From contig NZ_JABTYE010000003.1 of assembly GCF_013314895.1 (NCBI RefSeq), forward strand, positions 1-64,000: 64,000 bases of DNA. Reading direction: 5' to 3'. Both the position numbers and the translations under genes were made by a program. The DNA is from Cupriavidus gilardii. GTDB lineage: Bacteria > Pseudomonadota > Gammaproteobacteria > Burkholderiales > Burkholderiaceae. The notes under the pieces are model-generated. The model did not search any database. It saw only the letters and a program-made list of their open reading frames with translations, and was not told the origin of the DNA. Numbering within the stretch: position 1 is the first letter of the stretch; the number at the start of each line of letters is the position of its first letter. Below, in pieces: positions 1-64,000 of the stretch.

Positions 1-179
1 CCCGATGAGGTCCATCGGGCGTTGCTTACCTTGGCTCAATAGGGCCAAGAACTGTCAACCTATGTCAGGACTTGACATGCGACGGTATGCGCGGTGGCCT
101 GCGGGCGCTGTTTTCCCTCTTCCCCGGCCCCTCTCCCGCGGGGCGGGAGAGGGAGCAAACCACGGGTGAATCGGGTGGT
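1..179. other. left-edge non-coding DNA, possible insertion-sequence terminus
   Basis: I see no convincing gene here. The stretch starts with a 7-bp inverted repeat (CCCGATG at 1-7, CATCGGG at 13-19). It also carries TGTCAA (53-58) facing TTGACA (72-77), which looks like the terminal region of some IS481-type insertion sequences, but no transposase is in the window. A palindromic REP-like element follows at 129-153. The DNA lies downstream of the minus-strand glycosyltransferase gene. Confidence 0.3.
129..153. repeat. REP-like palindrome, copy 1
   Basis: Perfect 11-bp arms CCCTCTCCCGC (129-139) and GCGGGAGAGGG (143-153) with a 3-nt loop. The same arms recur at 33540-33563, 33615-33640 and 50703-50726, so this is a dispersed repeat family of the genome and not a one-off terminator. 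Confidence 0.8.
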
Positions 180-968
180 TCAGGCCGCCGGTTTCGTCCC
201 CGCGCTGCTGCGCTCGCCCAGCCGGCGCAGCGCCAGCATCGGCAGCCGCAGCAGGAAGCCGATCACCAGCCGGATATGCATCGAGGTCAGCAGGATGTTG
301 TCGCGCACATAGTGGAAGTGCGACACGCCGCCCTCGTCCTCGCGGAAATAGCGCACCGGGGTATCGATGTTGATCGGCCGCACGCCGCGCCAGCACAGCC
401 GGATCGCGACCTCGGGATCGAAGTCCATGCGCCGCATCCAGCGGTTGCCGCGCATCACCGCGCACAGCGGCGCGATCGGATAGACGCGGAAGCCGTACAG
501 CGAGTCCCCGATGCCGGCCCACAGCGTCTCGAGGTCGGCGAAGACATTGCTCAGGCGCCGTCCATAGACCCGTGCGCGCGGCGCGCTCTCGTCGAACACC
601 GGCTTGCCCAGCACCATCGCGTCCGGATTGCGGCGCGACAGCTCCAGCATCTTGCCGATCATCGCGGCCGGATGCTGGCCATCGGAATCCATCGTCAGCG
701 CGTGCGTGTAGCCCTCGGCGGCGGCCTGCTCCAGCCCGTGCAGCACCGCGGCGCCCTTGCCGCGGTTCTTCGGCAGCACCAGCACGCGCAGGCCGGGATC
801 GGCCTCGGCCTGCTGCTGCAGCCATTCGGTGCTGCCGTCGGTACTGCCGTCGACGACGACCCAGACCGGGTTCCATTGGGCTCGCGCCTCGCGCACGACC
901 TCGCGCACCTTGGGGCCGGGGTTGTAGCTCGGGATGATCACCAGATGCGTGGTCGAACGTTCGGTCAT
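180..968 (-). CDS. family 2 glycosyltransferase of the aryl-polyene-type cluster
   Basis: A 262-residue GT-A fold glycosyltransferase. The N-terminus has the nucleotide-binding strand VIIPSYNPG followed by VVVDGSTDGS, and the metal/sugar site region DSDGQHP. A C-terminal hydrophobic stretch (VIGFLLRLPML) may contact the membrane. The chosen ATG (968) has GGAG about nine bases upstream; an in-frame ATG at 983 is possible. It lies 177 bp downstream of the ketoreductase gene on the same strand. By analogy with aryl polyene clusters it could glycosylate the polyene lipid head or work in its assembly. The exact sugar donor cannot be read from the sequence. Confidence 0.8.
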   Translation of the reverse strand: MTERSTTHLVIIPSYNPGPKVREVVREARAQWNPVWVVVDGSTDGSTEWLQQQAEADPGLRVLVLPKNRGKGAAVLHGLEQAAAEGYTHALTMDSDGQHPAAMIGKMLELSRRNPDAMVLGKPVFDESAPRARVYGRRLSNVFADLETLWAGIGDSLYGFRVYPIAPLCAVMRGNRWMRRMDFDPEVAIRLCWRGVRPINIDTPVRYFREDEGGVSHFHYVRDNILLTSMHIRLVIGFLLRLPMLALRRLGERSSAGTKPAA

Positions 969-1145
969 GCGGCCGTGCTCCATCAATGTGTTGTCCGTGG
1001 CCGGCCTGGCGCGCTGCGCGAGCGCCGGCCCCTGTCTGCGCACTGCTACCTTCTCCTCGACGTTTGTGATGTCCCGTTGGTTCCTTTGTTCATCCCTTTG
1101 TCGGTATCCGATGGCGACATGCCAGCAGGCCGCCCCGCCGTCACG

Positions 1146-1916
1146 CTAGCCGGTCGCCATGCCGCCGTTGATCGACAGCACCTGCCCGGTGACATAGCCG
1201 GCCGCCTCGGATACCAGATAGGCGACCATTGCCGCGACCTCTTCCGGCTGGCCGGCCCGCCCCATCGGCACCAGCTCGCGGACCCGCTCGGGCGGAAAGG
1301 CCGACTGCGCCATCGGCGATGCGACGATGCCCGGCGCCACTGCATTGACCGTGACGCCGCGCGACGCCATCTCGATCGCCAGCGAACGCGTGGCCGCAAT
1401 CACGCCCGCCTTGGCTGCAGCATAGTTCACCTGACCGCGATTGCCGATCAGGCCTGCCACCGATGCGATATTGACGATGCGTCCCCAGCGGGTTCGCATC
1501 ATCGGCATCAAGAGGGGCTGGGTCACGTTGAAGAAGCCATGCAGCGAGACGTCGATCACGCGGCGCCATTGCTCGCGCGTCATGCCGACCATCGGTGCGT
1601 CGTCGTGGATGCCGGCGTTGTTGACCAGCACCTGCACCGGGCCGTCGGCGAGGATGCGCTGCAGCGCGTGTTCGGTGGCGTCGGGGTCGGTCACATCGAA
1701 GGCGATCGCCTCGGCCTCGCTGCCGGCGGCGCGGATGCGCGCGGCCACCTGCTGCGCTTCGTCCAGCCTGCGGTTGGCATGGACCCAGACGCGGCAGCCG
1801 CCGGCGGCCAGCGTCTCGCAGATGGCCTGGCCGAGCGCGCCGCTGCCGCCGGTGACCAGGGCCAGCTTGCGCGCGGGCGCGGGCGCCGACCGGGGCGACC
1901 GGGACGTCCGGGGCAT
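1146..1916 (-). CDS. 3-oxoacyl-ACP reductase (FabG-type ketoreductase) of the polyene cluster
   Basis: A 256-residue short-chain dehydrogenase. It has the NADPH-binding TGGSGALG motif (22-29), NNAG (99-102) and the catalytic Ser152, Tyr165 and Lys169 (YAAAK). The C-terminal SINGG is typical of FabG. The start codon overlaps the ACP stop codon in ATGA, so the two genes should be translationally coupled. The role inferred from context is reduction of the beta-keto group in each polyene elongation cycle, the ApeQ-like step. The first 15 residues are basic and Pro/Ser-rich and precede the fold proper. Confidence 0.9.
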   Translation of the reverse strand: MPRTSRSPRSAPAPARKLALVTGGSGALGQAICETLAAGGCRVWVHANRRLDEAQQVAARIRAAGSEAEAIAFDVTDPDATEHALQRILADGPVQVLVNNAGIHDDAPMVGMTREQWRRVIDVSLHGFFNVTQPLLMPMMRTRWGRIVNIASVAGLIGNRGQVNYAAAKAGVIAATRSLAIEMASRGVTVNAVAPGIVASPMAQSAFPPERVRELVPMGRAGQPEEVAAMVAYLVSEAAGYVTGQVLSINGGMATG

Positions 1917-2176
1917 CAGCGGGTACGGTGGGCGGCGGTGTAGGCGGCCAGGCTGCCCAGTGTGGCGAAGATGGTCTTGTTGTCCGGATTGTCCGAGCGC
2001 AGTTCGAATCCGTACTTTTTGGAGATCAGGAGTGCAATTTCCAGCACATCGATCGAATCGAGGCCGAAGCCTTCGCCATACAGCGGCGTATCGGCCGTGA
2101 CCTGGTCCAGCGTCAGCTCGGTAATGTCCAGTTCGCCGAGAATCATCCGGGCCAGTTCGATTTCGAGATCGGTCAT
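1916..2176 (-). CDS. acyl carrier protein of the polyene cluster
   Basis: An 86-residue acidic carrier protein. The phosphopantetheine attachment motif is GLDSIDVLE with Ser41, followed by the usual helix III region. It is the only carrier protein visible in the cluster, whereas characterised aryl polyene clusters usually have two. It is the first gene of the minus-strand arm (ACP, ketoreductase, then glycosyltransferase) and is divergent from the AMP-ligase arm. It should carry the growing polyene chain for the ketosynthase/chain-length-factor pair encoded at 10580-12618. Confidence 0.93.
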   Translation of the reverse strand: MTDLEIELARMILGELDITELTLDQVTADTPLYGEGFGLDSIDVLEIALLISKKYGFELRSDNPDNKTIFATLGSLAAYTAAHRTR

Positions 2177-2447
2177 TGTCGCTAAATGTAAGTTATGTCG
2201 TCGCGGTGGCAGCCCCGGCCGGAGCCGGGGCCGCGCAAAGCCGTGGGGTATACTGCGGCACCGCCTTCGGGCGCAATGCTACCAAGCCCACCGGGTTCAC
2301 TCCACACGGGTGAAATTTGGTAACAACCTCGCCGCCACGGCGAGAAACGGAAGCCCCACACTTCGGGTCTTCCAGCCATAGTCCCCAAAGATCGATGACC
2401 GGATCGCTTCGCTGCGGCCGCGGAAGTGCACTGCCTGCCCTCCGCCG
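2177..2447. other. divergent promoter region of the polyene cluster, with strong hairpin
   Basis: This stretch separates the ACP arm (minus) from the AMP-ligase arm (plus). It contains a perfect 8-bp stem, GCCCCGGC (2212-2219) and GCCGGGGC (2224-2231), with a 4-nt loop. There is a TATACT at about 2249-2254 that could be a -10 for plus-strand transcription, but I find no good -35. Minus-strand transcription probably starts in the AT-richer 2180-2200 segment. I could not define the start sites. Confidence 0.4.
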
Positions 2448-4073
2448 ATGCCGTACCGAAGCACCGACCGCGCCGCCATGCCAGTGTCCCGCATTTCGCG
2501 CCGATCGCGCCCACCCCGTTTTGCCGCCCGCCCTGCCGGCGGCGCCCGGGTGCACCCGTCCGCGGGGACGCTGCCGCTGATCGCGCATACCCGCGGCGAC
2601 CAGATCGTCGCCTATCGGGACGGCGCTCCGGTCACCCTGGCGCGTTTTTTGGCCGACGTCCGCCATCTGGCGTCCCGGCTGCCGGCCGGCCGCCACGTGT
2701 TCAACATGTGCGCGGACCGTTACCTCTTTACCGTCGGCCTGTGCGCCAGCCTGCTGGCCGACAAGATCAGCCTGCTGCCGCCGGCGCACACACCGGCAAT
2801 GGTCCGCGAACTGGCCACCTTCGCGCCGGACACCTTCTGCCTGCACGATGGTCCCGGCTGCGCTTGCGAAGCGGGGATGCCGGGCATGCGGGTGACGCTG
2901 CCGGGTGTGGATGAAGGTGCGGACGCAGGTGCGGACGAAGGTTCGCATGAAGGCATCGCCAACGACACTGCCGGACACGCGCAGGCGATCGCGATCCCCC
3001 GGATTCCGGCCGACCGCACGCTCGCCTATCTGTTCACCTCGGGCTCGACCGGCCTGCCGATGCCCCATCGCAAGACCTGGGGCGAGATGGTGCGCAATGC
3101 CCGCGCGGCGGCGGCCCGGCTCGGCATCGACGCGCTCGCCGGCGCAACGCTGGTCGGCACCGTGCCGGCCCAGCACATGTACGGGCTCGAATGCACCGTG
3201 ATGCTGGCCCTGCACGGCGGCGTGGCGCTGAGCGCGGCCCACCCCTTCTATCCCTACGACGTCGCCGCCGCGCTGGCCGCAGTGCCGGCGCCGCGTGTGC
3301 TGGTGGCCTCGCCGGTGCATCTGCGCACGCTGCAGCTGTCGCCGGTCGAGTTGCCGGCGGTGGCAAGGCTGTTGTCGGCGACCGCGCCGCTGGCGCCCCG
3401 GCTCGCACGCGACATCGAAGCGCGAACCGGCGCGCCGCTGCTGGAAATCTACGGCAGCACCGAGACCGGTCATATCGCCACGCGCCGCACCGCCCACGAC
3501 GCCGCCTGGCAATTGCTGCCCGGCGTGACGCTGCGGCTCGACCGCTCTCAACGTGCCGAAGCCACGGCCGTTGGCGACGATGCCGACGACGGCCCGGCCT
3601 GGCTGGCCGGCGGCGCCCATTTGCCTCAGCCGGTGGCGCTGAACGACGAGATCGAACCGCTCGACGCCCACCGCTTCCTGCTGCACGGCCGCAAGGCCGA
3701 CCTGATCAAGATCGCCGGCAAGCGGACCTCTCTGGCCTATCTGAACCACCATCTGAACGCGATTCCGGGCGTGCTCGACGGCGTCTTCCATATGCCGCGC
3801 GGCGAGCCTGCCGGCGGACTCGGCAAGGAAGCGCGCCTGACCGCGCTGGTAGTGGCGCCGGGATTGAACGCGGCCGATATCGTGCACGCGCTGCGGGCGC
3901 GCATCGATCCGGCCTTCCTGCCGCGGCGCGTGTTCTTCGTCGACGGCCTGCCGCGCAACGCCACCGGGAAGCTGCCGCGCGATCTGCTCGAGCCGCTGGT
4001 GGCGCGGCTGCAGGGCGGCCACGGCGCCCGCCATGGCGATCGCGCGCCCACCACCGTGCTGGGACCGGCATGA
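2448..4073 (+). CDS. AMP-dependent acyl/aryl ligase of the polyene cluster
   Basis: A 541-residue adenylate-forming enzyme of the ANL superfamily. It has the P-loop TSGSTGLPMPHRK (residues about 196-208), YGSTETGH, the C-terminal hinge region LHGRKADLIKIAGKR, and the catalytic Lys in RNATGKLPRDL. It should activate an acyl or aryl starter for loading on ACP, as ApeH does in aryl polyene clusters. The start is uncertain; ATG 2478 is equally possible because the first 40 residues are arginine/proline-rich and outside the fold. An unusual acidic low-complexity insert (DEGADAGADEG) sits near residues 153-170. The stop overlaps the next start in ATGA. Confidence 0.85.
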   Translation: MPYRSTDRAAMPVSRISRRSRPPRFAARPAGGARVHPSAGTLPLIAHTRGDQIVAYRDGAPVTLARFLADVRHLASRLPAGRHVFNMCADRYLFTVGLCASLLADKISLLPPAHTPAMVRELATFAPDTFCLHDGPGCACEAGMPGMRVTLPGVDEGADAGADEGSHEGIANDTAGHAQAIAIPRIPADRTLAYLFTSGSTGLPMPHRKTWGEMVRNARAAAARLGIDALAGATLVGTVPAQHMYGLECTVMLALHGGVALSAAHPFYPYDVAAALAAVPAPRVLVASPVHLRTLQLSPVELPAVARLLSATAPLAPRLARDIEARTGAPLLEIYGSTETGHIATRRTAHDAAWQLLPGVTLRLDRSQRAEATAVGDDADDGPAWLAGGAHLPQPVALNDEIEPLDAHRFLLHGRKADLIKIAGKRTSLAYLNHHLNAIPGVLDGVFHMPRGEPAGGLGKEARLTALVVAPGLNAADIVHALRARIDPAFLPRRVFFVDGLPRNATGKLPRDLLEPLVARLQGGHGARHGDRAPTTVLGPA

Positions 4074-4432
4074 ACAGCGCCGGCGTCTTCACCATCGCGT
4101 CCGGCCATCCGGCGCTGCCGGGACACTTTCCCGGCCGGCCGATCGTGCCCGGCGTGGTGCTGCTCGACCACGCGGTGCTGCGCATCGCCGCCGCGCTCGG
4201 GCGGGCGCCGCAGCCTTCGCGTCTCGCCTCGGTGAAATTCCTGGCGACGGTCGTGCCCAACGAACCGGTCGCGGTCCGCTATGCCTGCGTGGGCGACGGC
4301 ATCACCGGTCACAACGCCGACGACACGGCGGCCCAGACGGTCCGTTTCGAGCTCGAAGCCCCGGGCCGCACCGTCGCCAGCGGCATGCTGACGCTGCCGG
4401 GCCCGGCCGCACCGACCGACACGGCGGTATGA
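4070..4432 (+). CDS. hot-dog fold 3-hydroxyacyl-ACP dehydratase (ApeI-like)
   Basis: A 120-residue single hot-dog domain with the FabZ-type signature HPALPGHFPGRPIVPGVVLLDH near the N-terminus; the histidine before FPG is the expected catalytic base. The acidic partner that is usually Glu in FabZ appears here as Asp in LLDH, if my alignment is right. It overlaps both neighbours in ATGA junctions, so it is tightly coupled. The inferred role is dehydration of 3-hydroxyacyl-ACP to the trans-2-enoyl form during polyene elongation. A second dehydratase is at 12609. Confidence 0.85.
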   Translation: MNSAGVFTIASGHPALPGHFPGRPIVPGVVLLDHAVLRIAAALGRAPQPSRLASVKFLATVVPNEPVAVRYACVGDGITGHNADDTAAQTVRFELEAPGRTVASGMLTLPGPAAPTDTAV

Positions 4433-5382
4433 CGGCACCGCACAAGAGCCACGCGGCGCCCGCCGACGACTGGAGCAGCCAGCCCGAGCGCAGCCATCTG
4501 CGCCTGCTGCGCGCGATGCGCTGGCTGTCGCTGCGTCTGGGCCGGCGCGCCAGCCGCGCGCTGCTGTGGCCGGTGGTGGGAATCTATCTGCTGATCTCGC
4601 CGGGCGCACGCCGCACCTCGCGCCTGTATTTGTCGCGTGCGCTGGGGCGCCCGGCCGGCGTGGCAGACGTGATGCGCCAGGGCCTGGCCTTTGCCTCGAC
4701 CATCCATGACCGCGTCTATCTGCTGAACGGCCGCCTGGATCTGTTCGATATCCGCGTGCACGGCGAGCCGATCATCCGGCAGGCCATCGCGCGCGGCGAC
4801 GGCGCCTTTCTGTTCGGCGCGCACCTGGGCAGCTTCGAGGCGGTGCGCGCGGTCGGCCAGCGTTATCCTGCGCTGCGGCTGGCGGTGATGATGTACCAGG
4901 ACAACGCCAGCCGCCTCAACGAGGTGCTGGCGGCGATCAATCCTGCGGTGCGGCAGGACGTGATCGCGCTGGGCCGGCTCGACGCGATGCTGCAGGCGCG
5001 CGACTATCTGGAGCGCGGCTACCTGCTCGGCCTGCTGGCCGACCGCACGCTGACCCGGCTGGCCACCGACCCGATGCGCCACTGCGAATTTCTCGGCGCA
5101 CCGGCGCCCTTCGCCACCGGGCCGCTGCGGATGGCGGCAATGCTGCGCCGGCCGGTGCTGTTCATGACCGGCCTGTATCGCGGCGGCAACCGCTACGACA
5201 TTCATTTCGACACGATCGCCGACTTCTCGGCGACGCCGGCCGCCGAGCGCGAGGCAGCGATCGAGGCCGCGCTGCGCCGCTATGTCGAACTGCTCGAGCG
5301 GCATTGCCGGGCGGCGCCGTACAACTGGTTCAACTTCTACGATTTCTGGCAGGCGCCGGCGCGCACGCCTGCAAACGCATGA
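4429..5382 (+). CDS. LpxL/HtrB-like lysophospholipid acyltransferase
   Basis: A 317-residue membrane-associated acyltransferase. It has one hydrophobic segment near residues 40-55 (ALLWPVVGIYLLIS) and the HX4E catalytic motif in GAHLGSFEAVR. The C-terminal YNWFNFYDFW is typical of the family as found in aryl polyene/xanthomonadin loci. It probably transfers the finished polyenoyl chain to its lipid or glycolipid acceptor at the inner membrane. ATG 4429 overlaps the dehydratase stop, and its own stop overlaps the LolA-like start. Confidence 0.85.
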   Translation: MTAPHKSHAAPADDWSSQPERSHLRLLRAMRWLSLRLGRRASRALLWPVVGIYLLISPGARRTSRLYLSRALGRPAGVADVMRQGLAFASTIHDRVYLLNGRLDLFDIRVHGEPIIRQAIARGDGAFLFGAHLGSFEAVRAVGQRYPALRLAVMMYQDNASRLNEVLAAINPAVRQDVIALGRLDAMLQARDYLERGYLLGLLADRTLTRLATDPMRHCEFLGAPAPFATGPLRMAAMLRRPVLFMTGLYRGGNRYDIHFDTIADFSATPAAEREAAIEAALRRYVELLERHCRAAPYNWFNFYDFWQAPARTPANA

Positions 5383-6074
5383 TGTCGATGACCTGGAACG
5401 TCGAACGCCTTCGCTTGCTCCCCCTCGGTCTTGCCGTTCGTCTGGGCGCGGTGTGCTGCCTCGCCCTTGCCTGCCTGTTGCCGCCGGCCGGCGCCGCCGC
5501 TGCACCCGCTGCACCCGCGACATCCATCGCATCCACGGCGACCGCCCCTGCCCGCGCCGATGCCGCGTGGAGCGTCGACCGTCTGATGGCGACGCTGGCC
5601 GGCCAACCATCCGGCCGGGCCCGCTTCGTCGAGAAGAAGTACATGGCGATGCTGGAGCGGCCGCTGGAATCGAGCGGCGAGCTGCGCTTCGTCGCGCCGG
5701 ACCGCCTCGAAAAGCGCACGCTGACGCCCAAGCCGGAGACGCTGCTGGTGCAGGGCGACATGCTGACGGTCGAGCGTGCCGGCCGCAAGACCACCATTCC
5801 GCTGGGCAACCACCCCGAGCTGGCGGCCTTTATCGAGAGCCTGCGCGGCACGCTGGCCGGCAACCGGCAAGCGCTGGAGCAGTACTACCGGCTCGCGCTG
5901 GAGGGCACCGCCAAACGGTGGACGTTGACGCTGACGCCCTCCGACAGCCGCATGGCCGCGGCCATCGCGGCGATCCGCATCGACGGTGCCGGCGAGCGGC
6001 TCGAACGCGTCGAGATCCGCCAGGCCGACGGCGACCGCTCGGTGATGACCATCGTCCCGACCGGCGGCCAATGA
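5379..6074 (+). CDS. LolA-like outer-membrane lipid/lipoprotein carrier protein
   Basis: A 231-residue periplasmic protein. The N-terminal signal peptide runs through LAVRLGAVCCLALACLLPPAGAAAAP, followed by a LolA-like beta fold (RARFVEKKYMAMLERPLESSGELRFVAPDRLEKRTL). The start is placed at the ATG overlapping the acyltransferase stop codon. In aryl polyene and xanthomonadin clusters a LolA relative next to an MMPL exporter moves the polyene lipid across the periplasm to the outer membrane. An Ala/Pro/Thr-rich linker follows the signal peptide. Confidence 0.85.
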   Translation: MMSMTWNVERLRLLPLGLAVRLGAVCCLALACLLPPAGAAAAPAAPATSIASTATAPARADAAWSVDRLMATLAGQPSGRARFVEKKYMAMLERPLESSGELRFVAPDRLEKRTLTPKPETLLVQGDMLTVERAGRKTTIPLGNHPELAAFIESLRGTLAGNRQALEQYYRLALEGTAKRWTLTLTPSDSRMAAAIAAIRIDGAGERLERVEIRQADGDRSVMTIVPTGGQ

Positions 6075-8704
6075 GTCAGGCCGGCAATCGCTTGCTTGCC
6101 CGCACGTTTCCCGCGCGGATCGCGGTCGCGCTCTGGCTGGCCGTCCTGCTGGCCTGCGCGGCGATCGTCGCGCGCACAACCTTCAGCGCCGACCTGTCCG
6201 CCTTCCTGCCGCGCGCGCCGACTGCCGAGCAGCAGTTGCTGGTCGACCAGTTGCGCGATGGTCTGGTGTCGCGGCTGCTGCTGATCGGGATCGAAGGCGG
6301 CGGCGCGCAGGATGGCGCCCGGCGCGCGGCGCTGTCGAAGGCGTTGGCCGGCAAGCTGCGCGGCAACCCGTCGTTTGCCGCGATCGCCAACGGCGAGCCG
6401 GTCAACCGTGAGCGTGACCAGCGCTATCTGTTCGCACACCGCTATCTGCTCAGTCCAGCCGTCACGCCCGAGCGCTTCACCGAAGCCGGCCTGCGCGCGG
6501 CGATCGGCGACACCATCGATCTGCTGGGCTCGTCGGCGGGGCTGATGATCAAGCCGCTGCTGCCGCGCGACCCCACCGGCGAGGTGGCGACGCTGCTGGC
6601 CGATCTCGACCCGAGCCATGGTGCGGCGATGCGCGACGGCGTCTGGGCCTCGCGCGATGGCAAGCGCGCGGTGCTGCTGGCGCAGACCGCCGCGCCGGGT
6701 TCGGACCTGGACGCGCAGGCGCAGGCGATGGCGGCGATCCGCTCCGCCTTCGCCGCCGCGGTATCCGAGTCAGGCGCCAAGGCCGGGGAATACCGCCTGG
6801 TGATGTCCGGCCCCGGCGCGATCGGCGTGCAGACGCGCGACACCATCCGCGCCGAAGTCGAACGCCTGTCGGCGATCGGCATCGCGGTAATCGTCGCGCT
6901 GCTGTGGTTCGTCCATCGCTCGCCCACGGCGCTGGCGCTTGGCCTGGTGCCGGTGCTGTCCGGCGTGCTGGCCGGCACCGCGGCGGTCAGCCTGGGCTTC
7001 GGCATGGTCCACGGCCTGACGCTGGGATTCGGCACCACGCTGATCGGCGAGTCGGTCGACTATGCGATCTATCTGTTCGCGCAGACCACGCAGGACCGGG
7101 CGCAGGACCCGGATGGCGATGGGCAAGCTGGAGCCGAAGCCGATGCCGCCGCCGCGACGGCCGCGCGCGAACGCTGGACGCGCGCGTTCTGGCCCACCGT
7201 GCGGCTGGGCGTGCTGACCTCGATCTGCGGCTTCGCCTCGCTGCTGCTGTCCGGTTTTCCGGGGCTGGCGCAGCTCGGCCTGTTCTCGATCGCGGGCCTG
7301 GCCACCGCCGCGCTGGTGACCCGTTTCGTGCTGCCGCAGCTGATCCCCGCGCGCTGGCGCATGCGCGATCTGCGTCCGCTCGGCAACCGGCTGGCCCGTG
7401 TCGCGGCGCATGCGCCGCGGCTGCGCTGGCCCGCGCTGGCCCTGGTGCTGGCCGCCGCGCTGGCGCTCGTGTGGATCGTCGCCGTGCAGCGCACGCCGTT
7501 GTGGAGCCAGGAACTGACGTCGCTGAGCCCGGTGCCGGCGGACACGCAGGCGCTCGATGCCAGCCTGCGGGCCGACCTCGGTGCGCCGGACGTGCGCTAT
7601 GTGGTCACCGTTTCCGCGGCGACCGAACAGGGCGCGCTGCAAGGCGCCGAGCGCGTCGGCGCGCAGCTCGCGCCGCTGGTCGCGCAAGGCGTCATCGGCG
7701 GCTTCGACAGCCCCGCCCGCTTCCTGCCGAGCGAGACGACCCAGCTGGCGCGGCTGGCCGCGCTGCCGGCGCGAGACGAACTGGCCGGGCGGCTGCAGGC
7801 GGCCGTCGCCGGGCTGCCGGTCAAGCCGACGCTGTTCGTGCCCTTTCTCGACGAGGTCGCGCGCGTTCGCGCAATGAAACCGCTGACGCGGGCCGACCTG
7901 CGCGGCACATCCATGGCGCTGGCGGTCGATGCGCTGCTCACCGAGCACAACGGCCGCTGGACTGCGACGCTGCCGCTGCGCGCGCCGGCCCAGGCCCCGG
8001 TGGCGGCGAGCCGGGGACCGGCGGCCGCACAAGACCCCACATTGGTCTCCACAGCGGTCCTGCGCGCCGCGATCGCCAAGGCCGGCGTGGCCGATGCGCT
8101 GTTTGTCGACCTCAAGGGCGAGTCGGACCGGCTCTATGCCGGCTATCTGCGCGAGGCGCTGCGGCTGTCGCTGGGCGGGGCCGCCGCCATCGCGATCCTG
8201 CTGCTGGTGGCGCTGCGTTCGCCGCGCCGCGTGGTGGCCACGCTGCTGCCGCTGGCGGCGGCGGCGCTGGTGGTGATCGCGGCGCTGGCGCTGGCCGGCA
8301 AGACGCTGTCGCTGCTGCATCTGGTCGGCATGCTGCTGCTGGTCGCGGTGGGATCGAACTACGCGCTGTTCTTCAATGGCGCGGCAAGGACGTCGGAGGC
8401 GGGCGAGCGCGGAGCCAGCGAACCGGCAGCGACCGAATCCGGTGCGAACGAACCCGAATCGAGCGAGCCCGCGGCGATCGCGCCGCGCACGCTGGTGTCG
8501 CTGCTGCTGGCCAACCTCACCACGGTGGCCGCCTTCGGTCTGCTAGGCTTATCACATCTGCCGCTGTTGCAGGCCTTCGGCCAGACGGTCGGTCCGGGCG
8601 CGGTGCTGGCGCTGCTGTTCTCGGCGGTGTTCGCACCGGCGGCCATGCTGGGCGCTTCGCCCCGTCCGACCCAGGCCGGTCACGATCAGGAGGCAAGACC
8701 ATGA
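6071..8704 (+). CDS. MMPL/RND-family exporter of the polyene cluster
   Basis: An 877-residue inner-membrane protein with the duplicated RND layout: TM1 near residues 15-33, a large periplasmic loop, a bundle of helices (about 255-440), a second loop and a second bundle (about 690-870). The motif GESVDYAIYLFAQ carries the acidic residues usual in the proton path. It lies directly after the LolA-like gene (ATGA overlap). Two cytoplasmic-loop segments are low-complexity (QDPDGDGQAGAEADAAAATA and the Ser/Glu/Pro-rich stretch coded around 8395-8480), unlike the compact loops of relatives. The inferred role is transport of the polyene lipid toward the outer membrane. Confidence 0.87.
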   Translation: MSQAGNRLLARTFPARIAVALWLAVLLACAAIVARTTFSADLSAFLPRAPTAEQQLLVDQLRDGLVSRLLLIGIEGGGAQDGARRAALSKALAGKLRGNPSFAAIANGEPVNRERDQRYLFAHRYLLSPAVTPERFTEAGLRAAIGDTIDLLGSSAGLMIKPLLPRDPTGEVATLLADLDPSHGAAMRDGVWASRDGKRAVLLAQTAAPGSDLDAQAQAMAAIRSAFAAAVSESGAKAGEYRLVMSGPGAIGVQTRDTIRAEVERLSAIGIAVIVALLWFVHRSPTALALGLVPVLSGVLAGTAAVSLGFGMVHGLTLGFGTTLIGESVDYAIYLFAQTTQDRAQDPDGDGQAGAEADAAAATAARERWTRAFWPTVRLGVLTSICGFASLLLSGFPGLAQLGLFSIAGLATAALVTRFVLPQLIPARWRMRDLRPLGNRLARVAAHAPRLRWPALALVLAAALALVWIVAVQRTPLWSQELTSLSPVPADTQALDASLRADLGAPDVRYVVTVSAATEQGALQGAERVGAQLAPLVAQGVIGGFDSPARFLPSETTQLARLAALPARDELAGRLQAAVAGLPVKPTLFVPFLDEVARVRAMKPLTRADLRGTSMALAVDALLTEHNGRWTATLPLRAPAQAPVAASRGPAAAQDPTLVSTAVLRAAIAKAGVADALFVDLKGESDRLYAGYLREALRLSLGGAAAIAILLLVALRSPRRVVATLLPLAAAALVVIAALALAGKTLSLLHLVGMLLLVAVGSNYALFFNGAARTSEAGERGASEPAATESGANEPESSEPAAIAPRTLVSLLLANLTTVAAFGLLGLSHLPLLQAFGQTVGPGAVLALLFSAVFAPAAMLGASPRPTQAGHDQEARP

Positions 8705-9555
8705 CGCGCATGCGCAATTCCTATCCCGGGACGCAATCCACCGCCGCGCCGGGCACGGTCCGCAGCTGGCGACCGTCGGCGCTGATCGGCGGCGCGGCCG
8801 CCGTTCACCTGGGCGCCGTGGCCGCGGTGCTGGCCCAGCCTGCCACGCTGCCCTGGGCCGCCGGCTCGGTGGTCGCCGCCAATCTGCTGCTGGCCGGCGC
8901 CGGCCTGTGGCCGCGCAGCACGCTGCTGGGACCGAACCTGCTGCGGCTGCCGCCCAGCGCGGGCCACAGCATCGCGCTGACCTTCGACGACGGCCCCAAT
9001 CCCGAGGTCACGCCGGCCGTGCTGGACCTGCTCGACGCGCACGGCGCCCGCGCCACGTTCTTCTGCATCGGCGAACGCGCGCTGCGCCATCCCGACCTGG
9101 TGGCCGACATCGTGCGCAGGGGCCATGCGATCGAGAACCATACGCAGCACCACTGGCTGCACTTTTCGACCTTCGGCCCCGGCCGCATCACGAAAGAGGT
9201 CGGCGAAGCGCAGCGTTTGCTGACCGAGCTGACCGGGCAGGTGCCGCGCTTCTTCCGCGCGCCCGCCGGGCTGCGCAATCCGTTGCTGGAACCGGCCTTG
9301 TGCCGGCACGGGCTGCGGCTCGCGAGCTGGACGCGGCGCGGCTTCGACACCTTCCGCGGCGGCGACCCCGACAAGGTCGAGGCGCGGCTGCTGAAGGACC
9401 TGGCCGCGCGCGACATCCTGCTGATGCATGACGGCAACCCGGGCACCGACCGCACCGGCACGCCGATGATCCTGGTGGTGCTGCCGCGCGTGCTGCGCGC
9501 CATCGACGAGGCGGGGCTTCGCTACGTGACGCTGCGCGAGGCGGTGCCGGCATGA
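8701..9555 (+). CDS. polysaccharide deacetylase (NodB homology, CE4) inside the polyene cluster
   Basis: A 284-residue protein. Two N-terminal hydrophobic helices (about 28-70) are followed by a NodB domain. Motif 1 is LTFDDGPNPEVTP with the metal Asp, motif 2 is HAIENHTQHHW with the metal His pair, then FFRAPAG, and LLMHDGNP near the end. Metal ligands appear intact. It overlaps both the exporter gene and the methyltransferase gene (ATGA), so it is a true member of the operon. A deacetylase is not part of the core aryl polyene gene set, and its substrate (perhaps an N-acetylated sugar head group of the polyene lipid) is unknown. Confidence 0.88.
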   Translation: MTRMRNSYPGTQSTAAPGTVRSWRPSALIGGAAAVHLGAVAAVLAQPATLPWAAGSVVAANLLLAGAGLWPRSTLLGPNLLRLPPSAGHSIALTFDDGPNPEVTPAVLDLLDAHGARATFFCIGERALRHPDLVADIVRRGHAIENHTQHHWLHFSTFGPGRITKEVGEAQRLLTELTGQVPRFFRAPAGLRNPLLEPALCRHGLRLASWTRRGFDTFRGGDPDKVEARLLKDLAARDILLMHDGNPGTDRTGTPMILVVLPRVLRAIDEAGLRYVTLREAVPA

Positions 9556-10394
9556 CGCGGTGGACCGATACCGCCGGCCAGGCCGGCGAGGCGCTGATCG
9601 CGCGGGCCAGCGCCCGCTACCGCGCCGCCGATCCCTTCGCCGTGCATTTCGCTCGCTTCAAGCTGCGCAACGATCCGGTATTTGCGATCGCGCTGGCGCA
9701 GGGCCTGATTCCCGACGGCGCGCGCATTCTCGATATCGGCTGCGGTCAGGGCCTGCTGGCGAGCTGGCTGCTGGCGGCGCGGCAATGCCATGCCGACAAC
9801 TGGCCACCGGGATGGCCGCCGCCGCCGGTGCCGCGCTCCTATCTCGGCATCGAACTGACCCCGGCCGACGCCGAGCGTGCCCGCGCCGCGCTGGCCGGGC
9901 CTGGCCCGTGGCCGGCCGACATCCGGCAGGCCGACGCCCGCGCCGCGGTAGCCGAGGTCGCCGCGGCCTGCGACCTGGTGGTACTGCTCGATGTGCTGCA
10001 TTACATCGACCGCCCCGCGCAGGAGGCGCTGCTGCGCGACGCGCTGCGCTGCCTGGCGCCGCGCGGGCGGCTGCTGATGCGGGTAGGCGACGCCAGCGCC
10101 GGCTGGCGGGCCCGCTACAGCCGCGCGGTCGACCGCGTGGTGCAGTGGCTGCGCGCCGGCCGCACCAGCCCGCTGACCTGCCGGCCCGCCGACGAATGGC
10201 GCGCGCTGCTGCGCGGCATGGGCATGACGCTGCGCGAGGTGCCGCTGCCGCGCGATGCGCATGGCGCCAATGTGCTGATGGTCGGTACGCTGGACTCCGA
10301 GCCCGTTCACAACGCAGGGACCCCAGCCGCGACATCGGCATCGGCGCAACGCCGCGGCACCGTGACCGCCGCCGGCGAGCTGGAGCCGCTTTGA
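9552..10394 (+). CDS. class I SAM-dependent methyltransferase of the polyene cluster
   Basis: A 280-residue Rossmann methyltransferase with motif I ILDIGCGQGLLASWLL and the post-motif region LVVLLDVLHYID. It starts in an ATGA overlap with the deacetylase. Aryl polyene head groups are often O-methylated, and this enzyme (ApeB-like by position) could do that, but the sequence does not tell the acceptor. The last ~25 residues (TPAATSASAQRRGTVTAAGE) are low complexity. Confidence 0.82.
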   Translation: MTRWTDTAGQAGEALIARASARYRAADPFAVHFARFKLRNDPVFAIALAQGLIPDGARILDIGCGQGLLASWLLAARQCHADNWPPGWPPPPVPRSYLGIELTPADAERARAALAGPGPWPADIRQADARAAVAEVAAACDLVVLLDVLHYIDRPAQEALLRDALRCLAPRGRLLMRVGDASAGWRARYSRAVDRVVQWLRAGRTSPLTCRPADEWRALLRGMGMTLREVPLPRDAHGANVLMVGTLDSEPVHNAGTPAATSASAQRRGTVTAAGELEPL

Positions 10395-10439
10395 TACAAT
10401 CGCGCCGCCCATCGGTGCCCGCCACCGACCGCCATGCCG

Positions 10440-10520
10440 GAAGCTCCCGAGACTCCGAAAGCTCCGCCGGCTCCGGAAGCTCCGGAAGCTCCGGAAGTTC
10501 CGGCAATCCCGGCAACTTCG
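10440..10520 (+). repeat. nine degenerate 9-bp tandem repeats upstream of the ketosynthase
   Basis: Nine consecutive units of consensus GAAGCTCCG, two of them identical in tandem (10476-10493). They lie between the methyltransferase stop (10394) and the probable ketosynthase start (10580). The unit is a multiple of three, so copy-number change would keep any frame. In the ketosynthase frame the array reads Gly/Ser-rich (GSSGSSGSSG). Confidence 0.8.
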
Positions 10521-10579
10521 GCGCGGCTTCGCATCGCGCCGCCTCGCATCCCGATCGTCCGCTGTCCCCGTCTTCCCCC

Positions 10580-11818
10580 GTGCTTGCGCTGCAGTTTTCC
10601 CATTTCACCGTCACCAGTTGCCTGGGTCGCGGCCTTGCGGCGACCTCCGCCGCGTTGCGCGCCCAGCGCAGCGGCCTCGCGCCCTGCCGCTTCGGCGACG
10701 TGCGGCTGCACACCCATGTCGGCGAGGTTGCCGGCGTCGACGACGCGCCGCTGCCCGCCGAATTTGCCAGCTTCGACTGCCGCAACAACCGGCTCGCGCG
10801 GATAGCGCTCGAGCAGGACGGCTTTGCCGAACGCGTGCGCGAGGCGATTTCGCGCTACGGCGCCCATCGCATCGGCGTGTTCCTCGGCACCAGCACCGGC
10901 GGCATCCTCGAAACCGAACAGGCCTACCGGCGGCGCGATGCCGCGACCGGCGCGCTGCCGGCCGGCTTCGAATACGCGCATCGGCACAGCCCGTTCTCGC
11001 TGCCGGCGTTCGTGCGCGCGTATCTGGGCCTGACCGGCCCCGCCGCCGCGATCTCGTCGGCCTGCTCGTCCGGCGCCAAGGTCTTCGCCTCGGCACGGCG
11101 CATGATCCAGGCCGGACTGATCGACGCGGCGCTGGTGGGCGGCGTCGATTCGCTGTGCCACACCACGTTGTACGGCTTCCATTCGCTGGAACTGGTGTCG
11201 GCCGCCCCCTGCCGGCCGTACGACGCGCGCCGCAATGGCATCTCGATCGGCGAAGGCGGCGCCTTCGGTTTGCTCGAGCGCTTGCCCGAGACCGCGGCCG
11301 CGGCGATGCCGGACGATACGGTGCTGCTGTGCGGCGTCGGCGAGTCGAGCGACGCGCACCACATGTCGAGTCCGCATCCGGACGGACTGGGCGCTCGGCT
11401 GGCAATGGAGCAGGCGCTGGCCGACGCCGGATTGACGCCGTTCGACATCGACTACATCAATCTGCATGGCACCGCGACGCCGAGCAACGACGCCGCCGAG
11501 GGCAAGGCCGTGCTGGCGCTGTTCGGCACGACGCCCTGCAGTTCGACCAAGGGCGCGACCGGCCACACCCTCGGTGCGGCCGGCGCGATCGAAGCGGTGA
11601 TCAGCGCGCTGGCGCTGCGCGAGGGCTGGCTGCCGGCGGGCATCGCCGATACCGAACTCGATCCCGCGCTGCCGGTGCACTATCTGATGCAAACCCCGAC
11701 GCCGGATGCGGCACAGCGTCCGCGCTATGCGCTGAGCAATGCCTTCGGCTTCGGCGGCTCCAATTGCAGCCTGCTGTTCGGCCGCGCCGACGTGCACCTG
11801 CGGGGCGAACCGCGATGA
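10580..11818 (+). CDS. beta-ketoacyl-ACP synthase (FabF-type ketosynthase) of the polyene cluster
   Basis: A 412-residue thiolase-fold condensing enzyme. The active-site Cys162 is in SACSSG, with His in NLHGTATPSND and His in STKGATGHTLGAAG, so the Cys-His-His set is complete. No ATG precedes the fold in frame; I chose GTG 10580, which begins right at the first strand (LALQFSHF). An upstream GTG near 10414 would add a Gly/Ser-repeat extension. It should form the KS/CLF pair with the next gene (ATGA overlap) and extend polyenoyl chains with malonyl-ACP. Confidence 0.85.
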   Translation: MLALQFSHFTVTSCLGRGLAATSAALRAQRSGLAPCRFGDVRLHTHVGEVAGVDDAPLPAEFASFDCRNNRLARIALEQDGFAERVREAISRYGAHRIGVFLGTSTGGILETEQAYRRRDAATGALPAGFEYAHRHSPFSLPAFVRAYLGLTGPAAAISSACSSGAKVFASARRMIQAGLIDAALVGGVDSLCHTTLYGFHSLELVSAAPCRPYDARRNGISIGEGGAFGLLERLPETAAAAMPDDTVLLCGVGESSDAHHMSSPHPDGLGARLAMEQALADAGLTPFDIDYINLHGTATPSNDAAEGKAVLALFGTTPCSSTKGATGHTLGAAGAIEAVISALALREGWLPAGIADTELDPALPVHYLMQTPTPDAAQRPRYALSNAFGFGGSNCSLLFGRADVHLRGEPR

Positions 11819-12618
11819 CGGCGCCGGTGTTTGTCGAAGGGATCGGGCTGCTGGGACCGGGGCTGACGGACTGGCAGCAAGGTGCCGCGATCCTGCGCGG
11901 GCAGGCGCCCTATTCGCCCGCCGCCACCGCATTGCCCGCGCCGGAGGGCCTGCCGTCGGCGGAGCGCCGGCGCACCGGTCCGGCCGTCAAGCTGGCATTG
12001 GCGGTCGGCCGACAGGCAATCGCCGCCAGCGGGCGCGATGCCGCCACGCTGGCGACCGTGTTCAGCGCCTCCGGCGCCGACGGCCACAACTACCATGCGA
12101 TCTGCGAATCGCTGGCCGGCGACGACCCATTGATCTCGCCGACCCGTTTTCACAACTCGGTGCACAACGCGCCGGCCGGCTACTGGAGCATCGCCACCGG
12201 CGCGATGGCGCCGTCCAATGCGATGTGCGCGCACGACGGCAGCTTTGCCGCCGGGCTGCTCGATGCCTACAGCCAGGTGCTGGCGACCGGCGCGCCCTGC
12301 GTGCTGATTGCCTACGACACCGACTATCCCGAGCCGCTGCGCAGCGCGCGGCCGATCCCCGATGTCTTCGGGCTCGCACTGGTGCTGACCGCCGAGCCGG
12401 GACCGGCAACGCTGGCGAGCCTGCGGCCTTCCCTGATGATCGACGGCGACGCAGCGCCGCCGATGACTGACGCCGCGCTCGAAGCGCTGCGCGCCACCAT
12501 CCCGGCCGCGCGCGCCCTGCCCTTGCTGCAGGTGCTGGCCCGCGGCGACGATGCCACGGCGGTGCTCGATTATCTGGATCCGCTGCGGCTGCGCGTCGAG
12601 GTCGCGCCATGGCGGTGA
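11815..12618 (+). CDS. ketosynthase-like chain length factor (ApeC-like)
   Basis: A 267-residue protein with only the N-terminal half of the ketosynthase fold (FVEGIGLLGPGL; ATGAMAPSNAMCAHDGSFAAGLLDA). It lacks the two catalytic histidine motifs seen in the partner ketosynthase, so it is unlikely to condense substrates alone. The length fits the chain-length-factor family of aryl polyene clusters. It is translationally coupled to the ketosynthase upstream, and its 3' end overlaps the following dehydratase by 10 bp. Confidence 0.8.
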   Translation: MTAPVFVEGIGLLGPGLTDWQQGAAILRGQAPYSPAATALPAPEGLPSAERRRTGPAVKLALAVGRQAIAASGRDAATLATVFSASGADGHNYHAICESLAGDDPLISPTRFHNSVHNAPAGYWSIATGAMAPSNAMCAHDGSFAAGLLDAYSQVLATGAPCVLIAYDTDYPEPLRSARPIPDVFGLALVLTAEPGPATLASLRPSLMIDGDAAPPMTDAALEALRATIPAARALPLLQVLARGDDATAVLDYLDPLRLRVEVAPWR

Positions 12619-13109
12619 ACGGGATGGGCGACTTCGGTGCGTCCGGGGTAGACATGCCGCTCGGCACGCCGGTGGGCCGCGACTGGATCGCCGCGCATAT
12701 CCCGCATCGCGGCGCGATGTGTCTGCTCGACAAGGTGATCGACTGGAATGCGCAGCGCATCCGCTGCGAGGCGCGCAACCATGCGTCGCCCGATCACCCG
12801 CTGCGTGCCGAGGGAAGGCTGGCGGCGCTGTGCGGCATCGAATATGCCGCGCAGGCGATGGCTGTGCACGGCGCATTGCTGCAATCGGGCACGGCGACCA
12901 CGCCGCGTGTCGGTTATCTGGCCAGCGTGCGCAAGGTCGAGGTCCGCGTCGAGCGGCTCGATACCCTGGCCGATCCGCTGACGATCGAGGCCGAGCGCAT
13001 CGGCGGGGACGAACGTCAGGTGCTCTACGAATTCGCGCTGCGCGCCGGCGACGCCGTGCTGCTGACGGGACGCGCGGCGGTGGTGCTGGACGCCACGCCG
13101 GCCGACTGA
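12609..13109 (+). CDS. second 3-hydroxyacyl-ACP dehydratase, FabZ/ApeP-like
   Basis: A 166-residue hot-dog protein with IPHRGAMCLLDKVIDW, equivalent to the IPHR...DRV helix-entry motif of FabZ, and GIEYAAQAMAVHG carrying the acidic catalytic residue. It is the last gene of the plus-strand polyene arm. Two different dehydratases (here and at 4070) are usual for aryl polyene clusters, where they may act as a heterodimer. The next gene is convergent. Confidence 0.83.
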   Translation: MAVNGMGDFGASGVDMPLGTPVGRDWIAAHIPHRGAMCLLDKVIDWNAQRIRCEARNHASPDHPLRAEGRLAALCGIEYAAQAMAVHGALLQSGTATTPRVGYLASVRKVEVRVERLDTLADPLTIEAERIGGDERQVLYEFALRAGDAVLLTGRAAVVLDATPAD

Positions 13110-13154
13110 TCCGTTGCCGGCCGAGCGTGACGTGCCGTTGTCGGGCCTGGGCGC

Positions 13155-14441
13155 TCAGCCCTGGGCCGCGACCTTGGGTGCCGGCAGCACTTCGCCGCTG
13201 ACCTCGCCAAAGCCGATGCGATAGCCATCGCCCTGGCACCAGCCGCTCATCACCACTTCATCGCCGTCCTGCAGGAAGCCGCGCTCCACGCCGCCGGCCA
13301 GCTTCAGCGGCTCGTTGCCGTTGCGGGTCAGTTCCAGCAGGCTGCCGTACGAATCCGGCGTGGTGCCGCTGATCGTGCCCGAACCCATCAGATCGCCGAC
13401 GCGGACATTGCAGCCCGATACCGTGTGATGGGCCAGCTGCTGCGCCATGGTCCAGTACATCGCGCGGAAGTTGGTGCGGCTGATCCGCTCGGCACGCTCG
13501 GCGCCCTGCGGACGCAGTGCGACCTCCAGCTCGATGTCGTAGGCGTTGCGCGCCGACTGGCGCAGATATGGCAGCGGCTCGGGCGACTGCTCGGGGTTGT
13601 CGCGACGGAACGGTTCCAGCGCTTCCATCGTGACGACCCACGGCGAGATCGAGGTGCCGAACGTCTTGGCATTGAACGGCCCCAGCGGCACGTATTCCCA
13701 CTGCTGGATATCGCGCGCGCTCCAGTCGTTGAGCAGCACCATGCCGAACAGATAGTCGTCGGCCTGATCGACGGCGACCGGCTCGCCCAGCGCCGAGTCC
13801 TTGCCGACGATAAAGCCCATCTCCAGTTCGTAGTCGAGCTTGCGGCAGGCGCCGAAGATCGGGCGCGCCTCGTTCGGCAGCTTGATCTGGCCATTCGGGC
13901 GGCGGATCGGCGTGCCGCTGACCACCACCGAGCTGGCGCGGCCGTTGTAGCCGATCGGGATTTCCAGCCAGTTCGGCAGCAGCGCGTTGTCCGGGTCGCG
14001 GAACATGCGGCCGACGTTGGTCGCGTGTTCCTTCGACGAATAGAAGTCGGTATAGCCGGGAATCTCGACCGGCAGATGCAGCTTCGCGCCGGCCATCGGC
14101 ACCACGGCGCGCTCGCGCAGCGCGGCGTCGTCGCGCAGCGTCGGCGTGTCGGCAGACAGCAGCGCGGCGATGCGCTGGCGGGTCTCGCGCCAGATCGGGC
14201 GGCCCAGCGCGATGAAGCGGTTCAGCACCGGCGCGGCAAAGGTGCCGCGGGCCGCGGCCGGCAGCAGGCCGGCTTCGTCGAGCACCGACAGGTCGACGAT
14301 GCGATCGCCGATCGCCACGCCGACACGCGGGGCCTGTGCGCCGTGCGAGAACACGCCGTACGGCAGGTTCTGCAGCGGGAAATGGGTGGCGGCGTCGTTG
14401 GCCGATTCGATCCAGCTGCGGGAGGTTTGGGCTTGGGTCAT
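13155..14441 (-). CDS. fahA: fumarylacetoacetase
   Basis: A 428-residue enzyme that hydrolyses 4-fumarylacetoacetate to fumarate and acetoacetate, the last step of homogentisate breakdown. It has an N-terminal SH3-like domain and a C-terminal FAH domain. Metal and catalytic residues are visible: Asp and His in GYTDFYSSKEHATNVG, the two Glu of YELEMGFIVG, and Asp in LLNDWSARDIQQWEY. It is the last gene of the minus-strand operon (MBL, monooxygenase, hmgA, fahA). The 131 bp before it hold several GCGCTAC repeats and a 13-bp tandem duplication (14534-14559). No maleylacetoacetate isomerase is in the window. Confidence 0.95.
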   Translation of the reverse strand: MTQAQTSRSWIESANDAATHFPLQNLPYGVFSHGAQAPRVGVAIGDRIVDLSVLDEAGLLPAAARGTFAAPVLNRFIALGRPIWRETRQRIAALLSADTPTLRDDAALRERAVVPMAGAKLHLPVEIPGYTDFYSSKEHATNVGRMFRDPDNALLPNWLEIPIGYNGRASSVVVSGTPIRRPNGQIKLPNEARPIFGACRKLDYELEMGFIVGKDSALGEPVAVDQADDYLFGMVLLNDWSARDIQQWEYVPLGPFNAKTFGTSISPWVVTMEALEPFRRDNPEQSPEPLPYLRQSARNAYDIELEVALRPQGAERAERISRTNFRAMYWTMAQQLAHHTVSGCNVRVGDLMGSGTISGTTPDSYGSLLELTRNGNEPLKLAGGVERGFLQDGDEVVMSGWCQGDGYRIGFGEVSGEVLPAPKVAAQG

Positions 14442-14572
14442 GGATGCAGTGCGTTGGATTGTTCGCCAAGTAGCGCTACCTTGGCTACGTCGCGCTACGG
14501 TGCGCTACTTGGCGGTACGTTGGTTGTATCGTTGGCGTATGTCGTCGGCGTATGTCGTCGGCACGCGCGCCA

Positions 14573-15901
14573 TCAGCGCACGTTCGGGTTGAAATGCTTC
14601 TTCAGCCCTTGCCAGCAGCGTTGGTAGTCCGACTGCAGCGCGGCCGATTCGGCGGCGAAGCGCGTGGGCCGGATCACGGTCGGCGTCTCGAACATGAAGG
14701 CCATCGTGTCGGAGATGCGGTGCGGCTTGGTGGTATCCGATTCGGTGGCGCGCGCGAACGTCTCGGCGTCGGGGCCATGGCCGCTCATGCAGTTGTGCAG
14801 GCTCGCGCCGCCCGGGGCAAATCCTTCCGCCTTGGCGTCGTAGACGCCTTCGATCAGGCCCATGAACTCGCTGGCGATATTGCGGTGGAACCAGGGCGGG
14901 CGGAACGAGTGTTCCATCGCCAGCCAGCGCGGGCCGAAGATCACGAAGTCGATGTTGTCGACGCCCTCGGTATCGGACGGGCTGTGCAGCACCAGGAAGA
15001 TCGACGGGTCCGGATGGTCGAAGCTGATCGAGCCGATCGTGTTGAAGCGGCGCAAATCGTATTTGTACGGCGCGTAGTTGCCATGCCAGGCCACCACGTC
15101 CAGCGGCGAATGATCGATCTTCGCGCGCCACAGATTGCCCTGGAACTTGGCCACCAGCTCGAAATCGCCCTCGACGTCCTCGTACCAGGCCACCGGGGTC
15201 TGGAAGTCGCGCGGATTGGCCAGACCGTTCGAGCCGATCACGCCGAGGTCGGGCAGCTTCAGCAGCGCGCCGTAGTTCTCGCAGATATAGCCGCGCGCCT
15301 CGCCGTCGAGCAGCTCGACGCGGAAGCGCACGCCGCGCGGCACCACCACGATCTCCTGCGGCTCGACCTCGAGCATGCCCAGTTCGGTGGCAAGGCGCAG
15401 CCGTCCCTGCTGCGGCACGATGAGCATCTCGCCGTCGGCGTTGTAGAAGAAGCGGCCCTGCATCGAGCGGTTGGCCAGGTACAGGTGGATGCCGCAGCCG
15501 ACCATCGCGTCGGGGCCGCCGTTGCCGCCCATCGTGACGATGCCGTCGATGAAGTCGGTCGGCGCGTCCGGCATCGGCAGCGGGCTCCAGCGCATCTGGT
15601 TCGGCGACGGCGCCACCTCGTCGAAGCGGCTGACGATGCGCGATTGCTCGATCTTGACAAAGGACTCGTGCATCGCTGCCGGGCGGATCCGGTACAGCCA
15701 CGAGCGGCGGTTGTGCGCGCGCGGCGCGGTAAAGGCGGTGCCCGACAGTTGCTCCGCGTACAGGCCGTACGGCGCGCGCTGCGGCGAATTCTGTCCGACC
15801 GGCAGCGCGCCGGGCAGGGCTTCGGTGGCGAACTCGTTGGCAAAGCCGGACTGGTAGCGCAGCGCGCCGGCGTCGGTGTCTTGGCGTAGTGCTTGGGTCA
15901 T
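14573..15901 (-). CDS. hmgA: homogentisate 1,2-dioxygenase
   Basis: A 442-residue cupin-type extradiol dioxygenase that opens homogentisate to maleylacetoacetate. The iron ligands are recognisable: His and Glu spaced as in the human enzyme in [11 protein letters not shown], and His in [11 protein letters not shown]. The N-terminus ([19 protein letters not shown]) is strongly conserved in the family. It lies between the FAD monooxygenase and fahA on the same strand, so the product flows directly to the neighbouring gene's pathway. Confidence 0.96.
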
Positions 15902-15962
15902 GGTGGTCCTGACAGACGGTCTGGGAAAGGTTTCGGAAAAGGATTGGCTTGAAGGGGTCGGC

Positions 15963-17996
15963 TTATGCCGGCAAGGGAATCGACACCGCGGCTTCGGCTG
16001 GCGGGTTCGGCACAGCCGGCGGTACGGCGGCGCGCGCGAGCGCCATCGCCTGCCGCAGCACCGCGGTATCGCCGATATGGTTGGCCAGCAGCAGGATCAG
16101 CTGCGCGTTGGCGGCCTGGCTTTGCGCATCGCTCAGATCGCGATGCATCTCGAGCAGCGCTTCGTAGACGTCGTCCGGCTGCGCGAGATTCGCTTCGGTG
16201 ACAAGCTGCGCGGCCTGCGGCGTCGACTGTGCCGGCTCGTCGCGCCACTGCACGTCGATCATGCCGAGCGCGCGGCGCAGCGCGCCCTGCAGCGCGTCGG
16301 CTTCGATGTCGCGCCAGCGTGCGCAGACATGCTGGTCCGGGCGCAGCAGATAGCAGGTGCCGGGCTGGCCGTCGTAGCGGCGTGCGGCCAGCCCTTCGAT
16401 GTCCTCGAGCACGACCGCACCGTGCGGCAGCGTTGGCGATGAAGACGGCGGCATGGCGGCGGGGACCACGCAAACGACCTGGATCGGCACCGGCGCAGAG
16501 GCCCCCTGCTCCAGCGCCGCGCACGCCGTCGGGGACAGGCCATCGGCATCGGCGAACACCAGCGCGGTAAAGCCATTGCCGAGATGCGGCAGCAGCCAGC
16601 CCTCGCCCTCTTCAACACCGCCGACGACGCGCACCGGCGCATCGGCGCAGACCGCGCCCGGCACCATCGCGCCGGCGAACTGCGCCGTATCGGGTGTGTT
16701 CAATGGCGACGGCGTCAGCACGGTCGGCGTCGACAGCCGGCCGCTGTTGACCAATTGGCGCGCGAACGGATGCTGGCGTGCGAGCCGCAGCACCGAGTCG
16801 CGAAACACGCGGCTGGCCGCACTCTTCGGCGTGATGAAGTCGGTCGAACGCGTTGAATGCAGGATGTTCTCGTCGGCCGCGTATTCGCGCTCGCTGGCAT
16901 AGGTGTCGAGCAGCGCGTCGGGCGCCAGTCCGGCCAGCACCAGCCGCAGCTTCCACGCCAGGTTGTCGGCATCCTGCACCCCGCTGTTGGCGCCGCGCGC
17001 GCCGAACGGCGAGACGCGATGCGCGGCGTCGCCGGCGAACAGCACGCGGCCATGACGGAACCGCTCCATGCGCTGGCACGAGAAGGTGTAGACGCTGACC
17101 CATTCGAGCTCGAACTTCGCATCGGGCCCGAGCAGCGCGCGCAGGCGCGGCAGCACGCGTTCGGGCTGGCGCTCCTGCTCGGGATCGGCGTCCCAGCCCA
17201 GCTGGAAATCGATGCGCCAGATATTGTCGGGCTGCCGGTGCAGCAGCACCGACTGGTTGCGGTTGAACGGCGGATCGAACCAGAACCAGCGCTCGGCCGG
17301 GAAGCCGGCCGCCATCCGCACATCGGCGATCAGGAAACGGTCGCGGAAGGTGCGGCCCTGGCTCTGCAGCCCCATCAGCTGGCGCACCGGACTGCGCGCG
17401 CCGTCGGCCACCACCACGTAGCGCGCCGGCAGCGCGTAGTCGCCGTCGGGCGTCGACACTGTCAGCACGACCTGGTCGGCCTGCTGCCGCACGCCGCTGA
17501 CGCGATGGCGCCAGCGCAGTTCCAGGCCCGGCAGTTCGGCGGCACGATCGACAAGATAGCCCTCGACGTAGTAATGCTGGAGATTGATGAAGGCCGGGCG
17601 ATGGTGGCCGCTCTCGGGCAGCAGATCGAAGCTGTAGACCTGCTCCTGATCGAAGAACACGCGGCCGACGTGCCAGCGCACGCCCTTGCCGACCAGCCGC
17701 TCGCCACAGCCCAGACGATCGAAAATGTCCAGCGTGCGCTTGGCGAAGCAGATCGCGCGCGAACCGCTGGCCAGCGTGCAGTCGTCATCGAGCAGCACCA
17801 CCGGCACCTGCTGCTGGGCCAGGTCGATCGCCGTCGACAGGCCGACCGGACCGGCGCCGATCACCACCACGGGCCGCACCAGAGCCTGCGCACCCGGCTG
17901 CTGCTCGGCGCAGGGCCGGTAGGCGAAGGTGCGGGACTGGTAGTTGTCGCCTGCCTGAGCCGTAACCTGGGCCGTAACCTGAGCTGTGGTTTCCAT
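15963..17996 (-). CDS. FAD-dependent aromatic hydroxylase fused to a C-terminal DUF2783-like domain
   Basis: A 677-residue class A flavoprotein monooxygenase (MhpA/PheA type). FAD binding is shown by [17 protein letters not shown] (44-60), [10 protein letters not shown] and [23 protein letters not shown] thioredoxin-like C-terminal region follows. The last ~70 residues ([19 protein letters not shown], then [11 protein letters not shown]) match what I recall of DUF2783, a small protein usually encoded as a separate gene beside such oxidoreductases and an MBL protein. Next to hmgA/fahA the likely reaction is ring hydroxylation of a phenylacetate-type substrate toward homogentisate, but the substrate is not provable here. 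The N-terminus has AQVT repeats. Confidence 0.85.
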
Positions 17997-18062
17997 ATCG
18001 TCTCCATCCCGCCGCCGCGCCCGCTGTCCCGCGGACTGCGGCGGCCAGCATGCCGCCGGGGT

Positions 18063-19022
18063 TCAATCCTGCAGCGCGGCCCACATTTCCTTGTCGCGCT
18101 CGGCAGTCCAGATGCGCGGATGCTTGATGCCGCTGGCCTCGTCATAGGCGCGCGCCACGTCGAACGGCAGGCAGTGCTCGTAGATGAAGACGTGGCCGAA
18201 CTTCGGGTCCATCGCGGCGCGCGTATGCGCCATCGCCGCCTTCAGGTCCAGCTTCTGCGCCACCGCCTCGCGGCCGCGCTGCAGCAGCGTGCTGACGAAA
18301 TCGCGCGTGTAGGCGATGCCCTTGTCGACCTGCTCGGGCGTGGTCAGCGCGGGCCCGCGTCCCGGCACCAGCGCTTGCGGCTGCAACGCGCGCAGCGCGT
18401 CCAGCGTCGACGGCCATTCCTCGAGCTGCGCGTCGCCGCAGTAGCAGGCGGCCTCGTATTCGACCAGGTCGCCGGAGAACAGGATCTTCTGCGACGGAAT
18501 CCACACCACGGTATCGCCCTTGGTGTGGCCGGGACCGAGATGCAGGATCCTGACTTCCAGCTTGCCGAGGAACAGCGTCAGCTCGCGCTCGAACACCACG
18601 TTGGGCCAGGTCAGTCCGGGCACGGTTTCGACGCCGGCGAACAGCCGCGGAAAGCGTTCGATTTCGGACTTCATGTCCGCCTCGCCGCGCTCGACGATCA
18701 TCTCGTAGGTGCCGCGGCTGGCGATCACGTTCTGCGCGCCTTCGCTGAAATAGGCCGACGCGCCCAGCACCCGCACTGCGTGGTAGTGCGACAGCACCAC
18801 GTGCTTGATCGGCTTGTCGGTCACGGTGCGGATGCGCGCGATCAGGTCCTGCGCCATCGCCGGCGTGGCGGTGGTGTCGACGATCAGCACGCTGTCGTCG
18901 CCGATCACCACGCCCGAATTCGGGTCGCCTTCTGCGGTATAGGCGTAGGCGTTGTCGGACAGCCGGGTGAAGGTGACCTGCTTCGCTTCGAGATCGGCTT
19001 GCGACGCAAAGGCTTTGGACAT
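18063..19022 (-). CDS. MBL-fold metallo-hydrolase of the homogentisate operon
   Basis: A 319-residue metallo-beta-lactamase-fold protein. The loop that should read HxHxDH is HYHAVR (in LSHYHAVRVLGAS), so the Asp and third His of zinc site 2 are missing. LGPGHTKGDT supplies the next His, and SGDLVEYEAACYCGD the bridging Asp. The start at 19022 fits the first conserved residues; a longer reading upstream is basic and unconserved. It is the first gene of the operon with the FAD monooxygenase (66 bp downstream). Such MBL proteins may hydrolyse a ring-cleavage or lactone intermediate, but its function here is unknown. Confidence 0.8.
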   Translation of the reverse strand: MSKAFASQADLEAKQVTFTRLSDNAYAYTAEGDPNSGVVIGDDSVLIVDTTATPAMAQDLIARIRTVTDKPIKHVVLSHYHAVRVLGASAYFSEGAQNVIASRGTYEMIVERGEADMKSEIERFPRLFAGVETVPGLTWPNVVFERELTLFLGKLEVRILHLGPGHTKGDTVVWIPSQKILFSGDLVEYEAACYCGDAQLEEWPSTLDALRALQPQALVPGRGPALTTPEQVDKGIAYTRDFVSTLLQRGREAVAQKLDLKAAMAHTRAAMDPKFGHVFIYEHCLPFDVARAYDEASGIKHPRIWTAERDKEMWAALQD

Positions 19023-19463
19023 GGGGCTTGTCTCCGTTCTGCTTCGTTTGCTTTCGATTGCTTCGTTTGCTGGGTCGGCGCGCTTCCGCCCGGTTCGGCA
19101 TCCGCGGGCCGGGTATTTCAGCATAGGCCGCCCCGATGCCACGGCTAGGCCGGCGCCGGCCTCTAATTACGTATTGAGAAACGAATTTACCGAATCGTAA
19201 TCAGCGACACCAAGGGTGTCAATCCGGTTCGCGCCCGAAAGCGGCACGCCGCGACGGAAAAGACGAAAACGGCGACGGTCGGCATCACGATGTGACGCAG
19301 CCGAGCAGCGTGATGATCAGGACGGATCGGGGAGAACTGGGGGAGGTCGTGCGCAGCCTCGCTCTGACGAGCGAAGGCGGCCACGCCGAACGCGATCAGA
19401 GGCCGCGCGACGCGAAAACCAGCGGCCGGACGAACGCCGGCCGCGAGGGGAAAGATGACGGGA
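19023..19463. other. non-coding leader and promoter region upstream of the homogentisate operon
   Basis: Between the MBL gene start and the 3' end of the XRE regulator gene, both minus strand. It holds an AT-richer island at about 19160-19225 with a good minus-strand promoter and, nearer the XRE gene, G+C-rich DNA (19230-19460) in which I see no gene or clear repeat. Confidence 0.6.
19194..19222 (-). promoter_or_regulatory. predicted sigma-70 promoter for the MBL-monooxygenase-hmgA-fahA operon
   Basis: On the minus strand, TTGACA (19222-19217) is a perfect -35. After a 17-bp spacer comes TACGAT (19199-19194) as -10. Transcription would start near 19187, giving a leader of about 165 nt before the MBL gene. 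Confidence 0.55.
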
Positions 19464-19865
19464 TCAGACCGGTTTCTGGCCTTCGCCCTGCGGGTTGCCC
19501 ATGCCACCCGCGCCGGACGTGCCGCCGCCCGAGGAGGCGGACGAAGCCGAGGATGCCGATGCGCCGCCCGCCGGACCTGCCATCGAGGCCGCAGTCACGC
19601 CGCCGTTGCGGCTGGCGATAAAGGCGTTGACGTCCTGGGCCAGATGCTGGGGGGCGAGCACCACTTCCAGACCCAGCGCCTCGCAGGCGGCCAGGAAGGT
19701 AGACATGCGGGGATCGGCCTGGCCCGACTCCGCGCGCAGATACGCCTCGCGCGAGATCCCGGCCTTGCGGGCGACGTCCTCCTGCTTGAGCTTGCGCGCA
19801 CGGCGCAGCGCCCGCAGTTGCCGGAACGGTTCGCTAGCGCCTCGTGGCACGGCTGTACTGTTCAT
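19464..19865 (-). CDS. XRE-family helix-turn-helix transcriptional regulator
   Basis: A 133-residue protein. The N-terminal half is a Cro/C1-type HTH (LRALRRARKLKQEDVARKAGISREAYLRAESGQADPRMSTF, given in pieces around residues 17-56). The C-terminal 45 residues are low complexity (Ser/Ala/Gly repeats ending GNPQGEGQ). There is a TATACT at 19917-19912 (minus) that could be its -10. Target genes cannot be deduced; it is divergent from the TetR gene. Confidence 0.8.
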   Translation of the reverse strand: MNSTAVPRGASEPFRQLRALRRARKLKQEDVARKAGISREAYLRAESGQADPRMSTFLAACEALGLEVVLAPQHLAQDVNAFIASRNGGVTAASMAGPAGGASASSASSASSGGGTSGAGGMGNPQGEGQKPV

Positions 19866-20078
19866 ATCGGTCTCCAGTCACCAAAAAAGAAAGTGCGCGG
19901 ACGTGCATTCGAGTATAGAGCACACGTCGCGTTCCGTATGTAATCAGGGAAACACTTTTACAGAATTCACGATTTGTGCCGGTCGCTTTCCTCCAGCCCC
20001 TGCCATCTCGATATCGGGCCCTTTGAAGTGCCCGTGCTTCCACAATAGCGAATAGGCCTCGTTAGCGCCAAGTTCGGT

Positions 20079-20106
20079 TTGACAGACCGACCGGTCGTGC
20101 TATTCT
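20079..20106 (+). promoter_or_regulatory. tetR promoter with embedded operator (copy A)
   Basis: TTGACA (20079-20084), a 16-bp spacer and TATTCT (20101-20106). The spacer carries the operator AGACCGACCGGTCGTGC (20084-20100), whose centre CGACCGGTCG is a perfect palindrome. An exact inverted copy is found at 20797-20813. A start site about seven bases after the -10 falls on or next to the ATG at 20114, so the transcript may be leaderless. Confidence 0.75.
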
Positions 20107-20113
20107 TCCGAGC

Positions 20114-20722
20114 ATGCAAAAAGGCCATCTGACGCGTAGCGCGATCATCGCTCAAGCATTCGACGCCGCCACGCGGATCGGATTCGAACAGCTGTCGCTT
20201 GCCGAACTGGCCGCGAGCACGGGCATGTCCAAGAGCGGCCTGTACGCGCATTTCAAGTCGAAGGAGGCCTTGCAGCAGGCCGTGCTGGAACTGGCGATCG
20301 AGCGCTTCACGGCGATGGTCGTGCAGCCCGCGCTGCGCCAGCCGCGCGGCGTCCCGCGTCTGCGCGCGCTGTTCGAAGGACAGCTCGAATGGATCGGCAG
20401 CACCGACTCGGGCGGCCGCTGCCTGTTCATGGCGCTGGGCCAGGAATATCGCGACCGGCCCGGCGTGATCCGCGACATGCTGGTGCGCGCGCTGAAGGAC
20501 TGGAACGGCATCGTCGTTCGCGTGGCAAGCGACGCCATCCAGGACGGCAGCCTCGGCGCGGACGAGGAACCGCGCCAGCTCGCATTCGAGATGGCCGGCA
20601 TCGTGATGGCCTTCCAGCAATCGCTGAAGATGCTCGGACGCGCCGACGCTCAGGCGATGGCGCGCCGCGCGTTCAATTCGCTGGTCACACGCGGCAAACG
20701 CGCGGCCGCGCAGGCTGCATAG
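20114..20722 (+). CDS. TetR-family transcriptional repressor
   Basis: A 202-residue regulator. The HTH lies at about residues 24-46 (SLAELAASTGMSKSGLYAHFKSKEAL). The C-terminal ligand domain resembles those of regulators with a TetR_C domain of the YbjK/tetracyclin-like group (GGRCLFMALGQEYRDRPG). It is preceded by its own operator and followed 144 bp later by an alpha/beta hydrolase gene carrying the inverted copy of the same operator. I infer autorepression and repression of the hydrolase. No Shine-Dalgarno sequence is visible before the ATG. Confidence 0.92.
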   Translation: MQKGHLTRSAIIAQAFDAATRIGFEQLSLAELAASTGMSKSGLYAHFKSKEALQQAVLELAIERFTAMVVQPALRQPRGVPRLRALFEGQLEWIGSTDSGGRCLFMALGQEYRDRPGVIRDMLVRALKDWNGIVVRVASDAIQDGSLGADEEPRQLAFEMAGIVMAFQQSLKMLGRADAQAMARRAFNSLVTRGKRAAAQAA

Positions 20723-20796
20723 GCCACCAGCGCCGAACGCCTGCGCTGGTCCAGGAAGCAACGTTTTCCCTCGGCCCGCTTTTTCGCCGATAAATA

Positions 20797-20813
20797 GCAC
20801 GACCGGTCGGTCT
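20797..20813 (-). promoter_or_regulatory. TetR operator (copy B) in front of the alpha/beta hydrolase gene
   Basis: GCACGACCGGTCGGTCT is the exact reverse complement of the 17-bp operator in the tetR promoter. It lies just after a GATAAAT that could be the hydrolase -10 (about 20788-20794), so a bound repressor would cover the start site. The segment is further enclosed by a 9-bp inverted repeat, TTCCCTCGG (20766-20774) and CCGAGGGAA (20823-20831). Confidence 0.75.
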
Positions 20814-20866
20814 TATCGAGGCCCGAGGGAAGCACGAGGGGGCCGCACAACGAGGACGGGCTTGGG

Positions 20867-21919
20867 ATGGAACCGCAAAACGGAGTGAATATCGTGACAC
20901 AGGCCCTGTCTCCCCATCGCCCCGGCCAAGCGTTGCCGGGCCAGATCGCCGCGCGCCTGGCGCAGGCCGGCCTGGCATGGCGACGCCTGCGCTGGCAGAC
21001 CGCGTCGGCGCTATTTCCCGAGCAGACCGCGCGCGCCTTCGAACGCGCCTGGTTCGGCGTGCCGGAAGCAAACGTCGATGCGGCGGGGCAGGCCTTCCTC
21101 GCCGGCGCCCGCGCCGACTGGGCCCTGGCGACCGGCGGTGGCGCGACACGCCGCGTTCGCGTCTACCGGTGGCATGGCGAAGGCCCGGCCGTGCTGCTGG
21201 CGCATGGCTGGGGCGGTAATGCCGCGCACTGGCAGGCGCTGGTGCCGGCCTTGCTCGCCGCCGGGCACCGGGTGGTCGCTTTCGATGCGCTGTCACACGG
21301 CGCCTCCGATGCCGGTGCGCTCGGCCCCGGCCAGAGCTCGCTGATCGAGATGTCGCGCGCGCTGCTGGCGGCCGCCTGGCACGCCGGGCCGATCCATGCC
21401 GTGATCGCGCATTCGCTTGGCGGCGCCGCGGCAGCGCTGGCGCTGCGCGAGGGACTGCCCGTCGATGCCGCGGTGCTGATCGGCGCGCCCGCCGACATGC
21501 GCCACGCTTCGGCCACGCTGGCCTGGCAGCTGGGCGTGGCGCCCGCGGTCCTGGCGCGGGTGCAGCGCAACAGCGAACAGTGGCTCGGCATGCCGTGGGG
21601 CGCGTTCAACGTGCCCGACATCGGCCGCTGCCGGCCGGTACCGCCGACGCTGGTCATCCATGATCGCCACGACAAGGAGGTGCGCTGGGAAGATGGCGCC
21701 GCCATCGCCGGCGCCTGGCCGGCTGCGACGCTGCTGACTACCGAAGGCCTGGGCCACCGGCGCATCCTGCGCGATGCCGGTGTGATGGACCGGATCGTGG
21801 AATTCCTTGCGCAGCGCCTGGCGCCGCGCGGCGCGTTCGCAGCCGCGGTGCCGGCGCCGCATGCCGGGCGGCCCGAACGCTCGGCGCTGCGGGTAGGAGA
21901 TCTCGGCATGGTCCGGTAA
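20867..21919 (+). CDS. alpha/beta hydrolase under TetR control
   Basis: A 350-residue serine hydrolase. The nucleophile elbow is IAHSLGGAAA, the oxyanion strand is LLAHGWGGNAAHW, the acidic residue is probably in VIHDRHDKEV, and the catalytic His is in EGLGHRRILRD. No signal peptide is seen. An alternative GTG start at 20894 has GGAG seven bases upstream and may be the true one. Substrate unknown; esterase or thioesterase-like. Control by the adjacent TetR is inferred from the shared operator. Confidence 0.85.
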   Translation: MEPQNGVNIVTQALSPHRPGQALPGQIAARLAQAGLAWRRLRWQTASALFPEQTARAFERAWFGVPEANVDAAGQAFLAGARADWALATGGGATRRVRVYRWHGEGPAVLLAHGWGGNAAHWQALVPALLAAGHRVVAFDALSHGASDAGALGPGQSSLIEMSRALLAAAWHAGPIHAVIAHSLGGAAAALALREGLPVDAAVLIGAPADMRHASATLAWQLGVAPAVLARVQRNSEQWLGMPWGAFNVPDIGRCRPVPPTLVIHDRHDKEVRWEDGAAIAGAWPAATLLTTEGLGHRRILRDAGVMDRIVEFLAQRLAPRGAFAAAVPAPHAGRPERSALRVGDLGMVR

Positions 21920-22121
21920 TTCTTACCGGCCAACCGCCCCGCGGTCCGACGCATCGGTTCCTTCCGGCACGCGTCGCGATACCTCGGGATCCCTGTTCCA
22001 CCGCCGTCACGATGCGGGACCGGACGCGGCCGCCGTCTCGGCATGCGGATTGCTCGCATGCGCTCTGCCCGCAACCGGTTCGCGGACTCGCGCCGCGCCC
22101 ACGCTGATGGAGGCAGCCGGC

Positions 22122-22796
22122 ATGACGACGCTCACACTCTTACCGTGCGACGCGGCAACCGTATGGTGCGATGTCGCTGCGATCGAAGCGCTGCACCTTG
22201 CCGCGCTGTCGATGCCGGGATGGCCGGTGGCGCCGACCCTGTCCGTGCGCCATCCGTTGCTGACCCACGTCGTCGAGAATCACCGTTGCAACGCGCTGCT
22301 GTGGGAGCAGGAAGACCAGGCGCGCCGCACCGACGTGCCCGACAGCGCCATCGTCGCCAACAAGCGCGCCATCGACCGCTACAACCAGCAGCGCAACGAT
22401 GCGATCGAGGCGATGGACGCCGCCATCCTCGAAGCCCTCGCCGCCGAACGCATCGCGCCCGCGTCCGATGCCTGGGTCAACAGCGAGACCGCCGGCTCGC
22501 TGATCGATCGCATGTCGATCGGCACGCTGAAGGTCCACCATATGGCGCTGCAGGCCGAGCGCCGCGACGCCGACGATGCGCACCGCCAGCGCTGCACGGC
22601 CGGGCTGACCAGCCTCAGAGAGCAACGCGATCACCTCGGCCGCTGTCTGCGCCAGCTGTGGTCGGGCATGCTGGCCGGCCGCTGCACCTACCGCGCGCAT
22701 CGTCAATTCAAGATGTACAACGATCCTGCGCTGAATCCGTCCCTGTATGGCGCCGCGGTGCCGCCCGATACCGCGGCTTGCGCGCGGGAGGCGTGA
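22122..22796 (+). CDS. DUF4254-family protein beside a glycosyltransferase-9 gene
   Basis: A 224-residue soluble, largely helical protein of the DUF4254 type (HPLLTHVVENHRCNALLWEQED; ANKRAIDRYNQQRNDAIE). ATG 22122 has GGAGG eight bases upstream, which decides the start. DUF4254 proteins are commonly encoded just before a heptosyltransferase-like gene, as here (16-bp gap), and are suspected of a role in LPS-core or cell-surface glycan assembly. No catalytic motif is recognised. Confidence 0.75.
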   Translation: MTTLTLLPCDAATVWCDVAAIEALHLAALSMPGWPVAPTLSVRHPLLTHVVENHRCNALLWEQEDQARRTDVPDSAIVANKRAIDRYNQQRNDAIEAMDAAILEALAAERIAPASDAWVNSETAGSLIDRMSIGTLKVHHMALQAERRDADDAHRQRCTAGLTSLREQRDHLGRCLRQLWSGMLAGRCTYRAHRQFKMYNDPALNPSLYGAAVPPDTAACAREA

Positions 22797-22812
22797 TGGC
22801 GGGTTGCCACCC

Positions 22813-23973
22813 ATGACTGCGGGCGCCGTTGGCGAGCCCGCCCGTGCCATCGTCCCCGACGTACGCCGCATCGCCGTGCTGCGCGCCAACGCGGTGGGCG
22901 ACTATGTGCTGACGCTGCCCGCGCTGGAAGCGCTGAAGGCCGCGTATCCGCAAGCGACGCTGACCCTGCTGGGCAAGCGCTGGCATGCGGAATTCCTCGA
23001 TGGCAGACCGGGCCCGGTCGACGAGGTGGTCTGCCTGCCCGCAGTACCGGGCGTCACGGCGCCGCCCGATACGGCGGAGCCGGCGGCCGAAGAGGGCGAC
23101 GCACTACGCGATTTCTTCACCCAGATGCAACGCCGCCGCTTCGATCTGGCCGTGCAGCTGCATGGCGGCGGCCAGTACAGCAATCCGCTGGTGAGCGCGC
23201 TCGGCGCCCGCGTGACGGCAGGCTTCCGCGCACCGGGCGCCAGCGCGCTCGATCGCAATTTCCCTTACCTGCCGCCCGACATCGACCTGCATCCGCGCGC
23301 CCTGCTGCTGAACGAATGCGTGGGGCTGGTGGGCGCACGTGCAAGCGCGATCGAGCCCCGCCTGTCGTTGCGGGCGCGCGATCATGACGAGCTCGCGCCC
23401 GCCCAGGCAGCCGTGGCTGACCTGACTCGACCGCTGGTCGTGCTGCAGCCCGGTGCGACCGATGCGCGCCGGCGATGGCACGCCGACGGCTTCGCTGCCG
23501 TGGGCGATGCGCTGGCGGCGCAGGGCGCGCTGGTCGCGATCAACGGCGATCCGTCGGAAGCGCAGCTGGTGCATCGGGTCGCCGCCGCGATGCGGCATCG
23601 GCCGCTGGCGCTGCCCGGCACGCTGTCGCTCGGCGCGCTGGCCGCGCTGCTGGCGCGCGCTTGCCTGGTGGTCTCCAACGATACGGGCCCCGCGCATCTG
23701 GCACGCGCGCTCGATGTGCCCACCGTCACGCTGTACTGGATCGGCAATCTGCCGAGCTACGGTCCGCTGTCGGCGCGCTGGCACCGCGTGGCGGTGTCAT
23801 ATCGCGTCCATTGCCCGGTATGCGGGGCGCGCGCGATCGATGGCCATTGCGGCCACACCGCTTCCTTTCTGGACGAGCTTGGCGCCGACGCGGTGATCGG
23901 CCTGGCCCTGCAAGCGTATCGTGCCAGCATCGAAGGGAGGGACCGTCGCGGCGCTGCCGCAACGTCGGCATGA
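22813..23973 (+). CDS. glycosyltransferase family 9 (heptosyltransferase-like)
   Basis: A 386-residue GT-B enzyme. The N-terminal RANAVGDYVLTLPALEAL is the GT9 opening motif, and the C-terminal VSNDTGPAHLARAL is the ADP-heptose-binding region. An acidic low-complexity insert (PPDTAEPAAEEGD) lies near residue 85. The segment HCPVCGARAIDGHCGH near residue 335 is cysteine-rich and may hold a metal. It probably adds a heptose or related sugar to an LPS-core or surface glycan, and works with the DUF4254 gene in front. Confidence 0.85.
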   Translation: MTAGAVGEPARAIVPDVRRIAVLRANAVGDYVLTLPALEALKAAYPQATLTLLGKRWHAEFLDGRPGPVDEVVCLPAVPGVTAPPDTAEPAAEEGDALRDFFTQMQRRRFDLAVQLHGGGQYSNPLVSALGARVTAGFRAPGASALDRNFPYLPPDIDLHPRALLLNECVGLVGARASAIEPRLSLRARDHDELAPAQAAVADLTRPLVVLQPGATDARRRWHADGFAAVGDALAAQGALVAINGDPSEAQLVHRVAAAMRHRPLALPGTLSLGALAALLARACLVVSNDTGPAHLARALDVPTVTLYWIGNLPSYGPLSARWHRVAVSYRVHCPVCGARAIDGHCGHTASFLDELGADAVIGLALQAYRASIEGRDRRGAAATSA

Positions 23974-24021
23974 TGTCGCGACAGCGGCCGCCCTCCCCTT
24001 CAACGCCTTTACGCGGCCGCC

Positions 24022-26844
24022 TCAGCCAACCCGCGCCAGGATCTGCCCACCGCCATAGCTGGACTGCACCGGCGGCGTGCCGCCGAGCGTCACCCGTATC
24101 GCGCAGTACTTGAACTCCGGAATCTTGCCGAATGGGTCGAGCGCCGGATTGGTCAGCTTGTTGATCGCCGCTTCGTAGTAGCAGAACGGCACGAACACCG
24201 CGCCGCGCGGCGTGCCCTCGTCGGCGCGCGCATACAGCGCGACTTCGCCGCGGCGCGACGCCAGCGTGATCACGTCGCCCGGCTTGCCGCCCCATTGCGC
24301 CAGATCGAGCGGATGGACCAGCGCGGTCGGATCGGGCTCGAGCGCGTCGAGCACCCCTGCCCGGCGCGTCATGCTGCCGGTATGCCAGTGTTCGAGCTGG
24401 CGCCCGGTGATCAGCACGAAGGGATAGTCCTGGTCCGGTCGTTCCGCCGCCGGCAGGATATCGGCCGGCACGAAGCGGGCGCGTCCGCTCGGCGTCGGGA
24501 AGCTGTCGGTGAAGATCACCGGCTCGCCCGCATCGCCTTCCTCGCGGCAAGGGTAGGTCACCGCGTGTTCGCGCTGCAGCCGCTCCCACGTGATACCGGC
24601 GATGCTCGGCATCGCCAGCCGCATTTCGTCGAACACGTCCGCCACACCCTCGTAGCGCCAGTCCAGACCCAGCTGCGCGGCCATCTGCTGGATGATCCAC
24701 AGATCCTGGCGCGCCTGCCCCGGTGGATCGATCGCCTGCCGGCCGAGCTGCACGATGCGGTCGGTATTGGTGAAGGTGCCGGTCTTCTCCGGGAACGCCG
24801 AGGCCGGTAGCACCACGTCCGCGAGGTACGCCGTCTCCGTCAGGAAGATGTCCTGCACCACCAGATGATCGAGCGCGGCCAGCGCCTCGCGTGCATGCTG
24901 CGCGTCCGGGTCCGACATCGCGGGGTTCTCGCCCATGATGTACATGCCGCGCACCTCGCCGCGCTCGATGGCCTGCATCACCTCGACCACCGTCAAACCC
25001 GGCTGGCGATCCAGCGGCGTGCCCCACAGCGCCTCGAAGCGCGCCGCGGCGTCGGCATCGTCGACGCGCCGGTAGTCCGGATACATCATCGGAATCAAAC
25101 CCGCGTCCGAGGCGCCCTGCACATTGTTCTGGCCGCGCAGTGGATGCAGCCCCGTGCCGGGCCGCCCGATCTGGCCGGTCATCAGCGCCAGCGCAATCAG
25201 GCAGCGCGCATTGTCGGTGCCATGCACGTGCTGCGACACGCCCATTCCCCACAGGATCATCGCGCTGCCCGCGGTCGCGTAGAGCCGCGCGACATGGCGG
25301 ATCGTCTCCGCGTCGATGCCGCAGATCGGCGCCATCGCCTCCGGGCTGTAGGCGGCGACATTGCGTTCGAGTTCGTCGTAGCCGATCGTGCGGCTCTCGA
25401 TGAAGTCGCGATCGACCAGCCCCTCGGTGACGATCACATGCATCATCGCGTTGAGCAGCGCGACATCGGTATCCGGCTGGAACTGCAGGAAGCGATAGGC
25501 AAAGCGCGCCAGATCGGAGCGGCGCGGATCGGCGACGATCAGCTTGGTGCCGTTGCGCACCGCGTTCTTGATCCAGCTCGCCGCCACCGGATGATTGACG
25601 GTCGGGTTGGCGCCGATCAGGATCACGACCTCGGCCTTGCCCACGTCGATCACCGGGTTGGACACTGCACCCGAGCCGATCCCCTCCAGCAGCGCGGCCA
25701 CCGACGAGGCATGGCACAGCCGCGTGCAATGGTCGACGTTGTTGCTGCCGAAGCCGGTGCGCACCAGCTTCTGGAACAGATAGGCCTCCTCGTTGCTGCC
25801 CTTGGCCGAGCCGAAGCCGGCCAGCGCGCGCTTGCCGTGGGCATCGCGAATGCGCGCGAGGCCCCCGCCGGCAAACGCCAGCGCCTCCTCCCACGTCGCC
25901 TCGCGGAACACCTCCATCACGCGCTCGGGGTCCATCACCGCATCGCCGCGCTTGGGCACCCCGTCGCGGCGGATCAGCGGTACCGTCAGCCGGTGCGGAT
26001 GCGCGGCGTAGTCGAAGCCATAGCGGCCCTTGACGCAGAGCCGCGCATGATTGGCCGGGCCATCGCGTCCTTCGACGTACTGGATACGGTTGTCCTTGAC
26101 GTGGTAGGTCAGCTGGCACCCTACGCCGCAATACGGGCAGACCGATTGCACCTGCTTGTCCGGCACCGCGAGCGCGGCCGCTCGCGCGGGCATCAGCGCA
26201 CCGGTCGGGCAGGCCTGCACGCATTCGCCGCAGGCCACGCAGGTGGACGTGCCCATCGGGTCGTCCATGTCGAACACGATCTTCGCGTCGGCGCCGCGCA
26301 GCGCGATGCCGATCACGTCGTTGGCCTGCTCGTCGCGGCAGGCGCGCAGGCAGCGCGTGCACTGGATGCAGGCATCCAGATTGACCGCGATGGCCGGATG
26401 CGACAGATCGGGCGCCACGGGCTCGCGCGGCGCGAAGCGCGGCTTGCCGATCTCGAGCCGCGCGGACCATTGGTCAAGTTCGCTGTCGCGCGTGTACGCG
26501 GTCTCGGGCATATCGGATTGCAGCAGTTCGAGCACCATGCTCTGCGCCTTGCGCGCGCGCGGCGAATCGGTCTGCACGTTCATGCCGTTGGCCGGCTGCC
26601 GGCAGCACGACGGCGCCAGCACGCGCTCGCCGTCGATCTCGACCATGCAGGCGCGGCAGTTTCCGGCGGGCTCGAGGCCGTCCTTGTAGCACAGGTGCGG
26701 AATCTCGACGCCTTCGCGCCTGGCCACCTGCAGCAGCGTTTCGCCGGGAGCGGCGACCACTTCGCGGCCGTTCAGGTTGAAGGCGACCGAAGCGGAATCG
26801 GAGGCCTGGACGAGGGCGCGTTCGGCGCGGGTCAATGCATTCAT
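24022..26844 (-). CDS. NAD-dependent formate dehydrogenase, large Mo/W catalytic subunit (Fdh1A/FdsA type)
   Basis: A 940-residue subunit. Order: an N-terminal [2Fe-2S] domain (HLCYKDGLEPAGNCRACM), two [4Fe-4S] ferredoxin motifs (CIQCTRCLRAC and CVACGECVQACP), a further cluster (CPYCGVGC), then the bis-MGD domain. The metal ligand is Cys377 in DHCTRLCHASSV, where selenocysteine occurs in E. coli FdhF. It oxidises formate to CO2 and passes electrons to the NADH-forming subunit. ATG 26844 is preferred over an upstream TTG. It lies 49 bp after the beta-subunit gene. No FdhD/FdsC chaperone gene is in the window. Metal (Mo or W) cannot be told. Confidence 0.95.
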   Translation of the reverse strand: MNALTRAERALVQASDSASVAFNLNGREVVAAPGETLLQVARREGVEIPHLCYKDGLEPAGNCRACMVEIDGERVLAPSCCRQPANGMNVQTDSPRARKAQSMVLELLQSDMPETAYTRDSELDQWSARLEIGKPRFAPREPVAPDLSHPAIAVNLDACIQCTRCLRACRDEQANDVIGIALRGADAKIVFDMDDPMGTSTCVACGECVQACPTGALMPARAAALAVPDKQVQSVCPYCGVGCQLTYHVKDNRIQYVEGRDGPANHARLCVKGRYGFDYAAHPHRLTVPLIRRDGVPKRGDAVMDPERVMEVFREATWEEALAFAGGGLARIRDAHGKRALAGFGSAKGSNEEAYLFQKLVRTGFGSNNVDHCTRLCHASSVAALLEGIGSGAVSNPVIDVGKAEVVILIGANPTVNHPVAASWIKNAVRNGTKLIVADPRRSDLARFAYRFLQFQPDTDVALLNAMMHVIVTEGLVDRDFIESRTIGYDELERNVAAYSPEAMAPICGIDAETIRHVARLYATAGSAMILWGMGVSQHVHGTDNARCLIALALMTGQIGRPGTGLHPLRGQNNVQGASDAGLIPMMYPDYRRVDDADAAARFEALWGTPLDRQPGLTVVEVMQAIERGEVRGMYIMGENPAMSDPDAQHAREALAALDHLVVQDIFLTETAYLADVVLPASAFPEKTGTFTNTDRIVQLGRQAIDPPGQARQDLWIIQQMAAQLGLDWRYEGVADVFDEMRLAMPSIAGITWERLQREHAVTYPCREEGDAGEPVIFTDSFPTPSGRARFVPADILPAAERPDQDYPFVLITGRQLEHWHTGSMTRRAGVLDALEPDPTALVHPLDLAQWGGKPGDVITLASRRGEVALYARADEGTPRGAVFVPFCYYEAAINKLTNPALDPFGKIPEFKYCAIRVTLGGTPPVQSSYGGGQILARVG

Positions 26845-26893
26845 GGCAGTCTCGTGGATCTGTCGTACGGCTTGTTCGTGCAACGCCTTGCGC

Positions 26894-28603
26894 TCAGGCC
26901 AGCTCGTGCGGGAAATAGCGGATCACGCAATCGATCGGATTGGGCGCGGCCTGCCCCAACCCGCAGATGGAGGCGTCGCGCATCACCGCGGACAGGTCGG
27001 CCAGCGCCTCGCGGTCCCACTGCGGCTGCGCGATCAGCTGCACGGCCTTGGCGGTGCCGACGCGGCACGGCGTGCATTGGCCGCAGGACTCGTGCGCGAA
27101 GAAATGCATCAGGTTGCGCGCCACGTCGACGGCGCGATCGCGGTCCGACAGCACCACCACCGCCGCCGAGCCGATGAAGCACCCATGCGGCTGCAGCGTA
27201 TCGAAGTCCAGCGGGATATCGCCCATCGACGCCGGCAGGATGCCGCCCGATGCGCCGCCCGGCAGATAGCCGTAGAAACGGTGGCCATCGAGCATGCCGC
27301 CGCAATACTCGTCGATCAGTTCCGTGATCGTGATGCCGGCCGGTGCCAGGTGCACGCCGGGCTTTTTGACGCGACCCGATACGGAAAACGAACGCAGCCC
27401 CTTGCGCCCGTGCCGACCCTGGCCGGCGAACCACTCCGGTCCGCGTTCGAGGATGTCGCGCACCCAGTACAGCGTCTCGAAGTTGTGCTCGAGCGTCGGC
27501 CGGCCGAACAGGCCGACCTGCGCGACGTACGGCGGCCGCAGCCGAGGCCAGCCGCGCTTGCCTTCGATCGATTCGATCATCGCGGACTCTTCGCCGCAGA
27601 TATAGGCGCCGGCGCCGCGCCGCAATTCGATCGGCGGCAGGTCGGCGCACGGTGGGTCTTCGCGCAGCCGCCGCAGTTCCTCGGTCAGCAGCGCGCGGCA
27701 GCCGGCGTACTCGTCGCGCAGGTAGATATAGATCGCATCGACCTGCACCACCTGCGCGGCGATCAACATGCCCTCGATAAAGCGATGCGGATCGCGCTCC
27801 AGATAGAAGCGGTCCTTGAAGGTACCGGGCTCGCCTTCGTCGATATTGACGGCCATCAGCCGCGGGCCGGCCTCGGCCCGCACGATGCGCCATTTGCGTC
27901 CCGTCGGGAAACCGGCGCCGCCGAGGCCGCGCAACCCCGCATGCTCCATCGTCGCGATCGCATCGTCGGTGGACAGCGCGCCTTCGGCCACCGCACGCAA
28001 GGTCCGGTAACCGCCCTGCTCGCGATAGGCAAGATAGTCAACGTACGGCTCGGGCTCGTGACGCACCGCACCCGCCGCGACGCGCTCCACGATCGCTTCC
28101 GCACTGGCCTGGTCCACCGGATTCTGTCCGACCAGTGCCGCCGGCGCGCGCTCGCAGCGGCCGATGCAGGGCGCGGCCACCACGCGCACGTCGGTGCCGA
28201 GCAGCGCGGGCAGTCTGGCCAGCAGCGCTTGCGCACCGGCCATCTCGCAGGCGATGCCCTCGCAGACGCGCACGGTCAGCGCGGGTGGCGGCGCGATGGT
28301 CCCGTCGGCATCCTCGCGCACGACGTCGAAGTGGTGATAGAAGGTCGCGACCTCGTAGACCTCCGCCTGCGAGATCTTCATTTCCGCGGCCAGCGCGGCG
28401 AGATGCGGCGCGGCCAGTTGGCCGTAGCGATCGTTGATCGCATGCAGATGCTCGATCAGCAGGTCGCGCCGGCGCGGCGCATCGCCAAGCAACGCGCGGA
28501 CTTCTGCCAGCGCGGCAGGATCGACCTGCCGCCCCTTGGGCTGTCGGCGCTTGCGCTGCCGGCCAATGCTGTCTACCGGAATGGGGATCACGACCTGATT
28601 CAT
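26894..28603 (-). CDS. formate dehydrogenase NADH-forming subunit, NuoE-NuoF fusion (Fdh1B type)
   Basis: A 569-residue protein. Residues about 1-165 are NuoE-like with a [2Fe-2S] site (VCEGIACEMAG and APCIGRCERAP). Residues 170-569 are NuoF-like with the NADH/FMN loop GLRGLGGAGFPTGRKW, NIDEGEPGTFKDR and the [4Fe-4S] motif ESCGQCTPCRVGT. The two-gene layout B then A, with fused E-F domains, matches FDH1 of Methylorubrum extorquens and differs from the separate FdsG and FdsB of Cupriavidus necator. A GntR-type box lies 147 bp upstream (28750-28770), so expression is probably tied to formyl-CoA/formate-producing metabolism encoded at 32391-41578. Confidence 0.94.
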   Translation of the reverse strand: MNQVVIPIPVDSIGRQRKRRQPKGRQVDPAALAEVRALLGDAPRRRDLLIEHLHAINDRYGQLAAPHLAALAAEMKISQAEVYEVATFYHHFDVVREDADGTIAPPPALTVRVCEGIACEMAGAQALLARLPALLGTDVRVVAAPCIGRCERAPAALVGQNPVDQASAEAIVERVAAGAVRHEPEPYVDYLAYREQGGYRTLRAVAEGALSTDDAIATMEHAGLRGLGGAGFPTGRKWRIVRAEAGPRLMAVNIDEGEPGTFKDRFYLERDPHRFIEGMLIAAQVVQVDAIYIYLRDEYAGCRALLTEELRRLREDPPCADLPPIELRRGAGAYICGEESAMIESIEGKRGWPRLRPPYVAQVGLFGRPTLEHNFETLYWVRDILERGPEWFAGQGRHGRKGLRSFSVSGRVKKPGVHLAPAGITITELIDEYCGGMLDGHRFYGYLPGGASGGILPASMGDIPLDFDTLQPHGCFIGSAAVVVLSDRDRAVDVARNLMHFFAHESCGQCTPCRVGTAKAVQLIAQPQWDREALADLSAVMRDASICGLGQAAPNPIDCVIRYFPHELA

Positions 28604-28749
28604 GGCGATCTCTGTTCGTTATCGTGGATGCCTGGGGGAAAGCGGCGCGGGGACGTCGCCGGGTCGATGATAGCGCCATCGGCCGTGGCGCCTCCCCGAC
28701 GGCGCGCCGGGGTGTCCTCCGCGCGGCCTTGGCGGCGTCCATTAGTGTT

Positions 28750-28770
28750 ATACGGTATGTGATATATCAA
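28750..28770 (+). promoter_or_regulatory. GntR box 1, before the formate dehydrogenase operon
   Basis: The site ends in GGTATGTGATATATCAA and contains the perfect palindrome TGATATATCA preceded by the near-palindrome ATACGGTAT. It differs by one base from box 3 (39188-39208). On the minus strand a TATAAC lies at its distal edge, so a bound protein would block initiation. Confidence 0.75.
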
Positions 28771-29218
28771 AATGGTCAAGGCGTTTCGCGGCGAGAAGCC
28801 TCGTCTGCCGGCAGAAGCGGCGCGCGGAATCCGTATGCGCGGCGCGCGACGGCGGCAGCGATTGGTGCGCATTGGGCATCGATGCGGACACGAATTCCCT
28901 TTGGCGAGGCTCGACAATTCAGGGACTTTGCTCGCGCTCGCGCATCAATACGCATGCTCGGCCGATATGGCGAATCGCGTGGCGTCGAGTAGCGCGGTGG
29001 ATGGCAATGGGAGGAAACCGACGACGTTGCCTCGGGTAAATCCCTAGCGGCAGGGAGCACGAAGGCGAACGGTACGGCGATGTCCTGAAACTGAAAGGAG
29101 GAAGGAAAGGCAGGACAGGAAGGAGGGGAATGCGGAAGCAAGCCGCTGGCCACAGGGCCGAACCGTCCGTCGCTATCGGACGTCGGGACGACCGGCGGCG
29201 TGGCCAGCGAACTTGTGA
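28771..29218. other. non-coding DNA between the formate dehydrogenase promoter and the small-protein gene
   Basis: About 450 bp with no supported gene. Short open frames exist on both strands but have biased, arginine-rich compositions and no ribosome-binding site. I see an A/G-rich run (about 29090-29130) and otherwise nothing distinctive. Confidence 0.6.
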
Positions 29219-29431
29219 TCAGGCATGGGTCAGCACGAACTGGCCGGCCGCCTTGTGCGCGTCTTCGCCGGCGTCCTCGTCGTGGGAGGCACTACCGAAG
29301 CCGGCGAAGCGGCCATGCGCCTGGGCGCGCAGCAGCGCCGGTGCCGGCAACGAGGTCGCGAGCAGCACGGTGGCGGACACGCCAAGGGAGAACAGGCCAA
29401 GCGACAGCAGGGTCAACAGGGTGGTTTGCAT
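29219..29431 (-). CDS. 70-aa small membrane or secreted protein, GntR-box controlled
   Basis: A 70-residue protein. It starts MQTTLLTLLSLGLFSLGVSA, which is a signal peptide or single membrane helix, followed by an Ala-rich stretch and a soluble acidic/His-containing tail (GSASHDEDAGEDAHKAAGQF). ATG 29431 has GGAG eight bases upstream. No family is recognised. A copy of the GntR box lies 68 bp upstream (29499-29519), linking it to formate dehydrogenase and the acyl-CoA lyase operon. It could be a small regulator or anchor, or an unrelated envelope protein. Confidence 0.55.
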   Translation of the reverse strand: MQTTLLTLLSLGLFSLGVSATVLLATSLPAPALLRAQAHGRFAGFGSASHDEDAGEDAHKAAGQFVLTHA

Positions 29432-29474
29432 CAGGACACTCCGATAAGACATCAATCAAGGAGTGACCAGTATA

Positions 29475-29489
29475 TGGTGCAACGCACCA
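29475..29489. promoter_or_regulatory. short palindrome between GntR box 2 and the small gene
   Basis: TGGTGC (29475-29480) and GCACCA (29484-29489) form a perfect inverted repeat with a 3-nt centre. It would lie in the 5' leader or core promoter of the 70-aa protein gene, as an operator or an RNA hairpin. Confidence 0.35.
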
Positions 29490-29498
29490 GATGTAAAT

Positions 29499-29519
29499 AT
29501 TCTGTATGTAATATATCAG
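29499..29519 (+). promoter_or_regulatory. GntR box 2, before the 70-aa protein gene
   Basis: The site carries GTATGTAATATATCAG, matching the shared core GTATGTRATATATCAR in every position. It lies between the stop of the LysR gene (29560) and the small gene (29431). Confidence 0.7.
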
Positions 29520-29559
29520 AAAGCGCCCTTTTCTGTCGTTCCCGTGCCACAGGCTGCCG

Positions 29560-30468
29560 TTATCCAGTCTTCAACGCCACATCGGGACCCTCCTGTTCTG
29601 CGATGACGCGCCAGATCGCGGCCGCATTCGGCTTCAGCGATCTGCCTTTGCGGCGCACCAGCACCACCTGCATCGCGGCGTGCGGCCGCAGCGGCAGCAG
29701 CACCACGCCGGGCGGGACGCCGGCGGCGCGCGCCCGCGATGGCACCACGCCCAGCCCTTGCCGCCGCGCGACCATGCCGAGCACGGCGCAGAAATGCCCA
29801 AGGGGCCGATACACCCGCGGCCGCACGTGGTAGGCCGTCATGGCGCGTTCGATGGCCACCAGCATGCCCGACTGCCGGTCGAGCCCGAACAGCTGCGCAT
29901 CGTTGAGATCGCCCCATCCCAGCGCCTCGCGCGACGCCAGCGGGTGGCCGCCAGGCAGCACGGCGTGGAAGGTCTCCTCGTACAGCAGATCGAACTGCAG
30001 TTCGGCGCAAGGCTCGGGGTCGCTGACCACCGCGAAATCGACCTCGCCGCCGCGCACCGCATGCAGCGCCGCTTCGGGCCCGACATCGCGCAGCACGATA
30101 TCGATGTCGGGCCACGCGCTCTGGCAAGCCTGCAGCCAGGCTGGCGCCAGCATCGAAGACAGCATGGGACCGACCGCGAGCTGCACGCGCCCATGCGCCG
30201 GACGCGCGCTCGAGTGCGTTTCGTGCAGGGTCTGTTCGACCTCGTCGATCAAATGGCAGATCCGCTCGGACAGCAGCGTGCCGGCTTCGGTCAGCTCCAC
30301 CTGACGGGTGGTGCGGTCGAACAGCCGCAGGTCGATCTCCTCTTCGAGCTCGCGCACGCTGCGGCTGACGGCGGATTGCGTCAGGCCCAGTTCGGCGGCG
30401 GCACGGGTGAAACTGCGATGCCGCGCGACGGCGGCGAAGGCCTTCAACTGCGGAAGCGAGACATTCAT
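29560..30468 (-). CDS. LysR-family transcriptional regulator
   Basis: A 302-residue LysR regulator. The winged HTH lies at residues 1-60 (LPQLKAFAAVARHRSFTRAAAELGLTQSAVSRSVREL), followed by a periplasmic-binding-like effector domain. ATG 30468 is chosen because GGAG lies nine bases upstream and the product then starts at the first helix. It is divergent from the CbbR-like LysR gene at 30764, with a 295-bp shared region. Target and effector unknown. Confidence 0.9.
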   Translation of the reverse strand: MNVSLPQLKAFAAVARHRSFTRAAAELGLTQSAVSRSVRELEEEIDLRLFDRTTRQVELTEAGTLLSERICHLIDEVEQTLHETHSSARPAHGRVQLAVGPMLSSMLAPAWLQACQSAWPDIDIVLRDVGPEAALHAVRGGEVDFAVVSDPEPCAELQFDLLYEETFHAVLPGGHPLASREALGWGDLNDAQLFGLDRQSGMLVAIERAMTAYHVRPRVYRPLGHFCAVLGMVARRQGLGVVPSRARAAGVPPGVVLLPLRPHAAMQVVLVRRKGRSLKPNAAAIWRVIAEQEGPDVALKTG

Positions 30469-30639
30469 CGTGGTCTCCTCTGGCACCGCATGCCTCGTGG
30501 GCACGCGGCCGCTGCGGTCGCCGCCGGCGTGGGCCGGCGGGGCAGCGCTGTGCTTTTTTATGTCGCCACGGTCGTCCGGCAGGGGTGCGCGGGCGCCGAT
30601 GGGTCCTTCGATGCTAGTGCAAACGACTATCCACGACGC

Positions 30640-30657
30640 CTTAACTTTTTTATTAAG
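30640..30657. promoter_or_regulatory. LysR-type operator palindrome upstream of the CbbR-like gene
   Basis: CTTAA (30640-30644) and TTAAG (30653-30657) form a perfect inverted repeat with an 8-bp centre, the TNA/TTA half-site layout bound by CbbR-type LysR proteins. It lies 107 bp before the CbbR-like start, in the only AT-rich part of the divergent region. Confidence 0.5.
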
Positions 30658-30763
30658 ATCATTGACGACCGTCTATGGATGGACGGCGACGCCATCGCCA
30701 TGCCGCGATGCAACGCGACCCCATACGCGCTCATCAGCGTCGCGCTGACCGAACGAGGCCGCC

Positions 30764-31723
30764 ATGAAAAATGCCACGCTGCGCCAGCTGAAGGTCTTCG
30801 AAACAGTGGCCCGTCACCTGAGTTTTTCGCGCGCGGCCGAGGAATTGCATCTGACGCAGCCCGCAGTGTCGACGCAGGTGCGCCAGCTCGAGAACCACGT
30901 CGGCCTGCCGCTGTTCGAGCAGCTCGGCAAGAAGATCTACCTGACTCCCGCCGGCACCGAGATGCTGCACTACAGCCGCAGCATCATCCAGCAGTTCCGC
31001 GAGGCCGAAGACGCGATGGCACAGCTCAGCGGCATCGCGGGAGGCCGGCTCAATATCGCGGTGATCAGCGCGGGCGATTACTTCTTCCCGCGCGTGATCG
31101 CCGAATTCATGCGGCGGCATCCCGGCGTGACGCTGAACCTGGCGGTGCACAATCGCGAGGAATTGCTGCACCAACTGGCCGGCAACCTGACCGACCTTGC
31201 CGTGATGGTGCGCCCGCCGGCCGGCATGGACACCGTCAACGAATCGTTCGCGCCCCACCCCTACGTCATCGTCGCCGCGCCCGACCATCCGCTGGTCGGC
31301 AAGCGCAACGTGCCGCTCTCCGCGCTGTCCGACGAGGCCTTCATCTGCCGCGAGAAAGGCTCGGACACCTGGAACTCGATGCAGGAGGGCTTCGCGGCCC
31401 GGCTGCAGAACCTGCGCATCACGATGGAGATCAAGAGCACCGAGACCATCAAGCAGGCCGTGATCGCCAATATGGGCATCGCCTTCCTGTCCGCCCACAC
31501 GGTCGCGCTGGAATTGCGCACCGGCCATCTTGCGGTGCTCGACGTCGAAGGCTTTCCGGTGATGCTGAACTGGTACGTGGTCCATCGCAAGAACAAGCGG
31601 CTGCCGCCGGTCGCGCTGGCCTTCAAGCATTTCCTGCTGAGCGAAGGCGCGGCGCAGATCGATCGCATCACCGCGGTCGACGGCCTGATTCGCGGCAAGG
31701 GTGCGGCCACCGCCCGCTCATAG
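30764..31723 (+). CDS. CbbR-like LysR-family regulator
   Basis: A 319-residue LysR protein. The N-terminus LRQLKVFETVARHLSFSRAAEELHLTQPAVSTQVRQL closely resembles CbbR (quoted here from two adjoining parts of residues 6-43). The effector domain includes SAGDYFFPRVIAEFM and KSTETIKQAVIANMGIAFLS, also CbbR-like. CbbR-type regulators control CO2 fixation and, in Cupriavidus (FdsR), formate dehydrogenase. No Calvin-cycle genes are in the window, but the formate dehydrogenase operon is 2 kb away, so that is the obvious candidate target. Confidence 0.9.
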   Translation: MKNATLRQLKVFETVARHLSFSRAAEELHLTQPAVSTQVRQLENHVGLPLFEQLGKKIYLTPAGTEMLHYSRSIIQQFREAEDAMAQLSGIAGGRLNIAVISAGDYFFPRVIAEFMRRHPGVTLNLAVHNREELLHQLAGNLTDLAVMVRPPAGMDTVNESFAPHPYVIVAAPDHPLVGKRNVPLSALSDEAFICREKGSDTWNSMQEGFAARLQNLRITMEIKSTETIKQAVIANMGIAFLSAHTVALELRTGHLAVLDVEGFPVMLNWYVVHRKNKRLPPVALAFKHFLLSEGAAQIDRITAVDGLIRGKGAATARS

Positions 31724-31853
31724 CGCCAGCGTGCGGCAGCGTCGATGCATAAACGATGGCTTATGGTTTTGCCGACGAACTTCAATTGTTATTAATCGTT
31801 CCCGCCCCCTATTCTGCCCGCATGTCCCACCGCACCGGCATAGGAGAGCGACC

Positions 31854-32162
31854 ATGGAACAAGCGCAGATCGAACGGCAGAACGACGTCCCCGCCGCAGC
31901 CGCGGACCCGCAGTTGCCGGTACAGGCGCAACTTGCCGCCTACAACTCGGCGTTCGTCGAACTGGAGTTGCCCTTTCACTGGGACGAGGCGATGTATCGC
32001 TGGCTGTGCGGCGTGGTCGATTGCGAGCGCACCCAGATCGCGCACTATATCGAGACCTATCACGCGCATCTGCTGACGGCCTATGACGCGCCGTTTCTGA
32101 GCCAGCTGATCCTGGAGAAGAAGAACGGGTATCTGGAAGCGATGGGCCGGCGCGTCAGCTGA
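31854..32162 (+). CDS. hypothetical 102-aa protein
   Basis: A 102-residue soluble protein with no recognised family. Residues 1-35 are Gln/Ala-rich, then a conserved-looking core (FHWDEAMYRWLCGVVDCERTQIAHYIETYHAHLL) with aromatic and His residues, ending EKKNGYLEAMGRRVS. ATG 31854 has AGGAGA upstream. It follows the CbbR-like gene by 130 bp, with a TATTCT at about 31810 that could be its own -10. A function cannot be assigned. Confidence 0.6.
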   Translation: MEQAQIERQNDVPAAAADPQLPVQAQLAAYNSAFVELELPFHWDEAMYRWLCGVVDCERTQIAHYIETYHAHLLTAYDAPFLSQLILEKKNGYLEAMGRRVS

Positions 32163-32196
32163 GCGCCGAGCCGCGGCCCGAGCCGCATCACGTCGT

Positions 32197-32212
32197 TCCC
32201 GCGCAAGCGGGA
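32197..32212. repeat. dRS3-like palindrome after the 102-aa gene
   Basis: TCCCGC (32197-32202) and GCGGGA (32207-32212) around GCAA, within a GTTCCCGCGCAAGCGGGACT context. This is a common dispersed palindrome type in Burkholderiales and could act as a transcript end; no T-run follows. Confidence 0.5.
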
Positions 32213-32290
32213 CTCCAGCATCGAGAACGAATGCCATCGGCTCTCCGGCCGCGCGGGGACCCGATGGCTCTCTTCAACGGGCTGCCTTCT

Positions 32291-32346
32291 GCTGGCTCAA
32301 GTCCGCTGGCTCAAGTCCGCTGGCTCAAGTCCGCTGGCTCCCGTCT
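32291..32346 (+). repeat. 14-bp tandem repeats
   Basis: Three perfect head-to-tail copies of GCTGGCTCAAGTCC (32291-32332) plus a degenerate fourth (32333-32346) and fragments beyond. They lie between the 102-aa gene and the 88-aa membrane-protein gene, which converge. Not coding as far as I can see; 14 is not a multiple of three. Confidence 0.85.
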
Positions 32347-32390
32347 GCTGGCTACCTTCGCTGCCCCCCCTTCCGCTGGCTCCCTTACCC

Positions 32391-32657
32391 TTACTTCGCC
32401 CCGGACGAGCGCGCGCCGCGCACACCCGCCCGCGCGCCGATCGCGATCCCCGCTGCCGCTACCGCGGCCAGCGCCGATCCCGCCAGCACCACCATCGGGC
32501 CGTTGCCGCCGGACAGCCAGGCGGTCGCCATCGCAAGCCCCAATCCGCCGAGGCATCCCGCATGCAGCCCATATGCACCGGTGTGCCCGAAGCCCGCCAG
32601 GCCGGCCAGCATCGATGCGCCGGCCACCAGATAAGCCAGTTCTTGCGGGTCCATCAT
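32391..32657 (-). CDS. 88-aa small membrane protein at the end of the acyl-CoA lyase operon
   Basis: An 88-residue hydrophobic protein with two or three membrane helices (ELAYLVAGASMLAGLAGFG; LHAGCLGGLGLAMATAWL; MVVLAGSALAAVAAAGIAIG) and a basic C-terminal tail, Arg/Gly-rich. GGAGG lies eight bases before ATG 32657. It follows the FAH-family gene by 47 bp on the same strand. No family recognised; it could be a small transporter partner or leak channel for the organic acid, but this is a guess from position. Confidence 0.65.
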   Translation of the reverse strand: MMDPQELAYLVAGASMLAGLAGFGHTGAYGLHAGCLGGLGLAMATAWLSGGNGPMVVLAGSALAAVAAAGIAIGARAGVRGARSSGAK

Positions 32658-32704
32658 GGCAGGCCTCCATCGCGAGCGAGGCCGGCGGCGCGTTGCCGCG
32701 CAGG

Positions 32705-33478
32705 CTAGCCGCCGACCGGATTGACCAGCGCACCGATGCCTTCGATGCGCACTTCCACCACCGCGCCCGCCTTCATCGAGCCCACGCCGAGCGAGGTGCC
32801 GCAGGCGATCACGTCGCCGGGCATCAGGGTCATGTCGCGCGACAGACGGCTGACCACTTGCTCGGGCGTGAAGATCATGTCGTCCAGCGGATAGCGCTGG
32901 CGCTCGGCGCCATCGAGCCGCGTGACCACGCTGGCGTCGCGCCAATCGAAGCCGGTGACGATCGTCGGGCCGATGCAGCCGAAGGTATCGAACCCCTTGG
33001 CGCGGCACCACTGCGGAAAATTCGGGTCTTCGGCGATCAAATCGGCCGCGGTGACATCGTTGACCACCGTATAGCCGAAGATATGCGCGGCCGCGTCGGC
33101 CACCGGCACATCGCGGCATACGCGTCCGATCACGATGCCCAGCTCGCCTTCGAAGACGATCTTGCCCCCATAACCGACCGGCCGCACGATCGTGTCGCCC
33201 GGGCCGGCAAGCGAGGTGCCTGGCTTGATCAGGAACAGCGGATGCGCGGGCTCAGGCTTGTCCAGCTTGCGGGCCAGCGCATGGAAGTTGTTCCACAGTG
33301 CGACGATCTTGGACGGCTCGCATGGGGCGAGCAGGCGCACCTCGTTGCGCGGGAACGAAACGCCGGTGGGGTTCGGCGAGGCGTAGCCCGGGCCGTCGTA
33401 TTCGAACACCCGCTCGCCATCGAGCCGGCCCATCCGTGGCCGGCCATCGCCGGCGTCGAAGCGAATCCAGGTTTGCAT
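32705..33478 (-). CDS. fumarylacetoacetate hydrolase (FAH)-family protein
   Basis: A 257-residue FAH-fold protein. The metal-binding residues are in EGELGIVIG (Glu pair) and VVNDVTAADL (Asp), with the hallmark GTSLGVGSMKAGAVVEV near the C-terminus. The family includes 2-hydroxyhepta-2,4-diene-1,7-dioate isomerases, oxaloacetate decarboxylases and acylpyruvases. Its place in the operon with acyl-CoA lyase and formyl-CoA transferase suggests action on a small oxo-acid. It lies 222 bp after the acyl-CoA ligase gene, across a REP pair. Confidence 0.85.
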   Translation of the reverse strand: MQTWIRFDAGDGRPRMGRLDGERVFEYDGPGYASPNPTGVSFPRNEVRLLAPCEPSKIVALWNNFHALARKLDKPEPAHPLFLIKPGTSLAGPGDTIVRPVGYGGKIVFEGELGIVIGRVCRDVPVADAAAHIFGYTVVNDVTAADLIAEDPNFPQWCRAKGFDTFGCIGPTIVTGFDWRDASVVTRLDGAERQRYPLDDMIFTPEQVVSRLSRDMTLMPGDVIACGTSLGVGSMKAGAVVEVRIEGIGALVNPVGG

Positions 33479-33539
33479 GGGGTCTCCTGTGGCGGGTGGT
33501 TGTTATCGGCGGTGTTGGGGCGCTGCCCTCTCCCCCGGC

Positions 33540-33640
33540 CCCTCTCCCGCGAGCGGGAGAGGGGAGAAAACACCGGGCTGCCGCAATCACGATCAGCATG
33601 CGCCGACCGCTCTCCCCTCTCCCGCCATTGCGGGAGAGGG
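33540..33640. repeat. pair of REP-like palindromes in inverted arrangement (copies 2 and 3)
   Basis: Two elements with 11-bp arms CCCTCTCCCGC/GCGGGAGAGGG at 33540-33563 and 33615-33640. They are flanked by mirrored TCCCCCGGCC (33531-33540) and GGCCGGGGGA-type sequence (33639-33648). This is a BIME-like composite between the acyl-CoA ligase gene and the FAH-family gene and could attenuate or stabilise the operon mRNA there. Confidence 0.8.
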
Positions 33641-33700
33641 GCCGGGGGAGAGGGCAAGCGGCGCCTCCCAACGCCGCCGCTCTCCCCCGTCGTCGCAGAG

Positions 33701-35830
33701 TCAGATCTTGCCCGCGCCCCGCGCCCACTTGTACTTGGCACCGAGCACCGCGACCGGGATCTCGGTCGAGTACGCGTAGGCCGGCACGCCGTGCTGGTAC
33801 AGGTATTCGGCGGCTTCCTCGACCTGCACGTCGCCGGCCAGCGAGGCCACGATCGGCTTCTCGATGCCCCTGGCCGCCATCTCCTCCTTGACCTCGACCA
33901 CCAGCTTGGCGAACACCATCGGCGGCGTGATGATCGTGTGCCAGTAACCGAGGATGATCGCGTGGATGCGCGGGTCCTCCAGCCCCAGCTTGATCGTGTT
34001 CCGATAGGTGGTCGGCGGCTCGCCGCCGGTGATGTCGACCGGATTGCCGGCCGCGCCGAACGGCGGGATGAACTTGCGGAAGGCAGCGTCCAGATCCTCC
34101 GGCATCGTCATCAGCGACAGCCCGTTGTCGACGCAGGCATCGGACAGCAGCACGCCCGAGCCGCCCGCGCCGGTGATGATCACCACGTTCTCGCCCTTCG
34201 GCGTCGGCAGCTTCGGAATGCCGCGCGCGAACTCGAGCAGATCGCGCAGCGAGCGGGCGCGAATCACGCCGCATTGCTTGAAGACGTCCTCGTAGATCCG
34301 GTCGTCGCCCGCCAGCGCGCCGGTGTGCGAGCTGGCGGCGCGCGCGCCCAGGCTGGTGCGGCCGGCCTTGAGCACCACCACCGGCTTGACCTTCGACACG
34401 CGGGCCGCCGCCTCGGCGAACGCGCGGCCGTCCTTCAGATCCTCGCAATGCTGCGCGATGATCTCGGTCTCGTCGTCCTGCTCGAAGAAGGTCAGCAGAT
34501 CGTCTTCATCGATGTCGGACTTGTTGCCCAGGCCCACGATGGCGGACACGCCCATCTTGGCCGAGCGCGAGAAGCCGATGATGGCCATGCCGATGCCGCC
34601 CGACTGCGAGGACAGCGCGGCCTTGCCCTTGACGTCATAAGGCGTGCAAAACGTCGCGCACAGGTTCTTGGGCGTGTAGTAGAAGCCGTAGATGTTCGGC
34701 CCCATCAGCCGGATGTTGTGCTTGCGCGCGATCGCGACGATCTCCTCCTGCCCTTCGACATTGCCGGTCTCGGCAAAGCCGGACGGAATCAGCACCGCGC
34801 CGGGAATCCCCTTCCTGCCCACCTCCTCCAGCGCCTGCGCCACCAGCTTGGCGGGGATCGCGAACACCGCCACATCGATCTCGCCGGGCACGTCGAGCAC
34901 GCTCTTGTAGGCGGTCATGCCCATGATCTCTTCGGCCTTCGGGTGGATCGGATAGATCTTGCCCTGGTAGCCGCCGTTGATCAGGTTCTTCATCACCGAG
35001 TTGCCGATCTTGCCATCCTCGGACGAGGCGCCGATCACCGCGACGGTGTCGGGCCGCATGATGCGGTTCATCTGCGCGACGATCTGCTCCTGCGTCGGGC
35101 GATAGCGCTGCGGCTGCGGCGCGTGATCCAGCACGATGCGCACGTCGGCCGCGATCGCGCCGCTCGGGCTCGCGAAGACCGGGTTCAGGTCCAGCTCGGC
35201 GATCTCGGGGAAGTCGGTCACCAGCTGCGACACGCGCTGGATCATGTTGGCCAGCGCCGCGCGATCGACCGGCTCGGCGCCGCGCACGCCCTTGAGCACC
35301 TGCGCGGCGGCGATGCCGTCGAGCATGCCGAGCGCGTCCTGCTCGCTGGCCGGCGCCATGCGGAAGGTGATGTCCTTGAGCACCTCGACCAGCACGCCGC
35401 CGAGGCCGAAGGCCACCAGCTTGCCGAACGACGGATCGGTGACCGCGCCGATGATGACCTCCTGGCCGCCGCCGATCATCTTCTGCACCTGCACGCCGAC
35501 GATGTCCGCCTTGGCGTTGTAGCGCTTCGCGTTATCCAGGATGGTCTGATAGCCCTGCTCGACCTTCTGCGCGTCGTCCAGGCCCACCAGCACGCCGCCG
35601 GCCTCGGTCTTGTGCAGGATGTCCGGCGACACGATCTTCATCACCACCGGAAAGCCGATGCGGCCCGCCAGCTCGACCGCCTCGGCCGGCGACGTCGCCA
35701 GCCCTTCGCCCGGCACCGCAATGCCGTAGGCATCGCAGACCAGCTTGCCTTCGGGTGCGGTCAGTGCGGTGCGTCCCTGTTCCTTGGCGGTGGCGAGAAT
35801 ATTGCGCACCGCGTCCTTGTCATACGCCAT
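33701..35830 (-). CDS. NDP-forming acyl-CoA ligase, ATP-grasp domain first
   Basis: A 709-residue acyl-CoA synthetase of the ADP-forming acetate-CoA ligase superfamily. Residues 1-225 are the ATP-grasp domain (FPVVMKIVSPDILHKTEAGGV). The CoA-binding Rossmann domain starts near 260 (TVAVIGASSEDGKIGNSVMKNL), and the ligase domain carries the phospho-His region ASSHTGALAGDD. Start ATG 35830 has GGAGG upstream. It follows the formyl-CoA transferase gene by 79 bp. It may activate the pathway's acid with ATP, or recover ATP from a CoA ester. Its domain order is the permuted form of the paralogue at 49996-52188. Confidence 0.9.
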   Translation of the reverse strand: MAYDKDAVRNILATAKEQGRTALTAPEGKLVCDAYGIAVPGEGLATSPAEAVELAGRIGFPVVMKIVSPDILHKTEAGGVLVGLDDAQKVEQGYQTILDNAKRYNAKADIVGVQVQKMIGGGQEVIIGAVTDPSFGKLVAFGLGGVLVEVLKDITFRMAPASEQDALGMLDGIAAAQVLKGVRGAEPVDRAALANMIQRVSQLVTDFPEIAELDLNPVFASPSGAIAADVRIVLDHAPQPQRYRPTQEQIVAQMNRIMRPDTVAVIGASSEDGKIGNSVMKNLINGGYQGKIYPIHPKAEEIMGMTAYKSVLDVPGEIDVAVFAIPAKLVAQALEEVGRKGIPGAVLIPSGFAETGNVEGQEEIVAIARKHNIRLMGPNIYGFYYTPKNLCATFCTPYDVKGKAALSSQSGGIGMAIIGFSRSAKMGVSAIVGLGNKSDIDEDDLLTFFEQDDETEIIAQHCEDLKDGRAFAEAAARVSKVKPVVVLKAGRTSLGARAASSHTGALAGDDRIYEDVFKQCGVIRARSLRDLLEFARGIPKLPTPKGENVVIITGAGGSGVLLSDACVDNGLSLMTMPEDLDAAFRKFIPPFGAAGNPVDITGGEPPTTYRNTIKLGLEDPRIHAIILGYWHTIITPPMVFAKLVVEVKEEMAARGIEKPIVASLAGDVQVEEAAEYLYQHGVPAYAYSTEIPVAVLGAKYKWARGAGKI

Positions 35831-35909
35831 GTCAGACCTCCATTGGGTCATGGTTGCAGCGGAGTTTGCGAACGAAGGGCGGCACCGGGCCGCCCAGGGC
35901 AAGGCGACG

Positions 35910-37139
35910 TCAGACTGCGCCGGCCGCGCGCAGCGCCTCGATCTGCGCGGGCGTGCGGCCCAGCCACTCGAGGATCTCGGTGGTGTGCTCGCCCAGCAGC
36001 GGCGAGCGATCGACCTGGACCGGGGATTCCGACAGGTTGATCGGACAGCCGAGCTGCACATAGCGGCCGCGCTGCGGGTGATCGACCTCGACCAGGTAGC
36101 CGCGCTCGTACAGCGAGCGGTCCTCGATCAGGTCCTTCATCGACAGGATCGGGCCGCACGGCACGTCGACCTCGTTGAGCGCTTCCATGACCTCGAACTT
36201 GGTGCGCGTGCGCGTCCATTTCTCGATGATCGAGAAGCATTCGGGCAGGCATTTGAGGCGGGCCTCCGGCGTGGCGAACTGAGGATGCGAGATCAGGTCC
36301 TCGCGCCCGCACAGCCGCATCAGCGGTTCCCAGCCCTGCGGTTGCACGATCACGTAGACGTAATCGTTGGCCCCGCCCGGTGCGCAGCGCAGCGCCGCGC
36401 CCGGCTGCCCGCCGCCCGAGGCATTGCCCGCGCGCGGCACGTAGTCGCCGAATTCCTTGTTCGGGTACTCGCGCAGCGCGCCGGCCGCCAGGCGCTGCTG
36501 ATCACGCAGCTTGACGCGGCACAGGTTCAGCACCGCGTCCTGCATCGCGACCTCGACGCGCTGGCCCTTGCCGGTCTGCTCGCGCTGCAGCAGCGCCGCC
36601 AGGATGCCGATCACGCAGTGCACGCCGGTGCCCGAATCGCCGATCTGTGCGCCGGTCACGGTCGGCGGCCCTTCCTCGAAGCCGGTAGTCGATGCCGAAC
36701 CGCCCATGCATTGCGCGACGTTTTCGTACGCCTTGCAGTCGGCATACGGCCCGGGGCCGAAACCCTTGATCGACGCGTAGATCAGCCGCGGATTGAGCGC
36801 GCGCAGCCGGTCCCAGTCGAAGCCCGCGCGATCGAGCACGCCCGGGCCGAAGTTCTCGACCAGCACGTCGCAGCGTTCGACCAGGTCCTCCAGCAGCGCC
36901 TTGCCTTCCGGCGTCTTCATGTTCAGCGTCAGGCTGCGCTTGTTGGAGTTCAGCATCGTGAAATAGAGGCTGTCGGCGTTTGGCACATCGCGCAGCTGGC
37001 TGCGCGTGATATCGCCCCGGCCGGGCAGCTCGACCTTGATCACGTCCGCGCCCAGCCACGCCATCAGCTGCGTGGCCGAGGGCCCCGCCTGCACGTGCGT
37101 CATGTCCAGGATGCGTACTCCTTCCAATGCCTTGCTCAT
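35910..37139 (-). CDS. class III CoA-transferase, formyl-CoA:oxalate CoA-transferase-like (Frc family)
   Basis: A 409-residue CaiB/BaiF-type transferase. The catalytic Asp168 in [12 protein letters not shown] corresponds to Asp169 of Oxalobacter Frc. Long stretches match Frc as I remember it ([61 protein letters not shown]). The Gly-rich loop [15 protein letters not shown] is present. It would swap CoA from formyl-CoA to the incoming acid and release formate for the formate dehydrogenase encoded at 24022-28603. Oxalate is the best-known acceptor, but a 2-hydroxy acid is equally possible given the lyase type next door. Confidence 0.88.
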
Positions 37140-37310
37140 GGCGTCGTCTCCTCGCCTCTATGGTGTGATCGTGGGTTGCTAGGGAGCCAGGTCCGCGCGG
37201 CCGATGCAGCGAGGGCGTGCGCCGCCCGCCGGATGCGTGGGTCTTGCGCAAACCCGCGCATCCGGTACCGCTCGCCGCGATCGCGCTGTCGGCCGGTGGC
37301 CGGCCGCCGG

Positions 37311-39065
37311 CTACTTGTACATGGTCTGGTTCTTGGTGCCCGGGGCGTATTCGCGCGGATCGACCCAGATATTGATCACCGCGGACTTGCCGGTGCGGGC
37401 GATCGACTCGCGTCCGCGCTGCAGCGCGCCGGCGATCTGCGCGGGATCCCGTACCTCCTCGCCGTAGCCGCCGAGCATCTGCGCGAACTGGCTGAACGGC
37501 ACGTCGGACAGCAGGTTGCCGACGTTGCCGCGCGACTCGCCGTACTTGGCCAGCTGCCCGTAGCGGATCTGGTTCATCGCCGAGTTGTTGCCGATCACGG
37601 CCAGGTACGGCACGCCGAAGCGGTTGGCGGTCTCCATGTCGAAGGCCGTCATGCCGAAGGAGCCGTCGCCGTAGTAGCACAGCACCTCCTTGCCCGGATT
37701 GGCCAGACCCGCGGCGATGGCAAAGCCGGTGCCGACGCCGAGCGAGCCCAGCGCACCCGGATCCATCCACTGGCCGGGATTGCGGGGCCGCACCGCCTGC
37801 GCGGAGATCGTGACCACATCGCCGCCGTCGCCGATGTAGATGGTGTCTTCGCCGAGGAAGTTGTTCAGCTCGTAGGCGACGCGATACGGATGGATCGGCG
37901 TGTTCTCCGACAGGAACAGCGGCATCAGCTTCTCGGTGGCCACGCCCTCCGCCTCGGTCAGGTCGGCCATCCACTTGCGGCGCGCCTGGCGCTTGTCCTG
38001 CTTGATGCGCGCGGTGGCGGCCTGCAGCACGGCGCCGAGAATCGCGCCGGGATCGCCGACCAGGCCCAGATCGATCTCGCGGTTCTTGCCGACGGTGCGG
38101 TAGTCCATGTCGATCTGCACCAGCGTCAGCTCCTTGCTGATGCGCTTGCCGTAGCCCATGCGGAAGTCGAACGGCGTGCCGACGATGACCAGCACATCGG
38201 CATTGGCAAACGCCTGCGAGCGGGTGCGGTCGAAATGATGCGGATCGCCCGGCGGCAGCAGCCCGCGGCTGGCGCCATTGAAATAGCCCGGGATATCGAG
38301 CCCGCGCAGCAGCGCGATCGCTTCCTCGTGGCCGCGTGCGGTCCACACCTGCTGGCCGAACAGGATCGCCGGACGCTCGGCGTTGACCAGGATGTCGGCG
38401 AGCTTCTCGATGTCGCGCGGATCGCCGATCGACTTGGTCGAGGCGCGATAGTGGCCGGGGCGCGGCACCACCGCGCGCGCGACGTCGACCTCGCGGTCCA
38501 GCACGTCGCGCGGAATCTCCAGATAGGCGGGCCCGGGCGCGCCGTTGAAGCACTCGCGCGCGGCCATCGAAATCATGTCGGCGACGCGCTCGGTGCTCGG
38601 CACGGTGGCGGCGAACTTGGTAATCGGCGCCATCATGTCGACGTGCGGCAGATCCTGCAGCGAGCCCATCTTGTGCTGCGTCAGCGCGCCCTGCCCCCCG
38701 ATATGCAGCACCGGGCTTTCGGAGCGGAAGGCGGTGGCGATGCCGGTCACGGCATTGGTGCAGCCCGGCCCGGCCGTCGTCACCACGCAGCCAAGCTTGC
38801 CGGTCTGGCGCGCATAGCCGTCGGCCGCATGCGCCGCGACCTGTTCATGACGTACGTCGATGATGCGGATCCCCTCGTCGACGCAGCCATCGTAGATGTC
38901 GATGATATGGCCGCCGCATAGCGTGAAGATGGTATCGACCCCTTCGTTCTTCAGCGCCCGCGCGACCAGATGGCCGCCCGACACGATGCCGGCATCCCGG
39001 CTCTTCTGCTTCAGGGTGTCATCGGCCGTCGTCGATTCCGGCCGCAGCGATACGACTGCAGACAT
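37311..39065 (-). CDS. ThDP-dependent 2-hydroxyacyl-CoA lyase / oxalyl-CoA decarboxylase-family enzyme
   Basis: A 584-residue ThDP enzyme with the acetolactate-synthase domain order. The catalytic Glu74 is in DVRHEQVAAHAADG, and the ThDP/Mg site is GDGSFGMTAFDMETANRFG ending in IGNNSAMN. The N-terminal part (DTIFTLCGGHIIDIYDGC, then GIRIIDVRHEQ) resembles the IlvG/ILVBL (HACL2-like) branch more than Oxalobacter Oxc. With Frc next to it, the expected product is formyl-CoA plus CO2 (from oxalyl-CoA) or an aldehyde/ketone (from a 2-hydroxyacyl-CoA). ATG 39065 has GAGGAG upstream. It is the first gene of a five-gene operon, with a GntR box 123 bp upstream. Confidence 0.8.
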   Translation of the reverse strand: MSAVVSLRPESTTADDTLKQKSRDAGIVSGGHLVARALKNEGVDTIFTLCGGHIIDIYDGCVDEGIRIIDVRHEQVAAHAADGYARQTGKLGCVVTTAGPGCTNAVTGIATAFRSESPVLHIGGQGALTQHKMGSLQDLPHVDMMAPITKFAATVPSTERVADMISMAARECFNGAPGPAYLEIPRDVLDREVDVARAVVPRPGHYRASTKSIGDPRDIEKLADILVNAERPAILFGQQVWTARGHEEAIALLRGLDIPGYFNGASRGLLPPGDPHHFDRTRSQAFANADVLVIVGTPFDFRMGYGKRISKELTLVQIDMDYRTVGKNREIDLGLVGDPGAILGAVLQAATARIKQDKRQARRKWMADLTEAEGVATEKLMPLFLSENTPIHPYRVAYELNNFLGEDTIYIGDGGDVVTISAQAVRPRNPGQWMDPGALGSLGVGTGFAIAAGLANPGKEVLCYYGDGSFGMTAFDMETANRFGVPYLAVIGNNSAMNQIRYGQLAKYGESRGNVGNLLSDVPFSQFAQMLGGYGEEVRDPAQIAGALQRGRESIARTGKSAVINIWVDPREYAPGTKNQTMYK

Positions 39066-39187
39066 GTGTTGGTCTCCTCGTTGGACTCCGGGCGGCCCCG
39101 TGGTATGGGCACGCACCGCTTCACCTTCTTCTCGGCAGGGCTGCCGGCTTGCGACGCGAATCGATCGTTTCGGGCGATCTTGATGAC

Positions 39188-39208
39188 ATACCGTATGTGA
39201 TATATCAA
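39188..39208 (+). promoter_or_regulatory. GntR box 3, before the acyl-CoA lyase operon
   Basis: ATACCGTAT followed by GTGATATATCAA; it differs from box 1 in one base. Both half-palindromes (ATACCGTAT-like and TGATATATCA) are present. Confidence 0.75.
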
Positions 39209-39388
39209 AGGTGAGCAAGGAGAAAATGTGGGAGAGACGCCGACTTTCGACGACGCAACGCAGCAAAACGGCCGTTTTCGTGCCGATAAATTCGGCCAAC
39301 TTCTATAAACACTGCCGCTCAGTGGTGGACTGCATCAATGCTGGATGTGATTGGGGACGTGGGTTCGAGCACCAAATATTTCGCCTTG

Positions 39389-39417
39389 TTGTGTCTTGAT
39401 ATATTACATACCATATT
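39389..39417 (+). promoter_or_regulatory. predicted sucCD promoter overlapped by GntR box 4
   Basis: TTGTGT (39389-39394), a 17-bp spacer and CATATT (39412-39417). The box (39396-39416; core on the minus strand GTATGTAATATATCAA) fills the whole spacer and most of the -10, a layout that predicts repression by steric block. Confidence 0.6.
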
Positions 39418-39492
39418 CACGCAGGCGCCCGGCGCAATGCCGCCCCATCCTGTCAGCCACCACAACGACGTATCCAAACCAGTGAGGAGACA

Positions 39493-40701
39493 GTGAACAT
39501 TCACGAATATCAGGCCAAGGAGTTGCTGCGGCGCTACGACGTCGCCGTGCCGCGCGGCGCGGTTGCGTTCACGCCGGACGAGGCAGCGAACGCGGCGCGC
39601 ACGCTAGGGGGCCCGCTGTGGGTCGTCAAATCGCAGATCCATGCCGGCGGTCGCGGCGCCGGACGCTTTCAGAACGATCCCGGCGGCAAGGGCGGCGTGC
39701 GCGTGGCACGTTCGCTCGAGGCCGTGCGCGAGGAAGCCGGCAAGATGCTCGGTGCGGTGCTGGTCACGAAGCAGACCGGCGCTGCGGGGCGGGAGGTGCG
39801 GCGCCTCTATATCGAGGAAGGCTGCGACATCGCACGCGAGCTCTATTTCGGCATGCTGATCGACCGCGCGACGTCGCGGATCACGCTGATGGCATCGACC
39901 GAAGGCGGCATGGACATCGAGGAAGTGGCCGCGCACACGCCGGAAAAGATCCTGAAGCTGGCGATCGATCCGGCCACCGGTATCCAGCCCTTCCACGCGC
40001 GGCGCCTGGCCTTCGGGCTCGGCCTGCGCGGCAAGCAGATCGGCGAGGCCACGCGGCTGTTCCTGGCGGCCTATCGCGCCTTCACCGAACTGGACGCGTC
40101 CATCGTCGAGATCAATCCGCTGGTCGTCACGCACAGCGGCCACGTGATGGCGCTGGACGCCAAGTTCAACTTCGACGACAACGCGCTGTTCCGCCATGCC
40201 GATATCGAGGCGATGCGCGACGAGGCCGAGGAAGACCCGGCCGAGACCGAGGCCGCGCGCCATGCGCTGAACTACGTCAAGCTCGACGGCAATATCGGCT
40301 GCATGGTCAATGGCGCCGGCCTGGCGATGGCGACGATGGACATCATCCAGCTGCACGGCGGCAAGCCGGCCAACTTTCTCGACGTCGGCGGCGGCGCGAC
40401 GCGCGAGCGCGTGGCGGCGGCGTTCCGGCTGATCCTGGCCGACCGCAATGTCGAAGGGATCCTCGTCAATATCTTCGGCGGCATCATGCGCTGCGACGTG
40501 ATCGCCGAGGGCGTGGTCGCGGCCGCGCGCGAGGTCGACCTGACCGTGCCGCTGGTGGTGCGGCTCGAAGGCACCAACGTCGACCTGGGCAAGGCCATCC
40601 TGCGCGATTCGGGATTGCCGATCGTCTCGGCGGACGACCTCGCCGATGCGGCGACCAAGGTGGTGGCTGCCACGCAGGGCAAAAAACGCGGAGGACATTG
40701 A
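39493..40701 (+). CDS. SucC/MtkA-like succinyl-CoA or malate-CoA ligase beta subunit
   Basis: A 402-residue ATP-grasp subunit. The start codon is GTG (39493) with GAGGAG close upstream, and the N-terminus [19 protein letters not shown] is typical. The ATP-grasp region ([14 protein letters not shown]), EINPLVV, and the C-terminal [12 protein letters not shown] phosphate loop are present. Longer than E. coli SucC (388). Because it is under a GntR box and beside an acyl-CoA lyase operon, it is probably a catabolic paralogue. It may make succinyl-CoA as CoA donor for Frc, or activate malate or another hydroxy acid directly. Confidence 0.88.
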
Positions 40702-40702
40702 A

Positions 40703-41578
40703 ATGGCCGTGCTGATCGACAACAACACCCGCGTGCTGTGCCAGGGCCTGACCGGCGCGCAGGGCAGTTTCCACACCGAACAGGCGCTGGCCTATGGCAC
40801 GAAGATGGTCGGCGGCGTGACGCCCGGCAAGGGCGGCGAATCGCATCTGGGCCTGCCGGTGTTCGACACGGTGGCCGAGGCGGCCGAGCGTACCGGTGCC
40901 CAGGCCTCCGTGATCTACGTGCCGCCACCCTTCGCCGCCGACGCGATCCTCGAAGCGGTCGACGCCGGCCTCGAGTTGGTGGTCTGCATCACCGAGGGCA
41001 TCCCGGTGCTGGACATGGTGCGCGTCAAGCGCGCGCTGTCCGGCTCGCGCACGCGCCTGGTCGGTCCGAACTGTCCCGGCGTGATCACCCCGGGGCAATG
41101 CAAGATCGGCATCATGCCGGGCCATATCCATCGGCCCGGCAGGATCGGCGTGGTGTCGCGCTCCGGCACGCTGACCTATGAAGCGGTGGCGCAGACCAGC
41201 GCGGCCGGGCTCGGGCAGTCGACCTGCATCGGCATCGGCGGCGATCCCGTCAACGGCACCAACTTCATCGATTGCCTGAAGCTGTTTCTCGAGGACGACG
41301 ACACCGAGGGCATCATCATGATCGGCGAGATCGGCGGCTCGGCGGAGGAGGAAGCCGCGCAGTTCCTGCGCGAGTCCGGCAGCGACAAGCCGGTGGTCGG
41401 CTTTATCGCCGGCACCACGGCGCCGCCGGGCCGGCGCATGGGCCATGCCGGTGCGATCATCTCGGGCGGCAGCGGTACCGCCGACGCGAAGATCGAGGCG
41501 ATGCGCGCGGCCGGCATCCACGTGCCGCGCTCGCCGGCCGAACTGGGGCAGACCATGGCGAAAGCCCTGAACAGGTAG
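40703..41578 (+). CDS. SucD/MtkB-like succinyl-CoA or malate-CoA ligase alpha subunit
   Basis: A 291-residue subunit with the CoA-binding Rossmann domain ([22 protein letters not shown]) and [15 protein letters not shown]. The phosphohistidine is in [19 protein letters not shown] near residue 250. It begins 1 bp after the sucC stop with its own GGAGG, so the pair is co-translated. The specificity between succinate, malate and other acids cannot be read by eye; the genuine TCA-cycle pair is expected elsewhere in the genome. Confidence 0.9.
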
Positions 41579-42054
41579 CACAGGCGGTCTTGCCCCCCAA
41601 CGAGCCGCTGCCGTTGCCGCGCAGCGGTGGCGGCTCGCCCGGTTTTCCATTCCCTGACATTCCCTGTCATTCCCCTCCAGCGCTTCGGCGCTTCGGCGCT
41701 TCGGCGTACCGACCTGTGCCACCGGCATCCGGGCGCCAAACCCTCCTCGCCGTTTTTCGCCATCCGCCATATCGGCGCGAATGGTTATATCGCGACGGCT
41801 GTCATCCCGGCGAAATGCGAATCGCGTATGGAAACCATACAAGCTCGCGACATGCAGAGGAAAATTTTCAAGTCTGCTATAGAAAATTCCGACTTCTGAT
41901 GCAGAGGTGGCGTGCCTTATGATCAGCGCACAGTCACGGCAGCATTTAAAAACCGGATAAAAAATGCTGTGATCTGTATTTCCGATATATCTATATCGCC
42001 CGCCGTTTATTGCCGCGCGGGATATACCGACACGCTCACACAAAGGGAATCGAC
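41579..42054. other. AT-richer, palindrome-rich DNA upstream of the P450 cluster
   Basis: 476 bp without a supported gene. It holds three exact 8-bp tandem copies of CGCTTCGG (41681-41704), a 6-bp hairpin GTATGG/CCATAC (41826-41840), the palindrome GAAAATTTTC (41860-41869), an 8-bp inverted repeat CAGCATTT/AAATGCTG (41940-41969), and CGATATA/TATATCG (41983-41998) just before the methyltransferase ribosome-binding site. The last two are good operator candidates for the cluster. Confidence 0.6.
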
Positions 42055-43104
42055 ATGGACATGCTCGCCGTGCAACGCGACCTCGCCATCCAGACCGAAG
42101 ACAAATCCGGCCTCTATGTGCTCGATATGGCGATGGGGTACTCCGTTCAGGCCGCGCTGCGCGTTGCCGCGATGCTGGGTCTTGCCGACCATCTTCGCGA
42201 TGGCCCGAAGACCGCCGCGGAGTTGGGCGCGGCAACCGAGTCGGAGCCGCGCCGGCTGACGCAGGTGCTGCGCCTGCTGTGCACCAGGGAGGTATTCCGC
42301 GAAGATGAACAGGGCCGCTACCACCTGACACCGGCCGCCGAAAACCTGCGCAGCGACCATCCCCGCTCGTTGCGCGACGCGGTGATGATGATCACCCATC
42401 CGGCACTGTGGAACTCGGCCAGCCAGCTGATCGAGACCGTCAAGGGCCGCTCCGCCTTCAAGAAGTCGTCCGGCATGTATTTCTGGGAATACTGGGCCAA
42501 GGCCGAGCAGGACCAGGAACACTTCGATGTCGGCATGCGCTCGATGTCGCTGCCCGAGAACGAATTCCTGCTCGCGGCCTGTGAATTCCCCGAACATGCG
42601 ACCGTGGTCGATATCGCCGGCGGCCAGGGCGGCATGCTGCTGCGCGTGCTGCAGCTCAATCCGACCGTGCGCGGCATCCTGTTCGACCAGCAGCACGTGC
42701 TGCCCAAGCACCGCCTCGGCGAGCTGGGCGACGACAGCCGCTGGCAGCTGGCGGCCGGCGACTTCTTCAAGGAAGGCGACATTCCGGCCGGCGCTGACAT
42801 CTACACGGCCAAGTACATCACGCACGACTGGGCGGATGCCGACGCCATCCGCATCCTGCGCAACGTGCGCAAGGCAATGACCAAACCCGGCAGCAAGCTG
42901 CTGGTGATGGATGCCGTGATCGAACCGGGCAGCAACAAGCCCGATACCGGCAGGGTGATGGACGTGGTCTGTGCGGCCATCTACGCCAGCATGGAGCGCA
43001 CCGAGGAAGAACACCGCCATATCCTCGAACAGGCGGGATTCCGGCTGAATCGCATTATCGACACCGGCATGTATATCAAGGTGGTGGAAGCGATTCCGGT
43101 CTGA
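42055..43104 (+). CDS. SAM-dependent O-methyltransferase of the plant-type (Methyltransf_2) family
   Basis: A 349-residue enzyme. A winged-helix dimerisation domain (residues about 20-110: VQAALRVAAMLGLADHL, TAAELGAATESEPRRLTQVLRLL) is followed by the Rossmann domain with VVDIAGGQGGMLLRV and the catalytic-His region ITHDWADADAIRILRN. Such enzymes methylate hydroxyls on phenolic, polyketide or similar small molecules. ATG 42055 follows AAAGGGA. It is the first of four genes (with FAD protein, P450 and ferredoxin) that look like a tailoring cluster; a hairpin at 43120 may partly end its transcript. Confidence 0.88.
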   Translation: MDMLAVQRDLAIQTEDKSGLYVLDMAMGYSVQAALRVAAMLGLADHLRDGPKTAAELGAATESEPRRLTQVLRLLCTREVFREDEQGRYHLTPAAENLRSDHPRSLRDAVMMITHPALWNSASQLIETVKGRSAFKKSSGMYFWEYWAKAEQDQEHFDVGMRSMSLPENEFLLAACEFPEHATVVDIAGGQGGMLLRVLQLNPTVRGILFDQQHVLPKHRLGELGDDSRWQLAAGDFFKEGDIPAGADIYTAKYITHDWADADAIRILRNVRKAMTKPGSKLLVMDAVIEPGSNKPDTGRVMDVVCAAIYASMERTEEEHRHILEQAGFRLNRIIDTGMYIKVVEAIPV

Positions 43105-43119
43105 TTTCCATCTGACAGC

Positions 43120-43142
43120 GGCGCAGGCGTATTGCCTGCGCC
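43120..43142 (+). terminator. hairpin after the O-methyltransferase gene
   Basis: Perfect 9-bp stem GGCGCAGGC (43120-43128) and GCCTGCGCC (43134-43142) with loop GTATT, 16 bp after the stop codon. No T-run follows, so it may attenuate or stabilise instead of ending transcription. A second stem, CGGCCGC/GCGGCCG, is at 43169-43189. Confidence 0.45.
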
Positions 43143-43308
43143 AATTCAGGGCGGTGCCAATCGAATTTCGGCCGCGCAATATGCGGCCGGGGGATTCCAT
43201 TGTCCTCGATAATCGGATCGATTGAATATCCGATGATTCAACTCAATCGACAACAATAAAAACAATGGCATCGCAGCGAGAATTATTTCATTTCCATTCG
43301 AGCCGATA

Positions 43309-44880
43309 ATGAATAGTCTTGCGCAAAGGCGTCTGGCGATCGTGGGCGGCGGCGCAGCCGGGGTCGCCATGTTCATCGCCGCGGTTCAGCGGGGAACTGC
43401 GGACCGCATCTTCGTCGTCGAGCCTGGCGTCATCGGGCCGGGCGCCGCGTTCTCTCCCCCCGATCATGATCTGATTTGCAACACCTCGGTCGACATCATG
43501 TCGATCGTGCCCGGCAAACCGCTGGACTTTCTCGATTACCTGACGGCCAACGGCCACGCGGCGACCGCGGAAAGCTTCGTGCCGCGCCGGATCTACGGCG
43601 ACTATCTGGCCGATCGGTTTCATCGGTATGCGAGGCTGGCCCGGGCGCGCGGCATCGAGGTCACCCATCTGCCATATCGCTTCCGGGCGCTGAAGCGGCT
43701 CGGCCATCGCCGGTATGCGCTCGAATTCGAGGACGCCGTCACCGCCGCGGAGCCGATCGTTTCGGATGTCGTCTTCTGCATCGGCGGCGGCTCGCCGCGC
43801 CTGCCCGAGGCATTTGCCCCGCATCGCGGACACCCGCATCTCGTCCGTTGCCCATACGACGAGGCGGAAATGCGGGCCAAGGTCCCGCCGCGGTCGCAAG
43901 TGCTGGTGATCGGCAGCAAGCTGTCGGCGATCGATGCCACGCTGCTGCTATGCCGGGCCGGCCATCGCGTGACCATGCTGTCGCCGTCGGGGCGGCTTCC
44001 GGCCGTGCGCGCCCGCTTCATGTGGGGCAACGAAGTCCCGATCGATGCGAACGGCCTGTTGCAGGCGATGACCCGCTGGGACGGGCCTGCCGACGCGCCC
44101 TTGCCCGGCGCGCTCGGGTTCGGCTATCGAAAGTACTTTGCACGCGCGGTCCGTGCCTGCACCGGCCGATCCTGGCGCGCGCAGTTTTCGCTGGCGGAGC
44201 GGGCCGACCAACGACTCCGCGAGGACATCGCGATTGCGGAGCACGGCGGCACAGTCTGGCAAGACTGGGTCGTCAAGTTCGTCAACACGGCCAACTCGCT
44301 CTACCTGGACCACGGCGAGCGACGCATCGGCGGATTCCATCCCGAGTTCGGTTCGCTTCTGTTCGAATACCTGACCGCGGCGGCACTGCCCAATGCCAGG
44401 AAGATCCTGCGCTATCTGGAAAGTGGGCAGCTGACCGTCGAACGAGGCGAACCGCGCGATGTCGCGGCGGAACACGGCGGCCTGGGATGCTGGCGCATCG
44501 ATTGGGGCGGCGGCGAACAACACTTCGATGCGGTGGTCAATGCAGCCGGATTCCACGCGCCCTGCTTCGCGCTGAACGTCGATGGCGAGATCGAGGCCCA
44601 GTCCGACGGACGACGCGCCGTCGCGCCGATCCGGGCCTCGACCGACCTGTCCGCCCGGATTGCCCAATGGGGCAACACGGAGAACATCTGGCTCACTGGC
44701 GCGTCGCTGCAAGGGCGGCTGCTGACCGCCAGCGCCATCTTCATCATCACGAGCCTGGCCGACCGGATCGCCGCCGCGATGCTGCGCCCGCCTTTGCGCA
44801 GCAACGTCGACATCGAACCGCGCGCTGCCGGTCTCGTGCTGGCCCCTGCGGCCGCCACCGCAATGGCAACACGCCTCTAG
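43309..44880 (+). CDS. FAD/NAD(P)-binding protein of the NAD_binding_9 type
   Basis: A 523-residue flavoprotein. An N-terminal dinucleotide fold has LAIVGGGAAGVAMF, and a second Rossmann motif is SQVLVIGSKLSAIDATLLLCRAGH near residue 200. NAAGF and WLTGASLQGRLLTASAIFI lie near the C-terminus. This type is found near biosynthetic enzymes and is not well characterised; it might oxidise a substrate or deliver electrons. Located in front of the P450 (41-bp gap) and therefore likely to work on the same molecule. It does not look like a classic ferredoxin reductase. Confidence 0.75.
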   Translation: MNSLAQRRLAIVGGGAAGVAMFIAAVQRGTADRIFVVEPGVIGPGAAFSPPDHDLICNTSVDIMSIVPGKPLDFLDYLTANGHAATAESFVPRRIYGDYLADRFHRYARLARARGIEVTHLPYRFRALKRLGHRRYALEFEDAVTAAEPIVSDVVFCIGGGSPRLPEAFAPHRGHPHLVRCPYDEAEMRAKVPPRSQVLVIGSKLSAIDATLLLCRAGHRVTMLSPSGRLPAVRARFMWGNEVPIDANGLLQAMTRWDGPADAPLPGALGFGYRKYFARAVRACTGRSWRAQFSLAERADQRLREDIAIAEHGGTVWQDWVVKFVNTANSLYLDHGERRIGGFHPEFGSLLFEYLTAAALPNARKILRYLESGQLTVERGEPRDVAAEHGGLGCWRIDWGGGEQHFDAVVNAAGFHAPCFALNVDGEIEAQSDGRRAVAPIRASTDLSARIAQWGNTENIWLTGASLQGRLLTASAIFIITSLADRIAAAMLRPPLRSNVDIEPRAAGLVLAPAAATAMATRL

Positions 44881-44921
44881 CGCGCATTTCGACACGCTTC
44901 CCCCATTTGCGAGCCACCACC

Positions 44922-46133
44922 ATGGACATGCTGACCCGACCGGACCTGTCGTCCGACCAGTTCTTTGAAGACCGCTACGCAAGCTACCGCGTGCTGCGCG
45001 ATCGCTTCCCGTTCTTCGATACCGAGATCGATGGCGAGCCCTGCGTCGTCATCACACGCCATGCGGACGTCGACCAGGTGCTGCGCCACCCGCTCGTCAC
45101 GGCCCAGCCGGAGCCGGGCAAGTTTCCGGCCCGTGTGGGCAACGGTCCGGCCGCACGGCACTATCGCGAATCGCTGCCGAGCCTGGACCATCCGGAACAT
45201 ACGCGCATTCGGCGGATCCTGACGCCGGCGTTCATGCCCAAGGCCGTCGCGAAAATGCGCGAGCGCATCGAGCGCGCGATCGAGCGTCATCTGGACAGGC
45301 TGGCGCAGGAGTCCGAAGCCGATTTCATCGATGTCTTCGCCCAGCCGCTGGCGATCGAGCTGGCCAGTTTGCTGATGCACATGTCGATCGAGCAGGCGAC
45401 GCAGGTATTGGAGCGTTCGCAGGAACTGATTGCCGTGCTGGGCGTGACCAGCATGGGCGAAGGCGCGCTCGAGGCAGCGGACAAGGCCGGCAGCTATTGC
45501 CAGGCTTATGTGGACGACGTGGTCCAGGCGCTGAAGCGGCAACCATTGCCTGCCGACGATTTCGTCGGCGTGATGCTGGCGTCCGAAGGCAAGGAAGGAG
45601 GGATGACGCGCTCCGAGATCGTGACGACCATCATCGGCGTGATCATCGCGGCCTACCATACGTCGAAGGCGATGTTCGCGACGACGACGCTGGCCTTGCT
45701 CAGACATCCAGACCAGAAAGCGCGGCTGGTTGCCGATCCCGGCCTGGCCCGTTCCTGCTGGGAGGAGGGTCTGCGGTTCGACGGGCCGGTGCATTTCATG
45801 CACCGGTATGCGAGCCAGCCGATCACGGTCGGCGACAGGGTGCTCGAGCCCGGACGCCGCCTCGTGGTCGGCCTGCAGGCCGGCAACCGCGACGAGCGGC
45901 GTTTCCCGGAGCCGGATCGCTTCATCATCGACCGCACCGACAATCGGCACCTCGCCTTTGCCGGCGGCCCGCATTTCTGCATCGGTGCACAGCTCGTGCG
46001 GCTCGAAGGCGAGCTGCTGTTTCAGCGGCTGTTCCAGCGTTTCCCCAACATGGCGCTCCAGGGCCTGCAGTACGCGCCGATTCGGGATATCTCATTCCCG
46101 ATGCTGCTCAAGCTGACGGTCTCACTGCGCTGA
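44922..46133 (+). CDS. cytochrome P450
   Basis: A 403-residue soluble bacterial P450. The heme ligand is Cys353 in FAGGPHFCIGAQ, ExxR is at 282-285 (EGLR), and the I-helix oxygen-activation motif is AAYHT at 243-247 where AGxET/D/T is usual: the Gly and the acidic residue are replaced by Ala and Tyr-His, while the Thr is kept. It is followed 10 bp later by a 3Fe-4S-type ferredoxin gene, its probable redox partner. The missing acid residue suggests unusual oxygen or proton handling, or a peroxygenase-like or non-hydroxylating reaction. Confidence 0.93.
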   Translation: MDMLTRPDLSSDQFFEDRYASYRVLRDRFPFFDTEIDGEPCVVITRHADVDQVLRHPLVTAQPEPGKFPARVGNGPAARHYRESLPSLDHPEHTRIRRILTPAFMPKAVAKMRERIERAIERHLDRLAQESEADFIDVFAQPLAIELASLLMHMSIEQATQVLERSQELIAVLGVTSMGEGALEAADKAGSYCQAYVDDVVQALKRQPLPADDFVGVMLASEGKEGGMTRSEIVTTIIGVIIAAYHTSKAMFATTTLALLRHPDQKARLVADPGLARSCWEEGLRFDGPVHFMHRYASQPITVGDRVLEPGRRLVVGLQAGNRDERRFPEPDRFIIDRTDNRHLAFAGGPHFCIGAQLVRLEGELLFQRLFQRFPNMALQGLQYAPIRDISFPMLLKLTVSLR

Positions 46134-46143
46134 GGAGCGGGCC

Positions 46144-46410
46144 ATGGATGACCTTCGCGTCGAAATGCGACCGGGCGCCTGCTGCGGGTTCGGCAACTGC
46201 GCCGCATTGGCCCCGCAGGTGTTCGTCTTCGATCCGGAACGGCACAAGCTGAAGTACATCGACCAGTCCCACGTTGCGGCGCAGCTCGCGCAGGTGCGCC
46301 AAGCGGTGGCCGAATGTCCCGCGGGAACGCTGGTGCTGGTGCGAGCCGCCGCCGCTGGACAGGAACCGGCGGCGGCAGCGGCTACACCCCGATCAGGCTG
46401 CGCGCGATGA
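46144..46410 (+). CDS. 3Fe-4S-type ferredoxin, P450 partner
   Basis: An 88-residue protein. The cluster ligands are Cys13 and Cys19 in GACCGFGNCAALAP (C-x5-C) and the Cys of AECPAG near residue 58, so the pattern is that of single-cluster P450 ferredoxins; Cys14 is an extra cysteine. The C-terminal tail (AAAGQEPAAAAATPRSGCAR) is unusual and overlaps by 29 bp the 3' end of the convergent acyl-CoA dehydrogenase gene. No ferredoxin reductase gene is nearby. Confidence 0.88.
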   Translation: MDDLRVEMRPGACCGFGNCAALAPQVFVFDPERHKLKYIDQSHVAAQLAQVRQAVAECPAGTLVLVRAAAAGQEPAAAAATPRSGCAR

Positions 46411-47587
46411 TGCCCAGCTGCACCTCGGCGGCGCCGCCGAAGATCGTGTAAGCCCGGCTGTTCAGATACTCGGGCAGCAAGGTGCCGACGATTTCGCTGC
46501 CGGCTCCGATGCCGCAGGATGAGCTCGCGTCATCGTCGCGCCAACGCTGCCCTTCCAACCCCAGCATCTCCACACCCAGCTCGCCGATCTGCTGCTTGAG
46601 CCGGCTGGCGCGCAGCTTCAGCATCGACGACACCGGGCCGGGACTCTGCCCCGGCATCAGTTGGCCCAGCGTCTTCAGCTCCAGCATCTCGAAGGCATCG
46701 AGGTCCGCGCAGACCTCGCCGAAGCGCGCATGCAGCAGTTCGCGCTGCGCGCCGTCGTGGCGCAGGCCGCCCGCCTGCAACGCCGCCATCGCGTCGCCCA
46801 CCCGCATCAATTGCGAGCGCAGCCGCGGGCTGAAGAACCCCGCGCCGCGTTCGAACTCGAGCAGATAGCGGGCGCAGGCCCAGCCGGCGTTCTCCTCGCC
46901 GATGCGATTGGCCTGCGGCACGCGCACCTCGTCGAAGAAGACTTCGTTGACGTCGCGATCGCCGCCGATCGTCGCGATCGGGCGCACGGTGACGCCGGGC
47001 GAATCCATATCGATCAGCAGGAAGCTGATGCCGTCCTGCCGGCGCCCCTCGTTGCCGGTTCGGACCAGCGCGAACATGCGGTTGGCATGATGCGCGTGCG
47101 TGGTCCACAGCTTGGAACCGCTGACGATGTAGTCGTCGCCATCGGGCACCGCGCGCGTGCGCAGCGCCGCGAGGTCGGAGCCCGCCCCGGATTCGGAGAA
47201 ACCTTGGCACCAGTAGTCGTCGCCGGACAGGATGCGCGGCAGATAGCGTTCCTTCTGTTCCTCGGTGCCGAAGCGCAGGATCACCGGTCCGAGCAGCCGC
47301 ACGCCCATCGGATGGACCAGCGGCGCGCCGGCCAGCGCGCACTCGGTCTCGAAGACGAAGCGCTGCACCGGGCTCCAGCCGGTGCCGCCCCATTCCTTCG
47401 GCCACAGCGGCACCAGCCAGCCGCGCTCGCGCAGCATCGCCTGCCAGGGGCCGGAAATTTCGGGCTCGGGATACATTGCGGTAGTCAGCCGCTGGCCGCG
47501 GCGCAGCTCGGGCGTCAGCCTGTCGCGCAGGAAGGCCCGCACCTCGTGGCGAAACGCCGCGAGTTCGGGGGTCAATTGGAGATCCAT
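46382..47587 (-). CDS. acyl-CoA dehydrogenase, large FadE-type subunit
   Basis: A 401-residue acyl-CoA dehydrogenase with FAD-binding CQGFSESGAGSDLAALRTRA and KLWTTHAHHANRMFALVRT, and the C-terminal AYTIFGGAAEVQLGIIARSLIG. It is the last gene of the minus-strand operon from 52999. Its start overlaps the previous dehydrogenase by 16 bp, so the two may form a heteromeric enzyme. Its 3' end overlaps the convergent ferredoxin gene. Confidence 0.92.
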   Translation of the reverse strand: MDLQLTPELAAFRHEVRAFLRDRLTPELRRGQRLTTAMYPEPEISGPWQAMLRERGWLVPLWPKEWGGTGWSPVQRFVFETECALAGAPLVHPMGVRLLGPVILRFGTEEQKERYLPRILSGDDYWCQGFSESGAGSDLAALRTRAVPDGDDYIVSGSKLWTTHAHHANRMFALVRTGNEGRRQDGISFLLIDMDSPGVTVRPIATIGGDRDVNEVFFDEVRVPQANRIGEENAGWACARYLLEFERGAGFFSPRLRSQLMRVGDAMAALQAGGLRHDGAQRELLHARFGEVCADLDAFEMLELKTLGQLMPGQSPGPVSSMLKLRASRLKQQIGELGVEMLGLEGQRWRDDDASSSCGIGAGSEIVGTLLPEYLNSRAYTIFGGAAEVQLGIIARSLIGV

Positions 47588-48876
47588 GACGCGGCGGCCT
47601 CGGCGGAAGATCGATTGGAAGACGGCAGGGTCCGGCTGTCGCGCCATGCCCCGCTGGCCAGCATCGCGCGGCCATATTGCGCGGCATGCCAGGACGGGCT
47701 GCCGCCCTGCTGCTGGAAACGCGTCAGCTTGCGGAACAGGCCGGCGATCGGCAGCTCCTCGGAGACGCCCATGCCGCCATGCAGCTGCACCGCTTGCTGC
47801 GATACGTAGCGGGCCGCGCGTCCGACCTTGGACTTCGCCATCGCGGCCAGCGCGACGGCATCGGTTGCGTCCTTCAGCCCCGCATCGACGCGCAGCGCCG
47901 CGAGCTCGCAGGCCGCGATCGCTTCCTCGCAGCAGACCGCCATCTCGGCCAGCTTGTGTTGCACGGTCTGGAAGCTCGCGATGGGTCGGCCGAACTGCTC
48001 GCGCTGGCGGGTATGGGCAACCGTGCGCTCGAAGGCGGCCTGCATCGCGCCGCAGGCTTCCCAGCACAGCGCGATCGACGCCTCGGCCAGCAGGCGGTGC
48101 AGCACCGGGGTCGCATCGCTTCCCTCCGCGGGCCCCAGCATCGCGTCGGCATCGACATGGACCCCGTCGAGCCATACGTCCGCAGCGGCGGCGCCGTCGA
48201 CCGTATGGCAGCGGTGCAGGCGCAATCCGCGCGCAGAGAGGTCGCGCATTGGCAGCAGGAACACGGCATGTGTGGCACCGGCCGTGTCCGGGTTCGCGCC
48301 GGGCTCCAAGTCCGGCTTTGCATCCGGCCCCCGTTCCCTCCCCTCGCCGTCGATGCGGGCACTGACCAGCAGCGCATCGGCGCCGCCGGCACCCGGCACC
48401 AGCAGCTTGGCGCCGTGCAGCCGCCAGCCCGTCCCGTCGCGCTGCGCCACCGTGGCACGCGGTGCCCATGGGTCATGGCACTGCGCTTCGTCGTGGGCCA
48501 GCGTCAGACGGCGGCTGCCGTCGATGACCGCCGGCAGCCAGCGATCGCGCTGCGCCGGCGTGCCGAGCGCCGCCAGCATACGCGCCGCCAGCAGGATCCC
48601 GCCGTGGTACGGCACGTTGATGCCGTGCCGGCCGAAGGCGCGCATCAGCAGCCCCGTTTCGACCGCACCGCCATCGAAGCCGCCGGTTTCCGCCGGCAAT
48701 GGCAGTCCCAGCCAGCCCATCTCGGCGAAGGCCCGCCACATCGGCATCCATCGCGGGTGCGGTCCGGATTCGGGCCGTGCGTCGTACCACGGCCCCGCGG
48801 CATCGGGTTGCCGCGACAGAAAAGCCAGCGCGCTCTCCTCGATCAGCCGCTGTTGTTCGTTCAGCGTCAGCTGCAT
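47572..48876 (-). CDS. acyl-CoA dehydrogenase, second subunit
   Basis: A 434-residue acyl-CoA dehydrogenase-family protein. The N-terminal helices begin at MQLTLNEQQRLIEESALAFL, the middle domain is degenerate in the FAD-contact motifs, and the C-terminal part has QAVQLHGGMGVSEELPIAGLFRKL. The middle contains a charged insertion around EGRERGPDAKPDLEPGANPD. Pairs like this often make alpha2beta2 dehydrogenases for bulky or branched acyl-CoA. It starts 4 bp after the TctC stop. Confidence 0.88.
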   Translation of the reverse strand: MQLTLNEQQRLIEESALAFLSRQPDAAGPWYDARPESGPHPRWMPMWRAFAEMGWLGLPLPAETGGFDGGAVETGLLMRAFGRHGINVPYHGGILLAARMLAALGTPAQRDRWLPAVIDGSRRLTLAHDEAQCHDPWAPRATVAQRDGTGWRLHGAKLLVPGAGGADALLVSARIDGEGRERGPDAKPDLEPGANPDTAGATHAVFLLPMRDLSARGLRLHRCHTVDGAAAADVWLDGVHVDADAMLGPAEGSDATPVLHRLLAEASIALCWEACGAMQAAFERTVAHTRQREQFGRPIASFQTVQHKLAEMAVCCEEAIAACELAALRVDAGLKDATDAVALAAMAKSKVGRAARYVSQQAVQLHGGMGVSEELPIAGLFRKLTRFQQQGGSPSWHAAQYGRAMLASGAWRDSRTLPSSNRSSAEAAASWISN

Positions 48877-48880
48877 CGGC

Positions 48881-49864
48881 TCAATCCGCCTGCGCGCCGG
48901 ACGCCTTGGCGACCTTGGTCCACTTCTGCGCGTCCTGCTTGATGAAGGTCGCGAACTGCTCGGGCGTATTGCCGATGATGTCCAGGCCCAGCGCACGGAA
49001 CTGTTCGCGCAGGGCCGGGTCCTTCAGCGCCTGCTGCGTGGCGGCATGGACGCGCTTGACGACGTCGGGCGGCGCACCGGCCGGGGCCAGCAGGCCCAGC
49101 CAGGGCATCGCCTCGTAGCCCGGCAGGCCCGACTCCGCCACCGTCGGCAGATCGGGCAGCGTCGCCGAGCGCTTCGCCGTGGTCACCGCCAGCGCGCGCA
49201 CGCTGCCGCTCTTGATATGCGGGGCCGACGACGCGTACGCGTCGAACATCACCTGCACGTTGCCGCCGACCAGGTCGTTCAGCGCCGGCGCGCTGCCCTT
49301 GTACGGAATGTGGGACATCTGGACGCCCGCCATGGTCTTGAACAACTCCGCCTCCAGGTGGGTCGACGTGCCCGAACCCGCCGAGCTGTAGCTGACCGAC
49401 TTGCCGCTGGTCTTCAGATAGTCGATCAGCTCCTTGACGTTGGTCACCGGCAGCTTGGCATTGACCTCGAGCACGTGCACCACCGAGGCCACCAGCGTGA
49501 TCGGCGTGAAGTCCTTGACCGGGTCGTAGCCTACCGTCTTGAACACCGCCGGCGCGATGCCCAGCGAAGAGGCGGCCATCAGCAGCGTATAGCCGTCGGG
49601 CGCCTGCCTGGCGACGTAATCGGACGCGATCACCGTGCCGGCACCCGGCTTGTTCTCGATCACGACCGGCTGGCCCAGATGCTGGCGCAGCCGTTCGCCG
49701 AGCGCGCGCGTCATGATGTCGGCCGCGCCGCCGGGTGTGAACGGCACGATGATGCGCACCGGCTTGGTGGGATAGGCGCCGGCGTCGGCGGCATGGGCGC
49801 CGGGCAGCACGGCAAGGGGCAGCGCCACGGTCAGCGCCAGGGCGGCGATCCAGGATCGGGTCAT
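48881..49864 (-). CDS. TctC/Bug-family periplasmic binding protein, copy 1
   Basis: A 327-residue extracytoplasmic binding protein. The signal peptide is MTRSWIAALALTVALPLAVL with cleavage after AHA. The mature part has YPTKPVRIIVPFTPGGAADIMTR and SYSSAGSGTSTHLEAELF, hallmarks of the Bug family. It binds small carboxylates and normally serves a tripartite tricarboxylate transporter. No TctA/TctB genes are near, as is common for orphans in Burkholderiales. The operon context suggests that the ligand is the acid degraded by the flanking acyl-CoA enzymes. Confidence 0.93.
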   Translation of the reverse strand: MTRSWIAALALTVALPLAVLPGAHAADAGAYPTKPVRIIVPFTPGGAADIMTRALGERLRQHLGQPVVIENKPGAGTVIASDYVARQAPDGYTLLMAASSLGIAPAVFKTVGYDPVKDFTPITLVASVVHVLEVNAKLPVTNVKELIDYLKTSGKSVSYSSAGSGTSTHLEAELFKTMAGVQMSHIPYKGSAPALNDLVGGNVQVMFDAYASSAPHIKSGSVRALAVTTAKRSATLPDLPTVAESGLPGYEAMPWLGLLAPAGAPPDVVKRVHAATQQALKDPALREQFRALGLDIIGNTPEQFATFIKQDAQKWTKVAKASGAQAD

Positions 49865-49995
49865 GGTCAGTCTCCTCTCGATTGTTGTTGTGTTGCGCTT
49901 CGTTGTTTCGGCGCGGTATCGACGCGGTTCCGGCGCGGTATCTGCGCAGTACGTGCGTGGTATGTGGGGGTACGTGCGCGATACCCGCCGCAGCC

Positions 49996-52188
49996 TTACT
50001 CCCGCTTCGGCACGATCAAGGCATCGAGCATCGCCACGCCCTGTCCGCGCTCGCGCACCAGCAGCGGATTGATCTCGACCTCGTCGGCCGCCTCGCCCAG
50101 CGCCAGCACCGCGTCCGAGAACGCCGCGATCGCCGCGCAGGCCGCCGGCACGTCGCACAACGGCCGCCCGCGGAAGCCGTCGAGCAGCGGGAACGCCCGC
50201 AGTTCGCGCAGCATCTGCTCGGCGGTGCGCCGATCGACCGGCAGCAGCCGATGGCTGACGTCCCGATACAGCTCGGTCAGCACGCCGCCGAGTCCCACCG
50301 TCAGCGTCGGGCCGAACACGGGGTCGCGCACCGCGCCGACGATCAGCTCGACGCCGCCGCTCAACATCGGCTGCACCAGCACGCCGTCGATGCGGGCGTG
50401 CGGCGCATGCTTCCGGACGCTGGCCAGCATCTCGGCGCAGGCCTTGCGCACCGCGTCGGCATCGCGGAGGTTCAGCCGCACGCCCCCGACCTCGGTCTTG
50501 TGCGGCAGGTCGGCGCTCAGCACCTTCAACACCACCGGAAAGCCCAATTCCACCGCCGCGGCGGCAGCCTCGTCGGCGTGCCGCACCACGCGGCCGTCGA
50601 TATCGCCGACGCCGTGCGCGGCCAGATAGCGGCGGGCCGCATGTTCATCGCACGGCAAGGCGGGCGGCGTCGGCATCGCGGCAGCCAGTTCCCTCTCCCC
50701 AGCCCTCTCCCGCAAGCGGGAGAGGGCGCCGGTTGTCGCGAGTGCGGTCGCTGTCGCGGGGGTCGATCGCAGTTGCTGAGGCATGTCCCTGTTCCGCAGC
50801 GCGCGCCAGCCCCGCTGGTTGCGTCGCTCGTGCCATTGCAGCAGCGGCGGCAGCGTCTGCATCGCCATGCCGATATCGGTCATCACCGGTACGCCATGCG
50901 TGCGCAGGTCGTCGCGGCGCGTCGCGCGTCCAGTGTCAATGGCCAGCAGCAGGCGCGGATGCGCGGCGGCCGTTTCGATCAGGTCGTCCGCCATGCGATC
51001 GAGCAGATAGCCCGGCGCGTAGACGATCACGGCATCGATCGCGTCGCTGGTCGCCAGCGCGGTGAGTGCGGTTCGAACGAAGCCGGGATCGTTGACGACG
51101 TTGCCGGTCACGTCGACCGGGTTCGACACCATGCCATAGTCCGGAATACCCGCGCGCAGCGTCTGTTGCAGCGCCTGCGGCAACGTCGGCACCTCCAGTC
51201 CCGCACCGATGCATTTGTCTGCCAGGATCGCACCGACCGCACCCGAGATGCTGACGATCGCGACGCGGCGGCCGGCACTGCGGCCCCGGTAGCGCGCCAG
51301 TTCCGCCAGATGCGCCATCTGCGCGAAGTCCTGGCACTCGATCACGTTGAGCTGCGCGAACGCAGCGCGATAGATCTGCTGGTTGCCGGCCAGCGCCGAC
51401 GTATGCGAGCGCACCGCCTCGCGGCCCTTGTCGGTCTCGCCGGCCTTGTACACGATCACCGGCTTGTCGGCCTCGGCGCAGGCGATGGCCGCGTCGATGA
51501 AGCGCGCGCCATCGCGCAGTTCCTCGATATAGCCGAGCACCACGTCGGTATCCGGGTCCTGCGCGAGGAACTGCAGGTATTCGGCGAAATCGAGACAGGC
51601 CTCGTTGCCGGTATTGATGAACTGGCTGAACGGCACGCCGAGCTCGCGCGCGATGGCAAACACGGCGGCGCAGACGTTGCCGCTCTGCGTCAGCAGGCTG
51701 ACCGTGCCCCGCTCGCGCTGCGCCGGCGCCGTGCGAAAGACCGAAGCGAACGCCGTATAGGCGTGCGTGTTCAGATTGGCAAAGCCCATGCAGTTGGGAC
51801 CGGCGACCGCCATGCCGGTGCTGCGCACGAAGTCTTCCATCTCTTGCTGCAGGGCCGCGCCGCTTTCGCCCGCCTCCGCAAAGCCGGCGGCATAAACGAT
51901 TGCAGCGCGAATGCCGCGCGCGTGGCAGCGCTTCAGCATTGGCGTGACCTGTTCCGCGCCGATGGCCAGCACCGCCAGGTCGATGCCCTCGGGCAGCGCC
52001 TCGATCGACGGATGGCAACGCAGCCCGAACACCGTCTCGTACTTCGGATTGACCGGATGGATCTGGCCCCGGTAGCCGAAGCGCGTCAGCAGATCGATCG
52101 GCATGCCGCCGATGCGGCCGGCGTCGCCGCTGGCGCCGACGATGGCGATCGATTGCGGATTGAGCAGCGGGTCGAGCCTATGCGCCAT
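49996..52188 (-). CDS. NDP-forming acyl-CoA ligase, CoA-binding domain first, with REP-derived linker
   Basis: A 730-residue acyl-CoA synthetase. The N-terminal CoA-binding domain has SIAIVGASGDAGRIGGMPIDLL; the ligase domain has the phospho-His region VRSHTSALAGNQ, and the C-terminal ATP-grasp has FPVVLKVLSADLPHKTEVGGVRL. The domain order is the reverse of the paralogue at 33701-35830. The inter-domain linker (about residues 470-510) contains LSRLRERAGERE, which is the translation of a REP palindrome at 50703-50726. The start overlaps the enoyl-CoA hydratase stop by 11 bp. It probably activates the operon's acid substrate. Confidence 0.9.
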   Translation of the reverse strand: MAHRLDPLLNPQSIAIVGASGDAGRIGGMPIDLLTRFGYRGQIHPVNPKYETVFGLRCHPSIEALPEGIDLAVLAIGAEQVTPMLKRCHARGIRAAIVYAAGFAEAGESGAALQQEMEDFVRSTGMAVAGPNCMGFANLNTHAYTAFASVFRTAPAQRERGTVSLLTQSGNVCAAVFAIARELGVPFSQFINTGNEACLDFAEYLQFLAQDPDTDVVLGYIEELRDGARFIDAAIACAEADKPVIVYKAGETDKGREAVRSHTSALAGNQQIYRAAFAQLNVIECQDFAQMAHLAELARYRGRSAGRRVAIVSISGAVGAILADKCIGAGLEVPTLPQALQQTLRAGIPDYGMVSNPVDVTGNVVNDPGFVRTALTALATSDAIDAVIVYAPGYLLDRMADDLIETAAAHPRLLLAIDTGRATRRDDLRTHGVPVMTDIGMAMQTLPPLLQWHERRNQRGWRALRNRDMPQQLRSTPATATALATTGALSRLRERAGERELAAAMPTPPALPCDEHAARRYLAAHGVGDIDGRVVRHADEAAAAAVELGFPVVLKVLSADLPHKTEVGGVRLNLRDADAVRKACAEMLASVRKHAPHARIDGVLVQPMLSGGVELIVGAVRDPVFGPTLTVGLGGVLTELYRDVSHRLLPVDRRTAEQMLRELRAFPLLDGFRGRPLCDVPAACAAIAAFSDAVLALGEAADEVEINPLLVRERGQGVAMLDALIVPKRE
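50703..50726. repeat. REP-like palindrome inside a coding sequence (copy 4)
   Basis: Perfect arms CCCTCTCCCGC (50703-50713) and GCGGGAGAGGG (50716-50726), the same 11-mers as in the intergenic copies. It lies in frame in the linker between the ligase and ATP-grasp domains of the acyl-CoA ligase. Confidence 0.85.
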
Positions 52189-52999
52189 GTTCGCCGCTCC
52201 GCGGTTCGCGGGCCGGGCCCGACTGGATCGCCTTCGCCAGGCCGGCGTCGCGCGCACGCAGGAAGCCTTCGCTCAGATGCGACAGCTGGTGCGTATCGAA
52301 GTGCGCGGACAGCGCCGAGCGCAGCCCCTGCGCATCAAGCGTCCGGTTCAGCGACCGCTTGATCAGCCGCAGGCCGAACGGCGGCGCCTGCGCAATGCGC
52401 GCGGCCAGCGCCATCGCCTCGTCGTCCAGCGCGGCGTCCGGCACCACGCGATTGACCATGCCGATGCGCAGCGCCTCCGCGGCGTCGATCCGGCCGCCGG
52501 CATACAGCATTTCCTTGGCCTTGCGCAGGCCCATCACCCACGGATGGATCAGCACCTCGGTGGCCGCGGCGCCCAGCGTATGGCCGACCGGATCGGAAAA
52601 ATAGGCCGACTCGCTCGCCACGATCAGGTCGCACATATTGGCGATCATGAAGCCGCCCGAGACGCAGGCGCCCTGCACCTGGGCGATGGTGGGCTTGGGG
52701 AAGTCCCAGATGCGCAGGCAGTAGTCGAAGTAGCGCCGGCTCTCGTAGGCCCAGCGTTCCTCCACCGTGAAGTCGGCGCGCCTGGCCTGCGCTTCCTTCA
52801 GGTCGTGGCCGGCCGAGAAATGATTGCCGCGTCCGCCGATCACCACCACGCGCACGGTGTCGTCGTGCTCTGCCGCCTGCAGCGCGGCGTCCAGTTCGTC
52901 CAGCATTTGCTGGCTTTGGGCATTGCGCGCGCTCTCGCGCGACAGCCACAGGCGCCGTACCGCGCCTGTCTGCTCGATCTCGATGGTGGCATTGCCCAT
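52178..52999 (-). CDS. enoyl-CoA hydratase/isomerase-family protein
   Basis: A 273-residue crotonase-fold enzyme. The oxyanion-hole segments are NHFSAGHDLKEA and QGACVSGGFMIANMCDLIVASE, followed by FSDPVGHTLG. The usual catalytic Glu pair is not obvious (FMIANMCDL in place of GGGxELA), so hydratase activity should not be assumed. It is the first gene of the minus-strand catabolic operon, whose predicted promoter holds the IclR palindrome. Confidence 0.87.
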   Translation of the reverse strand: MGNATIEIEQTGAVRRLWLSRESARNAQSQQMLDELDAALQAAEHDDTVRVVVIGGRGNHFSAGHDLKEAQARRADFTVEERWAYESRRYFDYCLRIWDFPKPTIAQVQGACVSGGFMIANMCDLIVASESAYFSDPVGHTLGAAATEVLIHPWVMGLRKAKEMLYAGGRIDAAEALRIGMVNRVVPDAALDDEAMALAARIAQAPPFGLRLIKRSLNRTLDAQGLRSALSAHFDTHQLSHLSEGFLRARDAGLAKAIQSGPAREPRSGEHGA

Positions 53000-53058
53000 C
53001 CCGGTCTCCTCGTCTCGTGTTGTTTGTCTTTCAGCGGTCTTGTCGTCGGACGAGGGCC

Positions 53059-53088
53059 AGTGTAGAAAGCGAGGTTTCTACAATGCAA
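53059..53088 (-). promoter_or_regulatory. catabolic-operon promoter containing an IclR-type palindrome
   Basis: Minus-strand TTGCAT (53088-53083), 18-bp spacer, TACACT (53064-53059). The perfect inverted repeat TGTAGAAA (53061-53068) / TTTCTACA (53075-53082) with a 6-bp centre fills the spacer and -10. On the plus strand a TACAAT (53079-53084) could be the -10 of the iclR gene, so one bound dimer could govern both directions. Confidence 0.65.
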
Positions 53089-53114
53089 ACTTATCCTCGC
53101 CAAATAACCACTAT

Positions 53115-53903
53115 ATGGACAAAGCGATGACCAAGGAGACGAAGACCGCCGGGACCGCCGGGGCACAGACGCTGCGGCGCGGCCTGCAGCTGCTGCGGCT
53201 GATGGCGGAGCGGCAGGAGGAAGGACTGTCGCTGGCCGAGCTGGTCGAGGCGACCGGCCTCGAGCGGCCGACGGCCTACCGGCTGCTGTGCTGCCTGGAA
53301 GAGGAACGCTTCGCCGAGCGCCATCCGGCCAGCAAGCGCTATCGGCTCGGACTGGACGCGCTGCAGCTGGGCGCCGCCGTCCATGACAAGGCGCCGGTGG
53401 TCGACCTGGTGCTGCCGGCGATGAAGCGGCTGGCGCGGCTGTCGGGCGATACCGTGTTCCTGGTGGTGCAGCAGGGCGACTTCACCGTCTGCCTGCATCG
53501 CGAGGAAGGGCCCTTTCCGGTGCGCATCTTCACGACCGTGCCGCAGCAGCGGCGGCTGCTGGGCATCGGTGCCGGCGGCCTTGCCCTGATGGCGAAGATG
53601 CGCGACGACGCGATCCGCGAGGTGTTCAAGCGGCGCGCCTCGCTCTACGCCGAACACGGCATGACGCTGGCCAAGCTGAACAGCGCGGTCGAACGCGCGC
53701 GCAAGAAGGGCTTCGCCGAGATCGTCGACAGCATCACGGCCGGCGTGTCCGGCGTGGGCTGCGCCTTCACGCTGCCCTATGGCGCCGAGGCGGCGATCAG
53801 CCTGGGCGCGATCAGCAGCCGCATGCATGCCGGGCGACGCGTGGAGCTGGGCCGGCTGCTGCGCGAAGAACTGGGGCAGGCGTTCGGCAGCGAGCCGGCT
53901 TGA
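53115..53903 (+). CDS. IclR-family transcriptional regulator
   Basis: A 262-residue regulator. The N-terminal winged HTH is at residues about 17-75 (LRRGLQLLRLMAERQEEGLSLAELVEATGL, then ERPTAYRLLCCLEEE), followed by the IclR effector domain (VVQQGDFTVCLHREEGPFPVR; GAGGLALMAKM; VSGVGCAFTLPYG). ATG 53115 lacks a clear ribosome-binding site; ATG 53127 is possible. It is divergent from the enoyl-CoA hydratase operon and probably controls it through the palindrome at 53061-53082. Confidence 0.92.
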   Translation: MDKAMTKETKTAGTAGAQTLRRGLQLLRLMAERQEEGLSLAELVEATGLERPTAYRLLCCLEEERFAERHPASKRYRLGLDALQLGAAVHDKAPVVDLVLPAMKRLARLSGDTVFLVVQQGDFTVCLHREEGPFPVRIFTTVPQQRRLLGIGAGGLALMAKMRDDAIREVFKRRASLYAEHGMTLAKLNSAVERARKKGFAEIVDSITAGVSGVGCAFTLPYGAEAAISLGAISSRMHAGRRVELGRLLREELGQAFGSEPA

Positions 53904-53936
53904 GCGGCCGGGCGGGCTCCGTCGGGATCGCCGTAA

Positions 53937-54686
53937 CTAGCCGATGCGGCCGAGCACCGTCGGCAAACCCGATGCCAGCATCATCACGCCGGACACCGTC
54001 AGCAGCGTCAGCACGATCGCGCGGAAGCGCGCTTCGTCGATGCGGTGATAGACGCGGGCGCCGATCAGCGCGGGGATCAGCATCGCGGGCGCGACCACGG
54101 CGAACCGGGGCAGCATCTCCGCGGTGACGTTGCCGGCGAGCAGGTAGACCGCCATCGTCACCATCAGGATGGTCAGGTTGAAGTTCTGGATGATGGCGCG
54201 CTGCCGGTCCTTGTCGTAGCCGCGCAAGGTGCACCACAGTGTCGGCACGGTGCCGCTGAAACCGCCGATCGCGCTCATCACGCCGCCGACCAGTCCGGCG
54301 CCGGCATCGCCGGGCTTGCCACCCCACCGCAGCGGCGGCAGCCGCCGCGCCATCAGCATGGCAGGACACCACAGCACCAGGAAGGCGCCGATCGCGGTCT
54401 TGAACGACGCCATGTCCAGATACGGCAGCAGCAGCATGCCGAGCGGAATGCCCGCCAGCCCGCCGACGATGAAGGGCAGCAGCGCGGCGACATCGAAGCC
54501 GCGCCGCACGCGCACCGCGGCGATGATCTGCCCGGTCAGCGAACCGAACACCGTCAACACCGCGGCCATGCGCGGCTCGAGCGTCCACGCCCACAGCGAC
54601 ATCGCCACCATGCCGAAGGCAAAGCCCGACAGGCCCTGCACGAATCCCGCGAGGGCGGCACCAAGGGCAATGATCAGATATTCCAT
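53937..54686 (-). CDS. TauE/SafE-family membrane permease
   Basis: A 249-residue protein with seven or eight membrane helices. The opening AALAGFVQGLSGFAFGMVAMSLW and the repeat-like GGVMSAIGGFSGTVPTLW are the two family motifs. TauE/SafE proteins are proposed exporters of sulfite, sulfoacetate or other small anions. It lies 89 bp downstream of the aminotransferase gene on the same strand, so it may export an organic acid of that pathway, but no substrate can be named. Confidence 0.88.
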   Translation of the reverse strand: MEYLIIALGAALAGFVQGLSGFAFGMVAMSLWAWTLEPRMAAVLTVFGSLTGQIIAAVRVRRGFDVAALLPFIVGGLAGIPLGMLLLPYLDMASFKTAIGAFLVLWCPAMLMARRLPPLRWGGKPGDAGAGLVGGVMSAIGGFSGTVPTLWCTLRGYDKDRQRAIIQNFNLTILMVTMAVYLLAGNVTAEMLPRFAVVAPAMLIPALIGARVYHRIDEARFRAIVLTLLTVSGVMMLASGLPTVLGRIG

Positions 54687-54775
54687 AGGACGGTCGGAAA
54701 GGCGGTCACGGGGGGACCGCCTGAGGCGCTCGCGAAGCCCGCGATATTACCCGGGAATGCCCCCGCCCGGGGCCG

Positions 54776-55999
54776 TCAAACCCGCGCCAACGCGCGCGCG
54801 AGACGCCGTACGCCCTCTTCGATCTCGGCCACCGAAGGCGTCGCGAACGACAGCCGCAGCGCCGGCGACGGCTGGCCGGACGCCACGTGGAAGGCCTTGC
54901 CGGGGACGAACAGCACGTTTTCCTCGATCGCTTCGCGCAGCAGCTCGGCGGAGTCGGTGCCGTCCGGGAGCGAGGCCCAGACGAACATGCCGCCAGCGGG
55001 CCGCACATATTGGATCCGGCCGCCGAGCTCGCGATCGAGCGCCGACACCATGGCGTCGCGCTTGTCCCGGTAGACCTCGACGATGCGCGCGAGCTGTCCG
55101 CGCAGATGGCCGGCGTCCAGATAGGCGGCCATCGCGCGCTGGATCCACGGCGGCGTGCACAGGTCCGAGGCCTGCTTGGCCAGCACCGCGCGCCGCACCA
55201 CGTCGGGATGCGCGGCCATCCAGCCGATCCGCAGGCCGGGGGCCACGGTCTTCGACAGGCTGCCCAGATAAATGATGCGATCCCGCAGCGACGGTTCGCC
55301 ATTGGCCATCGCCAGCAGCGTGGCCGGCGGCGCGCCGTCGAACGCGAGGCAGCCGTATGGGTCGTCCTCGATCACCAGCAGTTCGTATTGCGCCGCGAGC
55401 CGCAATACCTCCTGGCGCCACCGCACCGACAACGTCGCGCCGGTCGGATTGGCGAAGGTCGGCACCAGATAGATCAGCCGCGGCCGCTCGGCCGGTGCGC
55501 ACTCACGCAGGCATTGCTCGAGCGCGGCGGTATCGATGCCTTCGGCGTCGGCCGGCACCGGCACCAGCCGGGCGCCGGCCAGGCGCAGCGCCTGGATCGC
55601 GGCCGGATAGGTCGGCGCCTCGACGATCACCGGCACGCCGGGTTCGACGAAGGCGCGCACCAGGAAGTCGAAGCCCTGCTGCGAGCCGGAGGTCACCAGA
55701 ATCCGTTCGGCAGGCGTCGGCGCACCGGCCTGCGCCATCTGCCGGCTCAGCGCCTCGCGCAGCGCCGGCACGCCTTCGGTGGCACCGTATTGCAGGCATT
55801 CGGCCGGATGGCTGGCCAGTGCCTCGGCCATGCACTGGCCGATCGCCGCGGTGTCGAAGGTCGAGGCGGCCGGATAGCCGCCGGCGAACGAGATCATGCC
55901 CGGACGCGACAGGTACTGGAACAGCTCGCGGATCGGCGAGCCGACCGGCTGCTGGAAAGCCGAGGCAAAGGGGAACATGGGCGTGTCCTGGCTGGTCAT
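54776..55999 (-). CDS. PLP-dependent aminotransferase, 2-aminoadipate/aromatic type (LysN/MocR-like fold I)
   Basis: A 407-residue class I/II aminotransferase. The PLP lysine is in YLGSLSKTVAPGLRIGW, with FANPTGATLS, the Asp of VIEDDPYGCLAF, and the C-terminal Arg of PALRLSF. The N-terminal FQYLSRPGMISFAGGYP matches the 2-aminoadipate/kynurenine/aromatic branch. It shares an operon with a DUF1338 enzyme and a D-2-hydroxyacid dehydrogenase, so 2-aminoadipate to 2-oxoadipate is the best guess. Its start follows a duplicated 17-bp segment. Confidence 0.88.
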   Translation of the reverse strand: MTSQDTPMFPFASAFQQPVGSPIRELFQYLSRPGMISFAGGYPAASTFDTAAIGQCMAEALASHPAECLQYGATEGVPALREALSRQMAQAGAPTPAERILVTSGSQQGFDFLVRAFVEPGVPVIVEAPTYPAAIQALRLAGARLVPVPADAEGIDTAALEQCLRECAPAERPRLIYLVPTFANPTGATLSVRWRQEVLRLAAQYELLVIEDDPYGCLAFDGAPPATLLAMANGEPSLRDRIIYLGSLSKTVAPGLRIGWMAAHPDVVRRAVLAKQASDLCTPPWIQRAMAAYLDAGHLRGQLARIVEVYRDKRDAMVSALDRELGGRIQYVRPAGGMFVWASLPDGTDSAELLREAIEENVLFVPGKAFHVASGQPSPALRLSFATPSVAEIEEGVRRLARALARV

Positions 56000-56017
56000 T
56001 TGTCCTGGCTGGTCATT
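55984..56017. repeat. perfect 17-bp tandem duplication at a gene junction
   Basis: TGTCCTGGCTGGTCATT occurs at 55984-56000 and again at 56001-56017. Each copy carries an ATG (minus strand). Since 17 is not a multiple of three, the two ATGs are in different frames. Confidence 0.95.
55996..56016 (-). CDS. six-codon minicistron (MTSQDK) created by the duplication
   Basis: ATG 56016 overlaps the dehydrogenase stop (ATGA). The reading frame ends after six codons at a TGA (55998-55996) that overlaps the aminotransferase ATG (55999-55997), again as ATGA. Translation could therefore pass from dehydrogenase to minicistron to aminotransferase by two couplings. Whether it is translated is not known. 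Confidence 0.45.
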   Translation of the reverse strand: MTSQDK

Positions 56018-57440
56018 CGCCGTTGCCGAGCCACAGGCGGCTCAACGTGCGGCGCGGATCTAGCCGCGACTGCATCGCGCCGACGTGGTCGAGCACGGCG
56101 TCCGCGGTGAAATCGCGATAGAAGCGTTCGTTGTACGGACCGATGCCGTGTTCCGCGCTGAAGCTGCCTTCGAAGCGTTCCACGGTCAGCCGGTACAGCT
56201 CGGCCCGGACCTCGCCCGCCACCGCCTCGTCGAATGCCGGCGCGTCCTGCAGCGGCCAGACCATGTTCAGGTGAACGCCGCCGTCGCCGAGATGGCCGAA
56301 GTCGTAGATCCGCAGCCACGGCCAGCGCGCCGCGATCAGCGCGCGCGCCTCGGCGCGGAAGGCAGGAAAACGCGAGCGCGGCACCGACAGGTCCAGCGCG
56401 ATGATCTTGCCTTCGTGACGGATCGACTCGGTGATCGAATGGCGCAGGCACCAGAGCGCCTCCGGCTTGCCGACCACGGCGTTGCCGATCAGCGTGCCGT
56501 AGTGGCGCTCCAGGAAGTCCATCAGCAGCGCCTCGAGGTCGAGCCCGCCGGCGCGGCTCGGCATCGTCGACGACAGCTCGACCAGCATCGCGTAGTCGGC
56601 CCCTTCCATCTCGGCGAAGGGGTCTTCGACATCGTCCAGATGGCGCACCACGGCCTGCGCCGCTTCGCGCGAAATGCCCTCGCACGACGACAGGAAATCG
56701 CCCAGTTCCGCGTTCAATGCCAGCAGCAGCGCCTCGAGTTCGGCCACGCCGGTGGGGACCAGCAGCGCGGTGGCAGTCTGCGCCGGCAGCGGATAGACCC
56801 GCAGGGTCGCCGCGGTGACCACGCCGAAGGCGCCGCCGGTGCCGACGAACAGCTGCTTGAAATCGAAGCCGACATTGTTCTTGCGCAGCGCCCGGTTCAG
56901 GTCGAGCAGCGCGCCTGCGGGCTCGGCCAGCACCGCTTCGACGCCCAGCAGGTTCTGGCGGACGTCGCCGTACTTCAGCAGCCGCGCGCCGCCGGTGTTG
57001 GCGGCGATCATGCCGCCGATGGTCGGGTCGGCACCCAGGTCCACCGGAAAGAACAGGCCGTCCTGCGCGAGCCGGGTATTGAGCTCGCTGAGCAGCACGC
57101 CGGCGCCGACGGTCACCGACTGGTTCAGCGGGTCGACCGTGATGGCGCCCTTCAGGCGCGCGGTGCTCAGCACGACCTGCTCGCCGCCGGCATCGGGCGT
57201 CGACGCCCCGACCAGACCGGTGTTGGCGCCCTGCACGACCAGCCGCACGCCGAAGCGCTGCGCGGCAGCCACCACGGCCTGCACCTGCTCGCGCGTGGCC
57301 GGCCGCACCACCGCCGCGGCGGTGCCTGCGCCGTAGCGGGCGCCGGTCTCGTAGCCGGCGCGGTCAGTGGCTTCGGTCAGCACGTCCAGGTCCGGATGGG
57401 CCTGCGACAGATATCCGATCAGCTCCTTGCTGGACGACAT
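56013..57440 (-). CDS. FAD-linked D-2-hydroxyacid dehydrogenase (D-2-hydroxyglutarate/GlcD type)
   Basis: A 475-residue PCMH-type FAD oxidoreductase. The FAD-binding part has VRPATREQVQAVVAAAQR, GANTGLVGAS and DPTIGGMIAANTGGARLLKYGD. The C-terminal substrate/metal region is DFGHLGDGGVHLN, then GSFSAEHGIG. It lies 10 bp after the DUF1338 gene. The inferred reaction is D-2-hydroxyglutarate to 2-oxoglutarate, completing a 2-oxoadipate route; D-lactate dehydrogenase is the main alternative. Confidence 0.88.
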   Translation of the reverse strand: MSSSKELIGYLSQAHPDLDVLTEATDRAGYETGARYGAGTAAAVVRPATREQVQAVVAAAQRFGVRLVVQGANTGLVGASTPDAGGEQVVLSTARLKGAITVDPLNQSVTVGAGVLLSELNTRLAQDGLFFPVDLGADPTIGGMIAANTGGARLLKYGDVRQNLLGVEAVLAEPAGALLDLNRALRKNNVGFDFKQLFVGTGGAFGVVTAATLRVYPLPAQTATALLVPTGVAELEALLLALNAELGDFLSSCEGISREAAQAVVRHLDDVEDPFAEMEGADYAMLVELSSTMPSRAGGLDLEALLMDFLERHYGTLIGNAVVGKPEALWCLRHSITESIRHEGKIIALDLSVPRSRFPAFRAEARALIAARWPWLRIYDFGHLGDGGVHLNMVWPLQDAPAFDEAVAGEVRAELYRLTVERFEGSFSAEHGIGPYNERFYRDFTADAVLDHVGAMQSRLDPRRTLSRLWLGNGE

Positions 57441-57450
57441 CTGCGCAGCC

Positions 57451-58470
57451 TCAGACCGTGGCCGCGGTCATCTTGAAGATGCCCTGCGCGTTGGAGGCGT
57501 CGAAGCCCAGGTCCAGCTTGTTCTGGCTGCCGCCATCGGCATAGCGGTCGCGCGTGATGAACTCGTAGAACGAGCCCGGCACCTCGCGCATCACGATCTC
57601 GCCCGCGGCGCCGACGAACTCGCGCATCACCGGATCGGCACGGAACGCGGTCTGCTTGACGCGGCCGCTGCCGGAGACCTCGACCTTCTCCTTGATCGGT
57701 CGGCCGAGCGCGCGCTGCTGGTCGCTCAGCGCAAACACGTCCTCGACGCGGTCGGTCGCATGGTTGAAGGCATTGCCTTCGGTGGCGATCCACGCCATCT
57801 CCGCCGATTCCTGCAGGATGCGCTGGTAGTCCTCCAGCCGCGGCGTGGCGTGATGGCGCTCGAAGCAGGCGGTGAGGTTGCGAATCACGTGGACGGCCTC
57901 GTCCAGCGGCAGCGTGCGGTCGCGATCGAGCTTCCACAGCAGCGCCACCGTGTCCGGACGCAGCGGGTCGACCGAGGTCGACACCACGCGGGTGACCGCG
58001 GCCTGCAGCTCGGCGCTGAAGCGCTCCGGGTGGAATTCGCTGACGAAGAATTGTGCGATGCCGTCCGGCGCGTCCTCGTGCGCATACGAGCGGCCGGTCA
58101 TGCCGATGCGGTCGAGCGGATAGGTGCCGTTCAGGCGATAGCCCAGCGGCCGCAGGAAGCGCGTGAAGGCGGCCTCTCCCGGGGGCAACTGGCCGTTGGC
58201 CTGCCAGGCCACCGTGCGCAGCGCGCCATGATCGAAATTGACCTTGCCGCCGGCGGCGGCCACATCCTCGGTGTACTCGCGGCCGGTCGGCACGCGCGTC
58301 AGGATGCCGTCGAACAGCACGACGTTCAGCGCGTGCGCGATTTCGGCGCGGCTGGGCTGGCCAGCGGCGCCCGCGGGCAGACCGGCGGGCGTTTCGATCA
58401 GCGACAGCAGCTTGGCGGCCTTGGTCGCGCCCACGCAGGCGGACACCAGAGAGAGGATGTGATCGGACAT
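57451..58470 (-). CDS. DUF1338 protein, probable 2-oxoadipate dioxygenase/decarboxylase (HglS-like)
   Basis: A 339-residue vicinal-oxygen-chelate-like protein, the short form of the family. The metal ligands expected from HglS of Pseudomonas putida are seen as His81 (NFDHGALRTV), His237 (AFNHATDRVEDV) and Glu303 (SFYEFITRDRY), and the substrate-binding Arg four residues after the first His is Arg85. HglS converts 2-oxoadipate to D-2-hydroxyglutarate and CO2 with O2. Beside an aminotransferase and a D-2-hydroxyacid dehydrogenase this fits a lysine/2-aminoadipate catabolic operon. Confidence 0.88.
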   Translation of the reverse strand: MSDHILSLVSACVGATKAAKLLSLIETPAGLPAGAAGQPSRAEIAHALNVVLFDGILTRVPTGREYTEDVAAAGGKVNFDHGALRTVAWQANGQLPPGEAAFTRFLRPLGYRLNGTYPLDRIGMTGRSYAHEDAPDGIAQFFVSEFHPERFSAELQAAVTRVVSTSVDPLRPDTVALLWKLDRDRTLPLDEAVHVIRNLTACFERHHATPRLEDYQRILQESAEMAWIATEGNAFNHATDRVEDVFALSDQQRALGRPIKEKVEVSGSGRVKQTAFRADPVMREFVGAAGEIVMREVPGSFYEFITRDRYADGGSQNKLDLGFDASNAQGIFKMTAATV

Positions 58471-58538
58471 GGAGACTCTGAAGACGATGGCTTGGGAAAC
58501 GGATCGCAGGGGCCGCAGCGCCGGTCCTGCAAAAGGAA

Positions 58539-58563
58539 CGGCGGCCCGCCATGCAGGCCGCCG
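58539..58563 (-). terminator. predicted intrinsic terminator after the second tctC gene
   Basis: An 8-bp GC stem CGGCGGCC (58539-58546) and GGCCGCCG (58556-58563) with a 9-nt loop. On the minus strand it is followed by TTCCTTTTGC, a modest T-rich run. It lies just after the stop of the TctC gene and before the DUF1338 operon. Confidence 0.5.
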
Positions 58564-58573
58564 CAGACGGAAA

Positions 58574-59575
58574 TCAATCGATGGTCGCGCCGGACTGCCT
58601 GACGACCTCGCCCCACTTCTCGCGGTCGCGCTTGACCAGCTCGGCGAACTGGCTCGGCGTGTTGAAGGCGGGCTCGGCGCCGATATTGCGCATGCGGCCG
58701 AGGATCCTGGCGTCGTTCAGCGCGACCGCCAGGTCCTTGGCGATCTTCTCGGCCACCGCAGGGGGTACGCCCTTCGGCGCGAACAGGCCGAACCACGGCG
58801 TCGCGTCGAAGCCCGGCACCGGACCGGCCGCGGCTACCGTCGGCACGTCCTGCAGGGCGGGCGAACGCTGCGCCGAGGTCACCGCCAGCGGCCGCAGCTT
58901 GCCGGCGCGAATGAATTCGAGCGAGGCGGGCAGGTTGTCGAACATCACGTCGACGTTGCCGGCCATCATGTCGGAGATCGCCGGGCTGCTGCCCTTGTAG
59001 GGGACGTGGCTCATCTCGGTCTGGGTCATGCGCTGGAACAGCTCGCCGGCCAGATGGGTCGAGGTGCCGTTGCCGGCCGAAGCCATGTTGACCTTCTTCG
59101 GATTGGCCTTCACGTAGGCGACGAAATCGGGCACGGACATCACCTTGGAGCGCTCCGCGAACGACGGCGACATCACCAGCACGTTTGGCACGCGGGCGAC
59201 CAGCGACACCGGGGCGAAATCGGCGACGTCGTAGGCCAGCTTGCGGTACAGCGTCGGATTGATCGCGAACTCGCCGACCGAGCCCATCAGCAGCGTATAG
59301 CCGTCGGCCGGCGCCTTCGCCGCCAGGCTGGTGCCGACGATGCCGCCGGCACCGGGACGGTTATCGACGATGACCGGTTGGCCCCAGACCTTCGACAATT
59401 GATCGCCGATCAGCCGGGTTACCATATCGGTCGTCCCGCCCGGCGGGTACGGTACGACGATGCGGACCGCCTTGTTCGGAAATTCCTGCGCCTGCGCAAC
59501 GGCTGCGGTCATCGGCACGGTCAGCGCGGCTGCCGCGATGGCGGCAACAATGCGGAACGGGTTCATCGGTGGCAT
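58574..59575 (-). CDS. TctC/Bug-family periplasmic binding protein, copy 2
   Basis: A 333-residue binding protein. The signal peptide covers FRIVAAIAAAALTVPMTAAVA with cleavage near AQAQ, then FPNKAVRIVVPYPPGGTTDMVTRL and NMASAGNGTSTHLAGELFQ. ATG 59575 has GGAGGAG five bases upstream, which decides between two possible starts. An orphan Bug receptor divergent from a LysR regulator (204-bp gap) and upstream of the 2-oxoadipate operon; its ligand may be a dicarboxylate such as 2-oxoadipate or glutarate. Confidence 0.93.
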   Translation of the reverse strand: MPPMNPFRIVAAIAAAALTVPMTAAVAQAQEFPNKAVRIVVPYPPGGTTDMVTRLIGDQLSKVWGQPVIVDNRPGAGGIVGTSLAAKAPADGYTLLMGSVGEFAINPTLYRKLAYDVADFAPVSLVARVPNVLVMSPSFAERSKVMSVPDFVAYVKANPKKVNMASAGNGTSTHLAGELFQRMTQTEMSHVPYKGSSPAISDMMAGNVDVMFDNLPASLEFIRAGKLRPLAVTSAQRSPALQDVPTVAAAGPVPGFDATPWFGLFAPKGVPPAVAEKIAKDLAVALNDARILGRMRNIGAEPAFNTPSQFAELVKRDREKWGEVVRQSGATID

Positions 59576-59779
59576 GCGGTCTCCTCCGGGGCTCTTGCTG
59601 TGTTGGTATTGGTGTTGGTATTGGCTTTGGGTTTTGCTACGGCGCCGATTCTTTCTCATCGCCGAACCGTGCTCAAGCGAAAAATTTGCCGGGGCTGATG
59701 AGAAAAACGCATCAACTCGTCAACCCACAACTCACCCACGTCTCACCCACGTCCCACTTACGTTCCAACCTCCGCGCCA

Positions 59780-60694
59780 ATGGCTTTTCGCGTTCCCAGC
59801 CTGTCCAGTCTTCGCGCCTTCGAGGCCGCCGCCTCGCATCTGAATCTGCGCCGCGCGGCGGCCGATCTCTACGTCACCGAAAGCGCCGTGTCGCGGCAGA
59901 TCGCCACGCTGGAGAGCCAGCTCGGCGTGCAGCTGTTTCATCGCGTCAATCAGCGCCTGACGCTGACGCCGGCCGGCAAGCTGTACAGCCGGCAGGTCCG
60001 CGAGACGCTGCGCAAGCTGCAGCGCGATACGCTGGACATCATGGCTCACGAGGGCAGCGGCGGCATCGTCGAGCTCGCCTGCCTGCCGACGCTGGCGGTC
60101 GAATGGCTGATTCCCCGGCTGCCCGAGTTCTACGCGCGCCATCCGCAGGTGGTGCTGAACCTGACCGCGCGCTCCGATGTGTTCCTGTTCGACGGGACCG
60201 ACTTCGACGCCGCGGTTCATTTCGGCGAGCCGCACTATCCGGGCGCGCGCGCCGATCCGCTGTTTCCGGAGGAGTCAGTGCCGGTCTGCCATCCCGATTA
60301 TTTCGGCGGCCGCAAACGCATCCGCCCGGCCGATATCGCGGGGGCCGAGCTGCTGCATCTGTCGACGCGCCAGTTCGAGTGGGAACAATGGATGCGCCTG
60401 GCAGGGGTCGAGGACGTCAATGCGATGCGCGGCACGCGCTACGACCACCACAGCATGGTGATCGCCGCCGCGCGCGCAAAGCTCGGCATCGGGCTGGTGC
60501 CGCGCTTCCTGGTGGAGCGCTATCTGAAGGAAGGGGAGCTGGTGATGCCCGTGCCGTTGGCGATGCCGTCATCGGGCGGGTACTACCTCGTTTATCCCGA
60601 GATGCAGCCGGTCAGCGACGCGATGTCGCGGGTGCGGGAATGGCTGCTGGAATCGGCGTCGGAGTTCGTGCGGGCGACGCAGGCTCGGGCATAA
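59780..60694 (+). CDS. LysR-family regulator, GcvA-like
   Basis: A 304-residue LysR regulator. The HTH is PSLSSLRAFEAAASHLNLRR, then AAADLYVTESAVSRQIATLE, the GcvA-type pattern. The effector domain has TLAVEWLIPRLPEFYARHPQV and DFDAAVHFGEPHYPG. The 204-bp divergent region to the TctC gene has an exact 12-bp tandem duplication (59601-59624) and an 11-bp one (59731-59752). It probably regulates the adjacent tctC and perhaps the DUF1338 operon. A strong hairpin (60743-60762) ends the gene. Confidence 0.92.
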   Translation: MAFRVPSLSSLRAFEAAASHLNLRRAAADLYVTESAVSRQIATLESQLGVQLFHRVNQRLTLTPAGKLYSRQVRETLRKLQRDTLDIMAHEGSGGIVELACLPTLAVEWLIPRLPEFYARHPQVVLNLTARSDVFLFDGTDFDAAVHFGEPHYPGARADPLFPEESVPVCHPDYFGGRKRIRPADIAGAELLHLSTRQFEWEQWMRLAGVEDVNAMRGTRYDHHSMVIAAARAKLGIGLVPRFLVERYLKEGELVMPVPLAMPSSGGYYLVYPEMQPVSDAMSRVREWLLESASEFVRATQARA

Positions 60695-60742
60695 GACGCG
60701 GGCATATGGCTCGGGCATAAGGCGGGGACATCAAGCATGAAA

Positions 60743-60762
60743 AAGGCCGGCGAGCCGGCCTT
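60743..60762 (-). terminator. bidirectional hairpin between the LysR and GntR genes
   Basis: AAGGCCGGC (60743-60751), 2-nt loop, GCCGGCCTT (60754-60762). On the minus strand it is followed by a T-run (TTTTTCATG), a textbook intrinsic terminator for the gntR transcript. It also ends convergent transcription from the LysR gene. Confidence 0.85.
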
Positions 60763-60793
60763 CGATGTTTGCGCAGCATGCCGCGGGCAGCCG

Positions 60794-61534
60794 TCAGTCG
60801 AGAAAATCGCAGTTCTTCTCGACGTAGTCGGCCAGGTCCAGCGAATGCTGCCGCACCAGCCGTTCCGCCAGTTCCGTATCGCGCCGTTCCAGCGCCTCGA
60901 TGATGCGCAGATGGTCGACGATCGAGCGCGCGGCGCGGTCGCTCTGCGAGATCGTCATCTTCCGGATCGCACGGACGTGGATGAAGATGTTCTTGATCGT
61001 GTCCATGATGATCTGCGACTTCGACAGCTGCACGATCGCCTGATGGAACGCGATATTGGCGTCCGAGTATTCCTCGATATGCTCGGCCGGCGTGGTATCG
61101 CGGAAGTTGTCGAACATGTGCCGCAGCTGCGAGATTTCCTCGTCGGTGGCATGCAGCGTCGCCAGGCGTGCGGCCATGCTCTCCAGCGCGGCCCACATCT
61201 GGATCATCTCGACGATCTCGCGCTTGGTCTTGCGCATGATGTAGATGCCGCGGCGCGGCACCGTGCGCAGGAAGCCCTCCTGCTCCAGCAGCGTCATCGC
61301 CTCGCGGATCGGCGTACGGCTGACGCCCAGCGCTTCGCTCAGGACCCGCTCGTCCAGACGGATCTCTTCGCGCGACTGGTAGATGTCGGCATCGGCGATC
61401 GCCTGCCGCAGCATCGCGTAGGCCTGGTCGCGCAGACTCGCGCCGGCGTTGATCGGCTGCAGGGACAGCGCCAGACCCGGGGGAGGCGCTTCTGTGGCAG
61501 TGGCGGACATCTCGGCTTGACGTTGCACGGACAT
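60794..61534 (-). CDS. GntR-family regulator, FadR/FCD subfamily, proposed master of the six-box regulon
   Basis: A 246-residue regulator. The N-terminal winged HTH is at about 35-95 (LRDQAYAMLRQAIADADI, LDERVLSEALGVSRTPIREAMTLLEQEGFL). The C-terminal FCD domain has the likely metal residues Asp and His of DANIAFHQAI, His of DHLRIIEAL and His of RQHSLDLADYV. FCD regulators bind carboxylic acids. A diverged copy of the 21-bp box lies 17 bp before its ATG, implying autoregulation. The same box precedes formate dehydrogenase, the acyl-CoA lyase operon, sucCD, a small protein gene and the reductase at 61699. Confidence 0.9.
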   Translation of the reverse strand: MSVQRQAEMSATATEAPPPGLALSLQPINAGASLRDQAYAMLRQAIADADIYQSREEIRLDERVLSEALGVSRTPIREAMTLLEQEGFLRTVPRRGIYIMRKTKREIVEMIQMWAALESMAARLATLHATDEEISQLRHMFDNFRDTTPAEHIEEYSDANIAFHQAIVQLSKSQIIMDTIKNIFIHVRAIRKMTISQSDRAARSIVDHLRIIEALERRDTELAERLVRQHSLDLADYVEKNCDFLD

Positions 61535-61550
61535 GGGATCGCTCTTTCGA

Positions 61551-61571
61551 TTTTTGTATATGGTATATCAG
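61551..61571 (+). promoter_or_regulatory. GntR box 5, before the gntR gene
   Basis: Diverged copy reading GTATATGGTATATCAG in the core, two mismatches to GTATGTRATATATCAR. It is the weakest of the six, as is often seen for autoregulatory sites. It lies at -17 to -37 from the gntR ATG. Confidence 0.6.
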
Positions 61572-61698
61572 AACGCGTGCACCGCCACTTCGATGTAGCG
61601 GCGTTGTTGCGGCATGGCGGGCGGCGTGGCCGCGGCGCAACCGACCCGTCGCGCCGATGCCGCCCCCGCCCGAGCCACGGCCTGCGCCTCCTCTGCGA

Positions 61699-62673
61699 TC
61701 ACGCCGCCTGAGCCATCCGCTCGCGCTGCTTGATCAGCGACAGCACCGCGTCGATCATCGGCGTGGGCTGGCCAACCAGCCGGCCCATCTCCTGCACGAC
61801 CGTCAGCAGCGGGTCGATCTCCATCGCCCTGCCCGCCTCCAGGTCCTGCAGCATCGAGGTCTTGTGCGCCCCCACGGCACCCGCGCCGTCGATCCGCCGC
61901 TCGACATCGACGCGGAAATGCACGCCGAAGCGTTCGGCGATCGCCTTGGCCTCGAGCATCATCTGGCGCGACAGCGCGCGCGTGCCCGGGTCCGACGTGA
62001 TGACGTCCAGCGTCGCATGCGTCAGCGCGCTGATCGGGTTGAAGCACAGATTGCCCCACAGCTTGAGCCAGATCTCGTTGCGGATGTCCTCGCGCACCGG
62101 CGCCTCCAGATCGGCGGCGATCATCGCCTCGCTGAGCCGCATCACGCGTTCCGACCGCGTGCCGTCGGGTTCGCCCAGCGGGAATTTCTTGCCATAGACA
62201 TGGCGGATCACGCCGGGCGCGGCGATCTCTGCCGCGGGATACAGCACGCAGCCGATCGCCCGCTCGGGGCCGAATCCGTTCCATTGCCTGCCGCCCGGAT
62301 CGACGCTCTGCAGCGTAGTGCCGGCGAACTCGCCGCCGTGCCGATAGAAGTACCAATAGGGAATGCCGTTGACGCCGGTGATGATCGCCGTGTCCGGCCC
62401 CAGCAGCGGCTGCACCAGATCGACCACGCCGGGCACCGAATGGGCCTTGAGCGTGATGAACACGTAGTCCTGCTGCCCGAGTTCGCGTGGATCGGAGGTG
62501 CAGCGTACCCTCCGCACCCGCTCCTCCCCTTCGATCAGCAGCTTGACGCCGTTCGCCTGCATCGCCGCCAGATGCGGCCCCCGCGCGACGAAGCTGACGT
62601 CGACGCCTGCCCCGGCCAGTTGTGCGCCGATATAGCCGCCGATGGCCCCCGCGCCGTAGATACATACCTTCAT
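61699..62673 (-). CDS. ketopantoate reductase-family 2-oxoacid reductase (PanE-like)
   Basis: A 324-residue NADP-linked reductase. The N-terminal MKVCIYGAGAIGGYIGAQL binds the cofactor. The helical C-terminal domain has the catalytic Lys in EIWLKLWGNLCFNPISALT and the acidic residue in EAGRAMEIDPLL. Whether it makes pantoate is doubtful: it lies just upstream of gntR on the same strand and has a GntR box 42 bp before its start, so reduction of a catabolic 2-oxo acid to a 2-hydroxy acid (or the reverse) is more likely. Confidence 0.85.
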   Translation of the reverse strand: MKVCIYGAGAIGGYIGAQLAGAGVDVSFVARGPHLAAMQANGVKLLIEGEERVRRVRCTSDPRELGQQDYVFITLKAHSVPGVVDLVQPLLGPDTAIITGVNGIPYWYFYRHGGEFAGTTLQSVDPGGRQWNGFGPERAIGCVLYPAAEIAAPGVIRHVYGKKFPLGEPDGTRSERVMRLSEAMIAADLEAPVREDIRNEIWLKLWGNLCFNPISALTHATLDVITSDPGTRALSRQMMLEAKAIAERFGVHFRVDVERRIDGAGAVGAHKTSMLQDLEAGRAMEIDPLLTVVQEMGRLVGQPTPMIDAVLSLIKQRERMAQAA

Positions 62674-62714
62674 GATTGCTGTCTCCCGTGCCTTTGTTGG
62701 TGGATATAGATTTA

Positions 62715-62735
62715 TTGATATATCACATACTATAT
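62715..62735 (-). promoter_or_regulatory. GntR box 6, between the reductase gene and opgD
   Basis: On the minus strand the core reads GTATGTGATATATCAA, identical to boxes 1 and 3. It lies between the divergent reductase (start 62673) and opgD (start 62924) genes; distance favours the reductase. Confidence 0.75.
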
Positions 62736-62923
62736 TTCACAAGCGCGGAATCACAACCTCTATTTGCATGCCGGCAAGTGGCGAGTGCGCCTGGGCCATG
62801 CGGTACCATGCTCCGTTCTGTCGTGCCCGCGGTGTCCGGCTCCCCACAGAGCCGTCGAACTTTTTGCGCCAGCGGGCGTCTTTTCTGCAACTTCATTGAA
62901 GCCGCAAGGCGCCGATTCTCCGC

Positions 62924-64000
62924 ATGCCGAAAATGAACCGACGGACCGTGCTGGTCTCCGCCGCCGCCACTGCTGCGCTCGCCGCACTGGGCATTCCCGC
63001 TTCCGCGCTGGCCGCTGGCCGCATCAAACTGGCCAAGGGCCAGCCCTTTACCCACGAGGGCCTGGTCGAACTGGCCCGCACCATGGCAAGCCGGCCGTAT
63101 GTCGCGCCGCCATCGCCGCCGGCCGACATCCTGGCCCGGATCGACTACGAGGAACACGGCAAGATCCGCTATCGCACCGACGATGCGCTGTTTGCCGACG
63201 GGCCCGGCCAGTTCCCCGTGACCTTCTTCCACCTGGGCACCTTCTTCCGCGTACCGGTACGGATGCACCTGGTCGAGACCAGTGGAGGGGCCGCCGGCAC
63301 TGCGCGCGAGATCGTCTACGACGAGTCGTATTTCGACATGCCGGCCAACAGCCCGGCGCGCAAGCTGCCGCGCGGCAGCGGCTTCGCCGGCTTCCGCTTC
63401 CAGGAAAGCCGGCTGGGCGACCAGAAGAAGCTCGACTGGCGCAAGAACGACTGGGTCGCCTTCCTCGGCGCCTCGTACTTCCGTGCGATCGGCGAGCTCT
63501 ACCAGTACGGCCTGTCGGCGCGCGGCATCGCCGTCGATGTCGCCCAGCCCGACAAGCCCGAGGAATTTCCGTCCTTCACCCACTTCTACTTCGAGGCCCC
63601 GCGCGACGGCAGCGATACCGTCACGGTGCATGCGCTGCTGGACGGCCCCAGCGTCACCGGCGCCTACCGCTTCACGATGCAGCGTGCCAAGGGCGTGGTG
63701 ATGGACGTCGACTGCGCGCTGTTCCTGCGCAAGGACGTCGGCCGCCTCGGCCTGGCGCCGCTGACCTCGATGTTCTGGTACTCGGAGTCGGTCAAGCGCA
63801 CCGGTGTCGACTGGCGGCCGGAGGTGCACGACTCCGACGGGCTGGCGATGTGGACCGGCGCGGGCGAGCGCATCTGGCGCCCGCTGAACAATCCGCCGCG
63901 CACCATCGCGTCGGCGTTCGGCGACGACAACCCGCGCGGCTTCGGCCTGCTGCAGCGCGACCGCAATTTCGACCACTACCAGGACGGCGTCTTCTACGAG
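62924..64000 (+). CDS. opgD: glucan biosynthesis protein D, truncated by the window end
   Basis: The first 359 residues of an OpgG/OpgD-family periplasmic protein; about 530 are usual, and the frame is open to the last base. The N-terminus MPKMNRRTVLVSAAATAALA is a twin-arginine-type signal, as in OpgD. The mature part begins with the beta-sandwich domain (PFTHEGLVELARTMASRPY; LGTFFRVPVRMHLVE; FAGFRFQESRLGD; WVAFLGASYFRAIGELYQYG). It helps make the backbone of osmoregulated periplasmic glucans. ATG 62933 (MNRR) is an alternative start. Confidence 0.9.
   Translation, partial: MPKMNRRTVLVSAAATAALAALGIPASALAAGRIKLAKGQPFTHEGLVELARTMASRPYVAPPSPPADILARIDYEEHGKIRYRTDDALFADGPGQFPVTFFHLGTFFRVPVRMHLVETSGGAAGTAREIVYDESYFDMPANSPARKLPRGSGFAGFRFQESRLGDQKKLDWRKNDWVAFLGASYFRAIGELYQYGLSARGIAVDVAQPDKPEEFPSFTHFYFEAPRDGSDTVTVHALLDGPSVTGAYRFTMQRAKGVVMDVDCALFLRKDVGRLGLAPLTSMFWYSESVKRTGVDWRPEVHDSDGLAMWTGAGERIWRPLNNPPRTIASAFGDDNPRGFGLLQRDRNFDHYQDGVFYE

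Follow-up and report, generated by a model that had tools for sequence, protein, structure and literature searches.

In this work we analysed a window of 64,000 nucleotides from Cupriavidus gilardii (contig NZ_JABTYE010000003.1, positions 1 to 64,000) and describe within it a block of about 4.8 kb that encodes an O-methyltransferase, a flavoprotein, a cytochrome P450 and a ferredoxin. Our preferred reading, to which we give a probability of about one half, is that the block is a horizontally acquired and self-contained metabolite-modifying cassette. Its core would be a class B flavoprotein of the N-hydroxylase kind and a SAM-using O-methyltransferase, with a P450/ferredoxin step added.

Layout of the cassette and its insertion site

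A Pfam profile search confirmed the four genes at 42055-46410, all on the + strand (Table 1), at the place that the earlier note had given for them. The flanking genes are CoA-type metabolic genes (sucC/sucD-like, TPP-enzyme and acyl-CoA dehydrogenase in the profile scan), where the note had placed two catabolic regions around the set. It had also remarked on the lack of a scaffold-building enzyme and of a known pathway. We recognised no such enzyme among the scanned neighbours and made no pathway match for the cassette, and a search of the open-licence papers in PMC found nothing on this cluster.

Table 1. Features of the cassette and its surroundings in window coordinates
Feature	Position	Strand	Basis or remark
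Whole inserted cassette	41570..46366	none	From sucD-like stop to acyl-CoA dehydrogenase stop
Terminator-like hairpin 3' of sucD-like stop	41601..41637	+	17-nt arms, 82% complementary, 3-nt loop
Palindrome CGATATA-TC-TATATCG, 5' of methyltransferase gene	41983..41998	none	Possible operator
O-methyltransferase, 349 aa	42055..43104	+	Pfam; probably SAM-dependent
Perfect 9-bp hairpin 3' of methyltransferase gene	43120..43142	+	Repeat search
Inverted repeat TCGATTGA / TCAATCGA in AT-rich DNA 5' of flavoprotein gene	43218..43250	none	Repeat search
FAD/NADPH flavoprotein, 523 aa, class B N-hydroxylase-like	43309..44880	+	NAD_binding_9; model and fold search; FzmM profile match
Codon for flavoprotein Asn58	43480..43482	+	Aligns with FzmM Asn62
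Cytochrome P450, 403 aa, rare subfamily	44922..46133	+	Pfam p450
Codons for AAYHT, residues 243-247	45648..45662	+	His246 for the usual acid, Ala244 for Gly
Ferredoxin, 88 aa, CXXFXXC(X)nCP motif	46144..46410	+	Pfam Fer4_13

The comparison with close relatives shows the cassette as one clean block. In two genomes whose SucD-like proteins are about 98% identical (G034 and G020) the cassette is absent, and the sucD-like gene meets the acyl-CoA dehydrogenase gene stop to stop. One relative locus (L194) aligns to window positions 37000-41569 and then from 46367 onward with 48 bases between, and another (L193) aligns up to 41565 and then from 46339. A sister genome (G032) carries the cassette, with its left flank as in the window. 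These observations support the gain or loss of the four genes as a single block. We rejected a chance assembly of unrelated genes, since the sister genome carries the block and close relatives show empty sites. A required link to the sucC/sucD-like, TPP-enzyme and acyl-CoA dehydrogenase genes was rejected as well; because relatives keep these genes as neighbours in the absence of the cassette, such genes need not belong to its pathway. While we infer acquisition from outside, loss of the cassette from G020 and G034 is the alternative. The third-position GC of the four genes is 0.74-0.85 against 0.87-0.91 in adjacent genes. Such values also fall inside the spread of the window, and base composition does not tell insertion from loss.

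The earlier note had proposed a search for the same four genes elsewhere, and the outcome was mixed. The set does co-occur as a block in the sister, but it is not conserved beyond this nearest kin: in the genomes sampled, all four genes together, and thus a P450 and ferredoxin beside the methyltransferase-flavoprotein pair, are found in the window and one sister genome only. The pair itself, adjacent and co-directional, occurs in Xenorhabdus beddingii (L029) and in two further genomes of its family (G834 and G950, loci L066 and L067), with 49-51% identity for the methyltransferase and 42-45% for the flavoprotein. When the neighbourhoods of 11 flavoproteins at least 39% identical were read, the window included, a methyltransferase stood beside five and a P450 beside two; relatives in Paraburkholderia have the flavoprotein without the methyltransferase. 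The genome sets behind these counts are samples, with 3-4, 5, 10 or 11 first-look candidates scored per genome depending on the survey, and some counts include the window's own genome, others the X. beddingii or P. solisilvae genomes used as a start. A two-gene methyltransferase-flavoprotein core with a P450/ferredoxin addition is the better description of the unit.

Palindromic DNA of reduced GC content, described earlier as AT-rich, does lie ahead of the cassette. GC content falls to 56.5% at 41579-42054 and to 49.0% at 43105-43308, the 204-base gap between methyltransferase and flavoprotein genes, against 62-74% in 1-kb windows. We counted perfect inverted repeats with arms of 7 and a gap of up to 12, with 300 shuffles. 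The upstream stretch holds three (shuffled mean 0.59), a weak excess because 20 of the 300 shuffles reach the same count; the gap holds five (shuffled 0.46), a count reached by 0 of 300. The upstream palindrome, which is unchanged in the sister (L027), is a possible operator, and the inverted repeat ahead of the flavoprotein gene a possible second promoter or operator.

The flavoprotein and methyltransferase core

The flavoprotein scores 82.6 bits against NAD_binding_9 (cut-off 21.8). At first sight it could be an obvious ferredoxin reductase, and one competing explanation makes it the P450's own reductase: electrons would run from NAD(P)H through flavoprotein and ferredoxin to the P450, and catalysis would otherwise be left to the methyltransferase alone. 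The near contiguity of the three genes (gaps of 41 and 10 bases) fits this idea, as do similarities of its fold to disulfide and ferredoxin reductases (3ab1 at Foldseek rank 40, YpdA tied for first by VIA Z). However, the reductase families are not reached: Pyr_redox_2 scores 22.8 bits, below its cut-off of 26.1, and Reductase_C is absent, whereas the reductase of the Rhodococcus cluster (L019:6435-7652), our positive control, gives 216.9 bits for Pyr_redox_2 together with Reductase_C. Moreover, the flavoprotein sits beside the methyltransferase in X. beddingii, a genome without a P450 match at E<=1e-10, N-hydroxylases come first in the Foldseek ranking, and the catalytic Asn of class B enzymes is invariant. 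We therefore regard the reductase explanation as unlikely.

The flavoprotein is better read as a monooxygenase-type enzyme. A Foldseek search with its model (pLDDT 76.5, built from 10 sequences) returned the aspartate N-hydroxylase FzmM at ranks 1-3 (E 3.0e-18 to 1.0e-17), followed by the SidA/PvdA N-hydroxylases. The match of the FAD fold lacks specificity: VIA gives FzmM Z 23.2 over 453 residues, the greatest length, and the bacillithiol disulfide reductase YpdA, tied for first, Z 23.6 over 303 residues, with thioredoxin reductases and flavin monooxygenases close by. The profile match to FzmM (E 0.0025) is likewise on par with that to an ancestral flavin-containing monooxygenase (E 0.0024). 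The Baeyer-Villiger fingerprint FxGxxxHxxx[WFY] is absent from the window flavoprotein, and 4 of 14 relatives match it near the C-terminus, outside its usual place. The protein has two dinucleotide-binding motifs, GGGAAG at 13-18 and VLVIGSKLSAID at 198-209, and its model has helices at about 247-372, as in the stretch between the second motif and the C-terminal part of class B N-hydroxylases. Asn58, in the class B catalytic column, is invariant in 14/14 relatives and aligns with Asn62 of FzmM, the catalytic residue over flavin C4a (PMC10404684). The enzyme may oxidise nitrogen in the manner of an N-hydroxylase. The sequence alignment covers FzmM residues 30-167 only and does not map the aspartate cluster listed for FzmM (Arg13, Arg276, Arg416, Arg577 and Asn413; PMC10404684), and profile scans of the cassette and its neighbours recognised no nitrosuccinate partner genes beside the flavoprotein.

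The methyltransferase matches Methyltransf_2 (115.7 bits) and Dimerisation (51), and its best solved relatives are AlpH (225 bits), CalO1 (213 bits) and LaPhzM. Its SAM loop reads AxGxG rather than GxGxG, with an Ala common to all 8 aligned rows. The SAH-contacting Phe of MmcR is kept, as is the HDW motif (KYITHDW), whose His we take to be catalytic; two relatives (L062 and L064) have MDW. AlpH itself is reported to have the SAM-blocking features CxGxG, L252 and H267 (PMC10477347). These positions are Ala, Phe and Tyr in our protein, and we rejected an AlpH-like SAM-independent chemistry. The enzyme probably uses SAM. The same residues bear on the idea of an N-N or diazo-forming set like those for kinamycin or fosfazinomycin, which comes to mind because AlpH and FzmM are the nearest solved relatives of the two core proteins. 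AlpH is indeed the best methyltransferase match and FzmM the first fold match, but the AlpH features are not kept, CalO1 scores nearly as high, and none of the four proteins matched families named for N-N bond formation. We consider such a set highly improbable.

Measured against the sister, dN/dS is 0.027 for the methyltransferase and 0.028 for the P450, and both are under purifying selection. The flavoprotein, at 0.233, is under weaker constraint than either. The ferredoxin value of 0.64 is based on 67 codons only, because the sister contig ends within the gene. An alignment search of the viral collection gave no relative of the flavoprotein or the P450, and the ferredoxin had no match on plasmids at 1e-3.

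The P450 and its ferredoxin

The P450 belongs to its superfamily by Pfam score (97.4 bits, cut-off 22.8) and by an intact heme motif, FAGGPHFCIG (F346..C353..G355), and ExxR (E282/R285), both read by eye from the translation. In the I-helix, AAYHT at residues 243-247 replaces the usual AGx[D/E]T, as noted earlier, and aligns with AGFET of P450eryF; AGx[D/E]T is a common trait and not a requirement. In an alignment of 104 P450 rows the acid column holds E in 85, D in 2 and H in 2 (the window and Rhodococcus), figures that are not a natural frequency because the loci were picked by similarity. The rows come from 110 loci, of which L019 supplied the Rhodococcus sequence. Two loci were omitted because they duplicate other rows, L077 the P450 of the sister and L146 that of the window itself. 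Five further loci were dropped because they gave no hit at 1e-6, contained an internal stop or were identical to another row.

The motif had been called odd, but it recurs: the nearest relative found, on plasmid pLRE138 of Rhodococcus erythropolis R138 (L019:7980-9194), is 40% identical and has ASYHT, and the two proteins group together in the tree with SH-aLRT 100. Since this relative has the His too, AAYHT looks like a subfamily trait. The neighbours of the pLRE138 gene (a 2Fe-2S ferredoxin, a ferredoxin reductase, a fumarylacetoacetate-hydrolase-family gene, MFS transporters and hydrolases) make a catabolic-looking cluster. Together with the CoA-metabolic neighbours in the window, they lend some weight to a catabolic or detoxifying cassette, in which the P450 would start the breakdown of an environmental compound and the flavoprotein and methyltransferase would modify it further. 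Against this, a Pfam scan of the cassette found no ring-opening, hydrolytic, transport or regulatory genes, methylation as a rule builds or caps, and the flanking genes do without the cassette in relatives. We give this explanation a minor, though appreciable, chance.

The ferredoxin (Fer4_13, 33.6 bits, cut-off 24.5) carries C13, F16, C19 and C58-P59. Beside a P450 gene, these residues fit the P450-linked [3Fe-4S] motif CXX?XXC(X)nCP, from which the cluster type is predicted. The previous designation as a 3Fe-4S ferredoxin agrees with the published motif class CXXFXXC(X)nCP of the Fdx6-type ferredoxin of Mycobacterium marinum (PMC6237146).

Proposed function and significance

In our preferred reading of a metabolite-modifying cassette, the substrate of the flavoenzyme and methyltransferase would be a small metabolite that the cell either makes elsewhere or takes up. 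With NADPH and FAD, the flavoenzyme would oxygenate nitrogen or another soft atom; a hydroxyl, newly formed or pre-existing, would be capped by the methyltransferase. In this lineage the P450 might add one more step, with electrons arriving via the adjoining 3Fe-4S-type ferredoxin, itself presumably supplied by a reductase encoded elsewhere in the genome.

A bolder and quite improbable variant would have the flavoenzyme make an oxime or related N-oxide from an amine or amino acid, and the methyltransferase cap a hydroxyl or N-hydroxyl. The P450 would not act as an ordinary oxygenase; the His on the heme side, at the site of the proton-relay acid, would serve it in acid-base catalysis to dehydrate or rearrange the N-O compound (for example to a nitrile), with the Rhodococcus ASYHT enzyme in the same catalytic subfamily. 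It is drawn by analogy with aldoxime dehydratase, a heme enzyme in which His320 is the acid-base catalyst (PMC5391958). If true, it would be a new reaction type for bacterial P450s; if false, the pair would nonetheless stand as a small methyltransferase-flavoprotein module of Xenorhabdus relatives. In a compact block, the cassette combines a methyltransferase with a probable N-hydroxylase and a P450 of a rare His-bearing subfamily, and the empty-site relatives are natural controls for it. As P450s of two different phyla share the His motif, the part that His plays in place of the acid can be studied in two enzymes with unlike redox partners.

Comparison with known systems

The flavoprotein is like the FzmM/CreE-type L-aspartate N-hydroxylase (PDB 8cp2, 8cp5; PMC10404684) in its class B fold, its top Foldseek rank and its catalytic Asn, with VIA alignments over 453-458 residues. 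It differs in having 18-19% identity, 523 residues against about 600, and Phe48 in place of Trp51. The methyltransferase shares its fold family with AlpH (8h3t) and CalO1 (3lst), the closest solved sequences, but lacks the SAM-excluding residues of AlpH. The pLRE138 P450 resembles that of the window in identity, in the His of the same I-helix columns and in a PVHF.HRYA stretch; unlike it, it belongs to a class I system with a 2Fe-2S ferredoxin and its own reductase, and no methyltransferase is among the genes that the incomplete PLSDB tables list in 17 kb. In CYP51 sterol demethylases, which have the motif AGxHT, a His likewise takes the place of the acid before Thr, but their Gly is Ala in the window and Ser in Rhodococcus, and the best 60 solved relatives of our P450 include none named as a CYP51. 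The Fdx6-type ferredoxin of M. marinum (PMC6237146) has an identical cluster motif and likewise an adjoining P450 gene, a likeness known here from sequence. The X. beddingii pair lacks an adjoining P450 or ferredoxin and has a gap of 61-64 bases against 204 in the window, but has the same two genes in the same order and on the same strand, with 51% identity for the methyltransferase and 45% for the flavoprotein.

Results

The four genes of the cassette lie where the earlier note had placed them, and Pfam identifies their domains, all of which exceed the curated cut-off.

Features of the cassette, its flank and related loci
Feature	Position	Strand	Description
TPP enzyme and sucC/sucD-like pair	37311-41578		left flank
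Methyltransferase gene	42055-43104	+	Methyltransf_2, Dimerisation
Hairpin			directly 3' of methyltransferase gene
Inverted repeat			before flavoprotein gene
Flavoprotein gene	43309-44880	+	NAD_binding_9
P450 gene	44922-46133	+	p450
Ferredoxin gene	46144-46410	+	Fer4-type ferredoxin
Empty site, G020	L193:9900-10100		
AraC-type regulator gene	L071:7823-8920	-	Paraburkholderia
DUF6421 and flavoprotein genes	L022:13783-16416		Burkholderia ubonensis plasmid pRF23
Related methyltransferase locus	L062:8007-11667		Pectobacterium plasmid Drgb3

The cassette is one block. We searched the left-flank SucD-like protein in 10 same-genus genomes and retrieved 7 regions for comparison. Two close genomes, G034 and G020 (SucD-like protein 98% identical in each), have an empty site. 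The G034 alignment to the window ends at 41569 and restarts at 46367 after 48 intervening bases; this junction lies between two stop codons that face each other a short distance apart, and the acyl-CoA dehydrogenase comes next (92% protein identity). For G020 the alignment ends at 41565 and restarts at 46339, and the dehydrogenase aligns over its C-terminal 33 residues only, which shows that this genome has a rearranged right flank. The remaining five regions contain sucC/sucD-like genes, with the cassette and this acyl-CoA dehydrogenase unmatched at E<=1e-10. Insertion of the cassette is the simplest reading, while its loss from both G020 and G034 instead is possible.

G032, the sister genome, has the full set of four genes together with the left flank, about 94% identical to the window in DNA; its contig stops within the ferredoxin gene. 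Divergence from the sister is similar in the cassette genes (94.4-97.0% DNA identity) and in those of the left flank (93.3-94.8%), and the block therefore probably predates the split of the two lineages. In this one genome pair the methyltransferase and the P450 have dN/dS ratios of 0.027 and 0.028 and the flavoprotein 0.233, compared with 0.098 and 0.059 for the flanking sucC-like and sucD-like genes; the ferredoxin value of 0.64 comes from 67 codons. The values for the methyltransferase and P450 show strong constraint in this pair, that for the flavoprotein less. In the left flank, a TPP enzyme (acetolactate synthase / 2-hydroxyacyl-CoA lyase-like) is divergent from the sucC/sucD-like pair, whose SucC-like subunit scores slightly below the malate-CoA ligase cut-off (566.5 vs 604). 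Close copies of both sit together in five of the seven regions.

Lower-GC, repeat-bearing DNA had been described before the methyltransferase gene. GC is indeed reduced there, to 56.5% against 62-74% across 1-kb windows, but the repeat excess is weak (3 perfect short inverted repeats vs a shuffled mean of 0.59, as high in 20 of 300 shuffles). The methyltransferase-flavoprotein gap has 49.0% GC and 5 such repeats vs 0.46, a count reached in 0 of 300 shuffles. The placing of the inverted repeat and hairpin suggests two transcription units, the methyltransferase alone and flavoprotein-P450-ferredoxin.

A full-length flavoprotein match occurs in one of the 59 other same-genus genomes (G032, 93%). 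Samples of 399 order and 369 class genomes, own included, gave no match at E<=1e-30 beyond the window's own genome, with only 3-4 first-look candidates scored per genome. Targeted searches, starting genomes included, detected it in the Xenorhabdus beddingii family (4 of 149 genomes) and in the Paraburkholderia solisilvae genus (8 of 144, with 10 candidates scored per genome). Of the 99 plasmid records with any match, 2 cover at least 80% of the protein; the best two rows are from Burkholderia ubonensis and Pantoea anthophila.

We inspected the neighbourhoods of flavoproteins at least about 39% identical at 11 loci: the window, G032, three of the Xenorhabdus family (L029, L066, L067), five of Paraburkholderia (L028/L069, L070, L071, L072, L073) and L022 on pRF23. 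Conservation of the four genes together, which the earlier note proposed as a check, holds in G032, but a P450 and ferredoxin adjoin only 2 of the 11 flavoproteins and a methyltransferase 5. Neither accompanies any of four more distant flavoproteins (L068, L074, L075, L076). At the three Xenorhabdus-family loci a methyltransferase 49-51% identical lies immediately upstream of the flavoprotein, with a gap of 33-64 bases; the X. beddingii genome, the one searched of these, has no P450 hit at E<=1e-10.

Other neighbours were also seen. An AraC-type regulator adjoins the flavoprotein gene in four of the five Paraburkholderia relatives (L069, L070, L071, L073), with none evident in L072; the call rests on Pfam for L071, the other three being similar by sequence. 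On pRF23, a conjugative-typed plasmid, a 40%-identical flavoprotein lies immediately 3' of a DUF6421 gene, a lead to DUF6421 function. In three genomes (L074, L075, L076) the flavoprotein is 34% identical and, as judged by eye, has GST-like and MFS-like genes nearby. L074 and L076 also have a SnoaL-like gene, and L074 and L075 a lysine/ornithine N-monooxygenase; Pfam supports the L074 copies of these last two.

Discussion

The most likely reading of the cassette is a set of acquired modification genes, with a methyltransferase and an N-hydroxylase-like flavoprotein as its conserved core pair and a P450/ferredoxin step added in this lineage.

The best solved relatives of the methyltransferase are AlpH (225 bits), CalO1 (213) and LaPhzM (182). 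AlpH is reported to couple glutamylhydrazine independently of SAM, and its authors link CxGxG and L252 to poor SAM binding and describe K266, H267, H270 and D271 as active-site residues (PMC10477347). The window enzyme has AxGxG, Phe, Lys, Tyr, His and Asp at these positions, the Ala being common to 8 of 8 aligned rows, and ordinary SAM-dependent methylation appears more likely from these residues. The relatives L062 and L064 have MDW in place of HDW. At L062, surrounded by transposase genes, the methyltransferase stands without a flavoprotein, upstream of an SDR and an indolepyruvate-decarboxylase-like gene.

The flavoprotein has two dinucleotide-binding motifs and an Asn58 invariant in 14 of 14 aligned relatives. 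Its profile matches FzmM, a Streptomyces aspartate N-hydroxylase, only weakly (E 0.0025), on a par with an ancestral flavin-containing monooxygenase (0.0024). In that alignment Asn58 stands opposite FzmM Asn62, which lies over flavin C4a and is reported as kept or Asp/Glu among class B monooxygenases (PMC10404684); FzmM Trp51 is Phe48 here. With the AlphaFold2 model (pLDDT 76.5, pTM 0.80), Foldseek ranks FzmM top (E 3.0e-18 to 1.0e-17), SidA and PvdA next. In VIA, FzmM (Z 23.2, 453 residues) ties with the bacillithiol disulfide reductase YpdA (Z 23.6, 303 residues). A reductase-type function would be compatible with the fold alone, and the protein falls below threshold for ferredoxin-reductase families. 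Taken together, these comparisons make a class B N-hydroxylase-like enzyme the best reading of the flavoprotein.

The unusual I-helix motif noted in the P450 is borne out: AAYHT, residues 243-247, aligns opposite AGFET of P450eryF. Among 104 P450 rows chosen by similarity, His occupies the acid position only in the window protein and in that of the Rhodococcus erythropolis R138 plasmid pLRE138, and Glu in 85; a branch with SH-aLRT 100 sets these two apart from the rest of the tree. The pLRE138 P450 is the nearest found (40% identity over 98% of the length; next row 33%) and has ASYHT in the same columns. Among the matches listed from 158 related genomes, own included, none exceeds 32% except the own P450 and a 99% sister copy. 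Sampling 335 genomes of actinomycetes and 329 of the phylum (5 candidates scored per genome) gave nothing comparable, with best scores of 244.8 and 245.5 bits vs 802.7 for the window's own.

CYP51 also has His at the acid position, and the residue is therefore not by itself proof of unusual chemistry. The window ferredoxin has the motif CXXFXXC(X)nCP; such ferredoxins adjoin P450 genes in many bacteria, and the members examined carry a 3Fe-4S cluster (PMC6237146). The pLRE138 cluster differs in holding a 2Fe-2S ferredoxin, a ferredoxin reductase and a fumarylacetoacetate-hydrolase-family gene. Its gene table, although incomplete, lists no nitrilase or nitrile hydratase by name, and this tells against a nitrile pathway in that cluster. 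A bold and improbable reading, drawn from the adjoining probable N-hydroxylase and by analogy with aldoxime dehydratase, in which His320 is reported as the acid-base catalyst (PMC5391958), is that the P450 might carry out N-O chemistry with its His in the same role.
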